NCBI GenBank assembly: GCA_018829205.1
Contig: JAHJUE010000010.1
Coordinates: 248,001 to 312,000, forward strand
Reading direction: 5' to 3'
DNA from: Bacteroidota bacterium
Lineage (GTDB): Bacteria; Bacteroidota; Ignavibacteria; Ignavibacteriales; Melioribacteraceae
Length of the DNA: 64,000 nt
Part shown: in pieces, positions 1-64,000 of the stretch
Position numbering within the stretch: position 1 is the stretch's first letter
How the letters are laid out: the number at the start of each line of letters is the position of its first letter
Translations under genes and position numbers: made by a program
Notes under the pieces: model-generated
Databases searched by the model: none
The model's input: the letters and a program-made list of their open reading frames with translations, nothing else
Told to the model about the DNA's origin: nothing

Positions 1-240
1 CGATCTTTCATACTCCGATCTTTTTTCGGTACATAACGCTCGCAGGTTATATCCTTCCGCTACTCTGGGATTTGCGGATATATATTTATTTAACAGATCA
101 ATAGCTTCACCGTATCGACCGGCATTCATATGGGAGATAGCTTCTCTTTTAAGACCTTCTTCCAAAGCAGGCTGCGCTGACAATTTTGGAGCAAAAACTA
201 AAAAAAACAGCAGCGGTAATATTTTAAAGTTTCTACTCAT
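1..240 (-). CDS. Secreted TPR-type protein, 3' part outside window
   Basis: An open frame runs leftward from ATG at 238-240 to the window edge without a stop, so only about 80 N-terminal residues are visible. The first 20 or so residues form a signal peptide (basic MSRNFK, a hydrophobic stretch, then LSAQ). The following residues read as a TPR-like helical pair (AISHMNAGRYGEAIDLLNKYISANP, with the usual alternation of small and aromatic residues). It is probably a periplasmic or outer-membrane-associated TPR protein. The rest of the protein, and so any other domain, cannot be seen. The SGNH hydrolase gene at 394-1890 lies upstream on the same strand, separated by 153 bp. Confidence 0.6.
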   Translation of the reverse strand, partial: MSRNFKILPLLFFLVFAPKLSAQPALEEGLKREAISHMNAGRYGEAIDLLNKYISANPRVAEGYNLRALCTEKRSEYERS

Positions 241-393
241 TTGATTTTTCACTATTACCAGAATCTAATTACGTTTTATAATATTGGAAATTTATAATGC
301 TGCTTACCTATTAATTAAAATGATATCCAGATTTTAGATATTTCGGCAGCTATTTGTTCCAATATTTATTTGATTATTTCTTTTCCTTAATAA

Positions 394-1890
394 TTAATAT
401 TTTTCATATGCTTCCATAAGCGCATCGCTTAAAAGGTCGGCTACTTTTTTTGCGCCCTGGTCATTAAAATGAATATAGTCTCTAAAGGCTAAAGGCGGAT
501 TTGAATTCACCCATGTCGGCATTGAATCTTTTCCTCCCATCGCTTCAAACAGGTTCCAGAAGGCAATGTCGGTTTCTTTTGCAATATTAATTTGTGTTTT
601 TAACAGTTTCAGTATTGAAGGATCTGTAACAAAATTACTCCCTCTTTTCATACTTTTATCATGAACGCTTAACATTAAAAAACTTGTATTGGGAAAAGCC
701 TCTTTCAGTTTATTAATAACATTAATCATTTCTCTTTCGTACCATGAATAGTTGCTTCTAACCGATCCGGCGGCATTTAATCCGAATTGAAGTATAATAA
801 GTTTATAATTCAGCAATGAATCGAATTGTTTAAGAACATCAACCGATAAATGTGAAAGGTCGACCCCGGTATTTCCTCTCAAAGGGAAATTATCTACGTA
901 AACTCCGTTTCCGTTTTCAAGAAGGGTTCCGTAAAAATAAGCCTGGTCCTTGTTCGGAATATCAATATGTAATTTTTTAGCGTCTCTGTTAGTCGTTAAT
1001 ACTAATTCTTGAATTTTTTCTCCTCTTTCAAGTCTCGCGCTTTTAGCAGGTTCGTTATCAAAAGAATAGTTTATAGAATAATTTTTTGCATTTGAGTATA
1101 ATAATCTGGCGGTATTGAAAGATCTTAAATAAGGATATCTTGTAGTTGTTTCATATTGAACCCATACATCATTTGCATCGGGCACAAAGTTTTCACCGCT
1201 TATACCCAGAGGAAGTCTATCAGGGTTAGTACCGTACAGCGAGCCTTCTTTCCAATTTTCCGAAAACGTATGTTTTGTTGTCTGGCGGAACTGAATATCT
1301 TGTGAAGTCATTGAAACAAATCCGACTCCGTTTCCACCGAATTTTTTCTGCAGATTTTCTCTTAAGTCCGCAGTCACTAAATCACCTTCAATTGCGGAAT
1401 CTCCGAAATGGGCGACTCTAATTTTTTCAGTTTTAGATTTTTTAACTGCTTCAAAAAAATGTTTCAGCTGGCCTAAATTTCCTACAATTTTTTCCTTGCT
1501 TGTTTTAGGTTTGGAATTAGCCGAGCTAAGATATAAGTCAATTTTTTCCGATTCTGTTTCCGCAAAATTTTGTGCCAGATCGCTTAATTTATTCAAAACA
1601 GAAAATTCAGCATAGTTATATTTTTTTAGACTATTATTTTCAAGAAGCGCTCCGTCATCAGAACTAGAGTCATCACTTTCATTGTTGAAATAATCTTCGG
1701 TATTTTTATATTCTTCATAATAATCATCTTCACTTTCGTCATACTGTTTCAGGTCCGAAATAATATCTACATGTCTAACCTGTACTCCTAATATATTTAT
1801 GTCGTGCGGCAGCAGAGAAGCAACTAATAAAATCGTTATAGTTAATCCCATAATAAACAGCGGCTGCTTTATCATATTTTTGGCGGGCAT
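394..1890 (-). CDS. Membrane-anchored SGNH/GDSL hydrolase with acidic linker
   Basis: This 498-residue protein is a probable serine esterase or acylhydrolase of the SGNH superfamily. An N-terminal hydrophobic segment (about residues 9-27) looks like a signal anchor. It is followed by a very acidic, low-complexity linker (about 50-82, rich in D, E, S and Y) and then the catalytic domain. SGNH blocks visible are HFGDS (Ser165), RGNTGVD (block II glycine), QFGLNAAG (block III Asn), and DYIHF near the end (Asp471, His474). The substrate cannot be told from sequence; relatives remove acetyl or other acyl groups from polysaccharides or peptidoglycan. It lies 33 bp downstream of a second SGNH gene on the same strand, so the two are probably co-transcribed. 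Confidence 0.75.
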   Translation of the reverse strand: MPAKNMIKQPLFIMGLTITILLVASLLPHDINILGVQVRHVDIISDLKQYDESEDDYYEEYKNTEDYFNNESDDSSSDDGALLENNSLKKYNYAEFSVLNKLSDLAQNFAETESEKIDLYLSSANSKPKTSKEKIVGNLGQLKHFFEAVKKSKTEKIRVAHFGDSAIEGDLVTADLRENLQKKFGGNGVGFVSMTSQDIQFRQTTKHTFSENWKEGSLYGTNPDRLPLGISGENFVPDANDVWVQYETTTRYPYLRSFNTARLLYSNAKNYSINYSFDNEPAKSARLERGEKIQELVLTTNRDAKKLHIDIPNKDQAYFYGTLLENGNGVYVDNFPLRGNTGVDLSHLSVDVLKQFDSLLNYKLIILQFGLNAAGSVRSNYSWYEREMINVINKLKEAFPNTSFLMLSVHDKSMKRGSNFVTDPSILKLLKTQINIAKETDIAFWNLFEAMGGKDSMPTWVNSNPPLAFRDYIHFNDQGAKKVADLLSDALMEAYEKY

Positions 1891-1923
1891 ACTTATCTCC
1901 TAAATTATACACAATAAAAATTT

Positions 1924-2658
1924 TTATAATCCCAGTTCAGTTAAAACTTCGTCGATTTTTCTTCCCCAAATTTTATAACCACGGGCATTTAAATGTACGC
2001 CGTCGTGAGTTAATTCATCTTTAAGAAAACCGCGGAATGACATATCTGCATTCAAATCTATATAAATAATATTATTCCTTTTAGCGTAACTTTTTAACAT
2101 TCTGTTTAACTTTTCAATTTCCTGATTTCTTTCTTTGTTAACATCTTCGGCTTTCAGTTTTGAATTTGTACGTACAAGATAATCCTTTCCCCAAATTTTC
2201 CCGGCATAGATAACCGATTGAAGAATAGGTTTTATCCCTTTTGATCGAAGTCCGCTTATAATTCTAACATAATTTTGATATATTTTTTCAACCGCAGTCC
2301 AATTATAGATATCATTTAATCCGCCTTGTACAATGCAGTATTTGGGTTCAAGGTTATACACATATTCCATTCTAGCAAGGAAACCCTCGGTTACATCGCT
2401 AGGGATACCGCGCGAAACAATATTTGGGCGTCCCAGTAACTCATTCCAGTTTACGCCGTCTGTGCGCGAATCGCCGAGCATTACGATATCCGCCGGTATT
2501 TTTTTATAAATTTCAAACAACTCTATTTTAAGAGGATAAACTGAGTTTTTCATATAAACAGCCGCCGAGTCATATTTCGGCAAACTCTGCTGATCTGAGG
2601 CGAATATATTTATATTTAAAAATATTATTAACAATACGAAATATTTGAAACCCGCCAT
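1924..2658 (-). CDS. Secreted SGNH/GDSL-type esterase
   Basis: This 244-residue protein has a signal peptide (about residues 1-20, ending NIFAS) and one complete SGNH hydrolase domain. Block I is MLGDSRTDG (Ser64), block II is SRGIPSD (Gly84), block III is QGGLNDIYN (Asn115) and block V is THDGVHLN (Asp219, His222). All four catalytic or oxyanion residues are present, so it should be active in the periplasm or outside the cell. The length is typical for GDSL family lipases and platelet-activating-factor acetylhydrolase-like esterases. It is the upstream gene of a two-gene unit with the larger SGNH hydrolase at 394-1890. Substrate unknown. Confidence 0.8.
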   Translation of the reverse strand: MAGFKYFVLLIIFLNINIFASDQQSLPKYDSAAVYMKNSVYPLKIELFEIYKKIPADIVMLGDSRTDGVNWNELLGRPNIVSRGIPSDVTEGFLARMEYVYNLEPKYCIVQGGLNDIYNWTAVEKIYQNYVRIISGLRSKGIKPILQSVIYAGKIWGKDYLVRTNSKLKAEDVNKERNQEIEKLNRMLKSYAKRNNIIYIDLNADMSFRGFLKDELTHDGVHLNARGYKIWGRKIDEVLTELGL

Positions 2659-2924
2659 TATTTAACCCTATTTGTTGAGTCATTATAAAAATAATTCTGA
2701 TTTTAATATATGATATAAACAAAAAATATACCAAGTCCTAATTAGCTAATAATCCATCTATTTTGAATTGATTTGCAAATAGGAGTGCTTTGAAATGATA
2801 CACTTTCATAAAACCGTTACATTTTTTCCGTAAAAATTAACGAAAACATTAGAACTGGTACTTTACGAATTTTATTTACTGTATAAAATAATGATCAAAA
2901 AAATAAAATAATGAATCAATTACA

Positions 2925-4676
2925 TTAATCGTCGGTTTCTTGTTCGTTTTTAGCTTCGTCACCGGCTTCTTTTTTAAGCAATGAAATTTTCGACTGAAGA
3001 TTTTTTTCAAGTGCAATTAGTTCAGAAATCTTAGCTGTATTTTTTTCTTTTTCAATTTCCACAGCCGCGGTTTCTTTTTTAATAGCCTGTAATTGAGTTT
3101 TAGCTTCGGAAATATTTTTATGAACAGTTTCAAGAATTTCGTCGTTTGATTTCATTTCTTCGAGTATGGTTTTCTTTTTATCCTCAAGAAGCGAAAAATT
3201 ATCCGAAGTTGATTTTAATATTAATTTAAACTCTCTTTCGAGCTCCATTTTTTTAACTTGGATGGATTCGGTTTCCGTTTTTAACTGGTGAAGAGCAATG
3301 CGTCTATCATTCTCTTTATCTTTAAGCGAAGCTATCAAATTATTCATTTCGTCCTGTTCATCTTTAAGTCCGGAAACAATCTGCTCAAAAGATGCTCTTT
3401 CTTTGTGAAGCACTTTTACAAGTCCGGCGTATTCGGCAATCTGCGTAGATTTTTCAAGCACCTGTTTTTCAATTTCACTAAGCTGTCTATCCTTATCAAG
3501 AATTATTTTTTTAAGAGAGCCCAGTTTTTGATTTGCAATATTTACTTCGCCCGTATAACGTTCCAAAGTGCCCGATAATATTTTTTCAAGTTCAAGCTGA
3601 CTTTCTTCTATTTCATATTTTCTTTTTTCAATTTCGTTTACCCTGACTCTTACAGCTTCAATTTCGCCTGTAAGTTTTTCTTCCTGATCTCTTTTATTCA
3701 GAATTTCCTGCTGAATTTCATTTTTTACTCTTTCAAACTTTTTAATTTCATCAAGCAGATCATCGCGTCGCGCGGTATAATTTCCATTTTCCTGAATAAG
3801 TTTTTCCAAATCAGACTTGGATGATTCGAGATTCTGCTTAACAGCAGCCAGTTCGCTTTGTTTGTTAATAATTTCACTTATGAAAGATTCTTTTTTATCC
3901 GAATACTCGCTGAAAAGTTTATCTTTTTCAGCAAGTTGATTTACAATTAGACTGAGGCTTTGGTCAAGGTTGCTTTTAATTTCCTCATTTAACGAAATTT
4001 GTTCGTTAAGTTTTCTAATAATTTCATTCTTCTTTTTTTCATCGGATTTAAACGATTCTATTTTTTCATTAAGTCTTTCTTCGTCGTCTCTTAAAGAAAG
4101 AATTTTAAATTCTATTTCTTTATTTTCTTTTAAATACGCTTCATTCTGTTTTTGCAATTCTTTATTTCTGGCTTCTATATCTTTTAATTTAACTTCGGCT
4201 TCCGATAATTGATCGAAACTTTCTTTATGTTCTTTTACCTTCAGTTCAAGTTCATCAAGACTTTCATTCAGCTGGTTAATTCTATTTTCTTTTTCCGAAA
4301 TTTCTTCTGACAGTTTTTCATTTTTAATTGTGTTTTCTATTTTTTTCTTTTCCGCTTTTTCAGTCTCTTCTTCCGTATAATGAATAGCGTTCTGAAGATT
4401 ATCTTTTATATCCTGCAGTTCGTTTATTTTGTCAGTCAGCTCTTTAAGCTCATTTTTTTTCTGCTCGCTTTCATTAAATATATCGCGGATGCTGTTTTCA
4501 ATCTGGCTTTGTTCATTTGCAATTTCGCTTAATTCTTTTTTAGCTAAGGCGAGTTTTTTTTCGAGTTCTTCAAAACTGCCTTGTTTTTCCAGCACAGTAT
4601 GAAGCTTATTTCTAAGATCGTCGTTCTCTTGAATTAACCTATCGGCTTCTTTTTTATTGCCGGATAATATACCCAT
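2925..4676 (-). CDS. Long coiled-coil protein, function unknown
   Basis: This 583-residue protein is almost entirely predicted coiled coil, dominated by E, K, L, I, N and Q. I found no proline, cysteine or tryptophan anywhere in it, which would allow one nearly uninterrupted alpha-helical rod. There is no Walker motif, membrane segment or signal peptide, so it is cytoplasmic and is not an SMC or Rad50 ATPase despite the superficial similarity. The first 20 residues (MGILSGNKKEADRL) may form a short head. It sits alone between the SGNH pair and the divergently transcribed MATE gene. A structural or scaffolding role is possible, but that is inference only. Confidence 0.7.
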   Translation of the reverse strand: MGILSGNKKEADRLIQENDDLRNKLHTVLEKQGSFEELEKKLALAKKELSEIANEQSQIENSIRDIFNESEQKKNELKELTDKINELQDIKDNLQNAIHYTEEETEKAEKKKIENTIKNEKLSEEISEKENRINQLNESLDELELKVKEHKESFDQLSEAEVKLKDIEARNKELQKQNEAYLKENKEIEFKILSLRDDEERLNEKIESFKSDEKKKNEIIRKLNEQISLNEEIKSNLDQSLSLIVNQLAEKDKLFSEYSDKKESFISEIINKQSELAAVKQNLESSKSDLEKLIQENGNYTARRDDLLDEIKKFERVKNEIQQEILNKRDQEEKLTGEIEAVRVRVNEIEKRKYEIEESQLELEKILSGTLERYTGEVNIANQKLGSLKKIILDKDRQLSEIEKQVLEKSTQIAEYAGLVKVLHKERASFEQIVSGLKDEQDEMNNLIASLKDKENDRRIALHQLKTETESIQVKKMELEREFKLILKSTSDNFSLLEDKKKTILEEMKSNDEILETVHKNISEAKTQLQAIKKETAAVEIEKEKNTAKISELIALEKNLQSKISLLKKEAGDEAKNEQETDD

Positions 4677-4818
4677 GAAATATTCTCCCGAATTTTCTTA
4701 AATAAGTAGAGTCCAATACTACTTAATTTGCTAAATTGCCGTAATCAATTTTTAATTTAATGAAATTTGTCCATAAATTACACAAATAAGAAGTTAATAA
4801 ATATAATGAATTTAGAAT

Positions 4819-6165
4819 TTGTCTGAAATGCCGTCATTTAAAAAACATATAAAAGAAACCGTAAAACTGGCAATACCTGTCTCAATCGGACAGCTAGGTC
4901 ACACGATGATGGGTTTTGTCGATAGTTTAATGGTCGGCAAACTTGGAGCCGCCCCTCTCGCAGCAGCCGCGTTAGTAAACGGATTATTCTTTTTAGTACT
5001 GGTTATAGGCATAGGTATGTCAATGGCTATAACCCCGCTTGTAGCAATCGCGAAAGGAAGCAGGAATAATGAAGAATGCGGCGTAGTTCTAAGGCAGGGA
5101 TTAATTGTTAACTTAAGCGCCGCGGTTGTTTTGTTAGGTTTTATATATTTCGGAAGCGATCTTATTATATATCTTAAGCAGCCTGCGGATGTAGAGATTT
5201 TAGCTATATCGTATTTACGGATACTCGGCTTTTCTGTAATTCCATTTATGCTTTTTCAAATTTACAGGCAATTTCTTGAAGGAATATCCGATGTAAATCC
5301 TCCGATGTATTTATCAATATCGGCAAACATTGTTAACGCATTTTTAAATTGGGTATTAATTTTCGGTAATTTAGGTTTTGAACCTATGGGGCTTGACGGA
5401 GCAGGATACGCAACTACAACTACACGCACAATTATGGCATTAGCGTTAATGTTTTATGTAATTAAGTCAGTTAAATACCGGGAATACGATACGTCTCTAA
5501 AGTTTAGAAGTATTAATAAAAAGATGATAAGAAAATTAATTGGGATAGGACTTCCTTCGGGATTACAATATTTTCTTGAAGTCGCAGCTTTTGCGTTCGG
5601 CGCAATAATGGTAGGGTGGATCGGAACAGTGCAATTGGCCGCTCATCAAATTGCAATAAATCTGGCTTCGGCAACATATATGGTAATTTTGGGAATATCG
5701 GCGGCGGGAACAATCAGGGTAGGCAACGCCGTTGGAGAAAGAGATATAAAAAATACAAGAGCTGCGGGTTTTTCGGCAATTCTTCTTGCGGCCTCAGTTA
5801 TGTTTGTGTTCGCAATTTTGTTCATTTTATTCAGGAACTATCTTCCTTTAATTTATATTAATGATATCGAAGTAATTAAACTTGCTTCATCATTATTAAT
5901 TGTGGCTTCACTTTTTCAAATTTTTGACGGAATACAAGCAACAGCATTCGGCATACTTAGGGGTTTAACCGACGTTACAATACCTTTAATTATTGTTTTT
6001 GCATCATACTGGCTTTTTGCGATTCCGCTCGGATATTATCTTGCATTTAATCTTAGTCTGGGCGCTGTCGGCGTATGGATCGGGTTTGCAGTAGGATTAT
6101 TAACCGTAGCGGTATTTCTAACACTTCGTTTTCATTTAAGAAGTAAAAAATCCGTAAGTTTCTAA
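4819..6165 (+). CDS. MATE family multidrug/Na+ efflux transporter
   Basis: This integral membrane protein of 448 residues has about 12 predicted transmembrane helices and belongs to the MATE (NorM/DinF) family, which exports cationic drugs or metabolites in exchange for Na+ or H+. Family features seen are the N-terminal amphipathic segment followed by AIPVSIGQLGHTMMGFVDSLMVG, the LAAAALVNG helix, and the matching second-half pattern IGLPSGLQYFLEVAAF with QLAAHQIAINLAS. Length is normal for the family. The frame opens with TTG at 4819; an ATG at 4828 would remove only three residues, and neither has a clear ribosome binding site. It is divergent from the coiled-coil gene. Substrate unknown. 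Confidence 0.88.
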   Translation: MSEMPSFKKHIKETVKLAIPVSIGQLGHTMMGFVDSLMVGKLGAAPLAAAALVNGLFFLVLVIGIGMSMAITPLVAIAKGSRNNEECGVVLRQGLIVNLSAAVVLLGFIYFGSDLIIYLKQPADVEILAISYLRILGFSVIPFMLFQIYRQFLEGISDVNPPMYLSISANIVNAFLNWVLIFGNLGFEPMGLDGAGYATTTTRTIMALALMFYVIKSVKYREYDTSLKFRSINKKMIRKLIGIGLPSGLQYFLEVAAFAFGAIMVGWIGTVQLAAHQIAINLASATYMVILGISAAGTIRVGNAVGERDIKNTRAAGFSAILLAASVMFVFAILFILFRNYLPLIYINDIEVIKLASSLLIVASLFQIFDGIQATAFGILRGLTDVTIPLIIVFASYWLFAIPLGYYLAFNLSLGAVGVWIGFAVGLLTVAVFLTLRFHLRSKKSVSF

Positions 6166-6243
6166 AAAAAAATCCTAATCTTGCTTTATATAAATTAAGA
6201 GAGAATTTTATTTATTGTCTCATTTTTTTATATAATTAAAATT

Positions 6244-6660
6244 TTATGTCGATTTGGTTTCATGATATAAAGTTTTTAACGAAATAAGATATACAGTTAA
6301 ACTAACGGCAATAATTAATAGTAATATTTTCACCCAATAAGTTTCTACCGCAAAAAATGCGGAATAACCAATAACAGTGTTAATCATAATTATCGCTATT
6401 ATCTTGGCGCGGAGAGGCATACCCTTATTCTCCAAATAATCTCTTATATATTTTCCTAAATATTTATTGTTAAGCAGCTGGTTATAAAATTTTTCAGAGC
6501 TTCGTGCAAAGCAAGCGGCGGCAATAATTAGAAATATTGTTGTCGGCATTACGGGCAAAAATATTCCTATTATTCCCAAACCGACGAAAATCCATCCGGC
6601 GGCAATAAAAATAATTCTAATAAATTTATTTGAAGAATACTTATCGAATTGTTCTGGCAT
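6244..6660 (-). CDS. YbaN/DUF454 family inner-membrane protein
   Basis: This 138-residue membrane protein matches the DUF454 (YbaN) pattern: an N-terminal helix IFIAAGWIFVGLGIIGIFLPVMPTT, then FLIIAAACFARSSEKFYNQLL, a conserved cytoplasmic segment (NKYLGKYIRDYLENKGMPLRAK) and two further helices. The FLPVMPTT and CFARSS motifs are the family hallmarks. The molecular role of the family is not established. It lies downstream of rmlA on the same strand, with a hairpin terminator between them (6664-6694), so it is probably transcribed separately. Confidence 0.8.
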   Translation of the reverse strand: MPEQFDKYSSNKFIRIIFIAAGWIFVGLGIIGIFLPVMPTTIFLIIAAACFARSSEKFYNQLLNNKYLGKYIRDYLENKGMPLRAKIIAIIMINTVIGYSAFFAVETYWVKILLLIIAVSLTVYLISLKTLYHETKST

Positions 6661-6663
6661 ACT

Positions 6664-6694
6664 TTAAAAATTAAGGCAGATAAAATATCTGCCT
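6664..6694 (-). terminator. Rho-independent terminator after rmlA
   Basis: A perfect 9-bp inverted repeat (AGGCAGATA at 6674-6682, TATCTGCCT at 6686-6694) with a 3-base loop is followed, on the minus strand, by a T-rich run. It lies 42 bp beyond the rmlA stop and just before the YbaN-like gene. Confidence 0.6.
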
Positions 6695-6735
6695 GTAAAA
6701 AAATGATTTCTTAAATAAGAATAATATTATTCCAA

Positions 6736-7596
6736 TTACATAAGGTTTTCAAGATATTCCCTGTACTGCGAATTCGGCAGGCTTTTAACCAGATTATTAA
6801 AAACTTCTTTTGTAATAAATTTTTTATAAAGCGCTATCTCTTCAATGCATGCGACTTTAAGTCCCTGTCTGTCTTCAATTACGCCGAAAAAGTTTGACGC
6901 CTGAAGAAGAGCTTCGGGAGTTCCCGTATCAAGCCAGGCAACTCCGCGTCCTATTTTTTCTACGCCAAGTTTTCCTTCCTGCAGGTAAATCTTATTAACA
7001 TCGGTTATTTCAAGTTCGCCTCTTGCCGATGGTTTTAAGTTTTTGGTAATTTCAATCACTCTGTTGTCGTAAACATATAAACCCGGCACGGCAAAATTGG
7101 ATTTAGGAATTTTAGGTTTTTCTTCAATTGAAATTGCTTTGCCTTCTTCATTAAATTCAACGATACCGTACCGGTTAGGATCTTTAACCTGGTAAGCGAA
7201 TATTGTTGCTCCGCCGTTTTTGCTTTTTTCAAGGGCGTTATATAAATAATCCAATTTTCCGTAAAAAATATTATCGCCGAGAATTAATGTAACGTTATCA
7301 CTTCCTATAAATTTCTCTCCGATTAAAAACGACTCGGCGATTCCGTTCGGGGCTTTCTGAACGGCGTACTCAATATTTATTCCAACCTGCGAACCGTCTT
7401 CAAAAAGTTTTTGATAAAGCGGTATGGTTTCATCGTTTGAAATAATTAAAATATCTTTAATCCCCGCCATCATTAATATTGAAAGCGGATAATAAATCAA
7501 AGGTTTGTCATAAATCATCGCGAGCTGTTTACTGTAAACTTTTGTAACGGGATATAATCTTGTACCCGCACCGCCGGCTAAAACTATTCCTTTCAT
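6736..7596 (-). CDS. rmlA: Glucose-1-phosphate thymidylyltransferase
   Basis: This 286-residue enzyme makes dTDP-glucose from glucose 1-phosphate and dTTP, the first step of dTDP-L-rhamnose and related sugar nucleotide synthesis for surface polysaccharides. The nucleotide-binding signature LAGGAGTRLYP (residues 6-16) is followed by SKQLAMIYDKPLIYYPL, the metal-binding Asp108 in LILGDNIFYG, GVVEF-like GIVEFNEEGKAISIEEKP, PGLYVYD, and WLDTGTPEALLQASNF near the C-terminus. This is the long form (about 290 residues) typical of RmlA/RfbA. No rmlB, rmlC or rmlD is present here, so the rest of the pathway must lie elsewhere. Its start is 15 bp downstream of the stop of the secreted protein gene at 7611-8384, so the two may be co-transcribed. 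Confidence 0.92.
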   Translation of the reverse strand: MKGIVLAGGAGTRLYPVTKVYSKQLAMIYDKPLIYYPLSILMMAGIKDILIISNDETIPLYQKLFEDGSQVGINIEYAVQKAPNGIAESFLIGEKFIGSDNVTLILGDNIFYGKLDYLYNALEKSKNGGATIFAYQVKDPNRYGIVEFNEEGKAISIEEKPKIPKSNFAVPGLYVYDNRVIEITKNLKPSARGELEITDVNKIYLQEGKLGVEKIGRGVAWLDTGTPEALLQASNFFGVIEDRQGLKVACIEEIALYKKFITKEVFNNLVKSLPNSQYREYLENLM

Positions 7597-7610
7597 TAAT
7601 TCCTCATAAG

Positions 7611-8384
7611 TTATTTAATTACTTTAATGAAACCTGATTTAATCAAAACTTCGTCACTGTTATAAACTGCAACTTTATAATTCCCGGGGGCTTTAAATCT
7701 ATACCTAAAAAACACATCGGGCCAAGAAGGAAGCATAGCATACTTTTTAGATTCAATATACTGTTCGTAATCAAAACTGTTTTCTTTCTGTTTCCAAATA
7801 TCAACGACAAGCTTATTTGAATTTAGCGGTGTTTTGCTTATTAAATAAACATGAACATTTCCGCCGTCTTTTGACATTGAAACATAAGATTTTTCATTAA
7901 TAATTCTTCCTGCAATTACTCTTTCACAAAAAACTAATCTGATTCTGTCGTAATAAATGCTGCTTAATTTTTTTGAAGTTGTACCGAAACTTTCTTCTAA
8001 TTTAAGCGTTAATCTTTCCGAACCAAGAGTGTCCTGATTGGAGTTTATAAAGTATGCCTTGTACCTGCCCAGTTCAACAAATTTAAACGCGTATGAAATC
8101 CATGTAGATCCGTATTTAAGTTTTACGGCTTTGCTGTCAAAAGGTTCGTATTTTCCGTTTACTTCCCTGTCAATAAATATGTAAGCATAAGATCCATCTA
8201 TTGTTTTTCCTTCATTATCAAAAAGAACTTCTAAAGTTTCACCCCACGGTTTTATTGTCCATTCAATCTGCGCGTCTATCGGTTTACCGTCGGTTGTATG
8301 GGTCTTGCAGAAATACAACTGCTGAGCTTTAATATTTAGAAATATAAAAAATGAAAACAGTATAATTAGTAAAACTTTTTTCAT
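7611..8384 (-). CDS. Secreted protein of unknown function
   Basis: I do not recognise this protein. I place the start at ATG 8382-8384 rather than at the longer frame's start (8417), because translation from there gives a textbook signal peptide (MKKVLLIILFSFFIFLNIKAQQ) and a GAGG ribosome binding site lies just upstream, though only 2 bases away. The mature part (about 235 residues) looks like beta-rich tandem domains: an N-terminal segment with KPWGETLEVLFDN, and a C-terminal one ending in a sandwich-like FRYRFKAPGNYKVAVYNSDEVLIKSGFIKV. No catalytic motif is apparent. It lies upstream of rmlA with 14 bp between them. Confidence 0.6.
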   Translation of the reverse strand: MKKVLLIILFSFFIFLNIKAQQLYFCKTHTTDGKPIDAQIEWTIKPWGETLEVLFDNEGKTIDGSYAYIFIDREVNGKYEPFDSKAVKLKYGSTWISYAFKFVELGRYKAYFINSNQDTLGSERLTLKLEESFGTTSKKLSSIYYDRIRLVFCERVIAGRIINEKSYVSMSKDGGNVHVYLISKTPLNSNKLVVDIWKQKENSFDYEQYIESKKYAMLPSWPDVFFRYRFKAPGNYKVAVYNSDEVLIKSGFIKVIK

Positions 8385-8449
8385 AACCTCGCAAAAAAAT
8401 TGAGAATAAAAAATCAATATAAAAAATGAATCTTAAACCTGTAGCATAA

Positions 8450-9898
8450 TTATCTTTTCCAAAACGACGGTGATATAATTACTAAAATTGTAAAAAGTTC
8501 AAGTCTGCCCATCAGCATTAAAAAAGAAAGCACCCATTTTCCTAAATCCGGAATATGCGCAAAGTTTGACGACGGTCCAACTGAGCCTATTGCCGGGCCT
8601 ACATTTCCAAGTGAAGTAGCAACAGCTCCCATTGCCGAAAGAAAATCCATACCGAGAAAAGCCATTATAATTGTACCAAAGACAAAAATCGAAATATAGA
8701 AAAGAAAAAATGCGAGTATGTTAGAAATAATTTCGGCCGGAACGGAATTTGAATTAAACCTGACAGGAATTACAGCACGAGGGTGTATTAATCTTCTTAA
8801 TTCAGAGAAACTGTTTTTAAGCAGTATAAGATGCCTAACAAATTTTATTCCCCCGCCTGTTGAACCGGCGCATCCGCCCGTAAATAACAAAAGAAAAAAT
8901 AACAGCTGGTAGAAAGAACCCCACAATTCATAATCGGCTGTAATAAATCCTGTAGTAGTAATCATCGACACTATTTGAAAGGAAGCGTCTCTAAATGATT
9001 TTTCGGCACTTCCGTAATTGTTCAGGAACAAACCAATTGCCACAAAAACTATGATTACACCTATTACTTTTGAATAGAACTTAAACTCATCATTTTTTGA
9101 AGCTACCTTAAAATTGCCGTGCAGCGCGTGATAATGTATAACAAAACTTGTTCCTGCAAGAAACATAAATATCGTTATAACATATTGGATATAAGGAGAA
9201 TCATAATATGCTATGCTCGCTTGTTTAGTTGAAAACCCGCCGGTAGCCATTGTAGTAAATGAATGATTAATTGAGTCAAAAATGTTCATGCCCCCTAAAA
9301 AAAGCAAAATTGCTTCGGCTAGTGTGAATATAACATAGATGCCCCAAAGTCTTTTAGCCGTTTCACTAATACGGGGATGAATTTTATCCTTTGTCGGGCC
9401 CGGCACTTCGGCAACAAATAACTGCATACCGCCAATTCCCAGTATAGGAAGAATAGCAAGAGACAATACAATCATTCCCATTCCGCCCAGCCATTGTGTA
9501 ACGCTTCGCCAGAATAATAAACCGTGAGGCATTAATTCAATGTCATTTAATATTGACGCACCGGTAGTTGTGAAGCCGGACATCGTTTCAAAAAATGCGT
9601 CTGTATAACTTGGAATTGATCCGTGAATTACGAAAGGAAGAGCGCCGAAAAGAGAAAGTACAATCCAACCTAATGAAACAACGACATAACCATCCCTGGC
9701 TCTTATTTCTTTTTTATGGTTGCGCGTAAAGTATTTTATTAAAATTCCTGTCCCTGAAGTTAAAGCTCCGCAGGCAAGCAGAACAACAATATCATTATCC
9801 CCGTAATAAATAGAGAATGGAATACCCAACAGCATAAAAAATCCGTCGAGCACTAATAAAAATCCAAGCACATTAAAAATAATTTTAAGATTAAGCAT
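8450..9898 (-). CDS. trkH: Potassium uptake protein TrkH/KtrB family, pore subunit
   Basis: This 482-residue polytopic membrane protein forms the K+ translocating subunit of the Trk system. The four pore-loop (selectivity filter) segments of the superfamily are visible in order: MSGFTTTGASIL, FTTMATGGFST, SMITTTGFITA and ATSLGNVGPAIG. The STGGGIKF and LHGN-like loops, and the terminal LGRLE-like MGRLELFTILVIISPSFW, are also typical. Length matches TrkH. Its ATG overlaps the trkA stop by one base (TAATG at 9896-9900), so the two are translationally coupled and trkA comes first. Confidence 0.93.
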   Translation of the reverse strand: MLNLKIIFNVLGFLLVLDGFFMLLGIPFSIYYGDNDIVVLLACGALTSGTGILIKYFTRNHKKEIRARDGYVVVSLGWIVLSLFGALPFVIHGSIPSYTDAFFETMSGFTTTGASILNDIELMPHGLLFWRSVTQWLGGMGMIVLSLAILPILGIGGMQLFVAEVPGPTKDKIHPRISETAKRLWGIYVIFTLAEAILLFLGGMNIFDSINHSFTTMATGGFSTKQASIAYYDSPYIQYVITIFMFLAGTSFVIHYHALHGNFKVASKNDEFKFYSKVIGVIIVFVAIGLFLNNYGSAEKSFRDASFQIVSMITTTGFITADYELWGSFYQLLFFLLLFTGGCAGSTGGGIKFVRHLILLKNSFSELRRLIHPRAVIPVRFNSNSVPAEIISNILAFFLFYISIFVFGTIIMAFLGMDFLSAMGAVATSLGNVGPAIGSVGPSSNFAHIPDLGKWVLSFLMLMGRLELFTILVIISPSFWKR

Positions 9899-11238
9899 TA
9901 TTGAAAAAACTTCTCTATTTTATTAACGGCACCGGGCAAGGTAAATAAAACCACTTTATCGTTAGCAATAACCTGTGTATCGCCCACGGAAATAAACCCT
10001 TTTTCACCTCGAATTACTCCGCCTATAATCGCATCTTTTGGGAATTTCAAATCACGTACGGGTTTTTTTGTTATCTGTGAACCAGGTTTTGCAATATATT
10101 CAAGCACTTCGGCGTCAATACCCTGTAATGTAGCGATAGAAACAATATTCGATTTTCTAATAAATCTTGATATATTATTTGCTGCTATAAGTTTTTTATT
10201 AATTAAAGAATCCAATCCTATTGTTTGCGTAAGAGGTATATAATCAACGTTATCAACAAGCGCAATTGTTTTGCTAACGCCGAGATGCTTAGCCATCAAA
10301 CAAGTTATAATATTTGTTTCGGCGTCGTTGGTAACCGCAATAAACCCGTCCATATCTACAATGCCTTCCTGCGCAAGTAAATCTATATCCCTTCCGTCAC
10401 CTTGTATTACCAATGTTTTTTGGAGATAATCCGCAAGATCGGCTGTTTTTTCTCTATCGGACTCAATCAGTTTTATATTTAAGTTATGCTCAAGCTGTTT
10501 CGCCGATTTTCTTCCAATTTTACCGCCGCCCAGAATCATAATATCCGAAATTTTGGTTTTATCTTTTCCGGCAAGACGAACAACTTCATCGGTTCCTTCG
10601 GGGGTAGTAATCACGAAGATTTGATCATTGTTAAGGAATATATCATCCCCTTTGGGAATTATTGTTCTCATACCCCGGTGGATTGCAACAATTCTAAAAT
10701 CAAACTGGCTGTATTCACTTGCAATATCTTTTATTGATTTTCTTAAAACGGGAGTATTTAAATCTATCTTTAGGCCAAGCAGAGAAAGTTTCCCGTCTTC
10801 GAAATCGATGATATCCGTAGCCGCCGCTCTTTCAATAAGTTTTACTACTTCCTGCGCGGCAAGTTCTTCGGGATAGATCAAATAATCTATTCCCATTTCC
10901 TTAAACATTTTCCTGTTTTCTTCTGAAATATATTCGGCGTTTCCTACCCTGGCTATAGTTTGTTTTGCGCCGAGTTTCTTTGCGAGAATTGTTGTATTAA
11001 TATTAACAGATTCAGACGAAGTAACAGCAACGAGCAGGTCGGTTTTTTGAATACCGGCTGATTTTAACACATCAATAGCTGTTGAGGAACCCGTTATTGT
11101 AAGAACATCCGTTGCCGCGTTGCATCTGCTTAACTGTGCGGCATCAACATCAATAACCGTAATATCATGTTCTTCATTTGAGAGCTGTTTGGCAAGGTGA
11201 AATCCAACTTCGCCGGCCCCGGCAATAATTATTTTCAT
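9898..11238 (-). CDS. trkA: Trk system potassium transporter TrkA, regulatory subunit
   Basis: This 446-residue cytoplasmic protein gates TrkH in response to bound nucleotide. It contains two RCK units, each an NAD(H)-type Rossmann domain followed by a TrkA-C domain. The first Rossmann fold starts IIIAGAGEVGFHLAKQL (residues 3-19) with acidic VIDVD at the end of strand 2. The second starts at about residue 232, IMILGGGKIGRKSAKQL, with LIESD. TrkA-C domains follow at about 140-220 and 365-446. Length is normal for full TrkA. It is the first gene of a trkA-trkH operon with a one-base overlap. Confidence 0.93.
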   Translation of the reverse strand: MKIIIAGAGEVGFHLAKQLSNEEHDITVIDVDAAQLSRCNAATDVLTITGSSTAIDVLKSAGIQKTDLLVAVTSSESVNINTTILAKKLGAKQTIARVGNAEYISEENRKMFKEMGIDYLIYPEELAAQEVVKLIERAAATDIIDFEDGKLSLLGLKIDLNTPVLRKSIKDIASEYSQFDFRIVAIHRGMRTIIPKGDDIFLNNDQIFVITTPEGTDEVVRLAGKDKTKISDIMILGGGKIGRKSAKQLEHNLNIKLIESDREKTADLADYLQKTLVIQGDGRDIDLLAQEGIVDMDGFIAVTNDAETNIITCLMAKHLGVSKTIALVDNVDYIPLTQTIGLDSLINKKLIAANNISRFIRKSNIVSIATLQGIDAEVLEYIAKPGSQITKKPVRDLKFPKDAIIGGVIRGEKGFISVGDTQVIANDKVVLFTLPGAVNKIEKFFQ

Positions 11239-11350
11239 TTTCCATCAGATTATTATTAAAGAGTTGTAAATTAAGGGAGAATTAAGAATAATGCTAATTA
11301 AATACAGGTTTAAGCTTTAAGAAAAACATGGATTATTATTTAGTCCGAAA

Positions 11351-11974
11351 TTAAATAATATACGATATGCCTGCCATAAGTCTTATATACCGGTTGATGT
11401 TTGATACCTGCTGCATTGTAAAATTTATACCAATTTTTATATCCTGATTTATTAGGTAGGAAGTTCCCATACCTAAACCATATCCGGGTAATACATTTGT
11501 TTTGTATTCCTTTTCGCTTCTCAAATAACCGATAGATTGATCCCCGCCAAATATGTCTTTATGAATAAAATATTCAACATAATTATAACTTACGGAGAAT
11601 TTAATATACGGTTTGAAGTTGTTTTGTCCGAATTCAATAATTCCGCCTATTTCTAATGGGATTATAAATTTCTCCCTATTAACATTAACAATTAGGTCTG
11701 AATCTCTGAACGGATTAGAGCTGCTTTCACTGTTTTCAAATGAAAAATATCCGGTTGACGCTGTTAAAAATAATTTGCCGGTAATTTTTTTTGAGACAGT
11801 TAAAATCGTACCCATCCCGTTTTCCTGGCTTTTTGCAAAACCTCCTGTCAATTCAATATATGTATTATCCTGTGAGTATAGTTCACCGTGCTGAGGGATT
11901 AATAAAATTAAAATAAGCAAGAATAAATTCAGGGAAGAATACTTTAAGCAAAACATTTTTTTGATTGAATTCAT
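11351..11974 (-). CDS. Outer-membrane beta-barrel-like protein
   Basis: This 207-residue protein has a signal peptide ending near SQDN (about residue 35). The mature part consists of alternating amphipathic strands with aromatic ends, such as YIELTGGFAKS, LFLTASTGYFSFENS, FKPYIKFSVSYNYVEYF and the terminal strand IRLMAGISYII. This pattern and the small size suggest an 8-stranded outer-membrane barrel of the general outer-membrane protein/porin-like family. No enzyme motif is seen. It stands alone, 112 bp from trkA and with about 130 bp to the LolA-like gene on its other side. Confidence 0.6.
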   Translation of the reverse strand: MNSIKKMFCLKYSSLNLFLLILILLIPQHGELYSQDNTYIELTGGFAKSQENGMGTILTVSKKITGKLFLTASTGYFSFENSESSSNPFRDSDLIVNVNREKFIIPLEIGGIIEFGQNNFKPYIKFSVSYNYVEYFIHKDIFGGDQSIGYLRSEKEYKTNVLPGYGLGMGTSYLINQDIKIGINFTMQQVSNINRYIRLMAGISYII

Positions 11975-12105
11975 TGGGTACTTCTCCTTATAATTATTTG
12001 GAAAAGTAGAAATCTATCATGCTAATAACTATTTATTTAACATGAATAAAAATGTAAAAATAATTAAAAACATTTTAGGCAATATTTGAGTAGCAATAAG
12101 AGCAG

Positions 12106-12801
12106 CTATCTTTTTTCTTTTTCGAAAAATGAATCCTTAATGCCTTTGTTAATTTTGTAATTGCTGTATTTAATTGTTACTGTGCCGATCATCGGTTCGT
12201 CTTTTTTCTTTTTATTATCGGAGCTGCCGTCATTATTTATCTCACCCGAAATAGCTTTTGGAATTTGTATGTCATTCACATTAAACATCAGCATAACAAT
12301 TGAAGGAAGAAAATTATTGCCGCTATTATCGTAATTTAATTTTATTTCAAAAGTACCGTTCTTTTTTGTAGTGGTTTCCATTTTTCTCACTACACTTAAA
12401 TTGGAATCAATCCAAAGAGTTGTAAGAATAACTCCGGCAGAATCGTTTGTCGGAATTACTTTAACAATATCAACCTTATGCTTTTGCAGTGTGTCGGCTT
12501 TTATATAAATCGCGCTGAAATCCCCGCTTAATAATTTATTCGGCGAGAAATTTATACCTTCCTTAGGAAGCAGGGCAAATCCTTCTGAATCCAATTTAAG
12601 TTTATCGGGCTGTTTAAAATATATTTTAGCTTTTGATTCCGGCACACGCAGAAAATTCACGTCAACTGTAATTGTAGCGTCAACTTCGTAATCTTTAATT
12701 GTATTAAAATTTTCTTTTACCGCGTCCAGAATTTTATAAGGATCTTTATTTTGCGCTGACAGGGAAAAAGAAATAAATAAAAATATTAATAATTTTTTCA
12801 T
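12106..12801 (-). CDS. LolA-fold outer-membrane lipoprotein-sorting-like protein
   Basis: This 231-residue secreted protein has a signal peptide (MKKLLIFLFISFSLSAQ). The mature part resembles the LolA/LolB/RseB half-barrel (COG2834 type): a helix KILDAVKENFNTIKDYEVDATITV, then strands including KIYFKQPDKLKLDS, and later TLWIDSNLSVVRKMETTTKKNG. Such proteins bind a lipid or lipoprotein acyl chain in a hydrophobic cavity. It is not a canonical LolA: the spacing differs and a lysine-rich segment (SDNKKKKDEP) precedes the last strands. It follows the ABC-2 permease gene by 8 bp and is probably the third gene of that operon, so it may receive or present the exporter's substrate. Confidence 0.6.
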   Translation of the reverse strand: MKKLLIFLFISFSLSAQNKDPYKILDAVKENFNTIKDYEVDATITVDVNFLRVPESKAKIYFKQPDKLKLDSEGFALLPKEGINFSPNKLLSGDFSAIYIKADTLQKHKVDIVKVIPTNDSAGVILTTLWIDSNLSVVRKMETTTKKNGTFEIKLNYDNSGNNFLPSIVMLMFNVNDIQIPKAISGEINNDGSSDNKKKKDEPMIGTVTIKYSNYKINKGIKDSFFEKEKR

Positions 12802-12809
12802 GATTACCT

Positions 12810-13646
12810 TTATGAAAGAATATCTTTCTTAATAAATAAATAGAGAGTAATAAAATATAAACCCAAAATATGCCCGAGTAAAACAAGTCCGGAAGTCATT
12901 ACTTTTCCGTAGTCAACGGGATCAGACATAAAAGCGCGCCATTCGTTTATATGATTAATAAATAAATACGGTTTTATATATTCAAGCGATTCAATTGGCA
13001 GGGCCGAGATTATCAGAAATATTATAATTACCGCCATTGTAGCTACAATAGGGCCAATCGCATTTTCGACAAGCGATGAGAACAGGAATGAAAGAGCCAT
13101 AACAGTTGTCATACTTAGCGTGGCGTAACCGTATGCAAATATAAATCTCCATAACACATCATTCTCGGCGAATATATAAATTTTATCTTTAAGTACTAAT
13201 AATTCTCCTGTTCCGAAAAACAAAACCGATATTCCCAAACTTAAAACAGCGAGCCAAAGGATTAATAAATTTGTATAAATTATTCCGGCAATAAATTTTG
13301 AAGTGATTAATTTAAATCTTGAAAGCGGCCGGGTAAGCAGCATTCTATATGTGCCCGCGGTAGCTTCCCCCGCAAGCAGATCCCCGCCTACAAGTACAAT
13401 TAAAAAAGGGATTTGTATAAATAATGACTGTAAAACTATATTTGCAATCAGGTAGCCGTTTAACAGGTTGCCTACAAACAAGAAGGACTGCTGCAGGTTC
13501 TGAGTTGCGAAGTTAATATATTTTTCTCCCTCTAAATAAAGCGCAACCTGAACTATAGGAATTATTATACCGATAGCGATAAAACCAATATAGGTTCTAA
13601 TTTTTCTGAAAATTTTCTGAAGTTCAAGCCAAACTAACTTTATCAT
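12810..13646 (-). CDS. ABC-2 type transporter permease
   Basis: This 278-residue membrane protein has about six predicted helices and the ABC-2 exporter layout: an N-terminal helix after an amphipathic start (LVWLELQKIFRKIRTYIGFIAIG), a large extracytoplasmic loop, and the coupling segment GEATAGTYRMLLTRPLSRFKLITSKF, which is highly characteristic of ABC_membrane_3/NosY-like permeases. Its start codon overlaps the stop of the ATPase gene by 4 bp (13643-13646), so ATPase and permease are made together. Substrate unknown. Confidence 0.85.
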   Translation of the reverse strand: MIKLVWLELQKIFRKIRTYIGFIAIGIIIPIVQVALYLEGEKYINFATQNLQQSFLFVGNLLNGYLIANIVLQSLFIQIPFLIVLVGGDLLAGEATAGTYRMLLTRPLSRFKLITSKFIAGIIYTNLLILWLAVLSLGISVLFFGTGELLVLKDKIYIFAENDVLWRFIFAYGYATLSMTTVMALSFLFSSLVENAIGPIVATMAVIIIFLIISALPIESLEYIKPYLFINHINEWRAFMSDPVDYGKVMTSGLVLLGHILGLYFITLYLFIKKDILS

Positions 13647-14566
13647 TCGCGGCTCCCTTCGGTAATTTTAAGAAAATAATTTTCAAGGGAACGGGTTGGA
13701 ACAACGGCATTAACATCAATTTTATTATCGACAAGAAATTTATTAAGCTTAGGTATTTCTTCTTTTGACATTTCAAAAACAATTTCGTTCTTTATTTTAT
13801 CTTTATATAAATTAATCCAAAACGAAGAATTGATTAATTTAAGCGCCGCATCAATATCATTTACTTCAAATGAAACAGAAAATTTATCGGCTGATAACAA
13901 CTCTTCAACATAACCTTCAATTTGAGCCGTTCCTTTGTTTATGATTATCATTCTGTTGGCGATTATCTGAACTTCTTTTAAAATATGTGAAGAAAGAAAA
14001 ATAGTCTTCTGTTTTTCTTTACTAAGATAAAGTATTAAATCGCGGATCTCTTTTATACCCTGGGGATCTAGCCCTGTTGTTGGTTCATCAAGAATTATTA
14101 AATCAGGATCATGAAGAAGGGCTTGTGCCAAACCGAGTCTCTGTTTCATCCCGTGGGAAAAAGTTTTAACCTTGCTGTTGAATCTATTTTTAAGTCCTAC
14201 TAATTCAAGAATTTCCATTAATCTTTTTTTCGATACGTCGGTTCCCGAAATTTTCCCTAGTATTTCCAGATTTTTTATTGCAGTTAGATAAAGATAGAAA
14301 TCCGGCTTTTCAACAATAGCGCCGATGTTTCTTAATATTTCATTTCTTTCTTTATTTAAATCTTTGCCGAATATTTTAATTGAGCCTTGCGTCGGACTAA
14401 TTAATGAGAGAAGCATACGTATTGTAGTGCTTTTGCCCGCACCGTTGGGGCCCAAAAAACCGAATACATCACCGCGAAAAACATTAAGTTCAAGATTATT
14501 TACGGCAGTTAAATTTTTAAACTTTTTAGTAAGGCCGTGAACTTCAATTATTTTTTCGTTATTCAA
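13643..14566 (-). CDS. ABC transporter ATP-binding protein (ABC-2 exporter)
   Basis: This 307-residue ATPase drives the ABC-2 exporter encoded by the next gene. Walker A is GPNGAGKST (residues 39-47), the signature is FSHGMKQRL (136-144), and Walker B with D-loop is IILDEPTTGLD (157-167), followed by an H-loop in FLSSHILKEV. A C-terminal extension of about 90 residues after the ATPase core matches the regulatory tail common in NatA/CcmA-type drug and sodium exporters. It is first in a likely operon with the permease (4-bp overlap) and the LolA-like protein. Confidence 0.92.
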   Translation of the reverse strand: MNNEKIIEVHGLTKKFKNLTAVNNLELNVFRGDVFGFLGPNGAGKSTTIRMLLSLISPTQGSIKIFGKDLNKERNEILRNIGAIVEKPDFYLYLTAIKNLEILGKISGTDVSKKRLMEILELVGLKNRFNSKVKTFSHGMKQRLGLAQALLHDPDLIILDEPTTGLDPQGIKEIRDLILYLSKEKQKTIFLSSHILKEVQIIANRMIIINKGTAQIEGYVEELLSADKFSVSFEVNDIDAALKLINSSFWINLYKDKIKNEIVFEMSKEEIPKLNKFLVDNKIDVNAVVPTRSLENYFLKITEGSRE

Positions 14567-14649
14567 AATTTTATTCCCGCCGGGTCAGTTTCTTATGCCG
14601 GCCCCTCATTTTATATCGCCGTTGAAAGATAAATCACAAAACGATTAAA

Positions 14650-17526
14650 TTAGAAATAATCCACAGCATCAATTACAGCGTCGTGAAGTACCGGTCTAAA
14701 TTCAATAATTTTTTTATTATCGCGAGTCGGGTAAACACGATTTGTTAAAAGAATAACAAATAAATCCCGGTTTTTATCCGCCCAAATAGAAGTTCCGGTA
14801 AATCCTGTATGACCAAACGAATTTTCGGAAAATTTAGTTCCTGCAGATGAGTATCCTTCCGACTTTGTATCCCAGCCGAATCCGCGACCTGATTTAATAT
14901 CTTGAATACTTGTCCATTCTTCAACGGTTTCTGATTTAAATATTTGTTTCCCGTTATAATTTCCCTTATTCATTATTGTTTCAATAATTACTGCGGCGTC
15001 ATGCGCAGTTGAAAACAACCCGGCGTGACCTGCAACCCCGTTCAGCAGGAATGAAGTTTCATCGTGAACTTTTCCTTTGACTAAAATATGGCGCCAGAAA
15101 CCATCGACTTCGGATGGTACGCAATAATATTGATACTCGGCCGGAGGGTTATACATAATATTACTAAGTTTAAGAGGATCAAATAATTTCTCTTTTAAAT
15201 AATTATCGATTGATAAACCTGTAATTTTTTCAATTACTTTTTGAAGAGTAATTATTCCTAAATCGCTGTAAACATATTTCTCGCCTGGCTTAGAATTTAA
15301 TTTACTATTCATTATATCCCTAATAACGCTTTCGCCATCGGAGTAGTATTTGTAGTAAGGTTTAAATGCGTCCAATCCCGAATTATGCAAAAGAAGATTT
15401 TTTACTGTTACTTTTTGTTTTCCGTTTACGCCGAATTCAGGCAGGTATGAATTCACGTATTCGTCTAATTTTAATTTACCTTCGTCATATAAAAACATTG
15501 CAGCGCAAGTAGTGCCTACAACCTTTGTTAAAGAGGCCATATCAAACATAGATTCTTGCGAAATCTCAACAGCGTCTTTATCATAAGTATATCTTCCGTA
15601 AGGTTTATGAAATATTACCTTCCCTCTTTGAGCTACAAGCAGAACACCGCCGGGGAAAACGCTGTCATTAACCGCGTTACTCATTAATGAATCAATATTT
15701 TCAAAATTATAATTCGTATCCGCCTTATCTTTCAGAAAATTCAATGTTAATCTTTTTTTCTGTATCCCGCTTTTATATATATATTTTGTATTAGGAATCG
15801 ATATTGGAAGTCTGCCTGAAATATTAATTCTGCCGAGCAGCGCATCCATAGCCGCTTTTTGTGAAACCTGCACGCTTCCGTACGTACATAAATAGGCCGG
15901 TGATTCCGGTACATCAGATAAAAGATATGGATTTCCGAAACTTATAAGTATTGTAGGTTTTTTTAATTTAATTATTCGTTTTATAAAATCAGCGAACAAC
16001 GAATCCAGCTGAATTTTTCCTTCAAAAGATTTAATGCTTAAGAAAACTGGCAATAAAATTAAATTGGAATTTTTTGCGTCCGCGTAGGCTTTTTCAAAAT
16101 CCGGTTTTCTACTTTTTAAAATTAGCTTATGAGTTTTAACATAATTAAAATTTTCTTTAACGTATTTATCGAAAGGGATTATATCTTCATCGGAATATGG
16201 TGATGTTCTATGAGCTAAAAATAGGCACGCAGTTTTATAATAATTTGAAGGGTCCACAGGAATTATATTATTATCATCTTTAACAAGAGTTACTGATTTT
16301 TCCGCAATTTCTTGAGCAAGTCTTCGGTGATCAACATTATTTATAACAATCTGTTTAACCTTAGCTGAATCAACAATTTTTTCCTTATCCAATCCGAGCC
16401 ATTTTTTGGCCGATAGAATTTTTTTAACGGATGAATTAATTAACTCAATGTTTATATCATTGTTTTCAACCGCTTTTACCAATTCATTAATTGATTCAAT
16501 TTCATCTTCAGGATATGTAATTATATTGTTACCTGCATTAACCGCCATTTTCATAGCGTCATAAGTGGAATAATTATGAGAAATAGCGTGCATATTCATT
16601 GCGTCGGTTACAACCAGCCCCGAAAATCCAAGTTCATTTTTCAAAAGTTCCGTAATAACTTTGTTTGAAAGCGTAGCGGGCAGAGTGTCGGCTTCCGTTA
16701 ATGAGGGTATCTGCAAATGTCCTACCATAACGGATTTAACGCCTGACTTAATTGCCAGTTTGAAAGGTATTAATTCAGTTTTCTCAAACTCTTCTTTTGA
16801 TCTATTTATAAAAGGAAGTTCTTTGTGCGAATCGAGATCTGTTGCTCCGTGTCCGGGAAAATGTTTTGCCGAAGAAATCATTTTCCCTTCATGCATTCCT
16901 CTTATATAGGCCATTGAATGATAAGCAATCTCAAGCGGGTCTTCCGAATATGCGCGGACATTAATAATAGGGTTTCTGTAATCTGTATTAACATCAACAA
17001 GCGGCGCGTAATTTTGATGCACCCCTATTGCTCTTGATTCAATAGCTGTAACCTTTCCGGCAAGGTAAGATAGGTATGTATCACCCGTTGCGCCGAATGC
17101 CATATTAAACGGGAATTCGACCGCATCGCTTAAACGCATACCCAATCCGCGCTCATAATCAGCCGAAATCATAAGAGGAATATCGGATAAGTTTTGAAGT
17201 TTATTGGTCAAATCAATTTGTTCTTTAATGCTTCCAGAAAAATATACCACACCGCCTATTTTATGTTCACTTACAAGTTTTATTATATCGTCATATTCTT
17301 TTGATGCAGTATCCAGACTTCTGCTGGAAACATTTGCAAAAATCATTTGAGCGCATTTTTCTCTGAGAGTAAGTTTTGAAAATGTTGATTCAACCCAAAC
17401 TGAATCTTCGGCGCTCAATTTAAATATTGAATTAAAAGAGTTCGTACTCCCCTCCATTTTGAAAGAAAAATTCGAAGGCAGAAAAATTATTATTACTACT
17501 ATAAAAAGGAAAAATATTTTTTTCAT
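14650..17526 (-). CDS. Secreted GH3 beta-N-acetylhexosaminidase fused to serine beta-lactamase-like hydrolase
   Basis: This two-domain enzyme of 958 residues probably cleaves GlcNAc from muropeptides (GH3, NagZ-like) and hydrolyses a peptide, amide or ester bond (beta-lactamase fold, AmpH/AmpC-like). I start it at ATG 17524-17526, four bases past the ampG stop, because this gives a clean signal peptide (MKKIFFLFIVVIIIFLPS); the longer frame would overlap ampG. GH3 motifs: KHFPGHG (His222), TDLDSHKELP, which carries the NagZ-type acid/base His, and nucleophile Asp308 in VVTDAMNMHAI. Beta-lactamase motifs: SLTK (Ser665, Lys668), YSD (Tyr), and HTGFTG as the third box. Its neighbour is an AmpG-like permease, so a role in peptidoglycan recycling is likely. 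Unlike enterobacterial NagZ, it is predicted to be exported. Confidence 0.87.
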   Translation of the reverse strand: MKKIFFLFIVVIIIFLPSNFSFKMEGSTNSFNSIFKLSAEDSVWVESTFSKLTLREKCAQMIFANVSSRSLDTASKEYDDIIKLVSEHKIGGVVYFSGSIKEQIDLTNKLQNLSDIPLMISADYERGLGMRLSDAVEFPFNMAFGATGDTYLSYLAGKVTAIESRAIGVHQNYAPLVDVNTDYRNPIINVRAYSEDPLEIAYHSMAYIRGMHEGKMISSAKHFPGHGATDLDSHKELPFINRSKEEFEKTELIPFKLAIKSGVKSVMVGHLQIPSLTEADTLPATLSNKVITELLKNELGFSGLVVTDAMNMHAISHNYSTYDAMKMAVNAGNNIITYPEDEIESINELVKAVENNDINIELINSSVKKILSAKKWLGLDKEKIVDSAKVKQIVINNVDHRRLAQEIAEKSVTLVKDDNNIIPVDPSNYYKTACLFLAHRTSPYSDEDIIPFDKYVKENFNYVKTHKLILKSRKPDFEKAYADAKNSNLILLPVFLSIKSFEGKIQLDSLFADFIKRIIKLKKPTILISFGNPYLLSDVPESPAYLCTYGSVQVSQKAAMDALLGRINISGRLPISIPNTKYIYKSGIQKKRLTLNFLKDKADTNYNFENIDSLMSNAVNDSVFPGGVLLVAQRGKVIFHKPYGRYTYDKDAVEISQESMFDMASLTKVVGTTCAAMFLYDEGKLKLDEYVNSYLPEFGVNGKQKVTVKNLLLHNSGLDAFKPYYKYYSDGESVIRDIMNSKLNSKPGEKYVYSDLGIITLQKVIEKITGLSIDNYLKEKLFDPLKLSNIMYNPPAEYQYYCVPSEVDGFWRHILVKGKVHDETSFLLNGVAGHAGLFSTAHDAAVIIETIMNKGNYNGKQIFKSETVEEWTSIQDIKSGRGFGWDTKSEGYSSAGTKFSENSFGHTGFTGTSIWADKNRDLFVILLTNRVYPTRDNKKIIEFRPVLHDAVIDAVDYF

Positions 17527-17530
17527 TATC

Positions 17531-18823
17531 TCAGCTATTTTTTTCGGTTGTTTTTCCAAAATCGGAATCTATATTTATAAATTTGGTAATAATAAATGCC
17601 GGAATTGTAGCAATTAAAACCCAAACAAAAAAGTTTTGGTAACCCAGCATTTGCTGAATCCACCCGCTAATCATTCCCGGCAGCATCATTCCCAAAGCCA
17701 TAAACCCTGTTGTAATCGCAAAGTGAGCGGTTTTATGTTTGCCGTCTGAGATTAAAATCATATATAACATATAAGCAGTAAAACCGAAACCGTAACCGAA
17801 CTGTTCAACGGCAACACAAAAACTAATTACAAACATTGACTCGGGAAGCGCGTATGCCAGGTAAATATAAACAGCATTAGGCAGGTTGATTGCAATTAGC
17901 ATCCACCAAAGCCAATATTTTAATCCGTGCTTAGCTGCAAGAAACCCGCCTAACAAACCGCCGAATGTTAATGCTAATATACCAACGGTGCCATAAATAA
18001 ATCCTACCTCTCCGGTTGAAAGTGCAAGTCCGCCCGTTTCTTTTGCGTCAAGCAAAAACGGTGATGCAAGTTTTACAAGCTGCGATTCGCCAAGCCTGTA
18101 CAAAAGCAAAAAAGCAATTATTATTCCTATATTTTTTTTCTTAAAAAAAAGTATAAATGTATTAAAAAATTCCTTAAACAGCGCTCCATTGTCAGATACA
18201 GCGGGTGCATCATCTTTTGGGTATGGAAGAATAAACTTATGATATACCATAAATATTATAAATAGACCCGCTAAAATCATAAACGTAATTGACCATGCAG
18301 TAGCAATATTCTGAGGATACAGCTCTTCAAAATAACCGGCTAGTATAACCAGAAGACCTTGACCTGTAATCATTGCAATTCTATAAAATGTGCTTCTTAT
18401 TCCTACAAAAAAAGCTTGATCATTTTTTGTCAAACCCAGCATATAAAATCCGTCGGCGGCAATATCATGAGTAGCCGAACTGAAAGCCATAAGCCATAAA
18501 AAAATAAGAGAGTATTTGAAAAAATTATCGGCAGGAATAGTTAAAGCGACGCCGGCTAATCCAGCGCCAATTACAAGCTGCATTAAAACTATCCAGTATC
18601 TTTTTGTTTTTAATATATCCACAACCGGGCTCCACAATGGTTTAATTACCCACGGCAAGTAAAGCCAGCTTGTATAAAGAGCAATTTCGGTGTTGGATAT
18701 TTCAAGTCTTTTATACATAATTACCGACACAGTCATAACTATTACGTACGGAATACCTTCGGCAAAGTATAAGGATGGAATCCAAAACCAGGGATTACGT
18801 AATTCTTTTTTTTCAGAGGTCAT
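17531..18823 (-). CDS. ampG: AmpG-like muropeptide permease (MFS, PAT family)
   Basis: This 430-residue major facilitator has 12 predicted helices. The N-terminal segment PWFWIPSLYFAEGIPYVIVMTVSVIMYKRLEIS, followed by SWLYLPWVIKPLWSPVVD and SATHDIAADGFYM, is characteristic of AmpG and its peptide/acetyl-CoA transporter relatives, which import GlcNAc-anhydroMurNAc peptides or derived muropeptides. It is immediately upstream of the secreted GH3/beta-lactamase fusion (4-bp gap), which supports a role in cell-wall recycling. The exact form of the imported fragment is uncertain, since the hexosaminidase seems to act before import. Confidence 0.82.
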   Translation of the reverse strand: MTSEKKELRNPWFWIPSLYFAEGIPYVIVMTVSVIMYKRLEISNTEIALYTSWLYLPWVIKPLWSPVVDILKTKRYWIVLMQLVIGAGLAGVALTIPADNFFKYSLIFLWLMAFSSATHDIAADGFYMLGLTKNDQAFFVGIRSTFYRIAMITGQGLLVILAGYFEELYPQNIATAWSITFMILAGLFIIFMVYHKFILPYPKDDAPAVSDNGALFKEFFNTFILFFKKKNIGIIIAFLLLYRLGESQLVKLASPFLLDAKETGGLALSTGEVGFIYGTVGILALTFGGLLGGFLAAKHGLKYWLWWMLIAINLPNAVYIYLAYALPESMFVISFCVAVEQFGYGFGFTAYMLYMILISDGKHKTAHFAITTGFMALGMMLPGMISGWIQQMLGYQNFFVWVLIATIPAFIITKFINIDSDFGKTTEKNS

Positions 18824-19127
18824 TAAAACGTCCCGTTAATAGATTAGTTTTATAGATTTGTTCTGCATTAAATTATTCAGCTGAAATTATACAGCCGATA
18901 AATAATTTTTATTAATTATTTTTATCAATTAAATGTTCTTCACATTAAAATAGAGAATTTAATTTCAACAATAAAGAATATGCACAGAAAGATTAAATTA
19001 TATATAAAATACTTATGTTATAAAATGATGACAATTAATGACATTATTATATGATATTTGACTTGAATTAAAAAATGCTTTGTGGTTAGATTTATTTAGC
19101 TAATTATTATTCTTTTGGGAGCTTAAA
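18824..19127. other. 304-bp divergent intergenic region
   Basis: AT-rich spacer between ampG (leftward) and the lipocalin-like lipoprotein gene (rightward), expected to hold both promoters. A GGGAG ribosome binding site precedes the ATG at 19128. I see no RNA gene, repeat or convincing operator. Confidence 0.5.
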
Positions 19128-19574
19128 ATGTTATTGAAAAAATTATACTTGAAATCAGTGTTATTATTTTTATTTATTTCTTTTGCTTTTATTTCAAACA
19201 GCTGCAGCAGCGATGAAGATAATTCAAATCCGTTATCATCCCGTGAAAGCGGATTTGTGGGCACATGGGTTTTAACAAAAGTATCCGTTACAGATTTAGG
19301 CGGCACAACAGTTCTTACTCCTGAACAGGCAAATATGTCAATCACTCTTCAGGTAAACTCGGATAAGACCTTCTCAATGTCAAATACAATTGAAGGCAAA
19401 AACGAAAACCGAAGCGGTACATGGAATCTAAACGGTGATATAATTGTACTTACATCAGAGGGAGAACCTGAATATATTCCTTATACCGTTCAGGGAAATA
19501 AATTTTCAATTACAATTTATGTGGAAGAGGGTGATATTCTAAATTCAAGGATATTGGAGTTTACAAAACAATAA
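19128..19574 (+). CDS. Lipocalin-like lipoprotein
   Basis: This 148-residue lipoprotein has a signal peptide ending in a lipobox, ISNSC, with lipidated Cys26 followed by SSDEDN. Acidic residues right after the Cys are typical of surface-exposed lipoproteins in Bacteroidota. The mature part reads as a small antiparallel barrel of the lipocalin_4 type: FVGTWVLTKVSV, then TLQVNSDKTFSMSNTIEGKNENRSGTWNLNGDIIVLT and a terminal ILEFTK. Such proteins are common in this phylum and have no fixed known function. The HAD gene follows after 9 bp and they are probably co-transcribed. Confidence 0.7.
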   Translation: MLLKKLYLKSVLLFLFISFAFISNSCSSDEDNSNPLSSRESGFVGTWVLTKVSVTDLGGTTVLTPEQANMSITLQVNSDKTFSMSNTIEGKNENRSGTWNLNGDIIVLTSEGEPEYIPYTVQGNKFSITIYVEEGDILNSRILEFTKQ

Positions 19575-19583
19575 GGAATTATT

Positions 19584-20339
19584 TTGGCGGTTAAGGGTGT
19601 ATTCTTTGATTTATACGGCACATTATATAAATACGGCAACATGAATCAAGCATGGAATGACTGGCTTGACACGTTTTATAAAAATTTTTTATTGTTCGAT
19701 AAAAATTTAACCAGGGAATCTCTTTCAGCAGCTTGCGGGGGATTCTTCAGTAAGGAAGAACCCCTGGTTTGTAATTCTAATCTAAGTGTTTTTGAAAACA
19801 GAATACTGCGGCTTTCGGAAGAATTAAATTATAATATACCGCCGGAGTTTATCAGTAACATCGCCGAAGAAAATTTAGCCGCCTGGCAAAAACATATTTC
19901 TATTGATGAACAAGCAATCCCTATTCTTGATATATTAAAGAATAATTACATTCTCGGGTTGATTTCAAATTTTGACCATCCGGAGCATGTAAAAAAAATT
20001 ATTAATCAAGATAAGATGGATATTTATTTTTCAAGTATTACTATTTCAGGGAAAGTCGGATTTAAAAAACCCGATAAAAGAATTTTTGATACAGCCTTAA
20101 ACAAAACAAATTTGAAACCGGAAGAAGTATTATTTGTAGGGGACGCAAATGATGATATTGAAGGAGCAAATGCCGCGGGATTAATTCCCGTATTCATAAA
20201 TAGGGAACTTAAATCAGAAGAAATGCTTGACTATAATCAAATTGAAAAAAAACATAGACATATTAAAAACAAAAAGCTTTTTACAATAACAAATCTTGGA
20301 CAGCTTGAAGCAATAATAAACGAAATAAATGAAGTCTAA
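19584..20339 (+). CDS. HAD superfamily hydrolase (subfamily IA)
   Basis: This 251-residue HAD hydrolase contains motif I FFDLYGTLY (nucleophile Asp, with Tyr at the +2 position usually held by Asp), motif II LISNFDH, motif III FKKPDKRIF (Lys) and motif IV FVGDANDDIEGANAAG. The Tyr in place of the second Asp is shared with haloacid dehalogenases and some phosphatases of this subfamily. An alpha-helical cap lies between motifs I and II (about residues 15-105). Start codon is TTG at 19584, with AAGGA ending 6 bases upstream and overlapping the stop of the lipoprotein gene. Substrate unknown. Confidence 0.8.
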   Translation: MAVKGVFFDLYGTLYKYGNMNQAWNDWLDTFYKNFLLFDKNLTRESLSAACGGFFSKEEPLVCNSNLSVFENRILRLSEELNYNIPPEFISNIAEENLAAWQKHISIDEQAIPILDILKNNYILGLISNFDHPEHVKKIINQDKMDIYFSSITISGKVGFKKPDKRIFDTALNKTNLKPEEVLFVGDANDDIEGANAAGLIPVFINRELKSEEMLDYNQIEKKHRHIKNKKLFTITNLGQLEAIINEINEV

Positions 20340-20347
20340 GGGAAAAT

Positions 20348-20380
20348 TTACCGGAATTATTCAGCCGGTAATCTTTTTTT
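20348..20380 (+). terminator. Rho-independent terminator after HAD gene
   Basis: A 7-bp stem (TTACCGG at 20348-20354, CCGGTAA at 20365-20371) is followed by TC and seven T. It lies 9 bp past the HAD hydrolase stop. The T run and a downstream A run (20385-20391) could form a second, AT-only hairpin. Confidence 0.65.
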
Positions 20381-20565
20381 GCTGAAAAAAAGATTATATA
20401 ATTTCAAATGAATTTTGTAAATTACCCCCCAATGAAACAGAAAATTAGTACATACATGCCTATTTAGTAGAAAAAGGGTTCGCTGAAGTCCCTTTTCATA
20501 CTCTATTAGTTCTGCTACCCAAATATTTCAATCAATTATTAAGACTTTAAAACAGGATTTAAAAG

Positions 20566-22176
20566 ATGTCCAATATTTCCGAAATAAATAAAAGAAAAAC
20601 ATTTGCAATTATAAGCCACCCCGATGCGGGAAAAACTACCTTAACAGAAAAGCTGCTTTTATACAGCGGCGCAATTCAAATTGCCGGCGCCGTTAAATCA
20701 AACAAAATAAAAAAGACAGCGGCTTCGGATTTTCTGGAAATTGAAAAACAAAGGGGAATTTCCGTAGCTACTTCTGTACTTTCCTTCAGTTATAAAGATC
20801 ATAAAGTTAACTTGCTCGATACTCCCGGCCACAAAGATTTTGCTGAAGATACCTACAGAACATTAACCGCTGTTGACAGCGTAATTCTTGTAATCGACTG
20901 CGTTAAAGGAGTTGAAGAACAGACCGAAAAATTGATGCAGGTCTGCAGAATGAGAAATACACCGGTTATAATATTTATTAATAAGCTGGATAGAGAAGGT
21001 AAAAATCCTATTGAACTTCTTGATGAATTGGAATCAAAACTTTCAATAAGAGTAAGGCCGTTAACATATCCGCTTGGAATGGGATATCAGTTTAGGGGTG
21101 TATACAATATTTATAAAAATTCTTTTGCGTTTTACAAACCAAACAAATCCAAAGTAGAAGAGGACATAAGTATATTTAACGGATTGAATGATAAAGGCTT
21201 GGATGAAAAGTTCGGCGGCGACGCACAAAAGCTTAGACACGATGTTGAATTGATTGACGGTATCTATGAGAAATTTTCCACTGAAGAATACTTAAAGGGC
21301 AATCTGGCTCCCGTATTTTTCGGCAGCGCGGTAAATAATTTCGGTATTAGAGAACTGCTTGATACCTTTATAGAAATTGCCCCCGGACCTATTGAAAGAG
21401 AAGCTACAAATGGAACCGTAAAACCGGCCGATAAGAACTTCAGCGGTTTTGTATTTAAAATTCATTCGAACCTGGATCCGAAACATAGAGACAGAATTGC
21501 ATTTTTAAGAGTCTGTTCGGGAAAGTTCGAAAGAAATAAATTTTATCATCACGTAAGATTAGACAGGCAGCTCAAATTTGCGAACCCAGCATCGTTTATG
21601 GCGCAAAGCAAATCACTGCTTGAAGAAGCATTCCCCGGCGATGTTATTGGATTATACGACTCAGGCATATTTAATATAGGCGATACTTTAACCGAAGGTG
21701 AAAGCTTTATGTTCAAAGGCATTCCGCGTTTCTCACCTGAAGTGTTCAGAATTGTCAGAAACACCGATCCGTTCAAATCGAAACAGCTTGAAAAAGGAAT
21801 TCAATATTTAACGGACGAGGGACTTGCTCAGTTATTCGTACAAAATTTTGGGAATAAAAAAGTAGTCGGCGTTGTCGGAGAACTTCAATTTGACGTTTTA
21901 AAGTACAGACTGCTGCATGAATACGGCGCCAGTGTTGAGTTTTCACCAATGGCTTCTTACAAAGCGTTTTGGCTAAAGTACAATAATAAAAGTGATATTG
22001 ATGAACTGACGAAACTTCGCTTTAATTCTCTTTATAACGATAAAAATGATAATCTTGTTTTTATTGCTGAATCTGAATTTTCATTAAAAATGGCAATGGA
22101 AAAAAATCCGAAAGTAAAATTCCTTTCCTCAATTGAACATAATGATCAAACATTATTAATGGAAAATGTAGCTTAA
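20566..22176 (+). CDS. prfC: Peptide chain release factor 3
   Basis: This 536-residue GTPase releases RF1/RF2 from the ribosome after termination. G1 is SHPDAGKTT (residues 17-25), the switch II/G3 motif is DTPGH (85-89) and G4 is NKLD (139-142). The RF3-specific stretch [22 protein letters not shown] contains the effector threonine region. Domain II and the RF3 C-terminal domain follow, ending with [16 protein letters not shown]. Length and architecture match RF3 rather than EF-G or LepA. It is a single gene with a 226-bp upstream region. Confidence 0.95.
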
Positions 22177-22180
22177 GGAG

Positions 22181-22216
22181 AAATGATTCTTCATTTAGTA
22201 ATTTTCTGAATCATTT
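22181..22216 (+). terminator. Possible weak terminator hairpin after prfC
   Basis: The inverted repeat AAATGATTC (22181-22189) and GAATCATTT (22208-22216) has an 18-base loop and starts 5 bp after the prfC stop. No T run follows, so it may be an imperfect terminator or an RNA-stabilising hairpin. Confidence 0.3.
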
Positions 22217-22455
22217 GTTCGGGGTAAAAATAGCAGATGCACAAATATTAATTTCATTTACAACCTCATGCCTTTAAATCCAATTTTTCAAATTACAAAA
22301 TGAAATCGCACAACAAATTTTTGTATAAAAAATCAAAAATCCGCTAAAGACAAAAGCTCGAATTTAAATTCTACTTGCTTATCTTTTAATAGCCCTCTAT
22401 TTTTGGATATCACGATGCTGTTAACTAAACTAAAAATAAATCACAAGGTTGAATT

Positions 22456-23673
22456 ATGAGTCTTAGTCAAATTGCTCGAAGTATTAAATCCTCACCCACG
22501 CTCGCATTAAATGAAAAGGCCGCAATCTTAAGAGAAAAAGGTGACCCTGTAATTCACTTGGGCGGCGGTGAACCAAAAAGTAAAGCACCTATGGACGCAA
22601 TATTGGCGGCCTCGGCACACTTAAATACAGGTGAAGTACGTTATGCGCCGGCAGACGGAATACCAGCGTTAAAGCAGGCAATAATCCGTTACACTGAAGA
22701 ATACTACAACAGAAAAGTTTCTCCGAAAAATGTAATTGCATCCGGAGGGGCAAAGCAAGCTTTAATGGTTGCTCTTCAGGCAATTGTTAATCCGCAGGAA
22801 GAAGTATTATACCCTTCCCCGTTCTGGGTAAGCTACCCCGAAATGATTAAGCTTTGTCAGGGAATTCCCGTATGCGCTCCTGCCGAAGACGGTTCATTCT
22901 ATCCAACAATAGAAGATATTGAACAAAGAGTAAGTTCTTATACAAAAGCAATTATTATTAACAGTCCCAATAACCCAAGCGGCGCAATGTATTCTGAAGA
23001 GTTTATCGCTAATATTGTTGAATATTGTGAAAAGAAAGATATCTATTTAATTATGGATGATATTTATCACCGCCTAATATTTGACGGTAAAAAACCTATT
23101 AACTGTTTTGACTACGCAAAGGACAAATCGGAAAATTCCAAAATAATTGTAATTAACGGTGTTTCAAAACAGTATGCTATGACGGGATTTAGAATAGGCT
23201 GGGCGGTTGGAAATAAAAAAGTTATTGAAGCTATGACAAACATTCAGGGGCATCAAACCTCAGGTCCTTCGGTATTATTGCAGAAAGCAGCCGTCGGCGC
23301 ATTAAACGGAATTCAATCAAGTGTTGAAAGTTTGAGAGTGACTCTTGAAAACAATAGAAATATTTTAATGGACAGGTTAAACGCTTTTGAAGGAGTTAAG
23401 ACTTATAAACCCGACGGAACATTTTATACATTCGCGGATTTCAGCCATTATGAAAAAAGCTCAATGAAGCTTTCAAATTTATTAATCGATAAAGTTCAGG
23501 TTCTTACCGTTCCGGGAGTTGAGTTCGGTATGGAAGGATTTTTAAGAATCAGTTTCTGCGGTACAATAAAAGATATTACAGAAGGAATTGACAGAATGAA
23601 ATGGGCGCTTGATTTAAACTCACCAAATGAACTTTATATTGGCGATAGAAAATTAGTGAGGGATTGGGCATGA
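22456..23673 (+). CDS. Class I aspartate-type aminotransferase (PLP)
   Basis: This 405-residue fold-type I PLP enzyme probably transfers an amino group between aspartate and 2-oxoglutarate or a similar pair. The PLP lysine is Lys238 in NGVSKQYAMTGFRIGW, with Arg245 binding the substrate carboxylate. SGGAKQAL, SPNNPSG and MDDIYHR are the other class I signatures. Its stop overlaps the pckA start (ATGA at 23670-23673), so the two are translationally coupled. That suggests it supplies oxaloacetate from aspartate to PEP carboxykinase. A second class I aminotransferase lies just downstream of pckA. A 279-bp region with no clear signal precedes it. Confidence 0.85.
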   Translation: MSLSQIARSIKSSPTLALNEKAAILREKGDPVIHLGGGEPKSKAPMDAILAASAHLNTGEVRYAPADGIPALKQAIIRYTEEYYNRKVSPKNVIASGGAKQALMVALQAIVNPQEEVLYPSPFWVSYPEMIKLCQGIPVCAPAEDGSFYPTIEDIEQRVSSYTKAIIINSPNNPSGAMYSEEFIANIVEYCEKKDIYLIMDDIYHRLIFDGKKPINCFDYAKDKSENSKIIVINGVSKQYAMTGFRIGWAVGNKKVIEAMTNIQGHQTSGPSVLLQKAAVGALNGIQSSVESLRVTLENNRNILMDRLNAFEGVKTYKPDGTFYTFADFSHYEKSSMKLSNLLIDKVQVLTVPGVEFGMEGFLRISFCGTIKDITEGIDRMKWALDLNSPNELYIGDRKLVRDWA

Positions 23674-25319
23674 GTAAATACCTAGAATTCAGCACACCCG
23701 CAAGCAAGGAAGCAATGGAATTGGCTTCCGATTTCAGACTGAAAAATCAAGGTCTTGAATATCTCGATAGAGTTTACTGGAATCTTTCCGATTCGGCTTT
23801 ATACGAAGAAGCAATATTTAGAAACGAAGGAAAACTGGCAAACCAGGGCCCTCTTGTAGTTAATACGGGCAAACATACCGCACGTGCAGCAGCGGATAAA
23901 TTTGTAGTAAAAGAACAATCAACAGAATCTAAAATCTGGTGGGGCGAATATAATCGTCCTTTTACTACTGAAAAGTTTAATGCATTGATGTCACGAGTTC
24001 ATGCCTATTGCCAGGGTGAAGAGTTGTTTGTTCAGGATTGTTTCGCAGGCGCGGATCCCGAATATAAAATGCCTGTAAGAATTATAACCCAGCATGCATG
24101 GCATTCATTATTCGCGAGAAATATGTTTATAACCGTCGATGACAGAGAAACATTAAAAAACTTTATGCCGGAATTTACTGTTATTTGTCTGCCCGGATTT
24201 AAACTTGATCCTAAAGTCGACGGAACTAGAAGCGAGACTGGAATAATTATAAACTTCGACGAAAGAACCGCGGTTATTGCAAATACTCTTTACGGCGGTG
24301 AAATAAAAAAATCAATCTTTACAGTGCTTAACTTCTTATTAACATTCGATGATGTGCTTCCTATGCATTGTTCGGCCAACGTTGGAGACAAAGGAGACGC
24401 GGCTTTATTTTTTGGTTTAAGCGGAACGGGTAAAACAACTTTATCAGCGGATCCAAGCAGAAAATTAATTGGCGATGATGAACATGGATGGAGCAGCAAC
24501 GGCGTATTTAATTTTGAAGGAGGATGTTATGCAAAAGTAATTCGTCTTTCTGCAGAATCTGAACCGGAAATTTACAAATGCACTAGATCTTTCGGAACAA
24601 TATTAGAAAACGTTGTATTCGATCCGATTACAAGAAGAATAGATTTAAACGATGATACACTTACTGAAAATACGCGCGCTTCATATCCAATTGAATTTAT
24701 TCCTAATACAGTACCAAATGGTTATGTTCATTCACATCCAAAAAATATTATTTTCTTAACCTGCGACGCTTCGGGTGTTTTGCCCCCGATCGCAAAACTT
24801 AGTCCCGAACAGGCCCAGTACCATTTTATAAGCGGATACACCTCTAAAATAGCGGGTACGGAAATAGGTTTAGGAATTGAGCCGCAGATTACATTCAGCG
24901 CGTGTTTCGGAGCTCCCTTTATGGTTCGTCATCCTTTCGATTACGCTGAAATGCTGAAACAGAGAATGATAAAAAATAAATCGAATGTTTGGCTTGTTAA
25001 TACCGGATGGGTAGGCGGAAGATTCGGCGTGGGCAAACGTATTAGCATACGCCACACAAGAAATCTGTTAAACGCTGCTCTCGAAGGCAAACTCGATAAA
25101 GTAAAATTCAGAAAAGATAAACTTTTCGGTTTCAAGGTTCCTTTAACTTGTCCCGATGTTCCCGAAGAAGTATTAGAGCCTTCAAACTCCTGGGGTGATA
25201 AAAAAGAATACTGGCAAAAGTACGATGCTTTAGCTGCTCGTTTTATAGAAAATTTCAAACTGTTTGAAAAAGGCGTTACTGATGAAGTTAAAAACGCCGG
25301 ACCAAAACGAATTAAATAG
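23670..25319 (+). CDS. pckA: Phosphoenolpyruvate carboxykinase (ATP)
   Basis: This 549-residue enzyme converts oxaloacetate and ATP to phosphoenolpyruvate and CO2, the committing step of gluconeogenesis from C4 acids. The ATP-type kinase P-loop GLSGTGKTTLS lies at about residue 250, preceded by GGEIKKSIF and HCSANVG, and followed by IGDDEHGW (Mn/Mg binding), NFEGGCYAK and GRFGVGKRI. I use the ATG at 23670, with GAGG at 23658-23661 and a 4-bp overlap with the aminotransferase, rather than the in-frame TTG at 23664. Length is normal. A strong terminator follows. Confidence 0.95.
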   Translation: MSKYLEFSTPASKEAMELASDFRLKNQGLEYLDRVYWNLSDSALYEEAIFRNEGKLANQGPLVVNTGKHTARAAADKFVVKEQSTESKIWWGEYNRPFTTEKFNALMSRVHAYCQGEELFVQDCFAGADPEYKMPVRIITQHAWHSLFARNMFITVDDRETLKNFMPEFTVICLPGFKLDPKVDGTRSETGIIINFDERTAVIANTLYGGEIKKSIFTVLNFLLTFDDVLPMHCSANVGDKGDAALFFGLSGTGKTTLSADPSRKLIGDDEHGWSSNGVFNFEGGCYAKVIRLSAESEPEIYKCTRSFGTILENVVFDPITRRIDLNDDTLTENTRASYPIEFIPNTVPNGYVHSHPKNIIFLTCDASGVLPPIAKLSPEQAQYHFISGYTSKIAGTEIGLGIEPQITFSACFGAPFMVRHPFDYAEMLKQRMIKNKSNVWLVNTGWVGGRFGVGKRISIRHTRNLLNAALEGKLDKVKFRKDKLFGFKVPLTCPDVPEEVLEPSNSWGDKKEYWQKYDALAARFIENFKLFEKGVTDEVKNAGPKRIK

Positions 25320-25335
25320 GACATTTCGGCTAATT

Positions 25336-25366
25336 AAAAGGGGCTTTTGACAGCCCCTTTTTTTTA
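25336..25366 (+). terminator. Rho-independent terminator after pckA
   Basis: A 10-bp stem (25336-25345 pairing with 25352-25361; core AGGGGCT/AGCCCCT) with a 6-base loop is followed by further T residues. It starts 17 bp past the pckA stop. Confidence 0.9.
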
Positions 25367-25496
25367 TTCAACAAAACTTCATGTTTATTCACCATTCATT
25401 TAATAAATGTACATTTTTTAATTATTCTTTTGCTTTTTTTTGTTGAAGCAGTATATTGCATGCAATTTTATAAATGCATTAGCAAAGGAGTTATTT

Positions 25497-26693
25497 GTGT
25501 TCGTTTCCGAAAGAATTGAGAAAATAGGTGTGTCGCCTACAATGAAAGTTGCGGCAAAAGCCAAAGAGATGAAAGCCGAAGGATTACCAATTATAGATTT
25601 AAGTGTTGGAGAACCTGATTTTCCTACTCCTCAAAATATTAAAGACGCGGCAAAACGCGCAATTGATGACAACCAGACAGGATATACAATTAATTCAGGA
25701 ACAGTTCAGTTAAGAAAAGCTATCTCGGAAAAATTTAAGAAAGAAAATAATCTTGAATACGGAATTGACCAGATTATAGTATCGAGCGGCGCAAAACAAA
25801 GTTTATATAATGTTATCCAGACAATAATTAATAAAGATGATGAAGTAATTATTCCCGCGCCTTACTGGGTTTCATACCCCGAAATGGTTTCGGTTGCCGA
25901 AGGCAAATCTGTTGTAATTAACACAACGGAAGAAAACAGGTTTCTCGTAACACCAGAACAATTAAAAGCGGCGATAACTCCAAAGACAAAAGCATTTATT
26001 TTATGCAATCCCTCAAACCCAACAGGCAATGCTTATACAAAAGCAGAGCTTGAGGCTATTGCCGAAATTGCGCTGGAAAATAATTTTTACATTATCTCTG
26101 ACGAGATATATGAAAAAATGATTTATGATGATTTCAAATTCGTCAGCTTTCCTTCACTAAACAGTGAATTACTTAAAAAAACAATTCTTGTTAACGGCAT
26201 CTCAAAAGCATATTCGATGACAGGTTGGAGAATAGGATATACCGCCGGACCGAAAAATGTTATTGACGGTATGAACAAACTTCAAAGTCACAGTACTTCA
26301 AACGCATGCTCAATTTCGCAGGCAGCGGCTATTGAAGCTTTATTGGGTTCGCAGGATGAAGTTGAGAGAATGAGAGTGGAATTTGAGAAAAGAAGAAATT
26401 ATTTGCATAAAGAACTTTCATCAATACCGGAATTTTCATGTGTGCTACCCGAAGGAGCTTTTTATCTATTCCCAAATGTTGAAAAAGTATTTCATCATTC
26501 AACCGAAATTTTAAAAGTTGAAAGTTCGTTCGACTTTGCGATGTTCCTTCTTTACGAAGCTAAAATTGCCGTAGTTCCCGGAAGCGCTTTCGGCGCGGAA
26601 GGATTTTTAAGATTGTCGTACGCAACTTCGATGGAAAACTTGGTGGAAGCAGTAGAAAGAATTAAAACCGCCGTAGCAAAACTAAGAACATAG
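25497..26693 (+). CDS. aspC: Aspartate aminotransferase, class I (bacterial Igamma type)
   Basis: This 398-residue PLP enzyme interconverts aspartate/2-oxoglutarate and oxaloacetate/glutamate. The start is GTG at 25497, where AAGGAG sits exactly 6 bases upstream; the longer frame from 25440 adds 19 unlikely residues. It begins FVSERIEKIGVSPTMKV, as in thermophile/Igamma AspATs. The PLP lysine is Lys237 in NGISKAYSMTGWRIGY. LSVGEPDFPTP, SSGAKQSL, CNPSNPTG and SDEIYEKMIYD are all present. It follows the pckA terminator and so probably has its own promoter in 25367-25484. It converges with aroE, 5 bp away. Confidence 0.92.
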   Translation: MFVSERIEKIGVSPTMKVAAKAKEMKAEGLPIIDLSVGEPDFPTPQNIKDAAKRAIDDNQTGYTINSGTVQLRKAISEKFKKENNLEYGIDQIIVSSGAKQSLYNVIQTIINKDDEVIIPAPYWVSYPEMVSVAEGKSVVINTTEENRFLVTPEQLKAAITPKTKAFILCNPSNPTGNAYTKAELEAIAEIALENNFYIISDEIYEKMIYDDFKFVSFPSLNSELLKKTILVNGISKAYSMTGWRIGYTAGPKNVIDGMNKLQSHSTSNACSISQAAAIEALLGSQDEVERMRVEFEKRRNYLHKELSSIPEFSCVLPEGAFYLFPNVEKVFHHSTEILKVESSFDFAMFLLYEAKIAVVPGSAFGAEGFLRLSYATSMENLVEAVERIKTAVAKLRT

Positions 26694-26698
26694 TTTAC

Positions 26699-27577
26699 CT
26701 AAACAGTTAAATATGATTCGATAGTTTTATATATTTTTTCGGTAGGCATTTTTTCACCAGTCCAAAGTTCAAAGGATTTTGCGCCCTGTTCAACGAACAT
26801 TTTTAACCCGTTTAAAGTAATTGCTCCTTTAGATTTAGCTATCTGCAGCATTTTAGTATTAACCGGGTTGTAAACAACATCAAAAACTATTTGTCCTTTA
26901 GTAAACGAATCTTCAATTGTTGTAACCGAATCGTCAATTTCGGGATACATACCGACCGCTGTAGTATTAATAATTAGTTTGGAATCTTTAAATATATTTG
27001 TTAGATCCGGCGGGAACAGATCATGCGGTTTCATTTTTTCATAAAGCATTTTGGCCGTAAAATATTCTTTTAATGATTCTGCTTTCTGCACTGTTCTATT
27101 AATAATATGAATCTGTTTTACCTTAAAATGCCGGATCAAGGAATAAATTACGCTTCGCGCGGCGCCACCGGCTCCAATTACGCAAACTTCGGTATCAATC
27201 AAATCTTCTTTATAAGGATTAAGAGTTTCAATTATTCCGTAAACGTCTGTATTATAACCGTGAAGCGAGCCGTTTTCATTCACAATAGTATTTACTGCCC
27301 CAATTACACTGGCTTCTTCCGAAATATCGTTTAAGAATTGTCCAATTTTTTCCTTATGCGGAAGCGTAACATTAAATCCTTTAATGCCTAATGCAACCAT
27401 GCCTTTTAAGGCGGCTTTTAAATTAGATGAAGGTACGTCGAACGGAAGGTACACATAATCCAAGCCCAGCAAATCAAAAGAAATGTTGTGCATCAGCGGC
27501 GAAAAAGAATGCTTAATAGGATGTCCTATTACGCCAATAATACCGGTATTATGATTAAATTTATTTTCAGAATTCAT
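26699..27577 (-). CDS. aroE: Shikimate 5-dehydrogenase
   Basis: This 292-residue enzyme reduces 3-dehydroshikimate with NADPH in the chorismate pathway. Substrate-binding residues occur in HPIKHSFSPLMHN, the catalytic Lys75 in NVTLPHKE and Asp111 in GYNTDVYG. The nucleotide-binding motif GAGGAARSVIY is at about residue 136, and NTTAVGMYP and GLKMFVEQGAKSFELWTG follow. Length is normal for AroE. It is preceded on the same strand by the TPR gene (17-bp gap) and converges with aspC. Confidence 0.95.
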   Translation of the reverse strand: MNSENKFNHNTGIIGVIGHPIKHSFSPLMHNISFDLLGLDYVYLPFDVPSSNLKAALKGMVALGIKGFNVTLPHKEKIGQFLNDISEEASVIGAVNTIVNENGSLHGYNTDVYGIIETLNPYKEDLIDTEVCVIGAGGAARSVIYSLIRHFKVKQIHIINRTVQKAESLKEYFTAKMLYEKMKPHDLFPPDLTNIFKDSKLIINTTAVGMYPEIDDSVTTIEDSFTKGQIVFDVVYNPVNTKMLQIAKSKGAITLNGLKMFVEQGAKSFELWTGEKMPTEKIYKTIESYLTV

Positions 27578-27594
27578 AAATACAATTGGGGGAA

Positions 27595-29019
27595 TTAAGA
27601 TTGATTTTCCTCAAGTAGCTTTTTGAACAATCGGGAAGTTTTTATCTCCGGGTAATCTCTTTCAAAATCATTTTTTATTTCAGGGTTTATTGAAAACGCC
27701 GCCCTCAAACAATTAATTGCTTCTTGAGTTCTATTTAAGAAAAAGAAAGCTTTTGCTTTGCCGTAATAGGCCGTTGCATTGCTTGGCATTAAATTTACAC
27801 ATTTGTCGTAGCAGTTAATAGCTTCGGTCCATTTACCCAGTTCAATATACGTATCGGCTAATTTTTTCCAATAATCATAACTAAAATGGTCGCTACCTGA
27901 TTTATTAATTATATCGATTATATTCTCATTTAACTTATCTGCAGATTCCTGCATGTTATCGGACAAATTAAATGAAGAAGTTAATTCAGAAATTATTTTT
28001 ACGGCAATATTAAAATCTCTTTGAGCAGATTTAAATTTTCCGATAAGATGATTACAGTATCCTCTTGCAAGGTAAGCCTCAAAATATTCGCTTTCAAGTT
28101 TAATGGCTTTACTATAATTCTTAACGGCTTTTTCGGGTTCCTGAAGATCCTCGTAAACCTGGCCTAAATTAAAAAATATTTCTTCATCAAAAGGATCAAT
28201 TTGGGCCGCTTTGTTAAAAGCCGCGAGAGAATCATTTAGTCTGTTTAATTTAGCATAAGTAACGCCGCAGTTAAACCATGCGCTTGAAAAATCATCCTTT
28301 AATGCGATAGAAAGCTCAAAGGTATTTAATGCTTTTTCGAAATTGCCCTGCTTTAGATAAACAATTCCTTTATTGTAATATCCCGTTGCGCTGTAAGGTT
28401 CGATATCCAAAAATTTTGAGTAATATTTTAATGCTTCCTCAAACATATCGATATTTTCATAACAATAACCTAATTCATACCAAGCTTCGGAATAAAGATC
28501 GTCCAGTTCAACGGCACTGTGAAAATATTTAATTGCTTCATGAAACTCTTCCTGCCTTTCGTTAATTACTCCAAGGCTGAAATACGCTTCCTCGTTTGAA
28601 GGTTCAAGTATAATTGCATGTTTTAAAGACTCAACCGCTTCTTCAAACATTCCTAAATTATCTTCGGCAATGGATTTGTTTATAATTGTGTCAACATCAC
28701 CCGGATTAAGAGACAATGCTTTGTTAAAAGCTATGTACGCTTCATCAAATTCGAAAATATTGTTCAGAAGAATTCCTTTATACTGCCAAAATTCAGAATT
28801 ATAAGGTGTGAATTCAAGAACAGATTCAACAAGGAATAAACCTTCCTCGGGGAAATCGTACTCAAGACAAAGCTGAATTGTTTCGTCAATAAAATCTATA
28901 TTAAAAAATGTTTGTCCTGATTCAACTATTTCATTGCAAGCATCAATTTTCTTTTTTATCTCTTCTTCATTCAAATACGAGTCGCCGTTATTATCAAAAT
29001 AATCTTCGGAAAAACTCAT
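27595..29019 (-). CDS. TPR repeat protein, cytoplasmic
   Basis: This 474-residue protein is built of about ten tetratricopeptide repeats from roughly residue 45 to the end; typical units read EAYFSLGVINERQEEFHEAIKYFHSAVELDD and AWYELGYCYENIDMFEEALKYYSKFLDIEP. There is no signal peptide or membrane helix, so it is expected to be a cytoplasmic scaffold or adaptor. The N-terminal 40 residues are acidic (MSFSEDYFDNNGDSYLNEEE). It sits upstream of aroE with a 17-bp gap. No enzymatic domain is present and the partner is unknown. Confidence 0.75.
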   Translation of the reverse strand: MSFSEDYFDNNGDSYLNEEEIKKKIDACNEIVESGQTFFNIDFIDETIQLCLEYDFPEEGLFLVESVLEFTPYNSEFWQYKGILLNNIFEFDEAYIAFNKALSLNPGDVDTIINKSIAEDNLGMFEEAVESLKHAIILEPSNEEAYFSLGVINERQEEFHEAIKYFHSAVELDDLYSEAWYELGYCYENIDMFEEALKYYSKFLDIEPYSATGYYNKGIVYLKQGNFEKALNTFELSIALKDDFSSAWFNCGVTYAKLNRLNDSLAAFNKAAQIDPFDEEIFFNLGQVYEDLQEPEKAVKNYSKAIKLESEYFEAYLARGYCNHLIGKFKSAQRDFNIAVKIISELTSSFNLSDNMQESADKLNENIIDIINKSGSDHFSYDYWKKLADTYIELGKWTEAINCYDKCVNLMPSNATAYYGKAKAFFFLNRTQEAINCLRAAFSINPEIKNDFERDYPEIKTSRLFKKLLEENQS

Positions 29020-29119
29020 TAATACCCCTCGTAAATTTGAATGAAAATGTATTACTATAGTAATGAAAAATCAAGTTGATTTTAAGTAATAATTTTTATT
29101 GTAAATTTTGTTTCGTTTT

Positions 29120-30328
29120 TTAATTACTTTCAACGAAATTATTTTCAGAATAATTGTAATACCCGTCGCTAGTTTTCAGATTATAAATGATTAATTCCGA
29201 ATGAAATTTTTCCTTATAGCTTTCTTTTATAATTTCAATAGCATTTTCTTTTTTTGATTTTTCTATAATCGCTACACTTAATAGTTTAGGTGAACAACTT
29301 ATAAGTTTACATCCCTTTACACCTTCAATCTTTTTTGCCTGTTCAACTATAAAATCAAGTTCATCTGAACTTATTTCATAATCGGCTGCAAGTCCGTAAT
29401 GCGACTCAAAAAGTAATCTGGCAAAATTTTCAAATTCACCCGCACTTAAATACTGCAGCGCTTTTTCGACTCTTATTTTTTCAGATACATTATAGAAACA
29501 TCTGCTGTAAATTCGTTTTGGAAGCATATGTACATGCTTTTCAAGAAAATCTATATTTACGTCTCTTAAATTCCGAATTCCCCATATATACAGCCGTAAA
29601 CCTTTAACTCCAACTTCGCATTCTTCTATTCTTTCTTTACAAAGAACGTTTTTCAAATTTTCAATACCCGTATCAATGATAATTAATTCAAATTTTTCAT
29701 CGTCAAAATTATATTCATCAATTTTATTGGCTCTAAAATCATAGTTAATAATTTTTCCCGTATTGCTTTTTAATGATGCTGTGATAAGCGCCTTATTAGC
29801 AATTTTGCCTATAAAATTCCTTTCTGCCCTGAATATCAAATCAATAATTTCGTTTTCATCAATATTTAATTTGAATAACCTGTTCATCGCATTTAAGAAC
29901 GCGCAGTTAAACGCGGATGTTGAGCCTAATCCTAATCCGCCAGGAATATTTGATGCGGTGGAACAGACAAATCCGTTAGGCAGATTATAATTTTCTTTAA
30001 GGAATTGAACGAGCTGAAGTATTCTGTTAAACGGGAATTTTAAATTGTCGAAATGATCCGTCATATGATCAATTACTACAGGATGATCTGATGAATCTGT
30101 AAGCACATAAATTTTTTCATCTTTTGAGAATCCAAGTACGATACAAAAATAACGATCGACTGAACATGTTAAAATATTACCGTCGTTGTAATGTGTATGG
30201 TCGCCAAGCAGAATAACACTGGCCGGAGCAATTGTTGTTACTTTTGTATTATCATTTCCAAAAGTTTTTGAAAATCTTTCTTCGGCAAGAGCCGATAATT
30301 TTTCGGGTGTGTCTTTTAATGTTTCCAT
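29120..30328 (-). CDS. Galactokinase-like GHMP protein with altered active site
   Basis: This 402-residue protein has the galactokinase (GHMP kinase) layout. An N-terminal sugar-binding motif reads LLGDHTHYNDGN (residues 41-51; canonical GEHTDYN). The ATP-binding GHMP motif IPGGLGLGSTSAFN is at 128-141, and a middle region aligns to NFVG...MDQLIS but reads NFIGKIANKALITAS (171-185). The catalytic Asp of that region is absent and I see no nearby replacement. The C-terminal motif GGGFGGC is also lost (GCKLISCSPKLLSVA). It could be a pseudoenzyme, a sensor or a kinase for another sugar. It is divergent from the TRAP genes. The fold assignment is fairly safe; galactokinase activity is doubtful. 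Confidence 0.65.
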   Translation of the reverse strand: METLKDTPEKLSALAEERFSKTFGNDNTKVTTIAPASVILLGDHTHYNDGNILTCSVDRYFCIVLGFSKDEKIYVLTDSSDHPVVIDHMTDHFDNLKFPFNRILQLVQFLKENYNLPNGFVCSTASNIPGGLGLGSTSAFNCAFLNAMNRLFKLNIDENEIIDLIFRAERNFIGKIANKALITASLKSNTGKIINYDFRANKIDEYNFDDEKFELIIIDTGIENLKNVLCKERIEECEVGVKGLRLYIWGIRNLRDVNIDFLEKHVHMLPKRIYSRCFYNVSEKIRVEKALQYLSAGEFENFARLLFESHYGLAADYEISSDELDFIVEQAKKIEGVKGCKLISCSPKLLSVAIIEKSKKENAIEIIKESYKEKFHSELIIYNLKTSDGYYNYSENNFVESN

Positions 30329-30554
30329 TTTATATCAAACGTTTATGAGTATTCAAATAAAAGTCGGTGTGTTTACGAAGTAGAAAATCGGAGCTTATTT
30401 TTAATCTATAAAACAACATATCAAAACCTAAAGTGCATAATTTACTTTGTAAATTTAAGAAATTAAGAACTTATTGTCCATTTAAAATATAGCATGCTAA
30501 AGTTTGAAAAAACAGGCATTATTGTGTATTTTCAATCGATTTTAATTTAATTAT

Positions 30555-31070
30555 ATGAATTCTATAAAAACATTTATTCGATTTACAGACAAACTAAACA
30601 ATAAACTCGGCGCCGCCGTTTCCTGGTTAACAGGAATTCTGGTGCTGATTGTTAGTATTGATGTGTTTTTGAGATATTTTCTTGAATCTAGTTTTGCCGC
30701 ACTTCAGGAACTTGAGTGGCATTTATTCTCAATTATTTTTCTTTTAGGAGCCGCCTATACATTACAAACGGATAACCATGTAAGGGTCGATTTATTCTAT
30801 TCTAAATTTTCGCTTAAAAATAAAGCGATCATAAATTTAATTGGGTCAATAGTTTTCTTTATCCCCTTTTGTCTGCTTGTAATTTATTCATCCAAAAATT
30901 TTGTTCTGCAATCTTTTAAAATTGGTGAAACTTCACCTGATCCGGGGGGACTGCCAGCTTTATATATTTTAAAATCAATTCTACCGCTCTCTTTTATTTT
31001 TCTTCTGCTGCAGGCTTTGGTTTTGTTCTTTAAATCACTTTTAACAATAAAAGAAAACAAGGATAATTGA
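30555..31070 (+). CDS. dctQ: TRAP transporter small membrane subunit (DctQ)
   Basis: This 171-residue membrane protein has four predicted helices and the DctQ pattern: FTDKLNNKLGAAVSWLTGILVLIVSIDVFLRYF, then LQELEWHLFSIIFLLGAAYTLQTDNHVRVDLFYSK. The E-W-H and D-H-V-R-V-D residues are characteristic. It pairs with the large subunit encoded 10 bp downstream to form the membrane part of a TRAP importer driven by a cation gradient. The matching substrate-binding protein is encoded at 32482-33582 on the other strand. Confidence 0.9.
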   Translation: MNSIKTFIRFTDKLNNKLGAAVSWLTGILVLIVSIDVFLRYFLESSFAALQELEWHLFSIIFLLGAAYTLQTDNHVRVDLFYSKFSLKNKAIINLIGSIVFFIPFCLLVIYSSKNFVLQSFKIGETSPDPGGLPALYILKSILPLSFIFLLLQALVLFFKSLLTIKENKDN

Positions 31071-31080
31071 TATTTAATAT

Positions 31081-32397
31081 ATGGAAGCCTTACCCCTAAT
31101 ATTTTTCGTAACAGTATTATTATTACTGATGGCAGGCTTCCCTGTAGCATTTACATTAGGAGGAGCGTCATTAATTTTCGGTCTTTTCACTTTCGGATTT
31201 GATTTTTTCAATTTACTCCCTTTAAGAATTTGGGGAGTGATGACAAATTATATTTTAATCGCAGTTCCACTTTTTATTTTTATGGGCGTGATGTTTGAAA
31301 AATCAGGCCTGGCCGAAGATCTGCTTGAAACAATGGCTTTATTATTCGGCAAACTGCGCGGAGGGTTAGCAATTTCCGTATTAATCGTCGGAGCTATGCT
31401 TGCCGCGGCAACAGGAATAGTTGGTGCAACCGTTGTTACAATGGGCGTATTAAGCTTGCCTGTTATGCTTAAAAAGGGTTATGACCCTAAAATCGCAACT
31501 GGAATAATTACCGCATCGGGAACACTTGGACAAATTATTCCGCCAAGTATTATCCTTGTTCTGCTCGGAAGCGTATTAAATATTTCCGTTGGCAATTTGT
31601 TTGTTGCCGCAATATTGCCCGGTTTTTTACTTGTATTTTTATATCTGCTCTGGATTATTTTAGTTGCCTTTTTTAAACCTAAAGCAGCGCCGGCAATGCC
31701 TCAGGCGGATTTGGATTTATTTGTAGGGAAGAAAAAATTAATAAAAATTATTTCAGCATTTGTGGTTCCATTCTTTTTAATTCTTTCGGTACTCGGTTCT
31801 ATTTTTGCCGGCATAGCATCCCCCACAGAAGCTGCCGCTTTAGGAGCGTTGGGAGCGACTATTCTAACATTAATTAGGAGAAGATTTACACTTGCTACTT
31901 TAAAAGAAGTAATGACAAAAACAATGACTTTAACAAGTATGGCTTTTATGATCCTGGTCGGAGCTTCAGCATTCGGACTTGTATTCAGAGGCATGAACGG
32001 CGATACTTATTTAACGAATTTAATAACAGGCTCAAATCTCGAATCACATCATTTTTTAATAATAGTTATGGTACTAATTTTTGTCGCGGGATTTTTTATA
32101 GATTTTATTGAGATAATTTTTATAATAGTACCTGTTGTGGCTCCAATTTTTGTGCATTTAAATATTGATCTTTTATGGGTCGGAATTTTAATTGCCGTAA
32201 ATCTGCAGACATCATTCTTAACGCCGCCTTTCGGGTTTTCTTTATTTTACTTAAAAGGAGTTGCGCCTGAAGGGATAACAACAGCGCATATTTATAAAGG
32301 AATAATTCCTTACGTAGTCATTCAAATTATTGGATTGGTTTTAATAATACTATTTCCTGAAATTGTGCTCTGGCTTCCGGCCGTTATCGGTAACTGA
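31081..32397 (+). CDS. dctM: TRAP transporter large membrane subunit (DctM)
   Basis: This 438-residue, roughly 12-helix transporter is the translocating subunit. DctM features are LLMAGFPVAFTLGGASLIFG near the start, VPLFIFMGVMFEKSGLAEDLLETM, the sequence GATVVTMGVLSLPVMLKKGYDPKIATGIITASGTLGQIIPPSI, IASPTEAAALGALGA, and the final NLQTSFLTPPFGFSLFYLKGVAP. Length fits the subgroup that partners FcbT1/TakP-like binding proteins. It is probably co-transcribed with dctQ. Confidence 0.93.
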   Translation: MEALPLIFFVTVLLLLMAGFPVAFTLGGASLIFGLFTFGFDFFNLLPLRIWGVMTNYILIAVPLFIFMGVMFEKSGLAEDLLETMALLFGKLRGGLAISVLIVGAMLAAATGIVGATVVTMGVLSLPVMLKKGYDPKIATGIITASGTLGQIIPPSIILVLLGSVLNISVGNLFVAAILPGFLLVFLYLLWIILVAFFKPKAAPAMPQADLDLFVGKKKLIKIISAFVVPFFLILSVLGSIFAGIASPTEAAALGALGATILTLIRRRFTLATLKEVMTKTMTLTSMAFMILVGASAFGLVFRGMNGDTYLTNLITGSNLESHHFLIIVMVLIFVAGFFIDFIEIIFIIVPVVAPIFVHLNIDLLWVGILIAVNLQTSFLTPPFGFSLFYLKGVAPEGITTAHIYKGIIPYVVIQIIGLVLIILFPEIVLWLPAVIGN

Positions 32398-32481
32398 TGA
32401 AATTATAACTGCATGATTTTAGATTCGAAATTATCCAATCTCTAATTCATGAACTTTCATATAAATAAATTTTGTACTTAA

Positions 32482-33582
32482 CTACATATAATTGTTTTCC
32501 GCTGTGTATGTCCAAACAGAGGAAATTTTCTGAAACTTTTTATATGAATCATATACCTTTTTACTCATAGGATCGGAATCCGTCATTTCCTGCAATACTT
32601 CCTCGGTATATTTTTTTAGAACCGCCAATACATCATCCGGAAATTTTCTGAAATCAACCTTCTCCTCATTTTTTAATTTATTGTAATATTCGGCATTTTT
32701 TTGTTCAAAAGTTGAGAACATACTTAAGCAATGCGATGTGGCAACTGTTTCAATAATTTTCTTTAAATCATCCGGAAGTCCGTTAAACGAGTTTTTATTA
32801 ACTAATAATTCAACAAATGAAGCGGGTTCCTGCCAGCCGGGATAATAATAGTATTTTGCGATTTTATGAAAACCCATTAAATAGTCATGATAAGGTCCCA
32901 CCCATTCGGCAGCGTCAATTACTCCTCTTTCAAGGTTTGTGTATATTTCCGCACCGGCAGATAAAACCGAAGAGCCGCCTGCTTTATTCATTACTTTTCC
33001 GCCTATTCCAGGAATTCTCATTTTTAATCCATTTAAATCGGCAACAGAATTAATTTGTTTGTTAAACCAACCTCCCATTTGCGCTCCGGTTCCTCCGGCA
33101 GGAAATGGTATCAAATTAAAAGGATCATAAATTTCTTTCCAAAGATCAATTCCTCCACCGTTAAAAAACCATGAGTAAGCCTGCTGTGAATTCATGCCGA
33201 ACGGAATCGCGGTAAAAAATTGAGCCGCCGGAACTTTGCCCGCCCAGTAATAGGACGCACTGTGGCACATATCAGCTACCCCTTGACTTGCAGCATCAAA
33301 CGATTCAAGAGCTGGAACAAGCTCACCGCCGCCGAATACCTTAATTTTTAATCTTCCCGATGACATAACTTCAATTTCTTTTGCCATCTTGTCCGCGCTT
33401 TCTCCCAATATTGGATAATGAGGCGGCCATGCGGTTACCATTTTCCATTCAAATTTTTCGTTCGAAATTTTATCCGGTTCGGCATATTTTTTTTCATCCG
33501 AACAAGCACTGATTAAAGCGCTGCTGCCTAAAGCGGCAACTGCCGATTTTTTAAGAAATTCTCTTCTTCTTAAATTTTTCAC
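32482..33582 (-). CDS. TRAP substrate-binding protein, TakP/FcbT1-like, Tat lipoprotein
   Basis: This 366-residue extracytoplasmic solute receptor has a twin-arginine signal (NLRRREFLKKSAV) ending in a lipobox, ISAC, so the mature protein should begin at lipidated Cys27 and be exported folded. The body matches COG4663-type receptors: WKMVTAWPPHYPILGESADKMAKEI, GLKMRIPGIGGKVM with the conserved carboxylate-binding Arg, AAEWVGPYHDYLMGFHKIAKYYYYPGWQEP, and FSTFEQKNAEY. The WVGPY-D and YYYPGW blocks are those of Rhodobacter TakP, which binds 2-oxoacids such as pyruvate with Na+. A similar substrate is plausible. It is convergent with dctM, an unusual layout for a TRAP locus. Confidence 0.88.
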   Translation of the reverse strand: MKNLRRREFLKKSAVAALGSSALISACSDEKKYAEPDKISNEKFEWKMVTAWPPHYPILGESADKMAKEIEVMSSGRLKIKVFGGGELVPALESFDAASQGVADMCHSASYYWAGKVPAAQFFTAIPFGMNSQQAYSWFFNGGGIDLWKEIYDPFNLIPFPAGGTGAQMGGWFNKQINSVADLNGLKMRIPGIGGKVMNKAGGSSVLSAGAEIYTNLERGVIDAAEWVGPYHDYLMGFHKIAKYYYYPGWQEPASFVELLVNKNSFNGLPDDLKKIIETVATSHCLSMFSTFEQKNAEYYNKLKNEEKVDFRKFPDDVLAVLKKYTEEVLQEMTDSDPMSKKVYDSYKKFQKISSVWTYTAENNYM

Positions 33583-33760
33583 AATATTCTCCGAAAAGTA
33601 ATTTATCTTGTAATAAAAAATAAATATAAAAATTTATTAGCAATTAAATTTTGCAGTGTGTAAATATTTTTTGTTGAAATTTAATATCTATTTTTTTTAT
33701 AATTGTTTATCCTCTATATCCGCTAATCAATAAATTTATATTAATAAAATTGGAGTAATT

Positions 33761-34348
33761 ATGAAAAGTATTTTAAATATATTTTTTCTTTTATTGAGTC
33801 TTTCCCTGATTAATTCACCTATAATTGCTCAGGAAGAAATGCCTGAAATGACCCCCGAACAGAAGGTATGGATTGATTATATGACTCCCGGCTGGGCTCA
33901 TAATATGATGGCAAAGAGTGTTGGAGAATGGAAAACAGAAACATCTTTCTGGCAATCTCCTGGAGCCGAACCTGTAAAAAGCGAAGGCTCCGTTAATAAT
34001 AAAATGATTCTGGGAGGAAGATATTTACATTCCGAGCATTCTGGTAACGCATGGGGAATGGAAATGAACGGAATAAGCACAACAGCATTTGACAATACTA
34101 CGGAAGAATTTCTTAATACCTGGATTGATAATTTGGGAACCGGTCTAGCGTTTTCAAAAGGAAAATATGATAAAGAAAACAATACGGTTAATTTTTTAGG
34201 GAAAATGGTTGACCCTATGGCGGGCAAGGAAGTAGAGTTTAAACAAGTTCTGAAATTTATCGATGATAATACTCAAATGTTTGAAATGTATTTATTCGAT
34301 GATGGGAAAGAATTCAAAATGATTGAAATGAAATCAACGAAAAAATAG
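33761..34348 (+). CDS. DUF1579 family secreted protein
   Basis: This 195-residue protein has a signal peptide (MKSILNIFFLLLSLSLINSPIIAQ) and a DUF1579 domain. Family-like blocks are VGEWKTETSFWQSPGAEPVKSEGS, NKMILGGRYLHSEHSG, GISTTAFDNTTEEFLNTWIDNLGTGLAFSKGKYD and EMYLFDDGKEFKMIEMKSTK. The domain is thought to be a lipocalin-like barrel; no biochemical role is established. It stands alone with a terminator directly behind it. Confidence 0.75.
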   Translation: MKSILNIFFLLLSLSLINSPIIAQEEMPEMTPEQKVWIDYMTPGWAHNMMAKSVGEWKTETSFWQSPGAEPVKSEGSVNNKMILGGRYLHSEHSGNAWGMEMNGISTTAFDNTTEEFLNTWIDNLGTGLAFSKGKYDKENNTVNFLGKMVDPMAGKEVEFKQVLKFIDDNTQMFEMYLFDDGKEFKMIEMKSTKK

Positions 34349-34353
34349 TAATT

Positions 34354-34383
34354 AAAGCCCGCTTTTGAGGCGGGTTTTTTTTT
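34354..34383 (+). terminator. Rho-independent terminator after DUF1579 gene
   Basis: Stem CCCGC (34358-34362) with GCGGG (34370-34374), extended by A:T and G:T pairs on the outside, then nine T. It starts 5 bp past the stop codon. Confidence 0.9.
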
Positions 34384-34452
34384 GGCTTCTATTAATGATC
34401 ATAATTTAAGATATTGTGTACACTAATAATATTTTTAATAAAAGGAAAAAGT

Positions 34453-35298
34453 TTGAATAAGAACTCGGCAAAAATAGCAGTAATCGATTTATACAATAAC
34501 GAGCCAAATGAAGGCATGAGGTGTATTCAGGATATAATTAAAGAATCTGACCGAAAATACAATTCTGTTCCGGTTGGATATAAAATTTTTGAGACACGCT
34601 ATAAAGATGAAATTCCCGATGAAAATTTTGACATTTATATTTCTTCGGGGGGACCGGGTGATCCTTTTGACGGAGAAGGCTCGGTTTGGGAAAAAAAATA
34701 TTTTAATTTGATTGATAAAATTTTGGCTCACAATCAAAATAACAATGCAAATAAAAAATATATCTTTTTTATATGCCATTCATTCCAGATTATGGCAAGG
34801 TATTTTAAATTTGCAGAAGTTTCGGAAAGAAACTCTTATTCGTTCGGAATTTTTCCGATTCATAAGACCGAAGAAGGAAAAAACGAAACATTGTTCGAAA
34901 ATCTTTCCGACCCTTTTTATGCTGCCGATTTCAGAGGATACCAGGTAACACATCCCGATGAAAAAATAATTAATGATCTCGGCGCCAAAGTTTTAGCTAT
35001 GGAAAAAATCCGTCCTTATGTAGATTATGAAAGAGCAATTATGTCGGTTAGAATTTCTGATCAGATTTTTGGAACTCAATTTCACCCTGAAGCCGATAGG
35101 GCAAGTATGCATCATCACTTTAAGAAACCCGAACGAAAAGAACAAATTGTAAGCAAATACGGCGAAAGCAAATATATTGAAATGCTTGAACTGCTTGAAA
35201 GAGATGACACTATTTCGTTAACACGTGAAAACGTGCTGCCGTTATTTATAAAAAACGCGGTGAAAGAGCTTTACGGCGAATTGATTCTATCTGATTAA
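34453..35298 (+). CDS. Class I glutamine amidotransferase (stand-alone GuaA-type)
   Basis: This 281-residue protein carries the triad-type glutaminase fold. The oxyanion region is YISSGGPGDPFDGEGS, the nucleophile Cys108 lies in FFICHSFQIMARYF, and the His and Glu are in FGTQFHPEADRASM. The start is TTG at 34453 with AAAGGA 6 bases upstream; the longer frame from 34414 would add 13 residues and lacks such a site. There is no synthetase domain, so it either releases ammonia to a separate partner or hydrolyses a gamma-glutamyl compound. A C-terminal extension of about 75 residues follows the His/Glu motif. Its specific substrate is unknown. Confidence 0.82.
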   Translation: MNKNSAKIAVIDLYNNEPNEGMRCIQDIIKESDRKYNSVPVGYKIFETRYKDEIPDENFDIYISSGGPGDPFDGEGSVWEKKYFNLIDKILAHNQNNNANKKYIFFICHSFQIMARYFKFAEVSERNSYSFGIFPIHKTEEGKNETLFENLSDPFYAADFRGYQVTHPDEKIINDLGAKVLAMEKIRPYVDYERAIMSVRISDQIFGTQFHPEADRASMHHHFKKPERKEQIVSKYGESKYIEMLELLERDDTISLTRENVLPLFIKNAVKELYGELILSD

Positions 35299-35304
35299 TC
35301 AGGA

Positions 35305-36891
35305 TTACTCTTTTGATTTTGGAAGCGAGAATATAAAGGTTGTGCCTTTTCCCAGTTCACTTTTTACATTTATCACTCCGCCGTTTTGTTCTACTAATTC
35401 CTTACATAGAACCAATCCTAATCCGGAGCCTTTTTCATTTGCGGTGCCTAAAGTTGTGTGATGCGTATCTATTCTGAAAAGTTTTAATAAGTCTTTGTTG
35501 TTCATGCCTATACCGCTGTCTTCAACCTTGGTATATATATAATCATCGTCAAACTCGTATGAAATTCTAACATTACCGTCGGCATTACTGAATTTAATCG
35601 CATTACTGATTAGATTTTGAACAAGTGAAAAAACCATATTATAGTCGCCGACTACAAAAAGTTCTTTCTTCATCTCATTTATAAGTTTAATACTTTTTTG
35701 AGCGGCGTTATTGCCTAGCAGGTTTACCGCTTCAATAACAACTGTATACATATCAAACTTTACGGGGTAAAATTCAAGTCCGCCTGTCTGCAGTTTTGAC
35801 CATTGCAACAGATTTTCTAAAAGTTTAAATACATTACGTGCCGATTCGTTGATCTTTATTACAAAATTTTTAATTTCATCCTTACTGAAATCCTCAATGT
35901 CTTCTAATAGAAAATCAGACAAACCAATTAATGAAGTAAACGGGCTTCTTAAATCGTGAGCGATTATTGAAAAAAGTTTATCCTTTGAGGCATTTAGTTT
36001 TTTAAGTTCTATTTCAGATTCATACAATCTTTTATTTGCTTCGGCAATATCACGGATATATTGCTTAAATTTATCTTCCTGTCTTTTTGTTTCCGTAATG
36101 TCTCTTAAAATTCCGTTGTAACTCTTAATATTGCCGCTACTGTCTTTAACAACGGAAGCAGTTTCAAGTACAGTTAAAATCTCTCCTTTTCTATTTTTAA
36201 TTTCAATTTCATAATTAGTAACCGAACCTTCCCGTTCCAGAACAAGCTTAAATTTTTCTCTATCGCCGGGATTCAGATAAAAAGAGGCGGCATTAATATC
36301 ATCAGAAATTTTACTTTTATCTTTTATTCCGAATAACTCCATTGCAGAAGGATTCAAATCGATAAACTTACCATCGGGTGTACTTTCATAAACAGCATCT
36401 TTTAATTCCCAAAACAAGTTATGATACTTATCTTCGGCTTCTTTTAGTACCTGCCTGGCAATAATTTTTTCAGTTAAATCTTCCGCAATTCCTACTAAGG
36501 CAATAGGATTGTTATGATCATCTTTTACAATGCTTGTTCTTAAATGGATTAGAAAAACCGTTCCGTCTTTTTTCTTATTATATATTTCACCCTGCCAGCC
36601 GCCGTCAATGGTTTTTTTATTTATTGAACTATTGGCTGAATCATTAAGATTTTCAGACCGGACAAGATATATTGACTTTCCTATTAGTTCTTCTTCGCTG
36701 TAGCCGTAGGTTTCTATGAAAGCTTTGTTGACATAAATAATTATATCGTTCATATCAGTAATGCTGATGCATTCATGAATACTATTTATGGTATTATGAA
36801 GAAGTTTCTGATGAATATTTAAACTTTCTCCGATAAGCTCTTTCTGAGTTAAAGCATACAATACGTTTTCTTCTTTATTTCCCATTAGCAT
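35305..36891 (-). CDS. PAS-domain sensor histidine kinase
   Basis: This 528-residue soluble kinase has two PAS domains (about residues 30-145 with ITDMNDIIIYVNKAFIETYGYSEEELIGKS, and 150-270 with YESTPDGKFIDLNPSAMELFGI), each followed by a PAC segment. Next come a short coiled coil, HisKA with the phospho-acceptor His312 in IIAHDLRSPFTSLIG, and a HATPase domain with the N box NLISNAIKFS, G1 DSGIGM and G2 GSGLGLVLCKELVEQNGG. There is no membrane segment, so it senses a cytoplasmic signal. No response regulator gene lies nearby, so this is an orphan kinase. It converges with the amidotransferase gene (6 bp). Confidence 0.92.
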   Translation of the reverse strand: MLMGNKEENVLYALTQKELIGESLNIHQKLLHNTINSIHECISITDMNDIIIYVNKAFIETYGYSEEELIGKSIYLVRSENLNDSANSSINKKTIDGGWQGEIYNKKKDGTVFLIHLRTSIVKDDHNNPIALVGIAEDLTEKIIARQVLKEAEDKYHNLFWELKDAVYESTPDGKFIDLNPSAMELFGIKDKSKISDDINAASFYLNPGDREKFKLVLEREGSVTNYEIEIKNRKGEILTVLETASVVKDSSGNIKSYNGILRDITETKRQEDKFKQYIRDIAEANKRLYESEIELKKLNASKDKLFSIIAHDLRSPFTSLIGLSDFLLEDIEDFSKDEIKNFVIKINESARNVFKLLENLLQWSKLQTGGLEFYPVKFDMYTVVIEAVNLLGNNAAQKSIKLINEMKKELFVVGDYNMVFSLVQNLISNAIKFSNADGNVRISYEFDDDYIYTKVEDSGIGMNNKDLLKLFRIDTHHTTLGTANEKGSGLGLVLCKELVEQNGGVINVKSELGKGTTFIFSLPKSKE

Positions 36892-37024
36892 TAAGCGTTG
36901 TTCAATTAATAATATGAAATTAAAATAGTTCCTTAATTACTTATTCTCAAGATTTTTTTATCTTTACAAGCAATAATAATTAAGTGAAGATTATTTCTTG
37001 AAACGAACATTCGGGTAAATTAAT

Positions 37025-37771
37025 TTGTCGGACATTCAATCCTTAATTCTGCTGTTTCTTGTAGGTGCAGTAAGCGGTTTTATAAACGTAAATGCCGGGG
37101 GCGGTTCATCATTAACATTACCAACATTAATTTTTCTTGGACTCGACAGCGCTTTGGCAAACGGCACAAACCGCATATCAATTCTTATTCAAAGTTTCAC
37201 TGCAGTATCATCTTTTAAGAAAGAAAAATATTCCGATTTTACGCTTAGTTTAAAAATAGCGTGGCTGACATTGCCCGGTTCAATTGTAGGTTCGCTGCTT
37301 GTTATTAATTTGAGCGATGAAGTATTTGAAAAGGTGCTGGGCGCGGTAATGATAGGAATAGTTCTTTCAATGGTTATCCCTAGAAAAAAAGTTTTAGAAA
37401 TTGAAAACAACAGTAATGTTACATGGCCTGTTTATTTAGCGATGTTCTTTATCGGTTTTTACGGCGGGTTTATTCAAGTTGGGGTGGGGTTTATTTTAAT
37501 GGCCGTACTTCAATATTTAATGAAACTGAATTTGGTATTAGTAAATATGCATAAGGTATTTATTGTAATGATATTTACGGTGCCGGCTACAATAGTTTTT
37601 ATTGCCACCGGAAATATAGATTGGCCTATGGCATTGGTTCTGGCGGCGGGAAATTCATTAGGCGCCTGGTGGGCCGCTAAATTCGCTGTTAAAAAAGGGG
37701 AAAAACTGATAAGAGTTGTATTAATTACGGCTATTTTAATAATGTCGTTAAAACTCTTTGAAATATTCTAA
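37025..37771 (+). CDS. TSUP (TauE/SafE, DUF81) family membrane permease
   Basis: This 248-residue protein has about eight predicted helices in two halves. The N-terminal half carries GAVSGFINVNAGGGSSLTLPTLIFLGL and NGTNRISILIQSFTA, and the second half carries FFIGFYGGFIQVGVGFILMAVLQYL. These glycine-rich repeats define the TSUP family, whose members move sulfite, sulfonates, organosulfur acids or other anions. The start is TTG at 37025. The gene overlaps the sua5 stop by 4 bp at its end. A second TSUP gene lies at 41267-41986. Confidence 0.88.
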   Translation: MSDIQSLILLFLVGAVSGFINVNAGGGSSLTLPTLIFLGLDSALANGTNRISILIQSFTAVSSFKKEKYSDFTLSLKIAWLTLPGSIVGSLLVINLSDEVFEKVLGAVMIGIVLSMVIPRKKVLEIENNSNVTWPVYLAMFFIGFYGGFIQVGVGFILMAVLQYLMKLNLVLVNMHKVFIVMIFTVPATIVFIATGNIDWPMALVLAAGNSLGAWWAAKFAVKKGEKLIRVVLITAILIMSLKLFEIF

Positions 37772-38733
37772 TACTTATTTGAGGCCTTTAATAATCTATC
37801 CATTATTGCTTTGCCAAGTCCTTTTTCTTCAATTGGTTCTGCGGCAATTATATCGATATTACTGTTTTCCAGTTCATGCAGGTTTGAGAACAAATTAGCG
37901 GCGGCTTCACGCATATCTCCTTTTTCGGATAAAAACCTGACAGTATCAAATTCCATTTGATATTTGTTTTCTTTAAATAAAAGGGCGCCTACTCTTTTCC
38001 CCTTAAGTTTATTGTCCGCATCATCGTTTAAAAATATTAAAGGGATTTTGGGTGCGTAATGAAAAAGCAGCTGCCCCGGTGAATTAGGATTTTTATTTGT
38101 AATTGTTAATAGCGATACCTTGCCCACAACATCCTCAATGTCTTCAATAGGTAAACCGCCCGGACGTAAAAGTATAATTTCATTTTCTTTAATTTCAAGA
38201 ATAGTAGATTCGACTCCCACCTTGCATGATCCGCCGTCGAGAATAATATCAACCCCGGCGTTTAACTGTTTAGCTACATGTGCCGCACTGGTGGGACTTA
38301 ATTCACCGAATTTATTTGCACTCGGCGCAGCAATAGGTGCCGCGGTTTTTGAAATTAATGAAAGCGCGACCGGGTGGTCCGGCATCCTCACCGCGACTGT
38401 ATTATGACCTGCCGTTACTATATCGGGAACAATATCTTTTTTGGGAAGCACCAATGTTAAAGGTCCAGGCCAAAATTCAGAAATTAAAAGTTCCAGTTTA
38501 GTATTTCTTAAATAACAAATTGATTCAAGCTGGTTTATATTTGCGACATGCAGTATCAGAGGATTAAAAGCAGGACGGTTTTTTACTTCAAAAATTTTAG
38601 ATACAGCTATTGGATTTAAACCGTCGGCGCCCAAACCGTATACTGTTTCAGTGGGAAACGCTACTAATCCTCCGGCAATTATCATTTCGGCAGCATCTGA
38701 AATATTTCGTGTCGTTGCATCTAAAAGCTTCAT
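37768..38733 (-). CDS. tsaC: Threonylcarbamoyl-AMP synthase (Sua5 type)
   Basis: This 321-residue enzyme makes threonylcarbamoyl-AMP from threonine, bicarbonate and ATP for tRNA t6A37 modification. The N-terminal YrdC domain has AGGLVAFPTETVYGLGADG, KNRPAFNPLILHV, FWPGPLTLVLP and AAPIAAPSANKFGELSPTSA. A C-terminal Sua5 domain (about residues 215-321, with SPGQLLFHYAPKIPL) makes it the two-domain Sua5 form rather than short TsaC. I use ATG 38731-38733 (MKLLDATTRNIS); the longer frame from 38781 adds 16 mostly hydrophobic residues not expected in the family. No strong ribosome binding site is visible for either. Confidence 0.9.
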   Translation of the reverse strand: MKLLDATTRNISDAAEMIIAGGLVAFPTETVYGLGADGLNPIAVSKIFEVKNRPAFNPLILHVANINQLESICYLRNTKLELLISEFWPGPLTLVLPKKDIVPDIVTAGHNTVAVRMPDHPVALSLISKTAAPIAAPSANKFGELSPTSAAHVAKQLNAGVDIILDGGSCKVGVESTILEIKENEIILLRPGGLPIEDIEDVVGKVSLLTITNKNPNSPGQLLFHYAPKIPLIFLNDDADNKLKGKRVGALLFKENKYQMEFDTVRFLSEKGDMREAAANLFSNLHELENSNIDIIAAEPIEEKGLGKAIMDRLLKASNKY

Positions 38734-38829
38734 GGTAAAACCAATAATTTTATACTTCAAAAATAGAAATATTATTAACAACCTACGTTATTTTATTTTT
38801 ATCTTTAAATTCATTTTTATTACGGTATA

Positions 38830-40128
38830 ATGGACAATAATAATTCCAATATTTTCAAAGAAGAACTGCAAAAAGAAATACTGCAGAGCGAAAAGACAAG
38901 GGCCGAATTACTTGCAATAGCTTCTATATTGCTGGCATTTTCTCTAACAATTATTACAATTTTCTATTACGATGATTTTCTTCTAATATTTAAACAAAAA
39001 GCTATAGCTATTTATATTGTAATCGGACTTCTTTTTTTACTCTCCTTCCGTGAAATCAACATAAGTAATTTTTTAAAGAAACGTATAAAAAACGAAAAAC
39101 CTATTAAATCAATTTATAGGTTTGTTAATGTTTTTTTTGAAACCAGCATTCCAACCGTAATGATGCTTGTAGTGGGAATTGTGCAAGAATCAAATATTAT
39201 TATTCTTACTCCGGCTCCGTATGCTTATTTCATTTTTATAATTCTCAGTATTTTAAGCCTCGATTTCAGATTATCTTTATTTACAGGCATTACCGCCGCG
39301 GTTGAATATATTATTCTTGTATTTTATCTGCTGAATAAATTTAATCTCCCCTTTGAAAGTTATATTTTTTCCGAACTGTTCTTTTACATTGGGAAAAGTA
39401 TTATTATGATTGTATCCGGAGGACTGGCCGGTTTTGCCGCAAATCAGCTTAGAAAAAGAATTTATAACTCATACATAATTTCAAATGAAAAAAATAAAAT
39501 AGTAAGCATGTTCGGGCAGCAGGTTTCAAAAGAAATTGTCGAAGTGCTTTTAGCAGAAAAGGATACTACCGAAAGCAAAAGGAAATTTGTATGTATTATG
39601 TTTCTGGATATACGCGGATTTACACCTTTTTCAGAAAAGAAAGAACCTGAAGAAATTATAAAATACCAGAATGATGTATTCGGTTTTATGATTGATATAA
39701 TTACAAAAAATAACGGAATAATTAATCAGTTTCTCGGAGACGGATATATGGCAACTTTCGGCGCTCCGGTAACTACTGGCAGGGATTGCCAAAACGCAGT
39801 TAACTCCGCTCTTGAAATTATTAATTCATTAAATCGAAAAAGCGATAACGGTGAAATTCCAAAAACCCGCATTGGAATTGGACTGCACGCCGGAAATGTT
39901 GTAGCCGGTAATGTAGGCACGTCAATCAGAAAACAATATTCAATAACAGGCAATACTGTTATACTCGCCTCACGTATAGAACAATTAAATAAAGAACATA
40001 ACTCACAATTATTAATTTCGGAAGAAGTTCTAAATGAAATTGATAAATCAAATATAAATTTTGAATTTATCGGTCCGGTTCAGGTAAAAGGAAAAGAAGA
40101 ACCAATTAATATTTATAAACTTGCATAG
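38830..40128 (+). CDS. Membrane class III nucleotide cyclase with atypical active site
   Basis: This 432-residue protein has six or so membrane helices (about residues 28-205), a linker, and a class III adenylate/guanylate cyclase domain (about 252-432). Both metal-binding Asp residues are present: Asp260 in MFLDIRGFTPFSEK and Asp304 in NQFLGDGYMATFGAP. Arg382 in LASRIEQL is also kept. The adenine-selecting Lys position is Gln300, the second base-contact position is Ser371 (KQYSITG), and the transition-state Asn position is Ile378 (NTVILAS). It may still make a cyclic nucleotide, but substrate choice and activity are uncertain. It overlaps no neighbour; hisN starts 6 bp downstream. Confidence 0.85.
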   Translation: MDNNNSNIFKEELQKEILQSEKTRAELLAIASILLAFSLTIITIFYYDDFLLIFKQKAIAIYIVIGLLFLLSFREINISNFLKKRIKNEKPIKSIYRFVNVFFETSIPTVMMLVVGIVQESNIIILTPAPYAYFIFIILSILSLDFRLSLFTGITAAVEYIILVFYLLNKFNLPFESYIFSELFFYIGKSIIMIVSGGLAGFAANQLRKRIYNSYIISNEKNKIVSMFGQQVSKEIVEVLLAEKDTTESKRKFVCIMFLDIRGFTPFSEKKEPEEIIKYQNDVFGFMIDIITKNNGIINQFLGDGYMATFGAPVTTGRDCQNAVNSALEIINSLNRKSDNGEIPKTRIGIGLHAGNVVAGNVGTSIRKQYSITGNTVILASRIEQLNKEHNSQLLISEEVLNEIDKSNINFEFIGPVQVKGKEEPINIYKLA

Positions 40129-40134
40129 GTAATT

Positions 40135-40887
40135 ATGGAAGAATTAAAATCGTTTTGTGGAATGCTGGCAGTTGAAAGCGGAAAGATTATCAGTAGCTAT
40201 TTCAGGTCGGAAATTAATATTGAAAGAAAAAAAGATAGTTCTCCAGTTACAATCGCGGATAAAAAAGCGGAAGAGTTGATGCGGGAATTAATAATGAAAC
40301 ATTTTCCAGATCACGGAATTATTGGCGAGGAATTCGGAACACATAATGAAAACGCGGAATACAAATGGATTCTTGACCCGATTGACGGAACAAAAAGTTT
40401 TATTACGGGAGCATTAACATTCGGCACGCTGATTGCCCTAACAAAAAATAATAAACCCGTACTAGGTGTAATAAATCAGCCGGTATTAAATGAATTTTTA
40501 ATCGGCGATAATATAATTGCGGAGCTAAACGACATAAAGGTAAATGTAAGGGACTGCGGCAATTTACATGAAGCAACTCTTCTGGCAACCGATCATTACA
40601 TGATTGGTGAATTTCAAAATTTTTCAAAATTTGAAGAACTTGCGAAAAAAGTAAGATTGTACAGAAACTGGGGCGATTGTTACGGTTATTATCTTTTGGC
40701 TACAGGATACGCGGACATAATGCTGGATCCAATAATGAATAGCTGGGATTTAACTGCATTAATTCCAATAATTAAGGGAGCCGGCGGAGAAATAACAGAT
40801 TGGCAGGGAAACAACGCCGAAACAGGCACTAGTATTATCGCTTCAAATAAAAATCTTCATAAAGAAGTAGTTAAATTATTAAACTAA
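40135..40887 (+). CDS. hisN: Inositol-monophosphatase family phosphatase, HisN-like
   Basis: This 250-residue Mg-dependent phosphatase has the IMPase motifs IIGEEFG (first metal site Glu), ILDPIDGTKSFITG (DPxDGT) and SWDLTALIPIIKGAGGEITDWQG (WDxxA/G). SPVTIADKKAEELMRELI and FGTLIAL are close to the HisN subgroup, which dephosphorylates histidinol phosphate in bacteria lacking the other enzyme types. The substrate could also be inositol phosphate or a nucleotide bisphosphate; no his genes are nearby, so the symbol is tentative. It is co-directional with the cyclase gene (6-bp gap), so co-transcription is likely. Confidence 0.78.
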   Translation: MEELKSFCGMLAVESGKIISSYFRSEINIERKKDSSPVTIADKKAEELMRELIMKHFPDHGIIGEEFGTHNENAEYKWILDPIDGTKSFITGALTFGTLIALTKNNKPVLGVINQPVLNEFLIGDNIIAELNDIKVNVRDCGNLHEATLLATDHYMIGEFQNFSKFEELAKKVRLYRNWGDCYGYYLLATGYADIMLDPIMNSWDLTALIPIIKGAGGEITDWQGNNAETGTSIIASNKNLHKEVVKLLN

Positions 40888-40935
40888 AAAAAATCTGACA
40901 AAAAAATTCTCTTCAAATAAAAGTATTTAAAATAA

Positions 40936-40962
40936 AAAACCCGGCATAAAAGCCGGGTTTTA
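40936..40962. terminator. Bidirectional terminator between hisN and ferredoxin
   Basis: A 10-bp stem (40936-40945 pairing with 40952-40961; core ACCCGGC/GCCGGGT) with a 6-base loop. It has an A run on the left and T residues on the right, so it can work for both converging genes. Confidence 0.85.
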
Positions 40963-40982
40963 CAAAATCTTAAATAATAATT

Positions 40983-41201
<219 letters not shown>

Positions 41202-41266
41202 CTAACATTTATTAAAAAGTTGACGAAACAAAAATAAAATCTTTTAAATAAATAAACAAGAGTTTA

Positions 41267-41986
41267 TCATCCTAAAATCATAAAAAGGGATATAAGAAAT
41301 AAAAACCCCAGAATTATTCTATTATATATCTCGGCTGAAATTTTGTAAAAATAAAAATTTCCTACCAAAATACCGGCAATAATAAAGGGTAAATGTGCCA
41401 AAAAATTCAAAAAAACGGCTTTTGTGGTTACTCCCGTTACCGCGTGCGTAATAACTACCATTAGTGAGGTAAATATAAAAAATCCGGTAATTGAGGCTTT
41501 TTGCTTATTTTTATCAAATCCATGTAGATAAAAATAAATTAAAACCGGCGGGCCGTTTGTATTTAGTGAACCTCCCAGCAGACCCGAAAATAGTCCGAAA
41601 ACGTATCCCCATAATTTGTGAAGCCCTACCTGCTTTATAATTTTACTTACCGAAAGAAAAACAAACAAAAGAATCACAATTCCCAATACCGTTTCAAGAA
41701 ATCCCGGATTTGAAATAGTTAAAATATAAGCTCCGATAGGAATTCCAATTACAGCGCCAATAATTAAATTTTTTATTTCAAAAAAATTGATATGCTGCTT
41801 TAATTTAATTACAAGGTAAATATTTATTACAAGTCCGCATAAAGCCGCAAGAGGTACCGCTTCATTTATATTCATAATAAATGTCAGCATACTTAACGAA
41901 ACCATCGCAAATCCGAAACCGGTCATCCCCTGGGTAAATGCCGCAAAAAAAAGTATTAATCCGGTAAGTAAAAATTCTGCAGTCAA
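41267..41986 (-). CDS. TSUP (TauE/SafE) family membrane permease
   Basis: This 239-residue protein has about eight helices with the two TSUP repeats: LILFFAAFTQGMTGFGFAMVSLSMLTFIMN in the first half and YVFGLFSGLLGGSLNTNGPPVLIYFYLHG in the second. It is a distant paralogue of the permease at 37025-37771; the FTQGMTGFGFAMV start resembles the sulfonate/sulfite-exporter branch. Substrate unknown. It is divergent from cheR, with 56 bp between the start codons. Confidence 0.85.
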   Translation of the reverse strand: MTAEFLLTGLILFFAAFTQGMTGFGFAMVSLSMLTFIMNINEAVPLAALCGLVINIYLVIKLKQHINFFEIKNLIIGAVIGIPIGAYILTISNPGFLETVLGIVILLFVFLSVSKIIKQVGLHKLWGYVFGLFSGLLGGSLNTNGPPVLIYFYLHGFDKNKQKASITGFFIFTSLMVVITHAVTGVTTKAVFLNFLAHLPFIIAGILVGNFYFYKISAEIYNRIILGFLFLISLFMILG

Positions 41987-42042
41987 TATTTATTCTATTT
42001 ATTTTAGTAAATTCAAAATTATATTGAAAAAGTAATTAATAA

Positions 42043-43518
42043 ATGGTTAAAAAAGAAATTATACCTATTGACACTTTGCTTTTAAATAAAGCATGCGAAA
42101 TAATATTAAAAAATTACGGACTCGATTTTTCAGGTGACAAGTCCAAAGATTTAATAAGCGCGTTAATAAACTCGTCAAAAGAATCCGGAAGTAAAAACCA
42201 CGAACATTTTACTAAATTATTAATTGACAATAACCTATCCGAAGATGAACTTGATATACTTTTAAAATACCTAACCGTTGGTGAAACATATTTTTTTAGG
42301 GATGAAAAACTTTTTAGCGCGCTTCAATCTAAAACCGCAAAAGATTTCTTTCAAAAGAAAAGTTATATAAATATTTGGAGCGCCGGATGCGCCAGCGGTG
42401 AAGAACCGTATTCAATAGCCATTTTAATCGATAAACTTTACGGGAATAATTCGGATACAAAGTTTAATATTTTTGCAAGCGATATAAATAAACATTCAAT
42501 TGAAAAAGCTAAAAAAGGGTTATATAGGGATTGGTCATTCCGCTCTACACCTCAATGGGTAACTGCTGATTATTTCTCCGAAAGGAAAAACGGTTTTTAT
42601 GAAATTAGCGATTCAATTAAAAACAAAGTTGAATTCGCTTTGCTAAATCTTTCAAAAATTGAGGAAATAAAAAATAATTCTGTTCGTTACGATGTGATAA
42701 TCTGCAGAAACGTTTTAATTTATTTCAGTAAACCGGTTGCAAAAAATTTACTGGATACATTTTATCAAAAACTTAATAACGAAGGCATATATATTACAAC
42801 GGCTTCCGAAAGCATAAACGTAAACAAAAATCTTTTTTCCAAATTTATTGAGGGAAATAATTCAATATTTATCAAAAAGAAATTCCCATTAGAAACATCA
42901 AACAAAATTGCACCGCCAAGCATAAAAAGTAAAAAAACAGAATCGCCTGTTAAAAAAAATATATCCGTTAAATTAGAATCAAAAAAAACAGTGATAAAAG
43001 AGGAATTAAATCTTTCACAACTTTATAAAAAGGCGTTAACCGAATACGGGAAAAATAATTTTGCAGATTCTCTCATTTTATTTGATAATGTTGAAAGAGA
43101 AATAAATAACGGAAAAGCAAATCTGGAGGACGCAGCCGAATTATATTTTTATTTAGTTATAAATAATATAAAATTAGGAAATCACGCAAAAGCTCTAAAA
43201 CTTAACGAAACATATCTTGTAAAATATAATCTCGATTACAGACTTCATTATCTTCATGGAATATTATTACAGGAAGAAGGAGAATTTAACAAAGCCGAAG
43301 AAGCGCTCAATAAGTCTATATATTTAAACAACAAATTTCCTTTATCCTTTTTCAAACTGGCTAATCTTCAATTAAGCGCCGGAAAAAATTCTTATAAAAG
43401 AAATTTTGAAAAATCTGTTAAACTGCTTCTTGATTTGCAGAATGACGAAATAATTAAATATTCCGACGGAATTACAGCCGGAAATTTAATCAAACAAATT
43501 ACCCTGCATTTGGATTAA
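42043..43518 (+). CDS. CheR-type methyltransferase with C-terminal TPR-like domain
   Basis: This 491-residue protein has a CheR protein-glutamate methyltransferase domain (about residues 15-275). It carries the N-terminal motif LTVGETYFFRD, the SAM-binding loop IWSAGCASGEEPYSIAIL and CRNVLIYFSKPVAKNLL. A lysine-rich linker (about 290-325) leads to a TPR-like tail (about 330-480, including AEEALNKSIYLNNKFPLSFFKLANLQL). No receptor, CheB, CheA or CheW gene is in the window. CheR-TPR fusions occur in two-component or chemosensory-like systems outside classical chemotaxis. It is followed by a large GAF protein gene 98 bp away, a possible functional partner. Confidence 0.87.
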   Translation: MVKKEIIPIDTLLLNKACEIILKNYGLDFSGDKSKDLISALINSSKESGSKNHEHFTKLLIDNNLSEDELDILLKYLTVGETYFFRDEKLFSALQSKTAKDFFQKKSYINIWSAGCASGEEPYSIAILIDKLYGNNSDTKFNIFASDINKHSIEKAKKGLYRDWSFRSTPQWVTADYFSERKNGFYEISDSIKNKVEFALLNLSKIEEIKNNSVRYDVIICRNVLIYFSKPVAKNLLDTFYQKLNNEGIYITTASESINVNKNLFSKFIEGNNSIFIKKKFPLETSNKIAPPSIKSKKTESPVKKNISVKLESKKTVIKEELNLSQLYKKALTEYGKNNFADSLILFDNVEREINNGKANLEDAAELYFYLVINNIKLGNHAKALKLNETYLVKYNLDYRLHYLHGILLQEEGEFNKAEEALNKSIYLNNKFPLSFFKLANLQLSAGKNSYKRNFEKSVKLLLDLQNDEIIKYSDGITAGNLIKQITLHLD

Positions 43519-43616
43519 TCATTTATTCCCCGTTTTGTAAAACAGGCGACTAAAATAATACTTGATATCCAAGAATTAATTATTTAAAATTTACACGCTA
43601 TTAACCGGATTTAACA

Positions 43617-46064
43617 ATGGACATAAAAAACAATTCAACAAATAGATTAACAATTTCGTTAGATAATAAATTTGACGGAGTAAAATGTAAATTTTCGGAG
43701 TTTCCTTTTAAGTCAGTGCTTTCTCTGGATCCTCTTATTGAACTATGGAAAAACGCGGCAGGCGACACCGGAAAAATAAAATCATCCATTGCCCGCCCAG
43801 TTCTAGACAGATTAAAAAATATACCCGAATTAATCGGTCCATTAAATGATATTTCTCTATTAAAGAAACATGAGGATATTGTTGACGTTCTTATGTCCGT
43901 AATTTATCCTGCGGCACAATGGAATAAATTGATTCAGGCGTCAATCGCTCCATTTAAATGGAAGGCAATGTATTCAACCCCGCTATTCGATAAAATATTC
44001 GGAGTGAGCGAGGAAAAAATAAATAAACTTCAGAATGAAAATAAACATATGCTAGTCGGAAAAACTATTAACGCATATGTAAATATTTTAAAGGAAGTTT
44101 ACGGCAGAAAAATAAAATTCGGCAGCCCTTTTATTTACGGTACCGATGATAAGAATACAGGATTAACAAGATATTTCCAGTTAAACTTTGATTCAACATT
44201 TGTAAAAATAAAAGTAAACGGGGAAAAACCGGAATTAAATGAGAATCAAATTAAAGAACTATTAAAAGATATTACCAATTTAGAAATGTGGACAAAATAT
44301 CTTCCCCCCGAAAAATTTGAATTCCACGGATTTGTAAATCTTTACGCGGTTAATATTACCGATCAGGAAGTCCTTTCACAATTAAAACATGATTTGCTCG
44401 AAAAAGAATCAATTATTTCGATGGAAAGATTCAGAACGCTTCAAAGTAAACTGCGCGATTTGTTCAGACTTCCGGATTTAAAACTCGGACTTGCCGCTTT
44501 GCCAAAAGAGTGGAATCAATTGGTTCAATACGGAAGAAAAATTGGCGATAGTTTTATTTTTAATTTCAGCGAAATTGTTTCCTGCCGTGATTTTGATAAT
44601 TCAATTTATGAACAGGTTATGAAAAAAGGGAAACCTGTAATTATTGAAAATATTGAACAATGCAGCGACAAAACAAAAATTGAAAATGAATTATTAAAAC
44701 AAGGGATAAAAAGCGTTGCGGTTGCGCCTTTATATTATCAGAATGAATTAATCGGAGTACTTGAACTTGGAAGCCCCAAACCGAATGATTTAAATTCTTT
44801 AAACGCTATTAAACTTAACGGAATCTTACCGCTATTCTCCACTGCCGTAAGAAGAAGCGTTGAAGAATTGGACAGCAACATTCAAGCGATAATAAAAGAG
44901 GAATGCACGGCAATTCATCCTTCAGTTGAATGGAGATTTAAACTAGCAGCATTTAATTTGATTCTTAAAAGAGAAGAAGAAAAATCGGCCGAAATGGAAA
45001 CTATCATTTTTAACGATGTTTACCCGCTATACGGTCTGTCAGATATTAGAAATTCTTCAACAATAAGAAACGAATCGATACAATCGGATTTGGTAGAACA
45101 TTTAACAATGGCAAAAGATGTTGTTAATTCTGCGATGAATATTAAATCGCTTCCTTATCTTGACGCGCTGAGTTTCAGAATTAACAAACATATTACCGGG
45201 ATTAAAAACGGATTAAGTTCCGGTGATGAGTTAAGTATAATTGAATTTCTTCAAAGAGAAGTTGAATCTACTTTCAGCAACCTTGAAAATATCAATCCTT
45301 CTTTGAAAGAATTAGTTGCAAATTACCATGCGGCACTGGATCCTCATCTTAACTCATTTTATAAAAAGAGAAAAGATTTTGAAGAAAGTGTAGCAATTAT
45401 AAATGAAGTTATTGCCGGGCATCTTGATGAAGCCGAATTAAAATCTCAGGAAATGTTCCCCCATTATTTTGAAAAATATAAAACGGACGGAGTTGAACAC
45501 GGAATTTATATTGGACAAACTCTTGTCGAGAATAAAAAGTTCGACGAACTTTATCTTAAAAATTTGCGGTTATGGCAAATTATAGTTATGAGCGATATTG
45601 TAAGAAAAACTAATGAGATTAAACCGTTTCTGAAAATACCTCTTGAAACCGCGCATCTTATACTTATTCAAAATGCGCCTTTGTCTATTAGATTCAGATT
45701 AGATGAGAAAAAATTTGACGTCGACGGCACATATAATATCCGTTACGAAATTATGAAAAAAAGAATCGACAAAGCCGTTATTAACGGTACCAAGGAAAGG
45801 TTAACTCAGCCCGGCAAAATTGCGATGGTTTACTCTCATTCCCGCGAGGCGGCGGAGTATAAAAAATACATTGAATATCTGCAGGCAAAAGGTTATCTAG
45901 AAAATAAGTTTGAGGAACTTGAATTAGAATCACTGCAGGGCGTTCAGGGACTTAAAGCTTTGAGGGTTACGGTAAATCTAAATTATAAAAATGAAAAAAC
46001 ATTAATTAATTATAAAGATGCATCGGAAATAATAATGAAATTGGAAAGCCAGGCACAGAAATAA
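43617..46064 (+). CDS. Large GAF-domain protein of unknown function
   Basis: This 815-residue cytoplasmic protein has one clear GAF-like domain (about residues 300-430). Visible parts are FNFSEIVSCRDFDNSIYEQVMKKGKPVIIENIE and IKSVAVAPLYYQNELIGVLELGSPKPNDLN. The N-terminal part (about 20-240) and the long helical C-terminal part (about 430-815) do not match any family I can name. The C-terminal region contains PLETAHLILIQNAPLSIRFRLDEKKFDV and LRVTVNLNYKNEK. Similar long GAF proteins seem common in Bacteroidota. No output domain such as a kinase, GGDEF or cyclase is visible, so it may act as a scaffold or sensor, possibly with CheR upstream. Confidence 0.7.
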   Translation: MDIKNNSTNRLTISLDNKFDGVKCKFSEFPFKSVLSLDPLIELWKNAAGDTGKIKSSIARPVLDRLKNIPELIGPLNDISLLKKHEDIVDVLMSVIYPAAQWNKLIQASIAPFKWKAMYSTPLFDKIFGVSEEKINKLQNENKHMLVGKTINAYVNILKEVYGRKIKFGSPFIYGTDDKNTGLTRYFQLNFDSTFVKIKVNGEKPELNENQIKELLKDITNLEMWTKYLPPEKFEFHGFVNLYAVNITDQEVLSQLKHDLLEKESIISMERFRTLQSKLRDLFRLPDLKLGLAALPKEWNQLVQYGRKIGDSFIFNFSEIVSCRDFDNSIYEQVMKKGKPVIIENIEQCSDKTKIENELLKQGIKSVAVAPLYYQNELIGVLELGSPKPNDLNSLNAIKLNGILPLFSTAVRRSVEELDSNIQAIIKEECTAIHPSVEWRFKLAAFNLILKREEEKSAEMETIIFNDVYPLYGLSDIRNSSTIRNESIQSDLVEHLTMAKDVVNSAMNIKSLPYLDALSFRINKHITGIKNGLSSGDELSIIEFLQREVESTFSNLENINPSLKELVANYHAALDPHLNSFYKKRKDFEESVAIINEVIAGHLDEAELKSQEMFPHYFEKYKTDGVEHGIYIGQTLVENKKFDELYLKNLRLWQIIVMSDIVRKTNEIKPFLKIPLETAHLILIQNAPLSIRFRLDEKKFDVDGTYNIRYEIMKKRIDKAVINGTKERLTQPGKIAMVYSHSREAAEYKKYIEYLQAKGYLENKFEELELESLQGVQGLKALRVTVNLNYKNEKTLINYKDASEIIMKLESQAQK

Positions 46065-46124
46065 ATTGAATGTTCTAATAATAACTTCGTTTTAATTTTA
46101 CTTCTAAAATTCCGGGGGGAATCA

Positions 46125-46361
46125 TTGGAAAATAACCAGCCTAAATATAGTTTGATTGAAGCATGTTTAAATGAAGCTGGAAATCAATCAAGTTTGTCAA
46201 TAAATAATTTTACCGAAAATATTTATAGCTCAGGAAATATTGTCTGTTATCACCCAAAAAGGAAATACTGTTTAATGGGAATAACATTCGGAATTGAAAT
46301 ATTCTGTAAAAGTGAATTAATAAAAAAAAATTTCGGGGTTAATTCCCACACTTTACTTTAA
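46125..46361 (+). CDS. Small Cys/His protein A (paralogue of next gene)
   Basis: This 78-residue protein starts at TTG 46125 behind a GGGGGA ribosome binding site. It is of unknown function but is paralogous to the gene at 46455: both have C-x-H-x-K-R-x2-C-x2-G-x2-F-x5-C, here Cys41, His43, Lys45, Arg46, Cys49, Gly52, Phe55 and Cys61, at the same residue numbers in both proteins. An additional N-terminal Cys-Leu-Asn-Glu (Cys14 here) is also shared. The spacing suggests a metal-binding or redox module. There is no signal peptide. It is 60 bp downstream of the GAF protein gene. Confidence 0.6.
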   Translation: MENNQPKYSLIEACLNEAGNQSSLSINNFTENIYSSGNIVCYHPKRKYCLMGITFGIEIFCKSELIKKNFGVNSHTLL

Positions 46362-46454
46362 TTTATTTTTTTACGGCATCATTATTCCGAATTTTTATAG
46401 GAACTTTTTATTATTGTTTTATGTTCGGCTAAAAGTAAATATAAAGGATATTGA

Positions 46455-46682
46455 ATGACTAAAAGTACCGGCTTATGTAAAAATGCACGTTGCCTGAATG
46501 AAAAAAATTTTGAGCTGTCGGAAAGTGAAATAAAAAGTTTTGCAAAAGAAACAAACTTAGATGAGTACGTTATTTGCCAGCATGAGAAAAGAATGTTTTG
46601 CGAATATGGAGTTCCTTTTGCCGACATTGTAATGTGCCGATGCAAACAAATTGTTGATATTGTAAATGAAAATAATAAATAA
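46455..46682 (+). CDS. Small Cys/His protein B (paralogue of previous gene)
   Basis: This 75-residue protein is preceded by AAAGGA 6 bases before ATG 46455. It repeats the module of its neighbour: Cys41, His43, Lys45, Arg46, Cys49, Gly52, Phe55 and Cys61 align without gaps, and RCLNE (Cys13) matches ACLNE (Cys14) in protein A. Two more cysteines occur here (Cys8 and Cys63). The conservation between two adjacent frames argues that this strand, not the long antisense frame over 46382-46843, is coding. It may bind zinc, iron or a cluster. It converges with the PepSY-type gene (1 bp apart). Function unknown. Confidence 0.62.
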   Translation: MTKSTGLCKNARCLNEKNFELSESEIKSFAKETNLDEYVICQHEKRMFCEYGVPFADIVMCRCKQIVDIVNENNK

Positions 46683-46683
46683 A

Positions 46684-47235
46684 TTACTGGTAGATCAATA
46701 AGAAAATAATAGGAAGCAAAATTCCGGCAATAACAAACCACTTCCCTCTTTTCATTAAGCCTGAGTTTCCCGGAGCAATAAATAAACCGGTTATACCTAA
46801 TATTATTAATGATAAAGCGAACAAATCGGCAACGTATGTCCATAATTTTTTAGGAACATTTAAATGAAGAGAATTCATTTCTTTAATTCCGGTACGGTTT
46901 TTCACTTCTTCAATTTGAACTTCGGAATCTTTAAAATTTACTGTTAATGATTTTCCTTTTAAAAATATCTGCAGAATATTTTGTGACGGCTGAAATGAAC
47001 TTAATACCGAGTCTTTAATAGCTAATTGGTCTAAAATACTTAAAATTATTAACTCCCTGTCATTTAAGGTTTCAGGTAAAATAATATTTTTTTCAGTTTT
47101 GTTAATTATATAATTCGGATTCCATTCATCAAAATGATTTACGGCAATACCGGAAACAGAATAAATTATTACCAAACCAAAACATATATAACCGAGATCC
47201 CTGTGAATAACTTTAAATATTTTTCTCCAATTCAT
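46684..47235 (-). CDS. PepSY-associated membrane protein
   Basis: This 183-residue membrane protein begins NWRKIFKVIHRDLGYICFGLVIIYSVSGIAVNHFDEWNPNY, the signature of the PepSY_TM family. A PepSY-like extracytoplasmic region follows (about 45-125), and then helices 3 and 4: WTYVADLFALSLIILGITGLFI and WFVIAGILLPIIFLLIY. The short form is often found with iron/siderophore or metal systems and as a truncated reductase-like protein. His11 and the HFDEW/LHLN histidines could bind haem, but that is inference. It lies downstream of the DUF4920 gene, separated by a terminator. Confidence 0.8.
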   Translation of the reverse strand: MNWRKIFKVIHRDLGYICFGLVIIYSVSGIAVNHFDEWNPNYIINKTEKNIILPETLNDRELIILSILDQLAIKDSVLSSFQPSQNILQIFLKGKSLTVNFKDSEVQIEEVKNRTGIKEMNSLHLNVPKKLWTYVADLFALSLIILGITGLFIAPGNSGLMKRGKWFVIAGILLPIIFLLIYQ

Positions 47236-47254
47236 ATTTTCCCTTTAATCAAAA

Positions 47255-47291
47255 ACAATAAAAAAGCCTTTATTCAAATTGAACAAAGGCT
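47255..47291 (-). terminator. Rho-independent terminator after DUF4920 gene
   Basis: On the minus strand, AGCCTTT(G)TTC pairs with GAA(T)AAAGGCT (47281-47291 with 47265-47275, one mismatch) and is followed by a T run. It lies 35 bp past the stop at 47326. Confidence 0.75.
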
Positions 47292-47325
47292 CTTAACTTT
47301 TCACTTTAAAAACTTTGTAAACTTT

Positions 47326-47775
47326 CTACTTAATTACAGCGCCGAGACCTTTAATTTGATATATGGTTTTTACTTCTTTTTTCTGTTCGCCGGTTTCGCA
47401 TGATTCTCCTTCTTTATGATCGCATTTGTGCTCGGTTTCAACATTAATTGAATATACTTCTCCTTCAACTAAAGCTTTTTGCCCTTTTGCCTCCATCGGG
47501 AATATAATTTCACCGTCATTAACTTTTATTCTTATCGATTCAAATTCTTTGTCGCTGCTAAGTTCCATCCAGCATCCTCTCTTCGCGCAAACATTAATAA
47601 TCGTACCTTCAACCAAAACTGTTTTACCCAAATACTCAGCCGGATTATTAATTATTTCCGAAATTTTGGTAGTTTCTTTTAACTCTATTTCTTTTCCGTA
47701 TTTTGTGCCTTCATCAGCTTTAAGCATAACAGTAATAAATAGAATGCCAATGAACAATTTAAATAACGACTTCAT
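47326..47775 (-). CDS. DUF4920 family secreted protein
   Basis: This 149-residue protein has a signal peptide (about residues 1-20) and a DUF4920 domain with an OB-like layout: KYGKEIELKETTKISEIINNPAEYLGKTVLVEGTI, then the conserved INVCAKRGCWMEL (Cys-x4-Gly-Cys-Trp). A family-atypical insertion, HKCDHKEGESCETGEQ, brings two His and two Cys together and could bind a metal. The family is common in Bacteroidota and its function is unknown. Its neighbours are a PepSY membrane protein and two small Cys/His proteins. Confidence 0.75.
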   Translation of the reverse strand: MKSLFKLFIGILFITVMLKADEGTKYGKEIELKETTKISEIINNPAEYLGKTVLVEGTIINVCAKRGCWMELSSDKEFESIRIKVNDGEIIFPMEAKGQKALVEGEVYSINVETEHKCDHKEGESCETGEQKKEVKTIYQIKGLGAVIK

Positions 47776-47930
47776 GATTTCTCCATAAATTAAAAATTAA
47801 TGAATATAAAATAGTTTTATACCTTTATATTATCAACAAAATATATAATTTGCTTTAATGATTCTCAGATCAGAAATATATTAAATCATTTTTATTTTTA
47901 TATTCAGTTCTAAATAATTACAGTGATAAA

Positions 47931-48992
47931 ATGAATAGAAAAAAATTTTTAGGAAGTTTGACTTTATTGTCGGTTCTTCCTTCTGCCGCCTTGACAAAAA
48001 GCAAGGATATTCCCGGCCAATTCTCTGAATCCGTGAAAACAATTAAACCGAAACGATTAAAAGAAGGCGATACGTTAGGCATAATTTGCCCGGGAAGTTT
48101 TATTACCGAAGAAGAATTAAACGATACGATAGAAAATATTTCTAAACTAGGATTTAAAGCTAAATATTCAAATAACGTGCTTGCAAAAAAAGGATATCTT
48201 GCTGGCGAAGATAAATTAAGAACCGATGATCTAAATAACATGTTTGAGGATGATGAGGTAAACGGAATTATATGCGCGCGAGGCGGTTATGGATGCGCTA
48301 GAATTTTACCATATATTGATTATAGTATAATTAAAAATAATCCGAAAGTTATTTTCGGCTACAGCGATATTACAGCTTTGCTTATTGCAATTTATAAAAA
48401 AACAGGATTAGTATGCTTCCACGGACCGGTAGGAATTTCTACGTTCAATGAATTTTCGACAAAGTATTTTAGAAATGTTTTGATGGAAACGCCGAATGAA
48501 CTTGAACTGATTTCCGAGATTCTTGAAGAAAAATCCGATGACCTGGCCTATGCTATTGATATAATTTCGGAAGGATCGGCAGAAGGATTATTAACCGGCG
48601 GAAATCTTTCCATTGTTGCTTCATTAATGGGTACACCTTATGAAATTGATTTGGCAGGTAAAATTTTGTTCTTGGAAGAAGTCGGGGAAGAACCTTACAG
48701 AATTGACAGAATGCTTACACAAATACTAATGTCGGGAAATATCGATAAACTTAAAGGTATTGCCCTGGGCGTATTCAGCGATTGTGAGTCCGACGAGACA
48801 AATCCAGGGTTTGATGAATCATTTACATTAAAAGAAGTTCTGTTAGATAGACTTGCAAAACTCGGAATTCCTGTTATTTATGGTTTATCTTTCGGACACG
48901 TAAGTAATAAGTTTACATTGCCGTTGGGTGTAAATGCAAAATTGGATACGGATACAAAATCTTTATTTCTTTTAGAGTCATCGGTGCAATAA
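47931..48992 (+). CDS. ldcA: Muropeptide LD-carboxypeptidase (peptidase S66)
   Basis: This 353-residue S66 peptidase removes the terminal D-Ala from tetrapeptide muropeptides during recycling. The catalytic Ser145 lies in IFGYSDITALL, the Glu in FLEEVGEEPYRIDRM and the His in SFGHVSNKFTLPLG; ICARGGYG is the substrate-loop motif. The N-terminus (MNRKKFLGSLTLLSVLPSAALT) resembles a Tat- or Sec-type signal, so it may be exported, unlike the cytoplasmic enzyme of E. coli. It is 28 bp upstream of priA. It fits with the AmpG/GH3 pair at 14.6-18.8 kb. Confidence 0.88.
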   Translation: MNRKKFLGSLTLLSVLPSAALTKSKDIPGQFSESVKTIKPKRLKEGDTLGIICPGSFITEEELNDTIENISKLGFKAKYSNNVLAKKGYLAGEDKLRTDDLNNMFEDDEVNGIICARGGYGCARILPYIDYSIIKNNPKVIFGYSDITALLIAIYKKTGLVCFHGPVGISTFNEFSTKYFRNVLMETPNELELISEILEEKSDDLAYAIDIISEGSAEGLLTGGNLSIVASLMGTPYEIDLAGKILFLEEVGEEPYRIDRMLTQILMSGNIDKLKGIALGVFSDCESDETNPGFDESFTLKEVLLDRLAKLGIPVIYGLSFGHVSNKFTLPLGVNAKLDTDTKSLFLLESSVQ

Positions 48993-49020
48993 ATAATTTT
49001 ATTAATTAATTCTGATTATA

Positions 49021-51486
49021 ATGTACGCACAAGTAGTTTTTCCTCTTCCGTTTCGTAATGAGTTCACTTATTCAATTCCTAAAGAATTTGAAGCGGTTGT
49101 GAAAACCGGCGTGCGAGTAGTTGTTCCTTTCGGCAAAAGAGTATTAACCGGATTTGTTGTAAACATTTCCGGGAAAACAGATATTACCGAAACAATAAAA
49201 CCTATCCGCGATGTTCTTGACGAGAAACCAATCTTTGATAAGGAATCACTTAAATTTTATGAATGGATTTCTGATTATTATATAAGCTCTTTGGGAGAAG
49301 CGCTTAAAAACTGCGTACCGTACGGACTTGATATAGAATCAAAAAAGAAAATTGTTGGTGATAAAGAATCTGTTCAGCAAGTACTCGCCAAGGAAAAAAA
49401 CTCTAAATCAATAAAAGTAAAAATTCTAAATCTGTTTCTTGAAAAAGATATTTATACTATTTCACAAATTCAAAAACTTCTCAAAAAGAAAAATATTTAT
49501 TATGCTTTATCGTCCCTCGAAAAACTTGGCGCACTTTCAATTATTAATGAAATTGAAGATGCTAAAGTAGGTATTAAAAAAGCAAAATTTATAAAACTTG
49601 CCGTCAGCGCCGATGAAGTTTATGAGTTTATTCCTGAAATTGAATCTAAAGCGCCTAAGCAAGTTGTAATACTTTTGGAACTCCTTTCTAAAAAAGGAAA
49701 AGAAATACTTCAAAGCGAATTGCTGAAAAAAACCAATTCAAATGCAGGAGCAGTTACAAGCTTAGTAAAAAAAGGATTAATTCAGGTTATTGAAAATGAA
49801 GTTGAACGTATATATGAGGATTCTTATCAGGAAGATTCTAAAAATATTAAACTTACTTCCGATCAGCAGAAAATTGTAGATGATATAAATTCGGAAATAG
49901 AAAAAGAAAATTTTAAGCCTTATCTGCTCCACGGAGTAACAGGAAGCGGAAAAACACAGGTATATATTGAGCTGGCGACAAAAGCACTCGAAAAGAAAAA
50001 AACAGTTTTAATTCTTGTCCCTGAAATTTCATTAACACCGCAGATAATGTCACGGTTTTACAATACATTCGGAAAAATTGTCACAGTCATTCATAGCCGT
50101 ATGTCGCCCGGAGAAAAATACGATTCATGGCGGGGTGTAATCGCGGGAAAATATAAAGTTGTAATTGGTCCGCGTTCAGCATTATTTGCGCCGCTTAGAA
50201 ATTTAGGCCTAATTGTTGTCGATGAGGAACATGATTCAAGCTATAAACAATTTGAAATATCACCTAAATACCACGCGCGTGACTGCGCAATCATAAAAGC
50301 TAATTTCTCCAATTGTCCCGTCCTGCTTGGCTCGGCCACACCATCAATTGAAAGTACCTATAATGCAGCAACCGGTAAGTTTAATCTGCTTAGATTAAAT
50401 GAAAGAGTTGATAACGCTAAAATGCCGAAAATAAAACTTGTTGATATTACTATTGAAAAGAAAAAAAAACAAATAGAAAACAGTTTTTCAAAAACTTTAA
50501 TAAGCGCAATTGCAGAAAGAATTAATAAAAAAGAAGGCGTAATTATTCTTCAGAATAGGCGAGGATTTTCGACGCAAATTTATTGCAACGATTGCGGTAC
50601 GATATTAATGTGTCCGGATTGTTCGGTTCCGATGGTCCATCATATTGATAAAAATATTGTGCAATGCCATTACTGCGGAATTATTGAAAGAGTTCCTAAG
50701 GCATGCACAACATGCGGATCAATAAATTTAAAATTCTTCGGAACCGGAACTCAAAAAGTTGAAGATGAACTTGAATTCTATTTCCCGGATATTAAGATAG
50801 AACGCGTTGATTCTGATTCAGTTTCAAAAAAAGGAAAACTTGGAATTATATTAAATAGTTTTCGTAAAGGTGAAATTGATGTATTGGTAGGAACACAAAT
50901 GGTTTCAAAAGGACTCGATTTTTCAAACGTTACATTAGTAGGAGTTATATCGGCTGAAACCACATTATGGCTTCCCGATTTCCGCGCCGATGAAAGGACA
51001 TTTCAATTATTGACACAGGTTTCAGGCCGAGCAGGAAGAAGTAAAACCGAGGGGGAAGTAATTATTCAAACTCATGATCAAAAACATTTCGTGCTTCAAA
51101 AAGTTTTAATGAACGACTACAATGGTTTTTATGAAAAAGAAATATTACTTCGAGAAAAAGGAGGATATCCTCCATTTACGCGTTTAGCTTTAATAGAATT
51201 AAAAGACGAACATGAATCAAAAGCTCAAAATGCAGCAAAAGATTTTTATTTATTTCTTAAAAAATATAATCAAGCACTTGAAATTATTACTCCGAGTCCG
51301 GCAGTAATAGCAAAGATAAAAAACCAGTACCGTTTTCATATATTAATTAAAAGCGCAAGAAAAACAGATATTTCCGGAAAGAGGCTTCGCTCTGCAGTAT
51401 TAAATGCTTTTATTAAATTTAATCAACGTTCAAGATTTAAAGATGTAAAAGTAATAATCGATATTGATCCTCAGAATGTAATTTAA
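49021..51486 (+). CDS. priA: Primosomal protein N', replication restart helicase
   Basis: This 821-residue superfamily 2 helicase reloads the replicative helicase at stalled forks. Domains in order: the 3'-end-binding domain (about 1-100, PFGKRVLTGFVV), a winged-helix-like linker, helicase lobe 1 with Walker A GVTGSGKT (305-312) and DEEHD (401-405), and eight cysteines of the zinc-binding insert in CNDCG, CPDCS, CHYCG and CTTCG. Lobe 2 has LVGTQMVSKGLDFSNVTLVGV and QLLTQVSGRAGR. The C-terminal domain ends near IDPQNVI. All key residues are present. Confidence 0.95.
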   Translation: MYAQVVFPLPFRNEFTYSIPKEFEAVVKTGVRVVVPFGKRVLTGFVVNISGKTDITETIKPIRDVLDEKPIFDKESLKFYEWISDYYISSLGEALKNCVPYGLDIESKKKIVGDKESVQQVLAKEKNSKSIKVKILNLFLEKDIYTISQIQKLLKKKNIYYALSSLEKLGALSIINEIEDAKVGIKKAKFIKLAVSADEVYEFIPEIESKAPKQVVILLELLSKKGKEILQSELLKKTNSNAGAVTSLVKKGLIQVIENEVERIYEDSYQEDSKNIKLTSDQQKIVDDINSEIEKENFKPYLLHGVTGSGKTQVYIELATKALEKKKTVLILVPEISLTPQIMSRFYNTFGKIVTVIHSRMSPGEKYDSWRGVIAGKYKVVIGPRSALFAPLRNLGLIVVDEEHDSSYKQFEISPKYHARDCAIIKANFSNCPVLLGSATPSIESTYNAATGKFNLLRLNERVDNAKMPKIKLVDITIEKKKKQIENSFSKTLISAIAERINKKEGVIILQNRRGFSTQIYCNDCGTILMCPDCSVPMVHHIDKNIVQCHYCGIIERVPKACTTCGSINLKFFGTGTQKVEDELEFYFPDIKIERVDSDSVSKKGKLGIILNSFRKGEIDVLVGTQMVSKGLDFSNVTLVGVISAETTLWLPDFRADERTFQLLTQVSGRAGRSKTEGEVIIQTHDQKHFVLQKVLMNDYNGFYEKEILLREKGGYPPFTRLALIELKDEHESKAQNAAKDFYLFLKKYNQALEIITPSPAVIAKIKNQYRFHILIKSARKTDISGKRLRSAVLNAFIKFNQRSRFKDVKVIIDIDPQNVI

Positions 51487-51496
51487 AATAAATAAC

Positions 51497-51527
51497 CTTG
51501 AAGGTCGCTTGTTAGACCTTCAAGTTT
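51497..51527. terminator. Hairpin between priA and Yip1-family gene
   Basis: A perfect 10-bp inverted repeat (CTTGAAGGTC at 51497-51506 and GACCTTCAAG at 51515-51524) with an 8-base loop lies 10 bp after the priA stop and 13 bp before the stop of the converging gene. The T run is short (3), so it is a probable but weak terminator. Confidence 0.6.
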
Positions 51528-51537
51528 GCCTATCTAC

Positions 51538-52362
51538 TTACTGCATAAAAAACCTGAAAAAAGGAACAGCTTTAGCAACAAAAAAGAAAACAAATCCAAA
51601 ACCAATCCACAACCCGAATATCAAAATATAATATTTAGCGGTATTTTCGGATTTAAACATTTTAGCCAAACCAATACTTACCGCCGCATAAAACCATATT
51701 GAAAAAATATCAAGTTTAGATAACAGAAAACCTGTAACGGTTGAAGTGTCTGAATCTATAAAGGATGCTACGCTTGTACCCTGAAAAAACTTATTCATAC
51801 TAAGCGCTAAAATTACCATAACAATAACTTGAATAATCGAAATATAATATGGAAGTCCAAAGGCTACCATTGTCCCAGCGTAATTTCCTTCTCCCTTTAA
51901 TACAAATTTTGCCGCAAGCCAATAAACAAGCGATATTATAAAAAATGAACCGAAAATAAAAATTACCATTCCAATAACCTGAAAGATTCTGCCGGCAGCC
52001 ATGTTTTGGTCCATGTTTTCACGGATTGTATCCAGCTGCGCACCTGCCTGCTCCTTTGTCATTTTTCCATCATCAACGGCTTGCTGCAGACTCTCTTCAA
52101 TTTTGGACATCTGTTTTTCAATCACGGAGTTTTTAATGTAGGGATTGCTCATCATTATAAAATTTGAAACGGACGCTATAATTATTAACAGGAAAACAGG
52201 CAAAAACCAGTCCAAATGTTTTGGATCAGATTTCGCCATTTTTGAAAAGGTAGCAGACGGCTCGGTGAACACTCCAACCAATTTATCGGTATGGGATAAT
52301 TCAAATTCTTCCTCGCTGTCAATATCAGGGTTCAGATTATCGTTAATGTTGTTTTCTTCCAT
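51538..52362 (-). CDS. Yip1-family integral membrane protein
   Basis: This 274-residue protein has five predicted membrane helices and an acidic cytoplasmic N-terminus. The Yip1-like features are KLVGVFTEPSATFSKMAKSDPKHLDWFLPVFLLIIIASV, then SLVYWLAAKFVLKGEGNYAGTMVAFGLPYYISI. A soluble, charged helical segment (about residues 80-120) lies between helices 1 and 2. The family is widespread in Bacteroidota and its function there is unknown. It converges with priA and is divergent from tnaA. Confidence 0.75.
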   Translation of the reverse strand: MEENNINDNLNPDIDSEEEFELSHTDKLVGVFTEPSATFSKMAKSDPKHLDWFLPVFLLIIIASVSNFIMMSNPYIKNSVIEKQMSKIEESLQQAVDDGKMTKEQAGAQLDTIRENMDQNMAAGRIFQVIGMVIFIFGSFFIISLVYWLAAKFVLKGEGNYAGTMVAFGLPYYISIIQVIVMVILALSMNKFFQGTSVASFIDSDTSTVTGFLLSKLDIFSIWFYAAVSIGLAKMFKSENTAKYYILIFGLWIGFGFVFFFVAKAVPFFRFFMQ

Positions 52363-52509
52363 TTTTTGCTCCTATTTTGTTGGTTGTTAATAGGATGATG
52401 ATGTGATTAGTTAAAATAAGTAAAATTTTAATTGATGGAAATTTCTTTTTCTCTGCTTGCCTATCTTTTTTCAAAGCCCTAAGTTTATTTATTAAAAATT
52501 GGAGAAGAA

Positions 52510-53886
52510 GTGAAAACCATTATTGAACCTTTCAAAATTAAATCAGTTGAACCGATAAGATTTACAACAAAGGAAGAAAGAGTAAAAATTTTAGAAAATG
52601 CGGGCTATAATCCGTTTTTAATTCACGCCGACGAAGTTTTAATTGATTTGCTTACGGACAGCGGTACATCTGCAATGAGCGCTAAACAATGGGCCGGTAT
52701 TATGGACGGCGATGAATCTTACGCCGGGTCAAGGAGTTTTTATAGATTTGAATCGGTTGTTAAAGATATTACCGGCGATAAATTTATAATCCCCACTCAC
52801 CAGGGTAGAGCAGCCGAGAAAATATTGTTTTCAATAATCGGCGGACAAGGCAAATTCATTCCTAACAATACTCACTTTGATACAACAAGAGCTAATATAG
52901 AATTTTCCGGAGCCGAAGCAGTTGATTTAATTTGTGAAGTAGGAAAACACCCTGAACAACGGGCCGATTTTAAAGGAAATATGGATGTCGAAAAACTTGA
53001 AATATTTATAAAAGAAACAGGCGCAGAAAATATCCCTGTAGTTATGATTACTATTACAAATAACTCCGGAGGCGGACAACCGGTTTCTATGCAGAACATT
53101 AAGGATGTTAAAGAAGTATGTAAAAAGTATAACCTTCCTTTATTTATTGACGCATGCCGTTTTGCAGAAAACGCATATTTTATAAAGAAAAGAGAAAAAG
53201 GCTACGAAAATAAATCTATAAAAGAAATATGCCAGGAAATATTTTCATATGCCGACGGTGCAACTATGAGCGCGAAAAAAGACGGTCTTGTCAATATCGG
53301 CGGTTTCCTTTCGCTTAATGATGATGAACTCGCAATTAAATGCAGAAACTTACTTATAGTTACCGAGGGATTCCCAACTTACGGCGGATTAGCTGGCCGC
53401 GATCTTGAAGCCGTTGCTCAGGGTTTGGAAGAAGTTATGGAAGAAAGTTATCTTCAATACAGAATTAGAAGTACCGAATACCTGGGAGATAAAATTACAG
53501 CAGCAAATGTACCTATTATTGAACCGCCCGGAGGTCATGCTATTTATATTGACGCAAAAAGATTTTTGCCGAACGTTCCCCCTAATCAGTATCCCGGTCA
53601 GTCAATTGCCTGCGAGCTATATATTGAAGGCGGAATACGCGGCGTTGAAATCGGAAGCGTAATGTTCGGTAAATATGATAAGAAAACCGGCGCGCTAATT
53701 TCTCCGTCAATGGAACTTGTTCGTCTCGCGATTCCGCGCAGAGTTTATACTCAAAGCCATATTGATTATGTTGCCGAAGTTATAATCGAGGTTTATAAAA
53801 ACAGAGATAAACTTAAAGGTTACGAAATAACTTATGAAGCGCCGATGCTTAGACATTTTACGGCGAAATTTAAACCGGTTAATTAA
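52510..53886 (+). CDS. tnaA: Tryptophanase (beta-eliminating lyase)
   Basis: This 458-residue PLP enzyme should cleave L-tryptophan to indole, pyruvate and ammonia. The PLP lysine is Lys257 in TMSAKKDGLVNIGG. Much of the chain (SMQNIKDV, FSYADGATMS, YGGLAGRD) looks as close to tyrosine phenol-lyase as to tryptophanase. But at the site where phenol-lyases have Arg381 (MERG), this protein has VEIG (Ile381), and at the Phe448 site it has His449 (LRHFTAK), as tryptophanases do. ACGLE- or TnaC-type leader peptides were not found upstream. A GGAGAAG ribosome binding site precedes the GTG/ATG-region start at 52510. No tryptophan permease is adjacent. Confidence 0.83.
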   Translation: MKTIIEPFKIKSVEPIRFTTKEERVKILENAGYNPFLIHADEVLIDLLTDSGTSAMSAKQWAGIMDGDESYAGSRSFYRFESVVKDITGDKFIIPTHQGRAAEKILFSIIGGQGKFIPNNTHFDTTRANIEFSGAEAVDLICEVGKHPEQRADFKGNMDVEKLEIFIKETGAENIPVVMITITNNSGGGQPVSMQNIKDVKEVCKKYNLPLFIDACRFAENAYFIKKREKGYENKSIKEICQEIFSYADGATMSAKKDGLVNIGGFLSLNDDELAIKCRNLLIVTEGFPTYGGLAGRDLEAVAQGLEEVMEESYLQYRIRSTEYLGDKITAANVPIIEPPGGHAIYIDAKRFLPNVPPNQYPGQSIACELYIEGGIRGVEIGSVMFGKYDKKTGALISPSMELVRLAIPRRVYTQSHIDYVAEVIIEVYKNRDKLKGYEITYEAPMLRHFTAKFKPVN

Positions 53887-53892
53887 TTAAAT

Positions 53893-53921
53893 GTAGTGGC
53901 CGTAAGTTTTACGGCCACTAC
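53893..53921 (+). promoter_or_regulatory. 13-bp perfect hairpin between tnaA and DUF4905 gene
   Basis: GTAGTGGCCGTAA (53893-53905) and TTACGGCCACTAC (53909-53921) form a 13-bp stem with a 3-base loop, ending 9 bases before the next ATG. It could be a terminator without a T run, an RNA-processing site, or a block on the downstream ribosome binding site. Confidence 0.6.
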
Positions 53922-53930
53922 GGAAAAAAT

Positions 53931-54755
53931 ATGAAAATAGAAAAACTTTACACATTCAAAAACGGCAGACAAATCTGGCGTCTGCTGCTTACTACGTCTG
54001 ATAAATTGTTGGTCGAAACAAGAGATACGGAAAATAAAGAAGTTTTTTTTTCATGCCTCGACGCGTTTACAGGTAAACCAGTTTTCGAAAACCTGCAGCT
54101 TGAAGAAAAATTCTGGATCGGAATTGAAACGACTTATAAAGACGTTATCTTTTTTCATAAATTCGCCAAACCCGATATGCCCGGACATAAAGAAATTATT
54201 GCCTTTGATTTAACAACGCAAAAAATAATTTGGCAAACCGACGATTATGCATTCTTATTTATTTACGATAACTATGTTTACTCCTTTAAACAATTGTTCG
54301 AAGGACAAAAGTTTTTCGCGCTCGATTATAAAACGGGAGAACTAATTGAGGAATTAGGAAGTGATTATGAAAAAATTGACATCTTAAGCGGCAGATCGGA
54401 AAGTGAAAACCATTACGACGATTATCTTTTTCCGATGAAATTTAATAACGAATATATAGAAGATAAAAGAATTACAGAAATTATTGATGAAAAAACAAAA
54501 ACATCCGATATAGTTGGAGATATAGAATACAATGTTTATGAAGATATCTTGTTGTTAAATTTCTTCACTAAAGCTGAAAACGGAAATTTGATTAATAAAT
54601 TTTTCGCAGTTGATATTGAATCTAATTCTGAATTGTTTAATATTGTTTTGAACTCGGAAGCAAACGCTTTTGTGCCCGATTCGTTTTTTATGTATAAAAA
54701 TTTATTGTTTTTGTTAAAGGGAAAGAATGAGGTTTTAGTAAGCAGTATCGTTTAG
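53931..54755 (+). CDS. DUF4905-like beta-propeller-type protein
   Basis: This 274-residue cytoplasmic protein resembles DUF4905 proteins of Bacteroidota. Motifs include QIWRLLLTTSDKLLVETRDTENKEVFFSCLDAFTGKPVF and the recurring blade-like pattern of Phe/Asp turns (FALDYKTGELIE, FFAVDIESNSELFN), which suggests a partial beta-propeller. There is no signal peptide or catalytic motif. It is 18 bp upstream of the AMMECR1 gene and may belong to that operon. Function unknown; family assignment is from memory of the pattern. Confidence 0.6.
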   Translation: MKIEKLYTFKNGRQIWRLLLTTSDKLLVETRDTENKEVFFSCLDAFTGKPVFENLQLEEKFWIGIETTYKDVIFFHKFAKPDMPGHKEIIAFDLTTQKIIWQTDDYAFLFIYDNYVYSFKQLFEGQKFFALDYKTGELIEELGSDYEKIDILSGRSESENHYDDYLFPMKFNNEYIEDKRITEIIDEKTKTSDIVGDIEYNVYEDILLLNFFTKAENGNLINKFFAVDIESNSELFNIVLNSEANAFVPDSFFMYKNLLFLLKGKNEVLVSSIV

Positions 54756-54773
54756 ATATATATAGGTTGTGAA

Positions 54774-55343
54774 ATGGAGTTAACCGATCAGGAAAAGAAA
54801 ATTTTATTAAACGCGGCGCGTGAATCAATCCGTTCAATTTTCTCAAATGAAAATCTTCCTTTAACAGATTATCAAAAGTACCCTTCTTTATTTTCGCATA
54901 AAGGCGCGTTTGTTACAATATTTAAAAATCACCTCCTTCGTGGATGCATAGGTTATATAATTTCTAATCAGCCTTTATTTGAAACGGTTTGTGAAGCCGC
55001 AATTCAAGCCGCGACCGAAGATCCTCGTTTTCCGTCTCTGACAGAAAATGAGTTCGAAAATATTGCTATTGAAATTTCCATTCTATCCGAACCGTTCGAG
55101 CTTAATTCTTATGATGAAATTGAAATTGGAAAGCATGGATTAATTTTAGAGGAAATGGGAAGACGCGCTCTGCTTCTGCCGCAAGTTCCTATTGAACATA
55201 ATTTTAATAAAGAACAATTCCTTTCGGCATTATGTCAAAAAGGAGGATTCAAATCAGATCTTTGGAAAGAAAAATTATTAAATTTAAAAATGTTCACCGC
55301 TTCGGTTTTTTCGGAAGAAGAACTGGATAATAAAAATGAATAA
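54774..55343 (+). CDS. amrA: AMMECR1 domain protein (AmmeMemoRadiSam system protein A)
   Basis: This 189-residue protein contains an AMMECR1 domain. The invariant motif LRGCIGYI follows GAFVTIFKNH, and later come EAAIQAATEDPRFPSLTENEFENIAIEISILSEP and GLILEEMGRRALLLPQVP. Its role is not firmly known; it commonly occurs with a MEMO-type dioxygenase-like protein and a radical SAM enzyme, which together may act in an RNA or small-molecule modification. Its end overlaps the MEMO gene start by 8 bp. Confidence 0.9.
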   Translation: MELTDQEKKILLNAARESIRSIFSNENLPLTDYQKYPSLFSHKGAFVTIFKNHLLRGCIGYIISNQPLFETVCEAAIQAATEDPRFPSLTENEFENIAIEISILSEPFELNSYDEIEIGKHGLILEEMGRRALLLPQVPIEHNFNKEQFLSALCQKGGFKSDLWKEKLLNLKMFTASVFSEEELDNKNE

Positions 55344-56154
55344 AATTAGAAAACCGGCGGTTGCCGGATCGTTTTACCCCGCCGAAAAAAATAAATTGAT
55401 CGATCAAATTAAACTTCTTCTCGACATTACAAAAACCAATGAAGTATATGAAAATATTTCGGGACTTGTAGCGCCGCACGCAGGATATTTGTATTCCGGC
55501 AAAACAGCAGCTTATGCGTTTAATACAATCGCCAATAAAAATTATGAAACCGTAATTATAATTTCTCCAAGTCACAGAGAATATTTTCCCGGTATCTCAA
55601 TTTATGACGGCGACGCTTATGAAACTCCTTTAGGCATTACTGAAATTAATAAATCAGTAAAGGAAAAAATAATTTCCGAAAGCAAAAATATTTTTGAAGG
55701 AATTCAAGGACATAGGAATGAACACGCAATTGAAGTAGAAATACCTTTCCTGCAAGCAGTTTTAAAAGATTTTACAATCATCCCGGTGGTAATGGGAGAT
55801 CAAAGTAAAATTTATGTAGATGAACTTTCTCAAAAACTCGCCGAAGTAATTGATGATAAAACATTAATTGTTGCCAGTTCCGATCTTTCGCATTTTTACT
55901 CGCGTAAAGAAGCACAGAAATTAGATTTAAACGTCAAAAAAAGGATTGATGATTTTGATTTCAACGGTTTACAGAATGATCTTGAATTAAAAAACAGTGA
56001 AGCCTGCGGCGGCGGATGTATTGTTTCACTGATGAAATCCGCAGAATTAAAAAATATTAAGAAGTCAAAAGTACTTTCTTATTCAGATTCCGGAGATGTA
56101 ACAAGAGACACCTCTGAAGTTGTTGGGTATCTTTCAGCGGTAATATATAATTAA
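55336..56154 (+). CDS. amrB: MEMO-family protein (AmmeMemoRadiSam system protein B)
   Basis: This 272-residue protein of the MEMO family has the probable metal ligands His48 (APHAGYLYSG), His80 (SPSHREYF) and Cys224 (EACGGGCIV), with SSDLSHFYS (185 region) also conserved. The family fold resembles extradiol dioxygenases, and the human homologue is reported to bind copper or iron. It begins KPAVAGSFYPAEKNKL, as in system B proteins. It overlaps the AMMECR1 gene by 8 bp. The radical SAM partner expected in this system is not in the window. Confidence 0.92.
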   Translation: MNKIRKPAVAGSFYPAEKNKLIDQIKLLLDITKTNEVYENISGLVAPHAGYLYSGKTAAYAFNTIANKNYETVIIISPSHREYFPGISIYDGDAYETPLGITEINKSVKEKIISESKNIFEGIQGHRNEHAIEVEIPFLQAVLKDFTIIPVVMGDQSKIYVDELSQKLAEVIDDKTLIVASSDLSHFYSRKEAQKLDLNVKKRIDDFDFNGLQNDLELKNSEACGGGCIVSLMKSAELKNIKKSKVLSYSDSGDVTRDTSEVVGYLSAVIYN

Positions 56155-56160
56155 ATTAAT

Positions 56161-56301
56161 ATGCCAAAACCCGTAAATAATCAATATGACATTTCAAAAC
56201 TACATGAAAGACAACAATTCGCTAATAATTATTCGGAAATTAAAGAAATTATTATTCCTCCTCTGAAAAAATTAAAAAAAGCCTTATATTTGTGCCTTTA
56301 A
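56161..56301 (+). pseudogene. Short open frame, possible gene remnant
   Basis: A 46-codon frame starts at ATG 56161, six bases after the MEMO stop, and ends in TAA 56299-56301, immediately before a 65-bp palindromic repeat. The composition looks coding at its start (MPKPVNNQYDISKLHERQQF), but it is unlike any small protein I know and ends in a lysine-rich, hydrophobic tail. It may be the 5' end of a third gene of the amr operon cut by the repeat, or a genuine tiny protein. No ribosome binding site is obvious. Confidence 0.3.
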
Positions 56302-56305
56302 CAAA

Positions 56306-56370
56306 GTCATGCTTTGCCCCTGTCTAACGGCAGGCAGGTCCGCTCATGCTTCGACTTCGCTCAGCATGAC
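56306..56370. repeat. 65-bp palindromic intergenic repeat element
   Basis: The element is bounded by an 8-bp inverted repeat, GTCATGCT (56306-56313) and AGCATGAC (56363-56370). Inside are a CCTG...CAGGCAGG hairpin-forming part and TCATGC-TTCGACTTCGCTCA-GCATGA, a second hairpin. It is GC-richer than its surroundings. Similar GCATGCTGAGCGAAG-type sequences are dispersed in many Bacteroidota and relatives. It probably spread as a non-autonomous (REP/MITE-like) element. Confidence 0.65.
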
Positions 56371-56388
56371 AATGTGAAATTTTGCAAT

Positions 56389-56412
56389 TTGTAATCTTGT
56401 AATCTTGTAATC
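56389..56412. repeat. Three tandem 8-bp repeats (TTGTAATC)
   Basis: Three perfect copies of TTGTAATC lie end to end between the palindromic repeat and the glyS ribosome binding site. Too short and too few for a CRISPR array; a slippage-prone microsatellite that may sit in the glyS promoter or leader. Confidence 0.8.
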
Positions 56413-56436
56413 TGAAATTATAAAGAGAGGTTTACC

Positions 56437-57924
56437 ATCGCACAGAAGAATAACAAAAACGACATTGTTGAAAAGGTAGTTTCGCTTGCAAAGCGGAAAG
56501 GATTCGTATTTCAATCGAGTGAAATTTACGGCGGTTTAAACGGCTGCTGGGATTACGGTCCTTTAGGCGTAGAGCTGCTTAGAAATATAAAGGAAGAATG
56601 GTGGAAGTTTATGACCTACCGCGAAGATGTGGAGGGTTTGGATGCGTCTATTCTTATGCATCGCAGAGTTTGGGAAGCGTCGGGTCACGTCGATAACTTC
56701 TCTGATCCGATGATTGACTGTAAACAATGTAAATCACGTTTTAGGGTTGATACTCTCGGCGACGCGATTAACGAAAAGAAAAAAGAAAAATTTGTAAAAG
56801 CACTTGAAGAAAAAATTGATGGCGCTGATAAAAAATCCGCGCTTGAAAATATTTATCAAATTCACGCGGAGCTTGAACCTAGATTTGAAGCTATATTGGA
56901 AAGTGATGTGCTAAGTAAAGATTTATTGATTGAAATTAATTGCCCGAATTGCGGAACAGCGGGACAATTCACGGAACCCCGCAGTTTTAATCTTATGTTT
57001 AAAACATTTGTTGGTCCGGTTGAAAGCACCGATAATGTAGTTTTCCTGCGCCCGGAAACAGCGCAGGGAATTTTTGTTAATTTCTTAAACGTTCAGGGAG
57101 CCAGCAGGCAAAAGCTGCCATTCGGTATTGCTCAAATAGGTAAGGCATTCCGTAATGAAATTAATACGAAAAATTTTCTTTTCCGTACACGCGAATTTGA
57201 ACAGATGGAAATGCAGTATTTCGTTCAGCCCGAAGACGATAAAAAACATTATGATGAATGGAAAGAAAGACGTATAAACTGGTTTAAAGAATTAGGCATG
57301 ACTCCCGATAAGCTGCGTTTTCACGATCACCCGGCGGATAAGCTTGCCCATTACGCTAAAGAAGCTACCGACATTGAATATGAATTCCCTTTCGGCTGGG
57401 GCGAAATTGAGGGCATACATAACAGAACTAATTTTGATTTAAGCAGACATGAAGAATTTTCGGGCAAATCACTTAAGTATTTCGATGAGGAAAAGAAAGA
57501 AAAATATCTTCCTTTTATAATTGAAACAAGCGCGGGTGCAAGCCGTTCGTTTATGGCATTTTTTGTCGACGCTTATAATGAAGAAGAAGTAAATGGCGAA
57601 ACAAGGGTTGTATTAAAATTCCATCCTAAACTCGCGCCGATAAAAGCAGCCATATTCCCTCTTGTAAATAAAGACGGAATGCCGGAAATAGCGCGCAAAA
57701 TTGAAACTGATCTTCGTCCGTATTTAAAAGTATTTTATGACGACAAAGGCGCTGTCGGCAGACGTTACCGCAGACAGGATGAAAACGGAACACCCTTCTG
57801 TATTACAGTTGACACACAAACACTTGAAGATAATACGGTAACTGTCCGTGAAAGAGATTCAATGTTGCAGGAAAGAATCTCAATCGATAAACTGCTAATT
57901 CATCTCCTCCAAAAATTAAAATAA
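56437..57924 (+). CDS. glyS: Glycyl-tRNA synthetase (alpha2 type), apparent ATC start
   Basis: This 495-residue class II synthetase charges tRNA-Gly. The first ATG in frame (56611) would delete about 58 conserved residues, including GFVFQSSEIYGGLNGCWDYGPLGVELLRNIK. Reading back, the frame is open to a TGA at 56413-56415 and has no ATG, GTG or TTG. The ATC at 56437 has GAGAGG six bases upstream and would give (M)AQKNN, so I take it as the start. Class II motifs: RPETAQGIFVNF, FLFRTREFEQMEMQYF (motif 2), ETSAGASRSFMAF (motif 3 region). The anticodon-binding domain ends with DTQTLEDNTVTVRERDSM. A terminator follows. Confidence 0.88.
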   Translation: MAQKNNKNDIVEKVVSLAKRKGFVFQSSEIYGGLNGCWDYGPLGVELLRNIKEEWWKFMTYREDVEGLDASILMHRRVWEASGHVDNFSDPMIDCKQCKSRFRVDTLGDAINEKKKEKFVKALEEKIDGADKKSALENIYQIHAELEPRFEAILESDVLSKDLLIEINCPNCGTAGQFTEPRSFNLMFKTFVGPVESTDNVVFLRPETAQGIFVNFLNVQGASRQKLPFGIAQIGKAFRNEINTKNFLFRTREFEQMEMQYFVQPEDDKKHYDEWKERRINWFKELGMTPDKLRFHDHPADKLAHYAKEATDIEYEFPFGWGEIEGIHNRTNFDLSRHEEFSGKSLKYFDEEKKEKYLPFIIETSAGASRSFMAFFVDAYNEEEVNGETRVVLKFHPKLAPIKAAIFPLVNKDGMPEIARKIETDLRPYLKVFYDDKGAVGRRYRRQDENGTPFCITVDTQTLEDNTVTVRERDSMLQERISIDKLLIHLLQKLK

Positions 57925-57933
57925 TTTAAAATA

Positions 57934-57962
57934 AAAACCCGGTAATAGATACCGGGTTTTAC
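57934..57962 (+). terminator. Rho-independent terminator after glyS
   Basis: AAAACCCGGT (57934-57943) pairs with ACCGGGTTTT (57951-57960) across a 7-base loop. It begins 10 bp after the glyS stop; the T run lies within the stem end. Confidence 0.85.
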
Positions 57963-58158
57963 CCCTTGATAAGAGTACCAGATCCTCTTATTTTAATCTT
58001 AATGCTTTTATCCCGTATTAAGAAATAATAGTTTTATAATAAATTTTATTTCATCAAAGGATGTAGTTCCAATTTCATCCTTTGGATCGATTTAAATAAA
58101 CAAACTATCACGGTACTTTAATAAAGTATATCGTAGAAATTTATATAAGGATTAATTT

Positions 58159-60396
58159 ATGAAGACAAGGATTTGTTTTATATCCGCTGTTTTAATCATC
58201 CTGCTTTCAAAACCTTTGTTTGCCGGCTTTAATGCTCAAAAGTTAAACTCATATCAATCATGGTGGATAACCGAAATTCAAAAATTTGAAAGTAAAACAG
58301 AGGTATACGGCCTGTTATATCAAAGCAGCATTAATGTAAAATTGAAACTAGGAAAAGATTCGTGGTGGGAATACAATACTCAAAAATATATTTGTCAAAA
58401 TCCCCCTGCCGGGAAGTATGAATTCAGATGGAATTTTAACCTTCCTAAAAATGCGTATGTGAAAGATCTGCTCTATTGGGATAAGGAAAAAGACACATTT
58501 GTAAGCGCCTCGGTTATTGATTTAACTACTGCCGAGAATAACTACTACGCAAATAGGGAGGATTCGGCCTCCGTACTTCTTAGGCAATATATGAGAAGAG
58601 ATTATAACGGCAATTATAATCTAGAATACGAACTAAAAATATCTCCCGTTAACTGGGACGAAACAGTTGAGTTTATAATTAAATACGTTTCCCCCTGTGA
58701 AATGTATTACGATAAAAGAGTCGTAAACGATTATTCGTATCAGTTCTATTCCGAAAATTATAATTATTACACTCAATGCAACAATACTGTTCCAGAAAAA
58801 ATATTAACCATAGATTATAACAATCCTGATGCAGCCCCGCAAAATTTTCAAACCAACGGAATTCAATGGGACAATGGACAATCCTGGACAAAAAACGGAG
58901 ATTATTGGCAAGCTGCAATCTCCAAAAATTATAATCAATTTAGTTTATCATTAGCAGCTGAAAACGCGGACGGAAAATTTTTAAGAACATATCCCGCGGG
59001 AAACAGTAATTTTTATCAGCTGTCAGCGCTTCCTCAAATAAAAGATGAAATACGATATCCACGAAAAATAGTTTTGGCTTTCGATTTAATTCAGAATTAT
59101 TTCAATTCCTATTCAAGAGAAAACTTTATTAAAATGATTAATGAGGCTTTGCTGATCTCTACAACTGAAAAAGACTCATTGCTTTTTGTAACAAGCGACT
59201 TTGACGTAAAGTGGCTTAATAATAATTTTGAGCAAAGAACAGAAAATCTATTAAATATACATTTAAACACTGTTGTACAGACTGTACCCAAACTAAATAC
59301 CCTACCTTATATGCTGAAAGATATTGTTAAATTCTTAAACTTAAAAAATGAAGATGCCGAAGTATGGATTATATCGGATGATAACAAAACCGGTGTAAGA
59401 GCCGAGACGGTAATGGAACTATTAAATCAAACTTATTTCAGCGCGGATAATAAGATTAAATTTAATATTATTGACGTAAGCAACTCATACAACAGTTATT
59501 ATATACAAAATAAAAATTACCGCGGCAATGAATACTTGTATGAAAATTTATCCAGGATATCGGGCGGTAATTTTGGTAGTACTTATAATACTTATTATAA
59601 ATTATATATTGATAAAGTACTAGACTGCTTTGCTCCTACGGTAAGCACAGTTGAAATTGATCCTGTGCCTGAGGCTGGAATTTCTTATTCACGATTTGAT
59701 TTAAATAAAGGACGCAACAGTTTTAACATCACATCACGTTATTTCGAAATCGGCATGTTCGATGGTTCGGCCCCGTTTACCGTAAATTATTTCGGGAATT
59801 ATCTCAGCGGCAGCTACTTCAATAATATTAATATTGTTGAAGACAATACAAACATATCCGAGGATATTCTTGAAAACACTTTGTTGTATTGGTACGGGAA
59901 TTATATTCTTAACGAACTCTTTCTTCAGCCGCAAAGTTATTCTACTATAAAATATATTGAAAACCTTGCTGTTATAAATCATTTAATGACACCATACAGC
60001 GGATTTATTATACCCGGACCTACAGGCTCAGCTGGTTTTAAAAGATTAGAAATTGAGGATGTTACTGATGTTAAAGAGGTTCCCCCAATTAATGAAAAAG
60101 AACTTCCTGTAAATATTGGTCTTACGGCTTATCCTAATCCTTTTAATCCGCAGACTAGCATAATCATTAATTTAACAACAGCTGCGGCAACCGGATCAAA
60201 AACATTGGCAATTTATAATGTGCTCGGACAAAAAATAAGAAGTTTTGATTTATCCGGGTATAATAATTTATCTCAAATAAAAGTTGATTGGAACGGACTT
60301 AACGATTATGGTTCACAAGTATCATCCGGCACCTACATTGCGGTATTAAAAACTAATGAATCCATTACATCGTTAAAACTTCTTCTAATTCGTTAA
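58159..60396 (+). CDS. Secreted VIT/VWA-like protein with C-terminal sorting domain
   Basis: This 745-residue protein has a signal peptide (cut near FAG, residue 23). A VIT-like region (about 60-190) contains FRWNFNLPKNAYVKDLLYWDKEKDTFVSASVID. A weak VWA-like region (about 300-470) has KIVLAFDLIQNYF and EVWIISDDN, and the segment typical of the end of VIT/VWA proteins is MTPYSGFII (610-618). The last 88 residues start YPNPFNPQTSI (658-668) and end SSGTYIAVLKTN...KLLLIR, a type 9 secretion or FlgD-like sorting domain. It should be exported to the cell surface. The next gene is a paralogue, 28 bp on. VWA metal site residues are degenerate. Confidence 0.75.
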   Translation: MKTRICFISAVLIILLSKPLFAGFNAQKLNSYQSWWITEIQKFESKTEVYGLLYQSSINVKLKLGKDSWWEYNTQKYICQNPPAGKYEFRWNFNLPKNAYVKDLLYWDKEKDTFVSASVIDLTTAENNYYANREDSASVLLRQYMRRDYNGNYNLEYELKISPVNWDETVEFIIKYVSPCEMYYDKRVVNDYSYQFYSENYNYYTQCNNTVPEKILTIDYNNPDAAPQNFQTNGIQWDNGQSWTKNGDYWQAAISKNYNQFSLSLAAENADGKFLRTYPAGNSNFYQLSALPQIKDEIRYPRKIVLAFDLIQNYFNSYSRENFIKMINEALLISTTEKDSLLFVTSDFDVKWLNNNFEQRTENLLNIHLNTVVQTVPKLNTLPYMLKDIVKFLNLKNEDAEVWIISDDNKTGVRAETVMELLNQTYFSADNKIKFNIIDVSNSYNSYYIQNKNYRGNEYLYENLSRISGGNFGSTYNTYYKLYIDKVLDCFAPTVSTVEIDPVPEAGISYSRFDLNKGRNSFNITSRYFEIGMFDGSAPFTVNYFGNYLSGSYFNNINIVEDNTNISEDILENTLLYWYGNYILNELFLQPQSYSTIKYIENLAVINHLMTPYSGFIIPGPTGSAGFKRLEIEDVTDVKEVPPINEKELPVNIGLTAYPNPFNPQTSIIINLTTAAATGSKTLAIYNVLGQKIRSFDLSGYNNLSQIKVDWNGLNDYGSQVSSGTYIAVLKTNESITSLKLLLIR

Positions 60397-60424
60397 TTAT
60401 AAATTTTATTTGACAGGGAAAAAA

Positions 60425-62554
60425 ATGAAAAATTTATTGTTTATAATATTGTTGATTACAGTTGTTTCAATAAACGCTACGGAATTTTCGGTTTATGAAG
60501 CCAATTACCCAAACGTAAAAGATTATAATGTAAATATTGATGAAGCAACAATTGTAATAAAGCCTGCCGGTAATTATGTTGAGTTTAATCTTTACATGAC
60601 CGTATCATATGATTTTCAAAGCTGGTTTTTTAAAAATTATAACGAGCTTGAGTTTAACTGGCAGTTTAATCTTCCCGAAGAAGCTGTTGTGCATGAATTC
60701 TGGTACTGGGAAGGTGATTCAATAATTGCCGCCGAAGTTTTAGATAAATGGACCGCTGAATTATTATTCAGCGACGTTAGCACACCTTTCAGAAACCCGG
60801 GTTTATTAACACAAGGAAACGCAAACAGCGACGGCCAGGTACAGCATCAATTAAAATTATTCCCTATTAAAAGAAATGAAAAAAGAAGATTTAAAATTCA
60901 ATATTTACTGCCGGGGAGACCAACGGGAAATAATTTGCGCGTATGGCTGCCGATGTCACAATTAATTTCTGAGAAAACACCGGGAATTGATAAATTAAAA
61001 ATTCTTTATCTGTACGGCGACACAAAATATGAACCGGGAATTATCGGCACAGAAATATTATCATCAAAAGACAACCATGATTTAAATAGATGGGATATTG
61101 AGATTCCAATTGAGTATGATCAGTTTGTCGAATTGGAACTTCCTTCGCCGATAAAAGATGAAGTATTTTTTACCACGTTCGAAAGAAACGGTGAAAATTT
61201 TTATCACCTTGCGGTTTATCCCCCCGAGGTACCTCGGGTTGCCAACCCTCGTAACGTATTATTTGTAATTGACTACAATAGATTTAATACAAAGGATTTG
61301 GACGGTGATTTTCTGCTTTCATATCTGAAAGAATCAGTTCAGCAGGCCTTCTCCGAATACGACTCAATTAATGTTATTGCCGCTTACGATAATATAGTGT
61401 ACGGCTCATCAAATTGGATTTCCGCAACTAAGGAAGGTGTTGATGAATTGTTCACAAATGTTATGATGAGGTCGTTGCCGAGCTACAATAATCTTCTTCC
61501 CCTAATTACCGAAGCAACAAATTTTATTAATACGCAAAATGATTCTTGCGAAGTTTTATTCATAACAAATACAAATACGATTAATTTAGGCGAAGAAGAT
61601 AAGAATCAACTCGCGGATCAAATAATATCAAAATTCAAACCGGGTACAAAAATTAATTTTTTTGATTTGGATAATAAATCTTACTTAAGATACAACAACG
61701 GATATTATGAAACACAAATGCAGTCGTTTTACGGAAGAATTGCTCATCCATCTTCAGGAAATTTATTTTTCCTAAGATATAATTCATTAAAAGAAATGCT
61801 TTATTCATTTTTATACGATGAAATTAGCCACTTTGAAAGTGTTGAAGTCCAGATGAGATTTCAGCAGGGTTACGCGCACAGCAAACATTTTATTGCTTTG
61901 CATGAAGGTTATTATCCGATGCACACACCAATAATGCAGATTGGGAAATTCCAGGGGGAACTGCCGGTTGATATTACTGTATTCGGAAAGTATAAATTAA
62001 ATAATGCCAAATATACATCCACATTAACCGAAGCAAATGTTGTTGCGGGGAACAATCAAATAGCAACTGCATGGTACGGCGCGCATCTTAAAACATTATT
62101 AAGACTCCCTTACAGTCCGCTTACCGTTGCCGATATTATTGATCTAAGCTTGGAACAGAAAATCTTAACTCCGTATTCCGGCTTCTTGGTTTTCCAGCCT
62201 GATGAAAATCACGGTTATTGCGACGACTGCGACGATAATAGCGGAGGTTTACCAACTTCTATTGAAGAAGAAGATTCCACATTAATTTTTGATGTAACCG
62301 CATTTCCAAATCCGTTTAATCCTTCAACTACAATAAACTATATTCTGCCCGAAGCAGGGTTTGTAGCGATAAAGGTTTTTAATATACTCGGAGAAACTGT
62401 CGCTGAACTTGTTAATGAAAATCAAATAATGGGAAAATATTCGGCCGTATTTAACGGAAGCGGTCTTTCTTCAGGAATTTATATTTTAACGATTACATTC
62501 GAAGGTAATACTAAAAGTTATTTTAAAACAAAAAAATTGCTCTTAGTCAAATAA
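60425..62554 (+). CDS. Secreted VIT/VWA-like protein with C-terminal sorting domain (paralogue)
   Basis: This 709-residue paralogue of the previous gene has a signal peptide ending near NATE. Its VIT-like region (about 40-180) has FNWQFNLPEEAVVHEFWYWEGDSIIAAEVLDKWTAE. A VWA-like region has RNVLFVIDYNRFNTKDLDGDFLLSYLKESVQQAF (about 275-310) and LPLITEATNFI. LTPYSGFLVFQPDE (581-594) is the usual VIT/VWA tail motif. The sorting domain starts FPNPFNPSTTINYILPE (627-643) and ends YILTITFEGNTKSYFKTKKLLLVK. I use ATG 60425 with a CAGGGA site rather than TTG 60410. A terminator follows. A DDCDD stretch at about residue 600 could bind calcium. Confidence 0.78.
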   Translation: MKNLLFIILLITVVSINATEFSVYEANYPNVKDYNVNIDEATIVIKPAGNYVEFNLYMTVSYDFQSWFFKNYNELEFNWQFNLPEEAVVHEFWYWEGDSIIAAEVLDKWTAELLFSDVSTPFRNPGLLTQGNANSDGQVQHQLKLFPIKRNEKRRFKIQYLLPGRPTGNNLRVWLPMSQLISEKTPGIDKLKILYLYGDTKYEPGIIGTEILSSKDNHDLNRWDIEIPIEYDQFVELELPSPIKDEVFFTTFERNGENFYHLAVYPPEVPRVANPRNVLFVIDYNRFNTKDLDGDFLLSYLKESVQQAFSEYDSINVIAAYDNIVYGSSNWISATKEGVDELFTNVMMRSLPSYNNLLPLITEATNFINTQNDSCEVLFITNTNTINLGEEDKNQLADQIISKFKPGTKINFFDLDNKSYLRYNNGYYETQMQSFYGRIAHPSSGNLFFLRYNSLKEMLYSFLYDEISHFESVEVQMRFQQGYAHSKHFIALHEGYYPMHTPIMQIGKFQGELPVDITVFGKYKLNNAKYTSTLTEANVVAGNNQIATAWYGAHLKTLLRLPYSPLTVADIIDLSLEQKILTPYSGFLVFQPDENHGYCDDCDDNSGGLPTSIEEEDSTLIFDVTAFPNPFNPSTTINYILPEAGFVAIKVFNILGETVAELVNENQIMGKYSAVFNGSGLSSGIYILTITFEGNTKSYFKTKKLLLVK

Positions 62555-62590
62555 ACTATTAGCGAAATGCAAACTGAAGATTTTAAAATA

Positions 62591-62625
62591 AGAACCCGGT
62601 CTTTTTATGACTCGGGTTCTTTTTA
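62591..62625 (+). terminator. Rho-independent terminator after VIT/VWA-like pair
   Basis: AGAACCCG (62591-62598) pairs with CGGGTTCT (62613-62620), followed by TTTTT. It is 37 bp past the stop codon of the second VIT/VWA-like gene. Confidence 0.85.
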
Positions 62626-62686
62626 CTTCGCAAATATCTAATTTTAAATCCATTGTCAAATAACTAATATTTTTTAATATTCATTC

Positions 62687-63826
62687 ATGAAAAAATACAT
62701 TTTAATTTTATTTCTTTCGGGATTATTTCAAGCCGTATTTGGCCAGGCAAATAAATTTGATTCCCTTGTAACAAAAGGGATTAATGAAATTTATAATCTT
62801 CAATTTGAAGACGCCGAAAAAACTTTTTCAATTGTTAGAAATAATTATCCTAAACATCCCTCCGGTATTTTTTTCGACGCCATGATTGATTGGTGGAGGA
62901 TAATGATTGATTTTAACAATGTTGAATACGATGATAACTTTATCCAAAAACTCGAAAATGTAATTGATAAATGTGACAACATTTTAGATGATCATCCAAA
63001 TAATGTTGATGCCATTTTCTTCAAAGGCGGCGCGCTTGGATTCAGAGCCCGCCTTTATGCCGTGCGCGAAAGCTGGATTGACGCGGCTATGGACGGTAAA
63101 GACGCACTTCCCCTGGTTTATGAAGCATATGAAATTGATCCTTCTAATAAAGATGTTCAGCTTGGCTTCGGTATTTATAACTATTATGCGCAGGTAATTC
63201 CGGAGCAGTACCCGTGGGTAGGACCGTTTTTAATTTTTTTCCCGAGCGGCGATAAAGCAAAAGGAATACAGCAGTTAATTACTACCGCTGAAGAAGGACG
63301 GTACGCAAAAATCGAAGCCCAGTATTTTTTAATGACGCTTTATTATTCATTTGAAAATAAAATGAACGAAGCGTTAATATATGCTCAAAGGTTAAGACGG
63401 CAGTTTCCCGACAACCCGGTTTTTGATAAGTATTACGGACGTATACTTGTAAAATCAGGGAACCTAACAAAAGCCGGCGAAATTTTTAAAGCGATCTTAA
63501 AGAAAAGCAAAAATGGTAAAAGAGGGTACTCAAGTTATTACGCCCGAGAAGCTCATTATTATATTGGACTGGATCATTTTCAGAAAAATAATCTGGATTC
63601 TTCATTGGTTGAGTTTGAAATCTGCGAAAATATTTCACGAAAAATTGACGAAGAAAAAGAAACAGGGTTTTTGGCTAACTCACTGCTTTATCAGGGTATG
63701 ATTTACGATTTAAAAAACCAAAAAGAAAAATCTAAAGCTAAATATGAAAAAGTTTTAACTGTTGATGACTATAAAGATTCACACAAAAAATCTAAAGAGT
63801 TTTTGAGAAAACCTTATAAAAAATAA
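62687..63826 (+). CDS. Secreted TPR repeat protein
   Basis: This 379-residue protein has a signal peptide (MKKYILILFLSGLFQAVFGQ). The mature part is helical, with TPR-like pairs such as EIYNLQFEDAEKTFSIVRNNYPKHPSGIFFDAM, KIEAQYFLMTLYYSFENKMNEALIYAQRLRRQFPDNPVF and AGEIFKAILKKSKNGKRGYSSYYAREAHYYIGLDHF. Nothing enzymatic is visible. It is probably a periplasmic scaffold. It is close to a PorV/PorQ-like gene that converges from the right, so it could be linked to outer-membrane assembly, but that is inference. Confidence 0.72.
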   Translation: MKKYILILFLSGLFQAVFGQANKFDSLVTKGINEIYNLQFEDAEKTFSIVRNNYPKHPSGIFFDAMIDWWRIMIDFNNVEYDDNFIQKLENVIDKCDNILDDHPNNVDAIFFKGGALGFRARLYAVRESWIDAAMDGKDALPLVYEAYEIDPSNKDVQLGFGIYNYYAQVIPEQYPWVGPFLIFFPSGDKAKGIQQLITTAEEGRYAKIEAQYFLMTLYYSFENKMNEALIYAQRLRRQFPDNPVFDKYYGRILVKSGNLTKAGEIFKAILKKSKNGKRGYSSYYAREAHYYIGLDHFQKNNLDSSLVEFEICENISRKIDEEKETGFLANSLLYQGMIYDLKNQKEKSKAKYEKVLTVDDYKDSHKKSKEFLRKPYKK

Positions 63827-63829
63827 TTT

Positions 63830-64000
63830 CTATAAATCAGTTGAAATACCGATCCTATGTATTCCGCCTATTAAACCTAATGATGAAAAAGCATAATCAA
63901 CTTTGTAATCGCTGATTAATATACCTACGCCGATATTAAATCCCGCAAGCCCTGCGGAAGCATCTAATTTTAAGTCCTTCCTTTTCTGATTGTCGTACCC
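63830..64000 (-). CDS. PorV/PorQ-like outer-membrane protein, C-terminal fragment
   Basis: An open frame enters from the right edge and ends at TAG (63830-63832), giving the last 56 residues. They read as barrel strands ending GGIHRIGISTDL, with AGLAGFNIGVGILISDYKVDYAFSSLGLIG before it. The DYAF-S...LG...HR-ISL-type ending is that of the PorV/PorQ family, which helps attach or export type 9 secretion cargo. This fits the sorting domains on the two proteins just upstream. Only the C-terminus is visible. Confidence 0.55.
   Translation of the reverse strand, partial: GYDNQKRKDLKLDASAGLAGFNIGVGILISDYKVDYAFSSLGLIGGIHRIGISTDL

Follow-up and report, generated by a model that had tools for sequence, protein, structure and literature searches.

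How translation of an essential aminoacyl-tRNA synthetase begins when its reading frame offers none of the usual start codons is the question raised by glyS in the window, the 64,000-nucleotide stretch of a Melioribacteraceae contig that was analysed here. On the forward strand, the glyS frame is closed upstream by a TGA (56413-56415), after which the sequence reads AAT TAT AAA GAG AGG TTT ACC ATC GCA CAG AAG AAT AAC, with the ATC at 56437-56439. Reading of the frame found no ATG, GTG or TTG between this stop and the ATG at 56611-56613, the first in-frame canonical start codon, which is too internal to serve as a start. A Shine-Dalgarno (SD) motif, GAGAGGT, occupies 56425-56431; its GAGAGG (56425-56430) lies 6 nt upstream of the ATC and its core GAGGT ends 5 nt before it. 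Read from the ATC, the coding sequence spans 56437-57924 (495 codons plus TAA), and the open frame as a whole is unbroken across 502 codons. The product is a glycine--tRNA ligase (GlyRS) of the dimeric type (PRK04173, 668.4 bits with a cut-off of 312; TIGR00389, 545.1 bits with a cut-off of 243.3). The PRK04173 match begins at profile position 2, which corresponds to residue 19 of the 502-residue open frame, 11 residues past the ATC codon and well upstream of the ATG at 56611. A search of the genome for a second glyS gave only a partial match with 30% identity. An earlier note on this DNA had proposed an AUC start from the upstream stop, the GAGAGG six bases before the ATC and the AQKN codons that follow it, and had held that the conserved N-terminal sequence is encoded upstream of the first ATG; the coordinates, the lack of a canonical codon and the N-terminal extent all proved correct.

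Elsewhere in the window, two adjoining genes upstream of glyS (54774-56154) look from their sequences to be of the AMMECR1 and MEMO types, which is our assumption. Two neighbouring large proteins of similar layout (58159-60396 and 60410-62554) each end in a PNPFNP-type region that we take to be a secretion sorting domain.

The comparison of glyS 5' regions among relatives that the earlier note had suggested showed that ATC is kept at this place together with an SD, with ATA and ATT as rare variants (we use AUH for an ATC, ATA or ATT start codon). The family of the source genome, which holds Melioribacter MAGs, gave a GlyRS match in 75 of 79 genomes, one of these weak, and the order as a whole in 155 of 164. 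We read the 5' ends of 70 loci from the source family, 55 from a second family of the order (20 further genomes of that family with a glyS match were left out of the count) and five from a third. In-frame codons were scanned from 30 to 5 codons upstream of a conserved anchor, and an SD was called where at least 4 nt matched the anti-SD complement and ended 4-10 nt before the codon; some calls are 4-mers. By this rule, AUH with an SD was found in 64/70, 28/55 and 5/5 loci of the three families. The 64 loci of the source family divide into 33 whose scanned stretch is free of canonical codons and 31 that also have a canonical codon lacking an SD; the remaining loci of that family have canonical codons, four with an SD and two without. 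In the second family, 27 loci have AUH with an SD (12 of them with no canonical codon), one has both kinds, with a competing TTG plus SD, and 27 are canonical; two of the 28 AUH loci (L191 and L206) are doubtful.

The class of AUH with an SD has the SD in its own definition, and the counts independent of it are those of loci with no canonical codon in the scanned stretch, where an SD was present in 46/46 (33, 12 and 1 loci in the three families). In the source genome, the same signal precedes 37% of 638 ORFs that start with ATG and 10% of random positions within genes. When the whole frame from the upstream stop to the anchor is considered, canonical codons are absent from 31 loci of the source family, including the window and one locus truncated by a contig end (L131), and from 10 of the second family (41 in all). 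The stop adjoins the SD or the ATC itself in several relatives (TAG AGG TGT ATC ATC GCA; TGA ATC ATC GCA), so that no upstream start is possible in that frame of these genomes. The glyS 5' ends of members of the source family recur in MAG records assigned to Melioribacteraceae and Melioribacter sp. A few genomes of that family, some near complete, had no match to this GlyRS (G018, G043, G044, G061) or a weak one (G064), and they may use another glycyl-tRNA synthetase. One genome of the second family (G101) carries two near full-length GlyRS genes (C27:915-2384 and C93:2219-3652; 79% and 77% identity to that of the window), either a second copy or contamination.

Codon usage at this position is that of a start rather than of an inner isoleucine codon. 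Among the AUH rows of the source family that were placed on a tree, ATC accounts for 58/62 and ATA for 4/62, whereas ATC makes up 15.5% of inner isoleucine codons of glyS and does not exceed 44% in any one of 12 conserved isoleucine columns. One conserved isoleucine column nevertheless reaches 81% of a single codon, and codon constancy alone is therefore not decisive. Taken with the SD and the frames that are closed upstream, the sequence comparisons show that the glyS ATC behaves as a start, unlike an inner isoleucine codon, and AUC initiation of glyS is well supported at the sequence level.

The state is favoured in these lineages but dispensable, because canonical glyS starts occur in 6/70 loci of the source family and 27/55 of the second. 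A quick GlyRS tree was built from 166 of the 169 classified rows (short ones dropped), of which 163 were scored, with L191, L206 and a doubtful locus from outside the order (L341) left unscored; on this tree the glyS start changed between AUH and canonical at least 14 times. Within the class, 39 loci were read outside the order. AUH with an SD occurred there in families f19 (7/7), f24 (2/2) and f14 (1/1), the single doubtful locus belongs to f6, and the other 28 have canonical glyS starts. In the f19 (L295-L298, L326, L327, L331), f24 (L333, L337) and f14 (L330) loci, the SD before the AUH is strong and often reads AGAAAGGAG, and 9-17 codons downstream lies an in-frame ATG lacking an SD. These cases could have arisen separately, could be remnants or could offer a choice between two starts; the class-level counts do not tell gain from loss of AUH.

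The gene for initiation factor IF3, infC, has its start at the same kind of site. IF3 was present in 54 of 57 genomes of the source family that were searched, and we read the 30 best-scoring infC loci from each of the source and second families, with starts found by walking the frame (L240 and L227 by the rule above). AUH with an SD was found in 30/30 and 27/30, respectively; two others of the second family have AUH lacking an SD, and one has a canonical codon. In the source genome, infC (G000:C8:11203-11706) begins GAGAGGTTATATATCGCTCAA and glyS begins GAGAGGTTTACCATCGCACAG. The two share the AUC start, the SD core and its spacing, and the second and third residues, and neither has a canonical alternative. 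The 19-nt pattern GAGGTNNNNNATHGCNCAR has exactly two matches in the 4.59 Mb genome, glyS and infC, and a control with the reversed pattern gave none in the same genome. The comparisons between genes and genomes thus establish the AUH start, its conservation and an initiation site common to infC and glyS. The genes differ in that AUH has been lost from glyS in several lineages and from infC in at most 1 of the 60 loci read. They differ also in that infC is autoregulated, whereas glyS is not the gene of IF3 and its control would come from the level of another protein. The textbook case of an AUU or AUC start is infC itself, with ATT in Escherichia coli and ATC in Streptomyces (PMC5472188).

A coding-potential screen for genes whose signal extends upstream beyond the first canonical start covered 1,624,589 bases (35.4% of the genome) and 1,183 predicted genes. 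It ranked infC first and glyS second, followed by two frameshifted genes, with rsgA sixth. Ten genes scored at least 4 bits. Five of these have at least 35 upstream codons, namely infC, glyS, rsgA and the two frameshifted genes; the remaining five have 7-18 upstream codons, each ending in ATG. The frameshifted genes were rejected as AUH candidates, the upstream parts being in another frame. They lie on the minus strand (L265:4178-4642, G000:C15:64178-64642, and L381:2490-3647, G000:C39:182490-183647), are presumably ParA-like and GAF-like, respectively, and are either pseudogenes or assembly errors. A canonical codon close to the true start makes the screen insensitive, and further AUH genes may exist in the genome. 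In an earlier, simpler screen, the next canonical codon lay at least 20 codons on in 46% of genes, and 21% of genes reached the score of that version. The idea that this genome is lax about start codons in general was rejected for the 35.4% screened. The poly(A) polymerase family (PolyA_pol, PF01743) was considered as a further AUH gene; this found no support, a canonical codon being present near the start in 26/27 loci of the source family by a lenient test.

Besides infC and glyS, the third gene with a long upstream extension (39 codons) is rsgA, which encodes a GTPase of 30S maturation (NCBIfam TIGR00157). It lies outside the window on the minus strand (L313:14663-15682; G000:C15:394663-395682), lacks a canonical codon in the vicinity of its start, and its SD in the source genome is weak (GGTG). 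We read the 30 best-scoring rsgA loci from each of the source and second families and two from the third, and AUH with an SD was found in 28/30, 25/30 and 2/2 (55/62), of which 53 have it at the aligned place and two (L394 and L398) have the SD at a different codon. The aligned column itself is AUH in 57/62 (18 ATA, 22 ATT and 17 ATC). At least 28 third-base changes were counted there on the tree, and none gave ATG; the third-base counts exclude rows whose aligned codon is not AUN (5/62 for rsgA, 6/60 for infC). If the changes had drawn G at its share of fourfold sites (0.178), the chance of no G in 28 changes would be near 0.004, a rough figure given that the rows are related. The rsgA copies share 50-63% identity with the query, and outside the order a match was found in 18 of 28 genomes of the class, at 30-41% identity.

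The glyS leader was considered as another seat of control. A candidate promoter box of the TAnnTTTG type is present as TATATTTG at 56285-56292 on the forward strand, 144 nt before the ATC, and a dispersed repeat with 17 further partial matches in the genome (56307-56420) lies between this box and the start. In the source family, the box lies within 80 nt of the start in 50/64 AUH loci and ends 22-44 nt before it in 47/64, so that in most relatives the leader has little space for control of another kind. A search of 56100-56700 for known RNA families, T-box or other, gave only two Rfam matches at chance level (E 0.6 and 0.87), far below the gathering thresholds, and no unusual folding was found in the leader (z-score -0.90). 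Control of glyS by a leader RNA was rejected on these grounds.

Three other readings would do away with AUC initiation altogether. Translation might begin at an in-frame TTG or GTG that immediately precedes AGG (NTG AGG TTT GTC ATC), with ATC as an inner codon, as could be supposed from the 31/70 loci of the source family that have a canonical codon in addition to AUH with an SD, often a TTG or GTG four codons upstream. Such a codon is absent from the window and from 30 other loci of the family and is replaced by a stop at or near that position in others. Where present, it lacks an SD and is constant only at its third base, which is part of GAGG, and the constancy of the ATC is far beyond that of an inner isoleucine codon of glyS. 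We consider this reading very unlikely and reject these codons as the main start; in the 31 of 64 AUH loci concerned, the in-frame TTG, GTG or ATG lacking an SD is possible as a minor start. An out-of-frame upstream start with frameshifting, or a shorter enzyme from the ATG at 56611, is more improbable still. An ATG in some frame between -24 and +17 occurs in 11/64 AUH loci of the source family, yet it is absent from the other 53, and a protein begun at 56611 would miss about 57 residues covered by the family profile. The earlier note had named a G-to-C assembly error as the main alternative, and a single base change would indeed turn the ATC into ATG. An error, or a glyS broken in the source genome, has a negligible probability given the intact frame, and ATC at this place in many independently assembled genomes of the family, with GlyRS at 70-85% protein identity, rules out the assembly error.

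A different objection accepts the AUC start and sees in it a weak start of fixed strength, which limits GlyRS (and RsgA) to low levels with no meaningful regulation by IF3. The sequence evidence for this reading equals that for IF3 control, and glyS has moved to ATG or GTG in several lineages with no visible penalty. On the other hand, the glyS site is that of infC and is found nowhere else in the genome, and the aligned codon of rsgA takes any AUH and never AUG, a pattern suggesting that AUG is avoided rather than that one strength is set. In addition, IF3 acts generally on such codons (PMC5472188). We thus regard a fixed weak start as unlikely. Initiation of glyS at AUC, aided by its SD and throttled by IF3 as for infC, is the reading that we hold to be probable. 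The initiator tRNA would begin translation at the AUC codon and the strong SD would compensate for weak codon-anticodon pairing, while IF3 would reject codons of this type and so throttle glyS as it does infC. Output of glyS, infC and rsgA would then go up as IF3 becomes scarce in relation to 30S subunits, and down as it becomes plentiful. Given the likeness of the sites, the response of infC to IF3 is to be expected of glyS and rsgA as well, and most likely they share the IF3-discriminated initiation of infC. The earlier note's suggestion of IF3 control has gained from this likeness between the sites; the IF3 sensitivity of glyS, the feedback and its purpose are what we infer from it. Nonetheless, an AUC codon should initiate weakly, and GlyRS is nevertheless essential.

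Few bacterial genes besides infC are, to our knowledge, known to have start codons discriminated by IF3. One AUH-type start outside infC, which the earlier note had also cited, is the AUU of E. coli pcnB, in a gene different from glyS. Among the open-licence literature matches listed, titles and abstract openings made no mention of an AUC-start glyS or rsgA. A closer parallel is sigR of Streptomyces, whose GTC start is repressed by IF3 (PMC5472188). Like glyS, it has a non-canonical start outside infC with an SD (an extensive one in sigR), kept in relatives. The two differ in codon and product (GUC and a sigma factor in sigR, AUC and a translation enzyme in glyS) and in reach, the sigR start being reported within one genus and the glyS AUH occurring across three families; the IF3 dependence has been demonstrated for sigR, whereas that of glyS is presumed from its site. 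The same source states that the totality of genes with IF3-discriminated starts is not known because starts are predicted from ATG, GTG and TTG.

GTP-bound RsgA promotes the release of RbfA from 30S subunits, which IF3 can also achieve (PMC9032327), and common control of infC and rsgA would therefore make sense. Whether the order has a conserved regulon read by IF3, comprising at least infC, glyS and rsgA, is in our judgement an evenly balanced matter. In such a regulon, AUH starts would tie translation to the ratio of 30S subunits to IF3 and would couple 30S maturation (RsgA), initiation (IF3) and the charging of tRNA-Gly (GlyRS) by start-codon discrimination alone, with no leader RNA or repressor. 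Gene finders that accept no start codons but ATG, GTG and TTG would truncate these genes. An essential aminoacyl-tRNA synthetase and a GTPase of 30S maturation with such starts across an order of little-studied bacteria, where infC has a site of the same kind, make a natural candidate for an IF3 regulon that is directly testable, and suggest that control by IF3 reaches more genes than previously thought.
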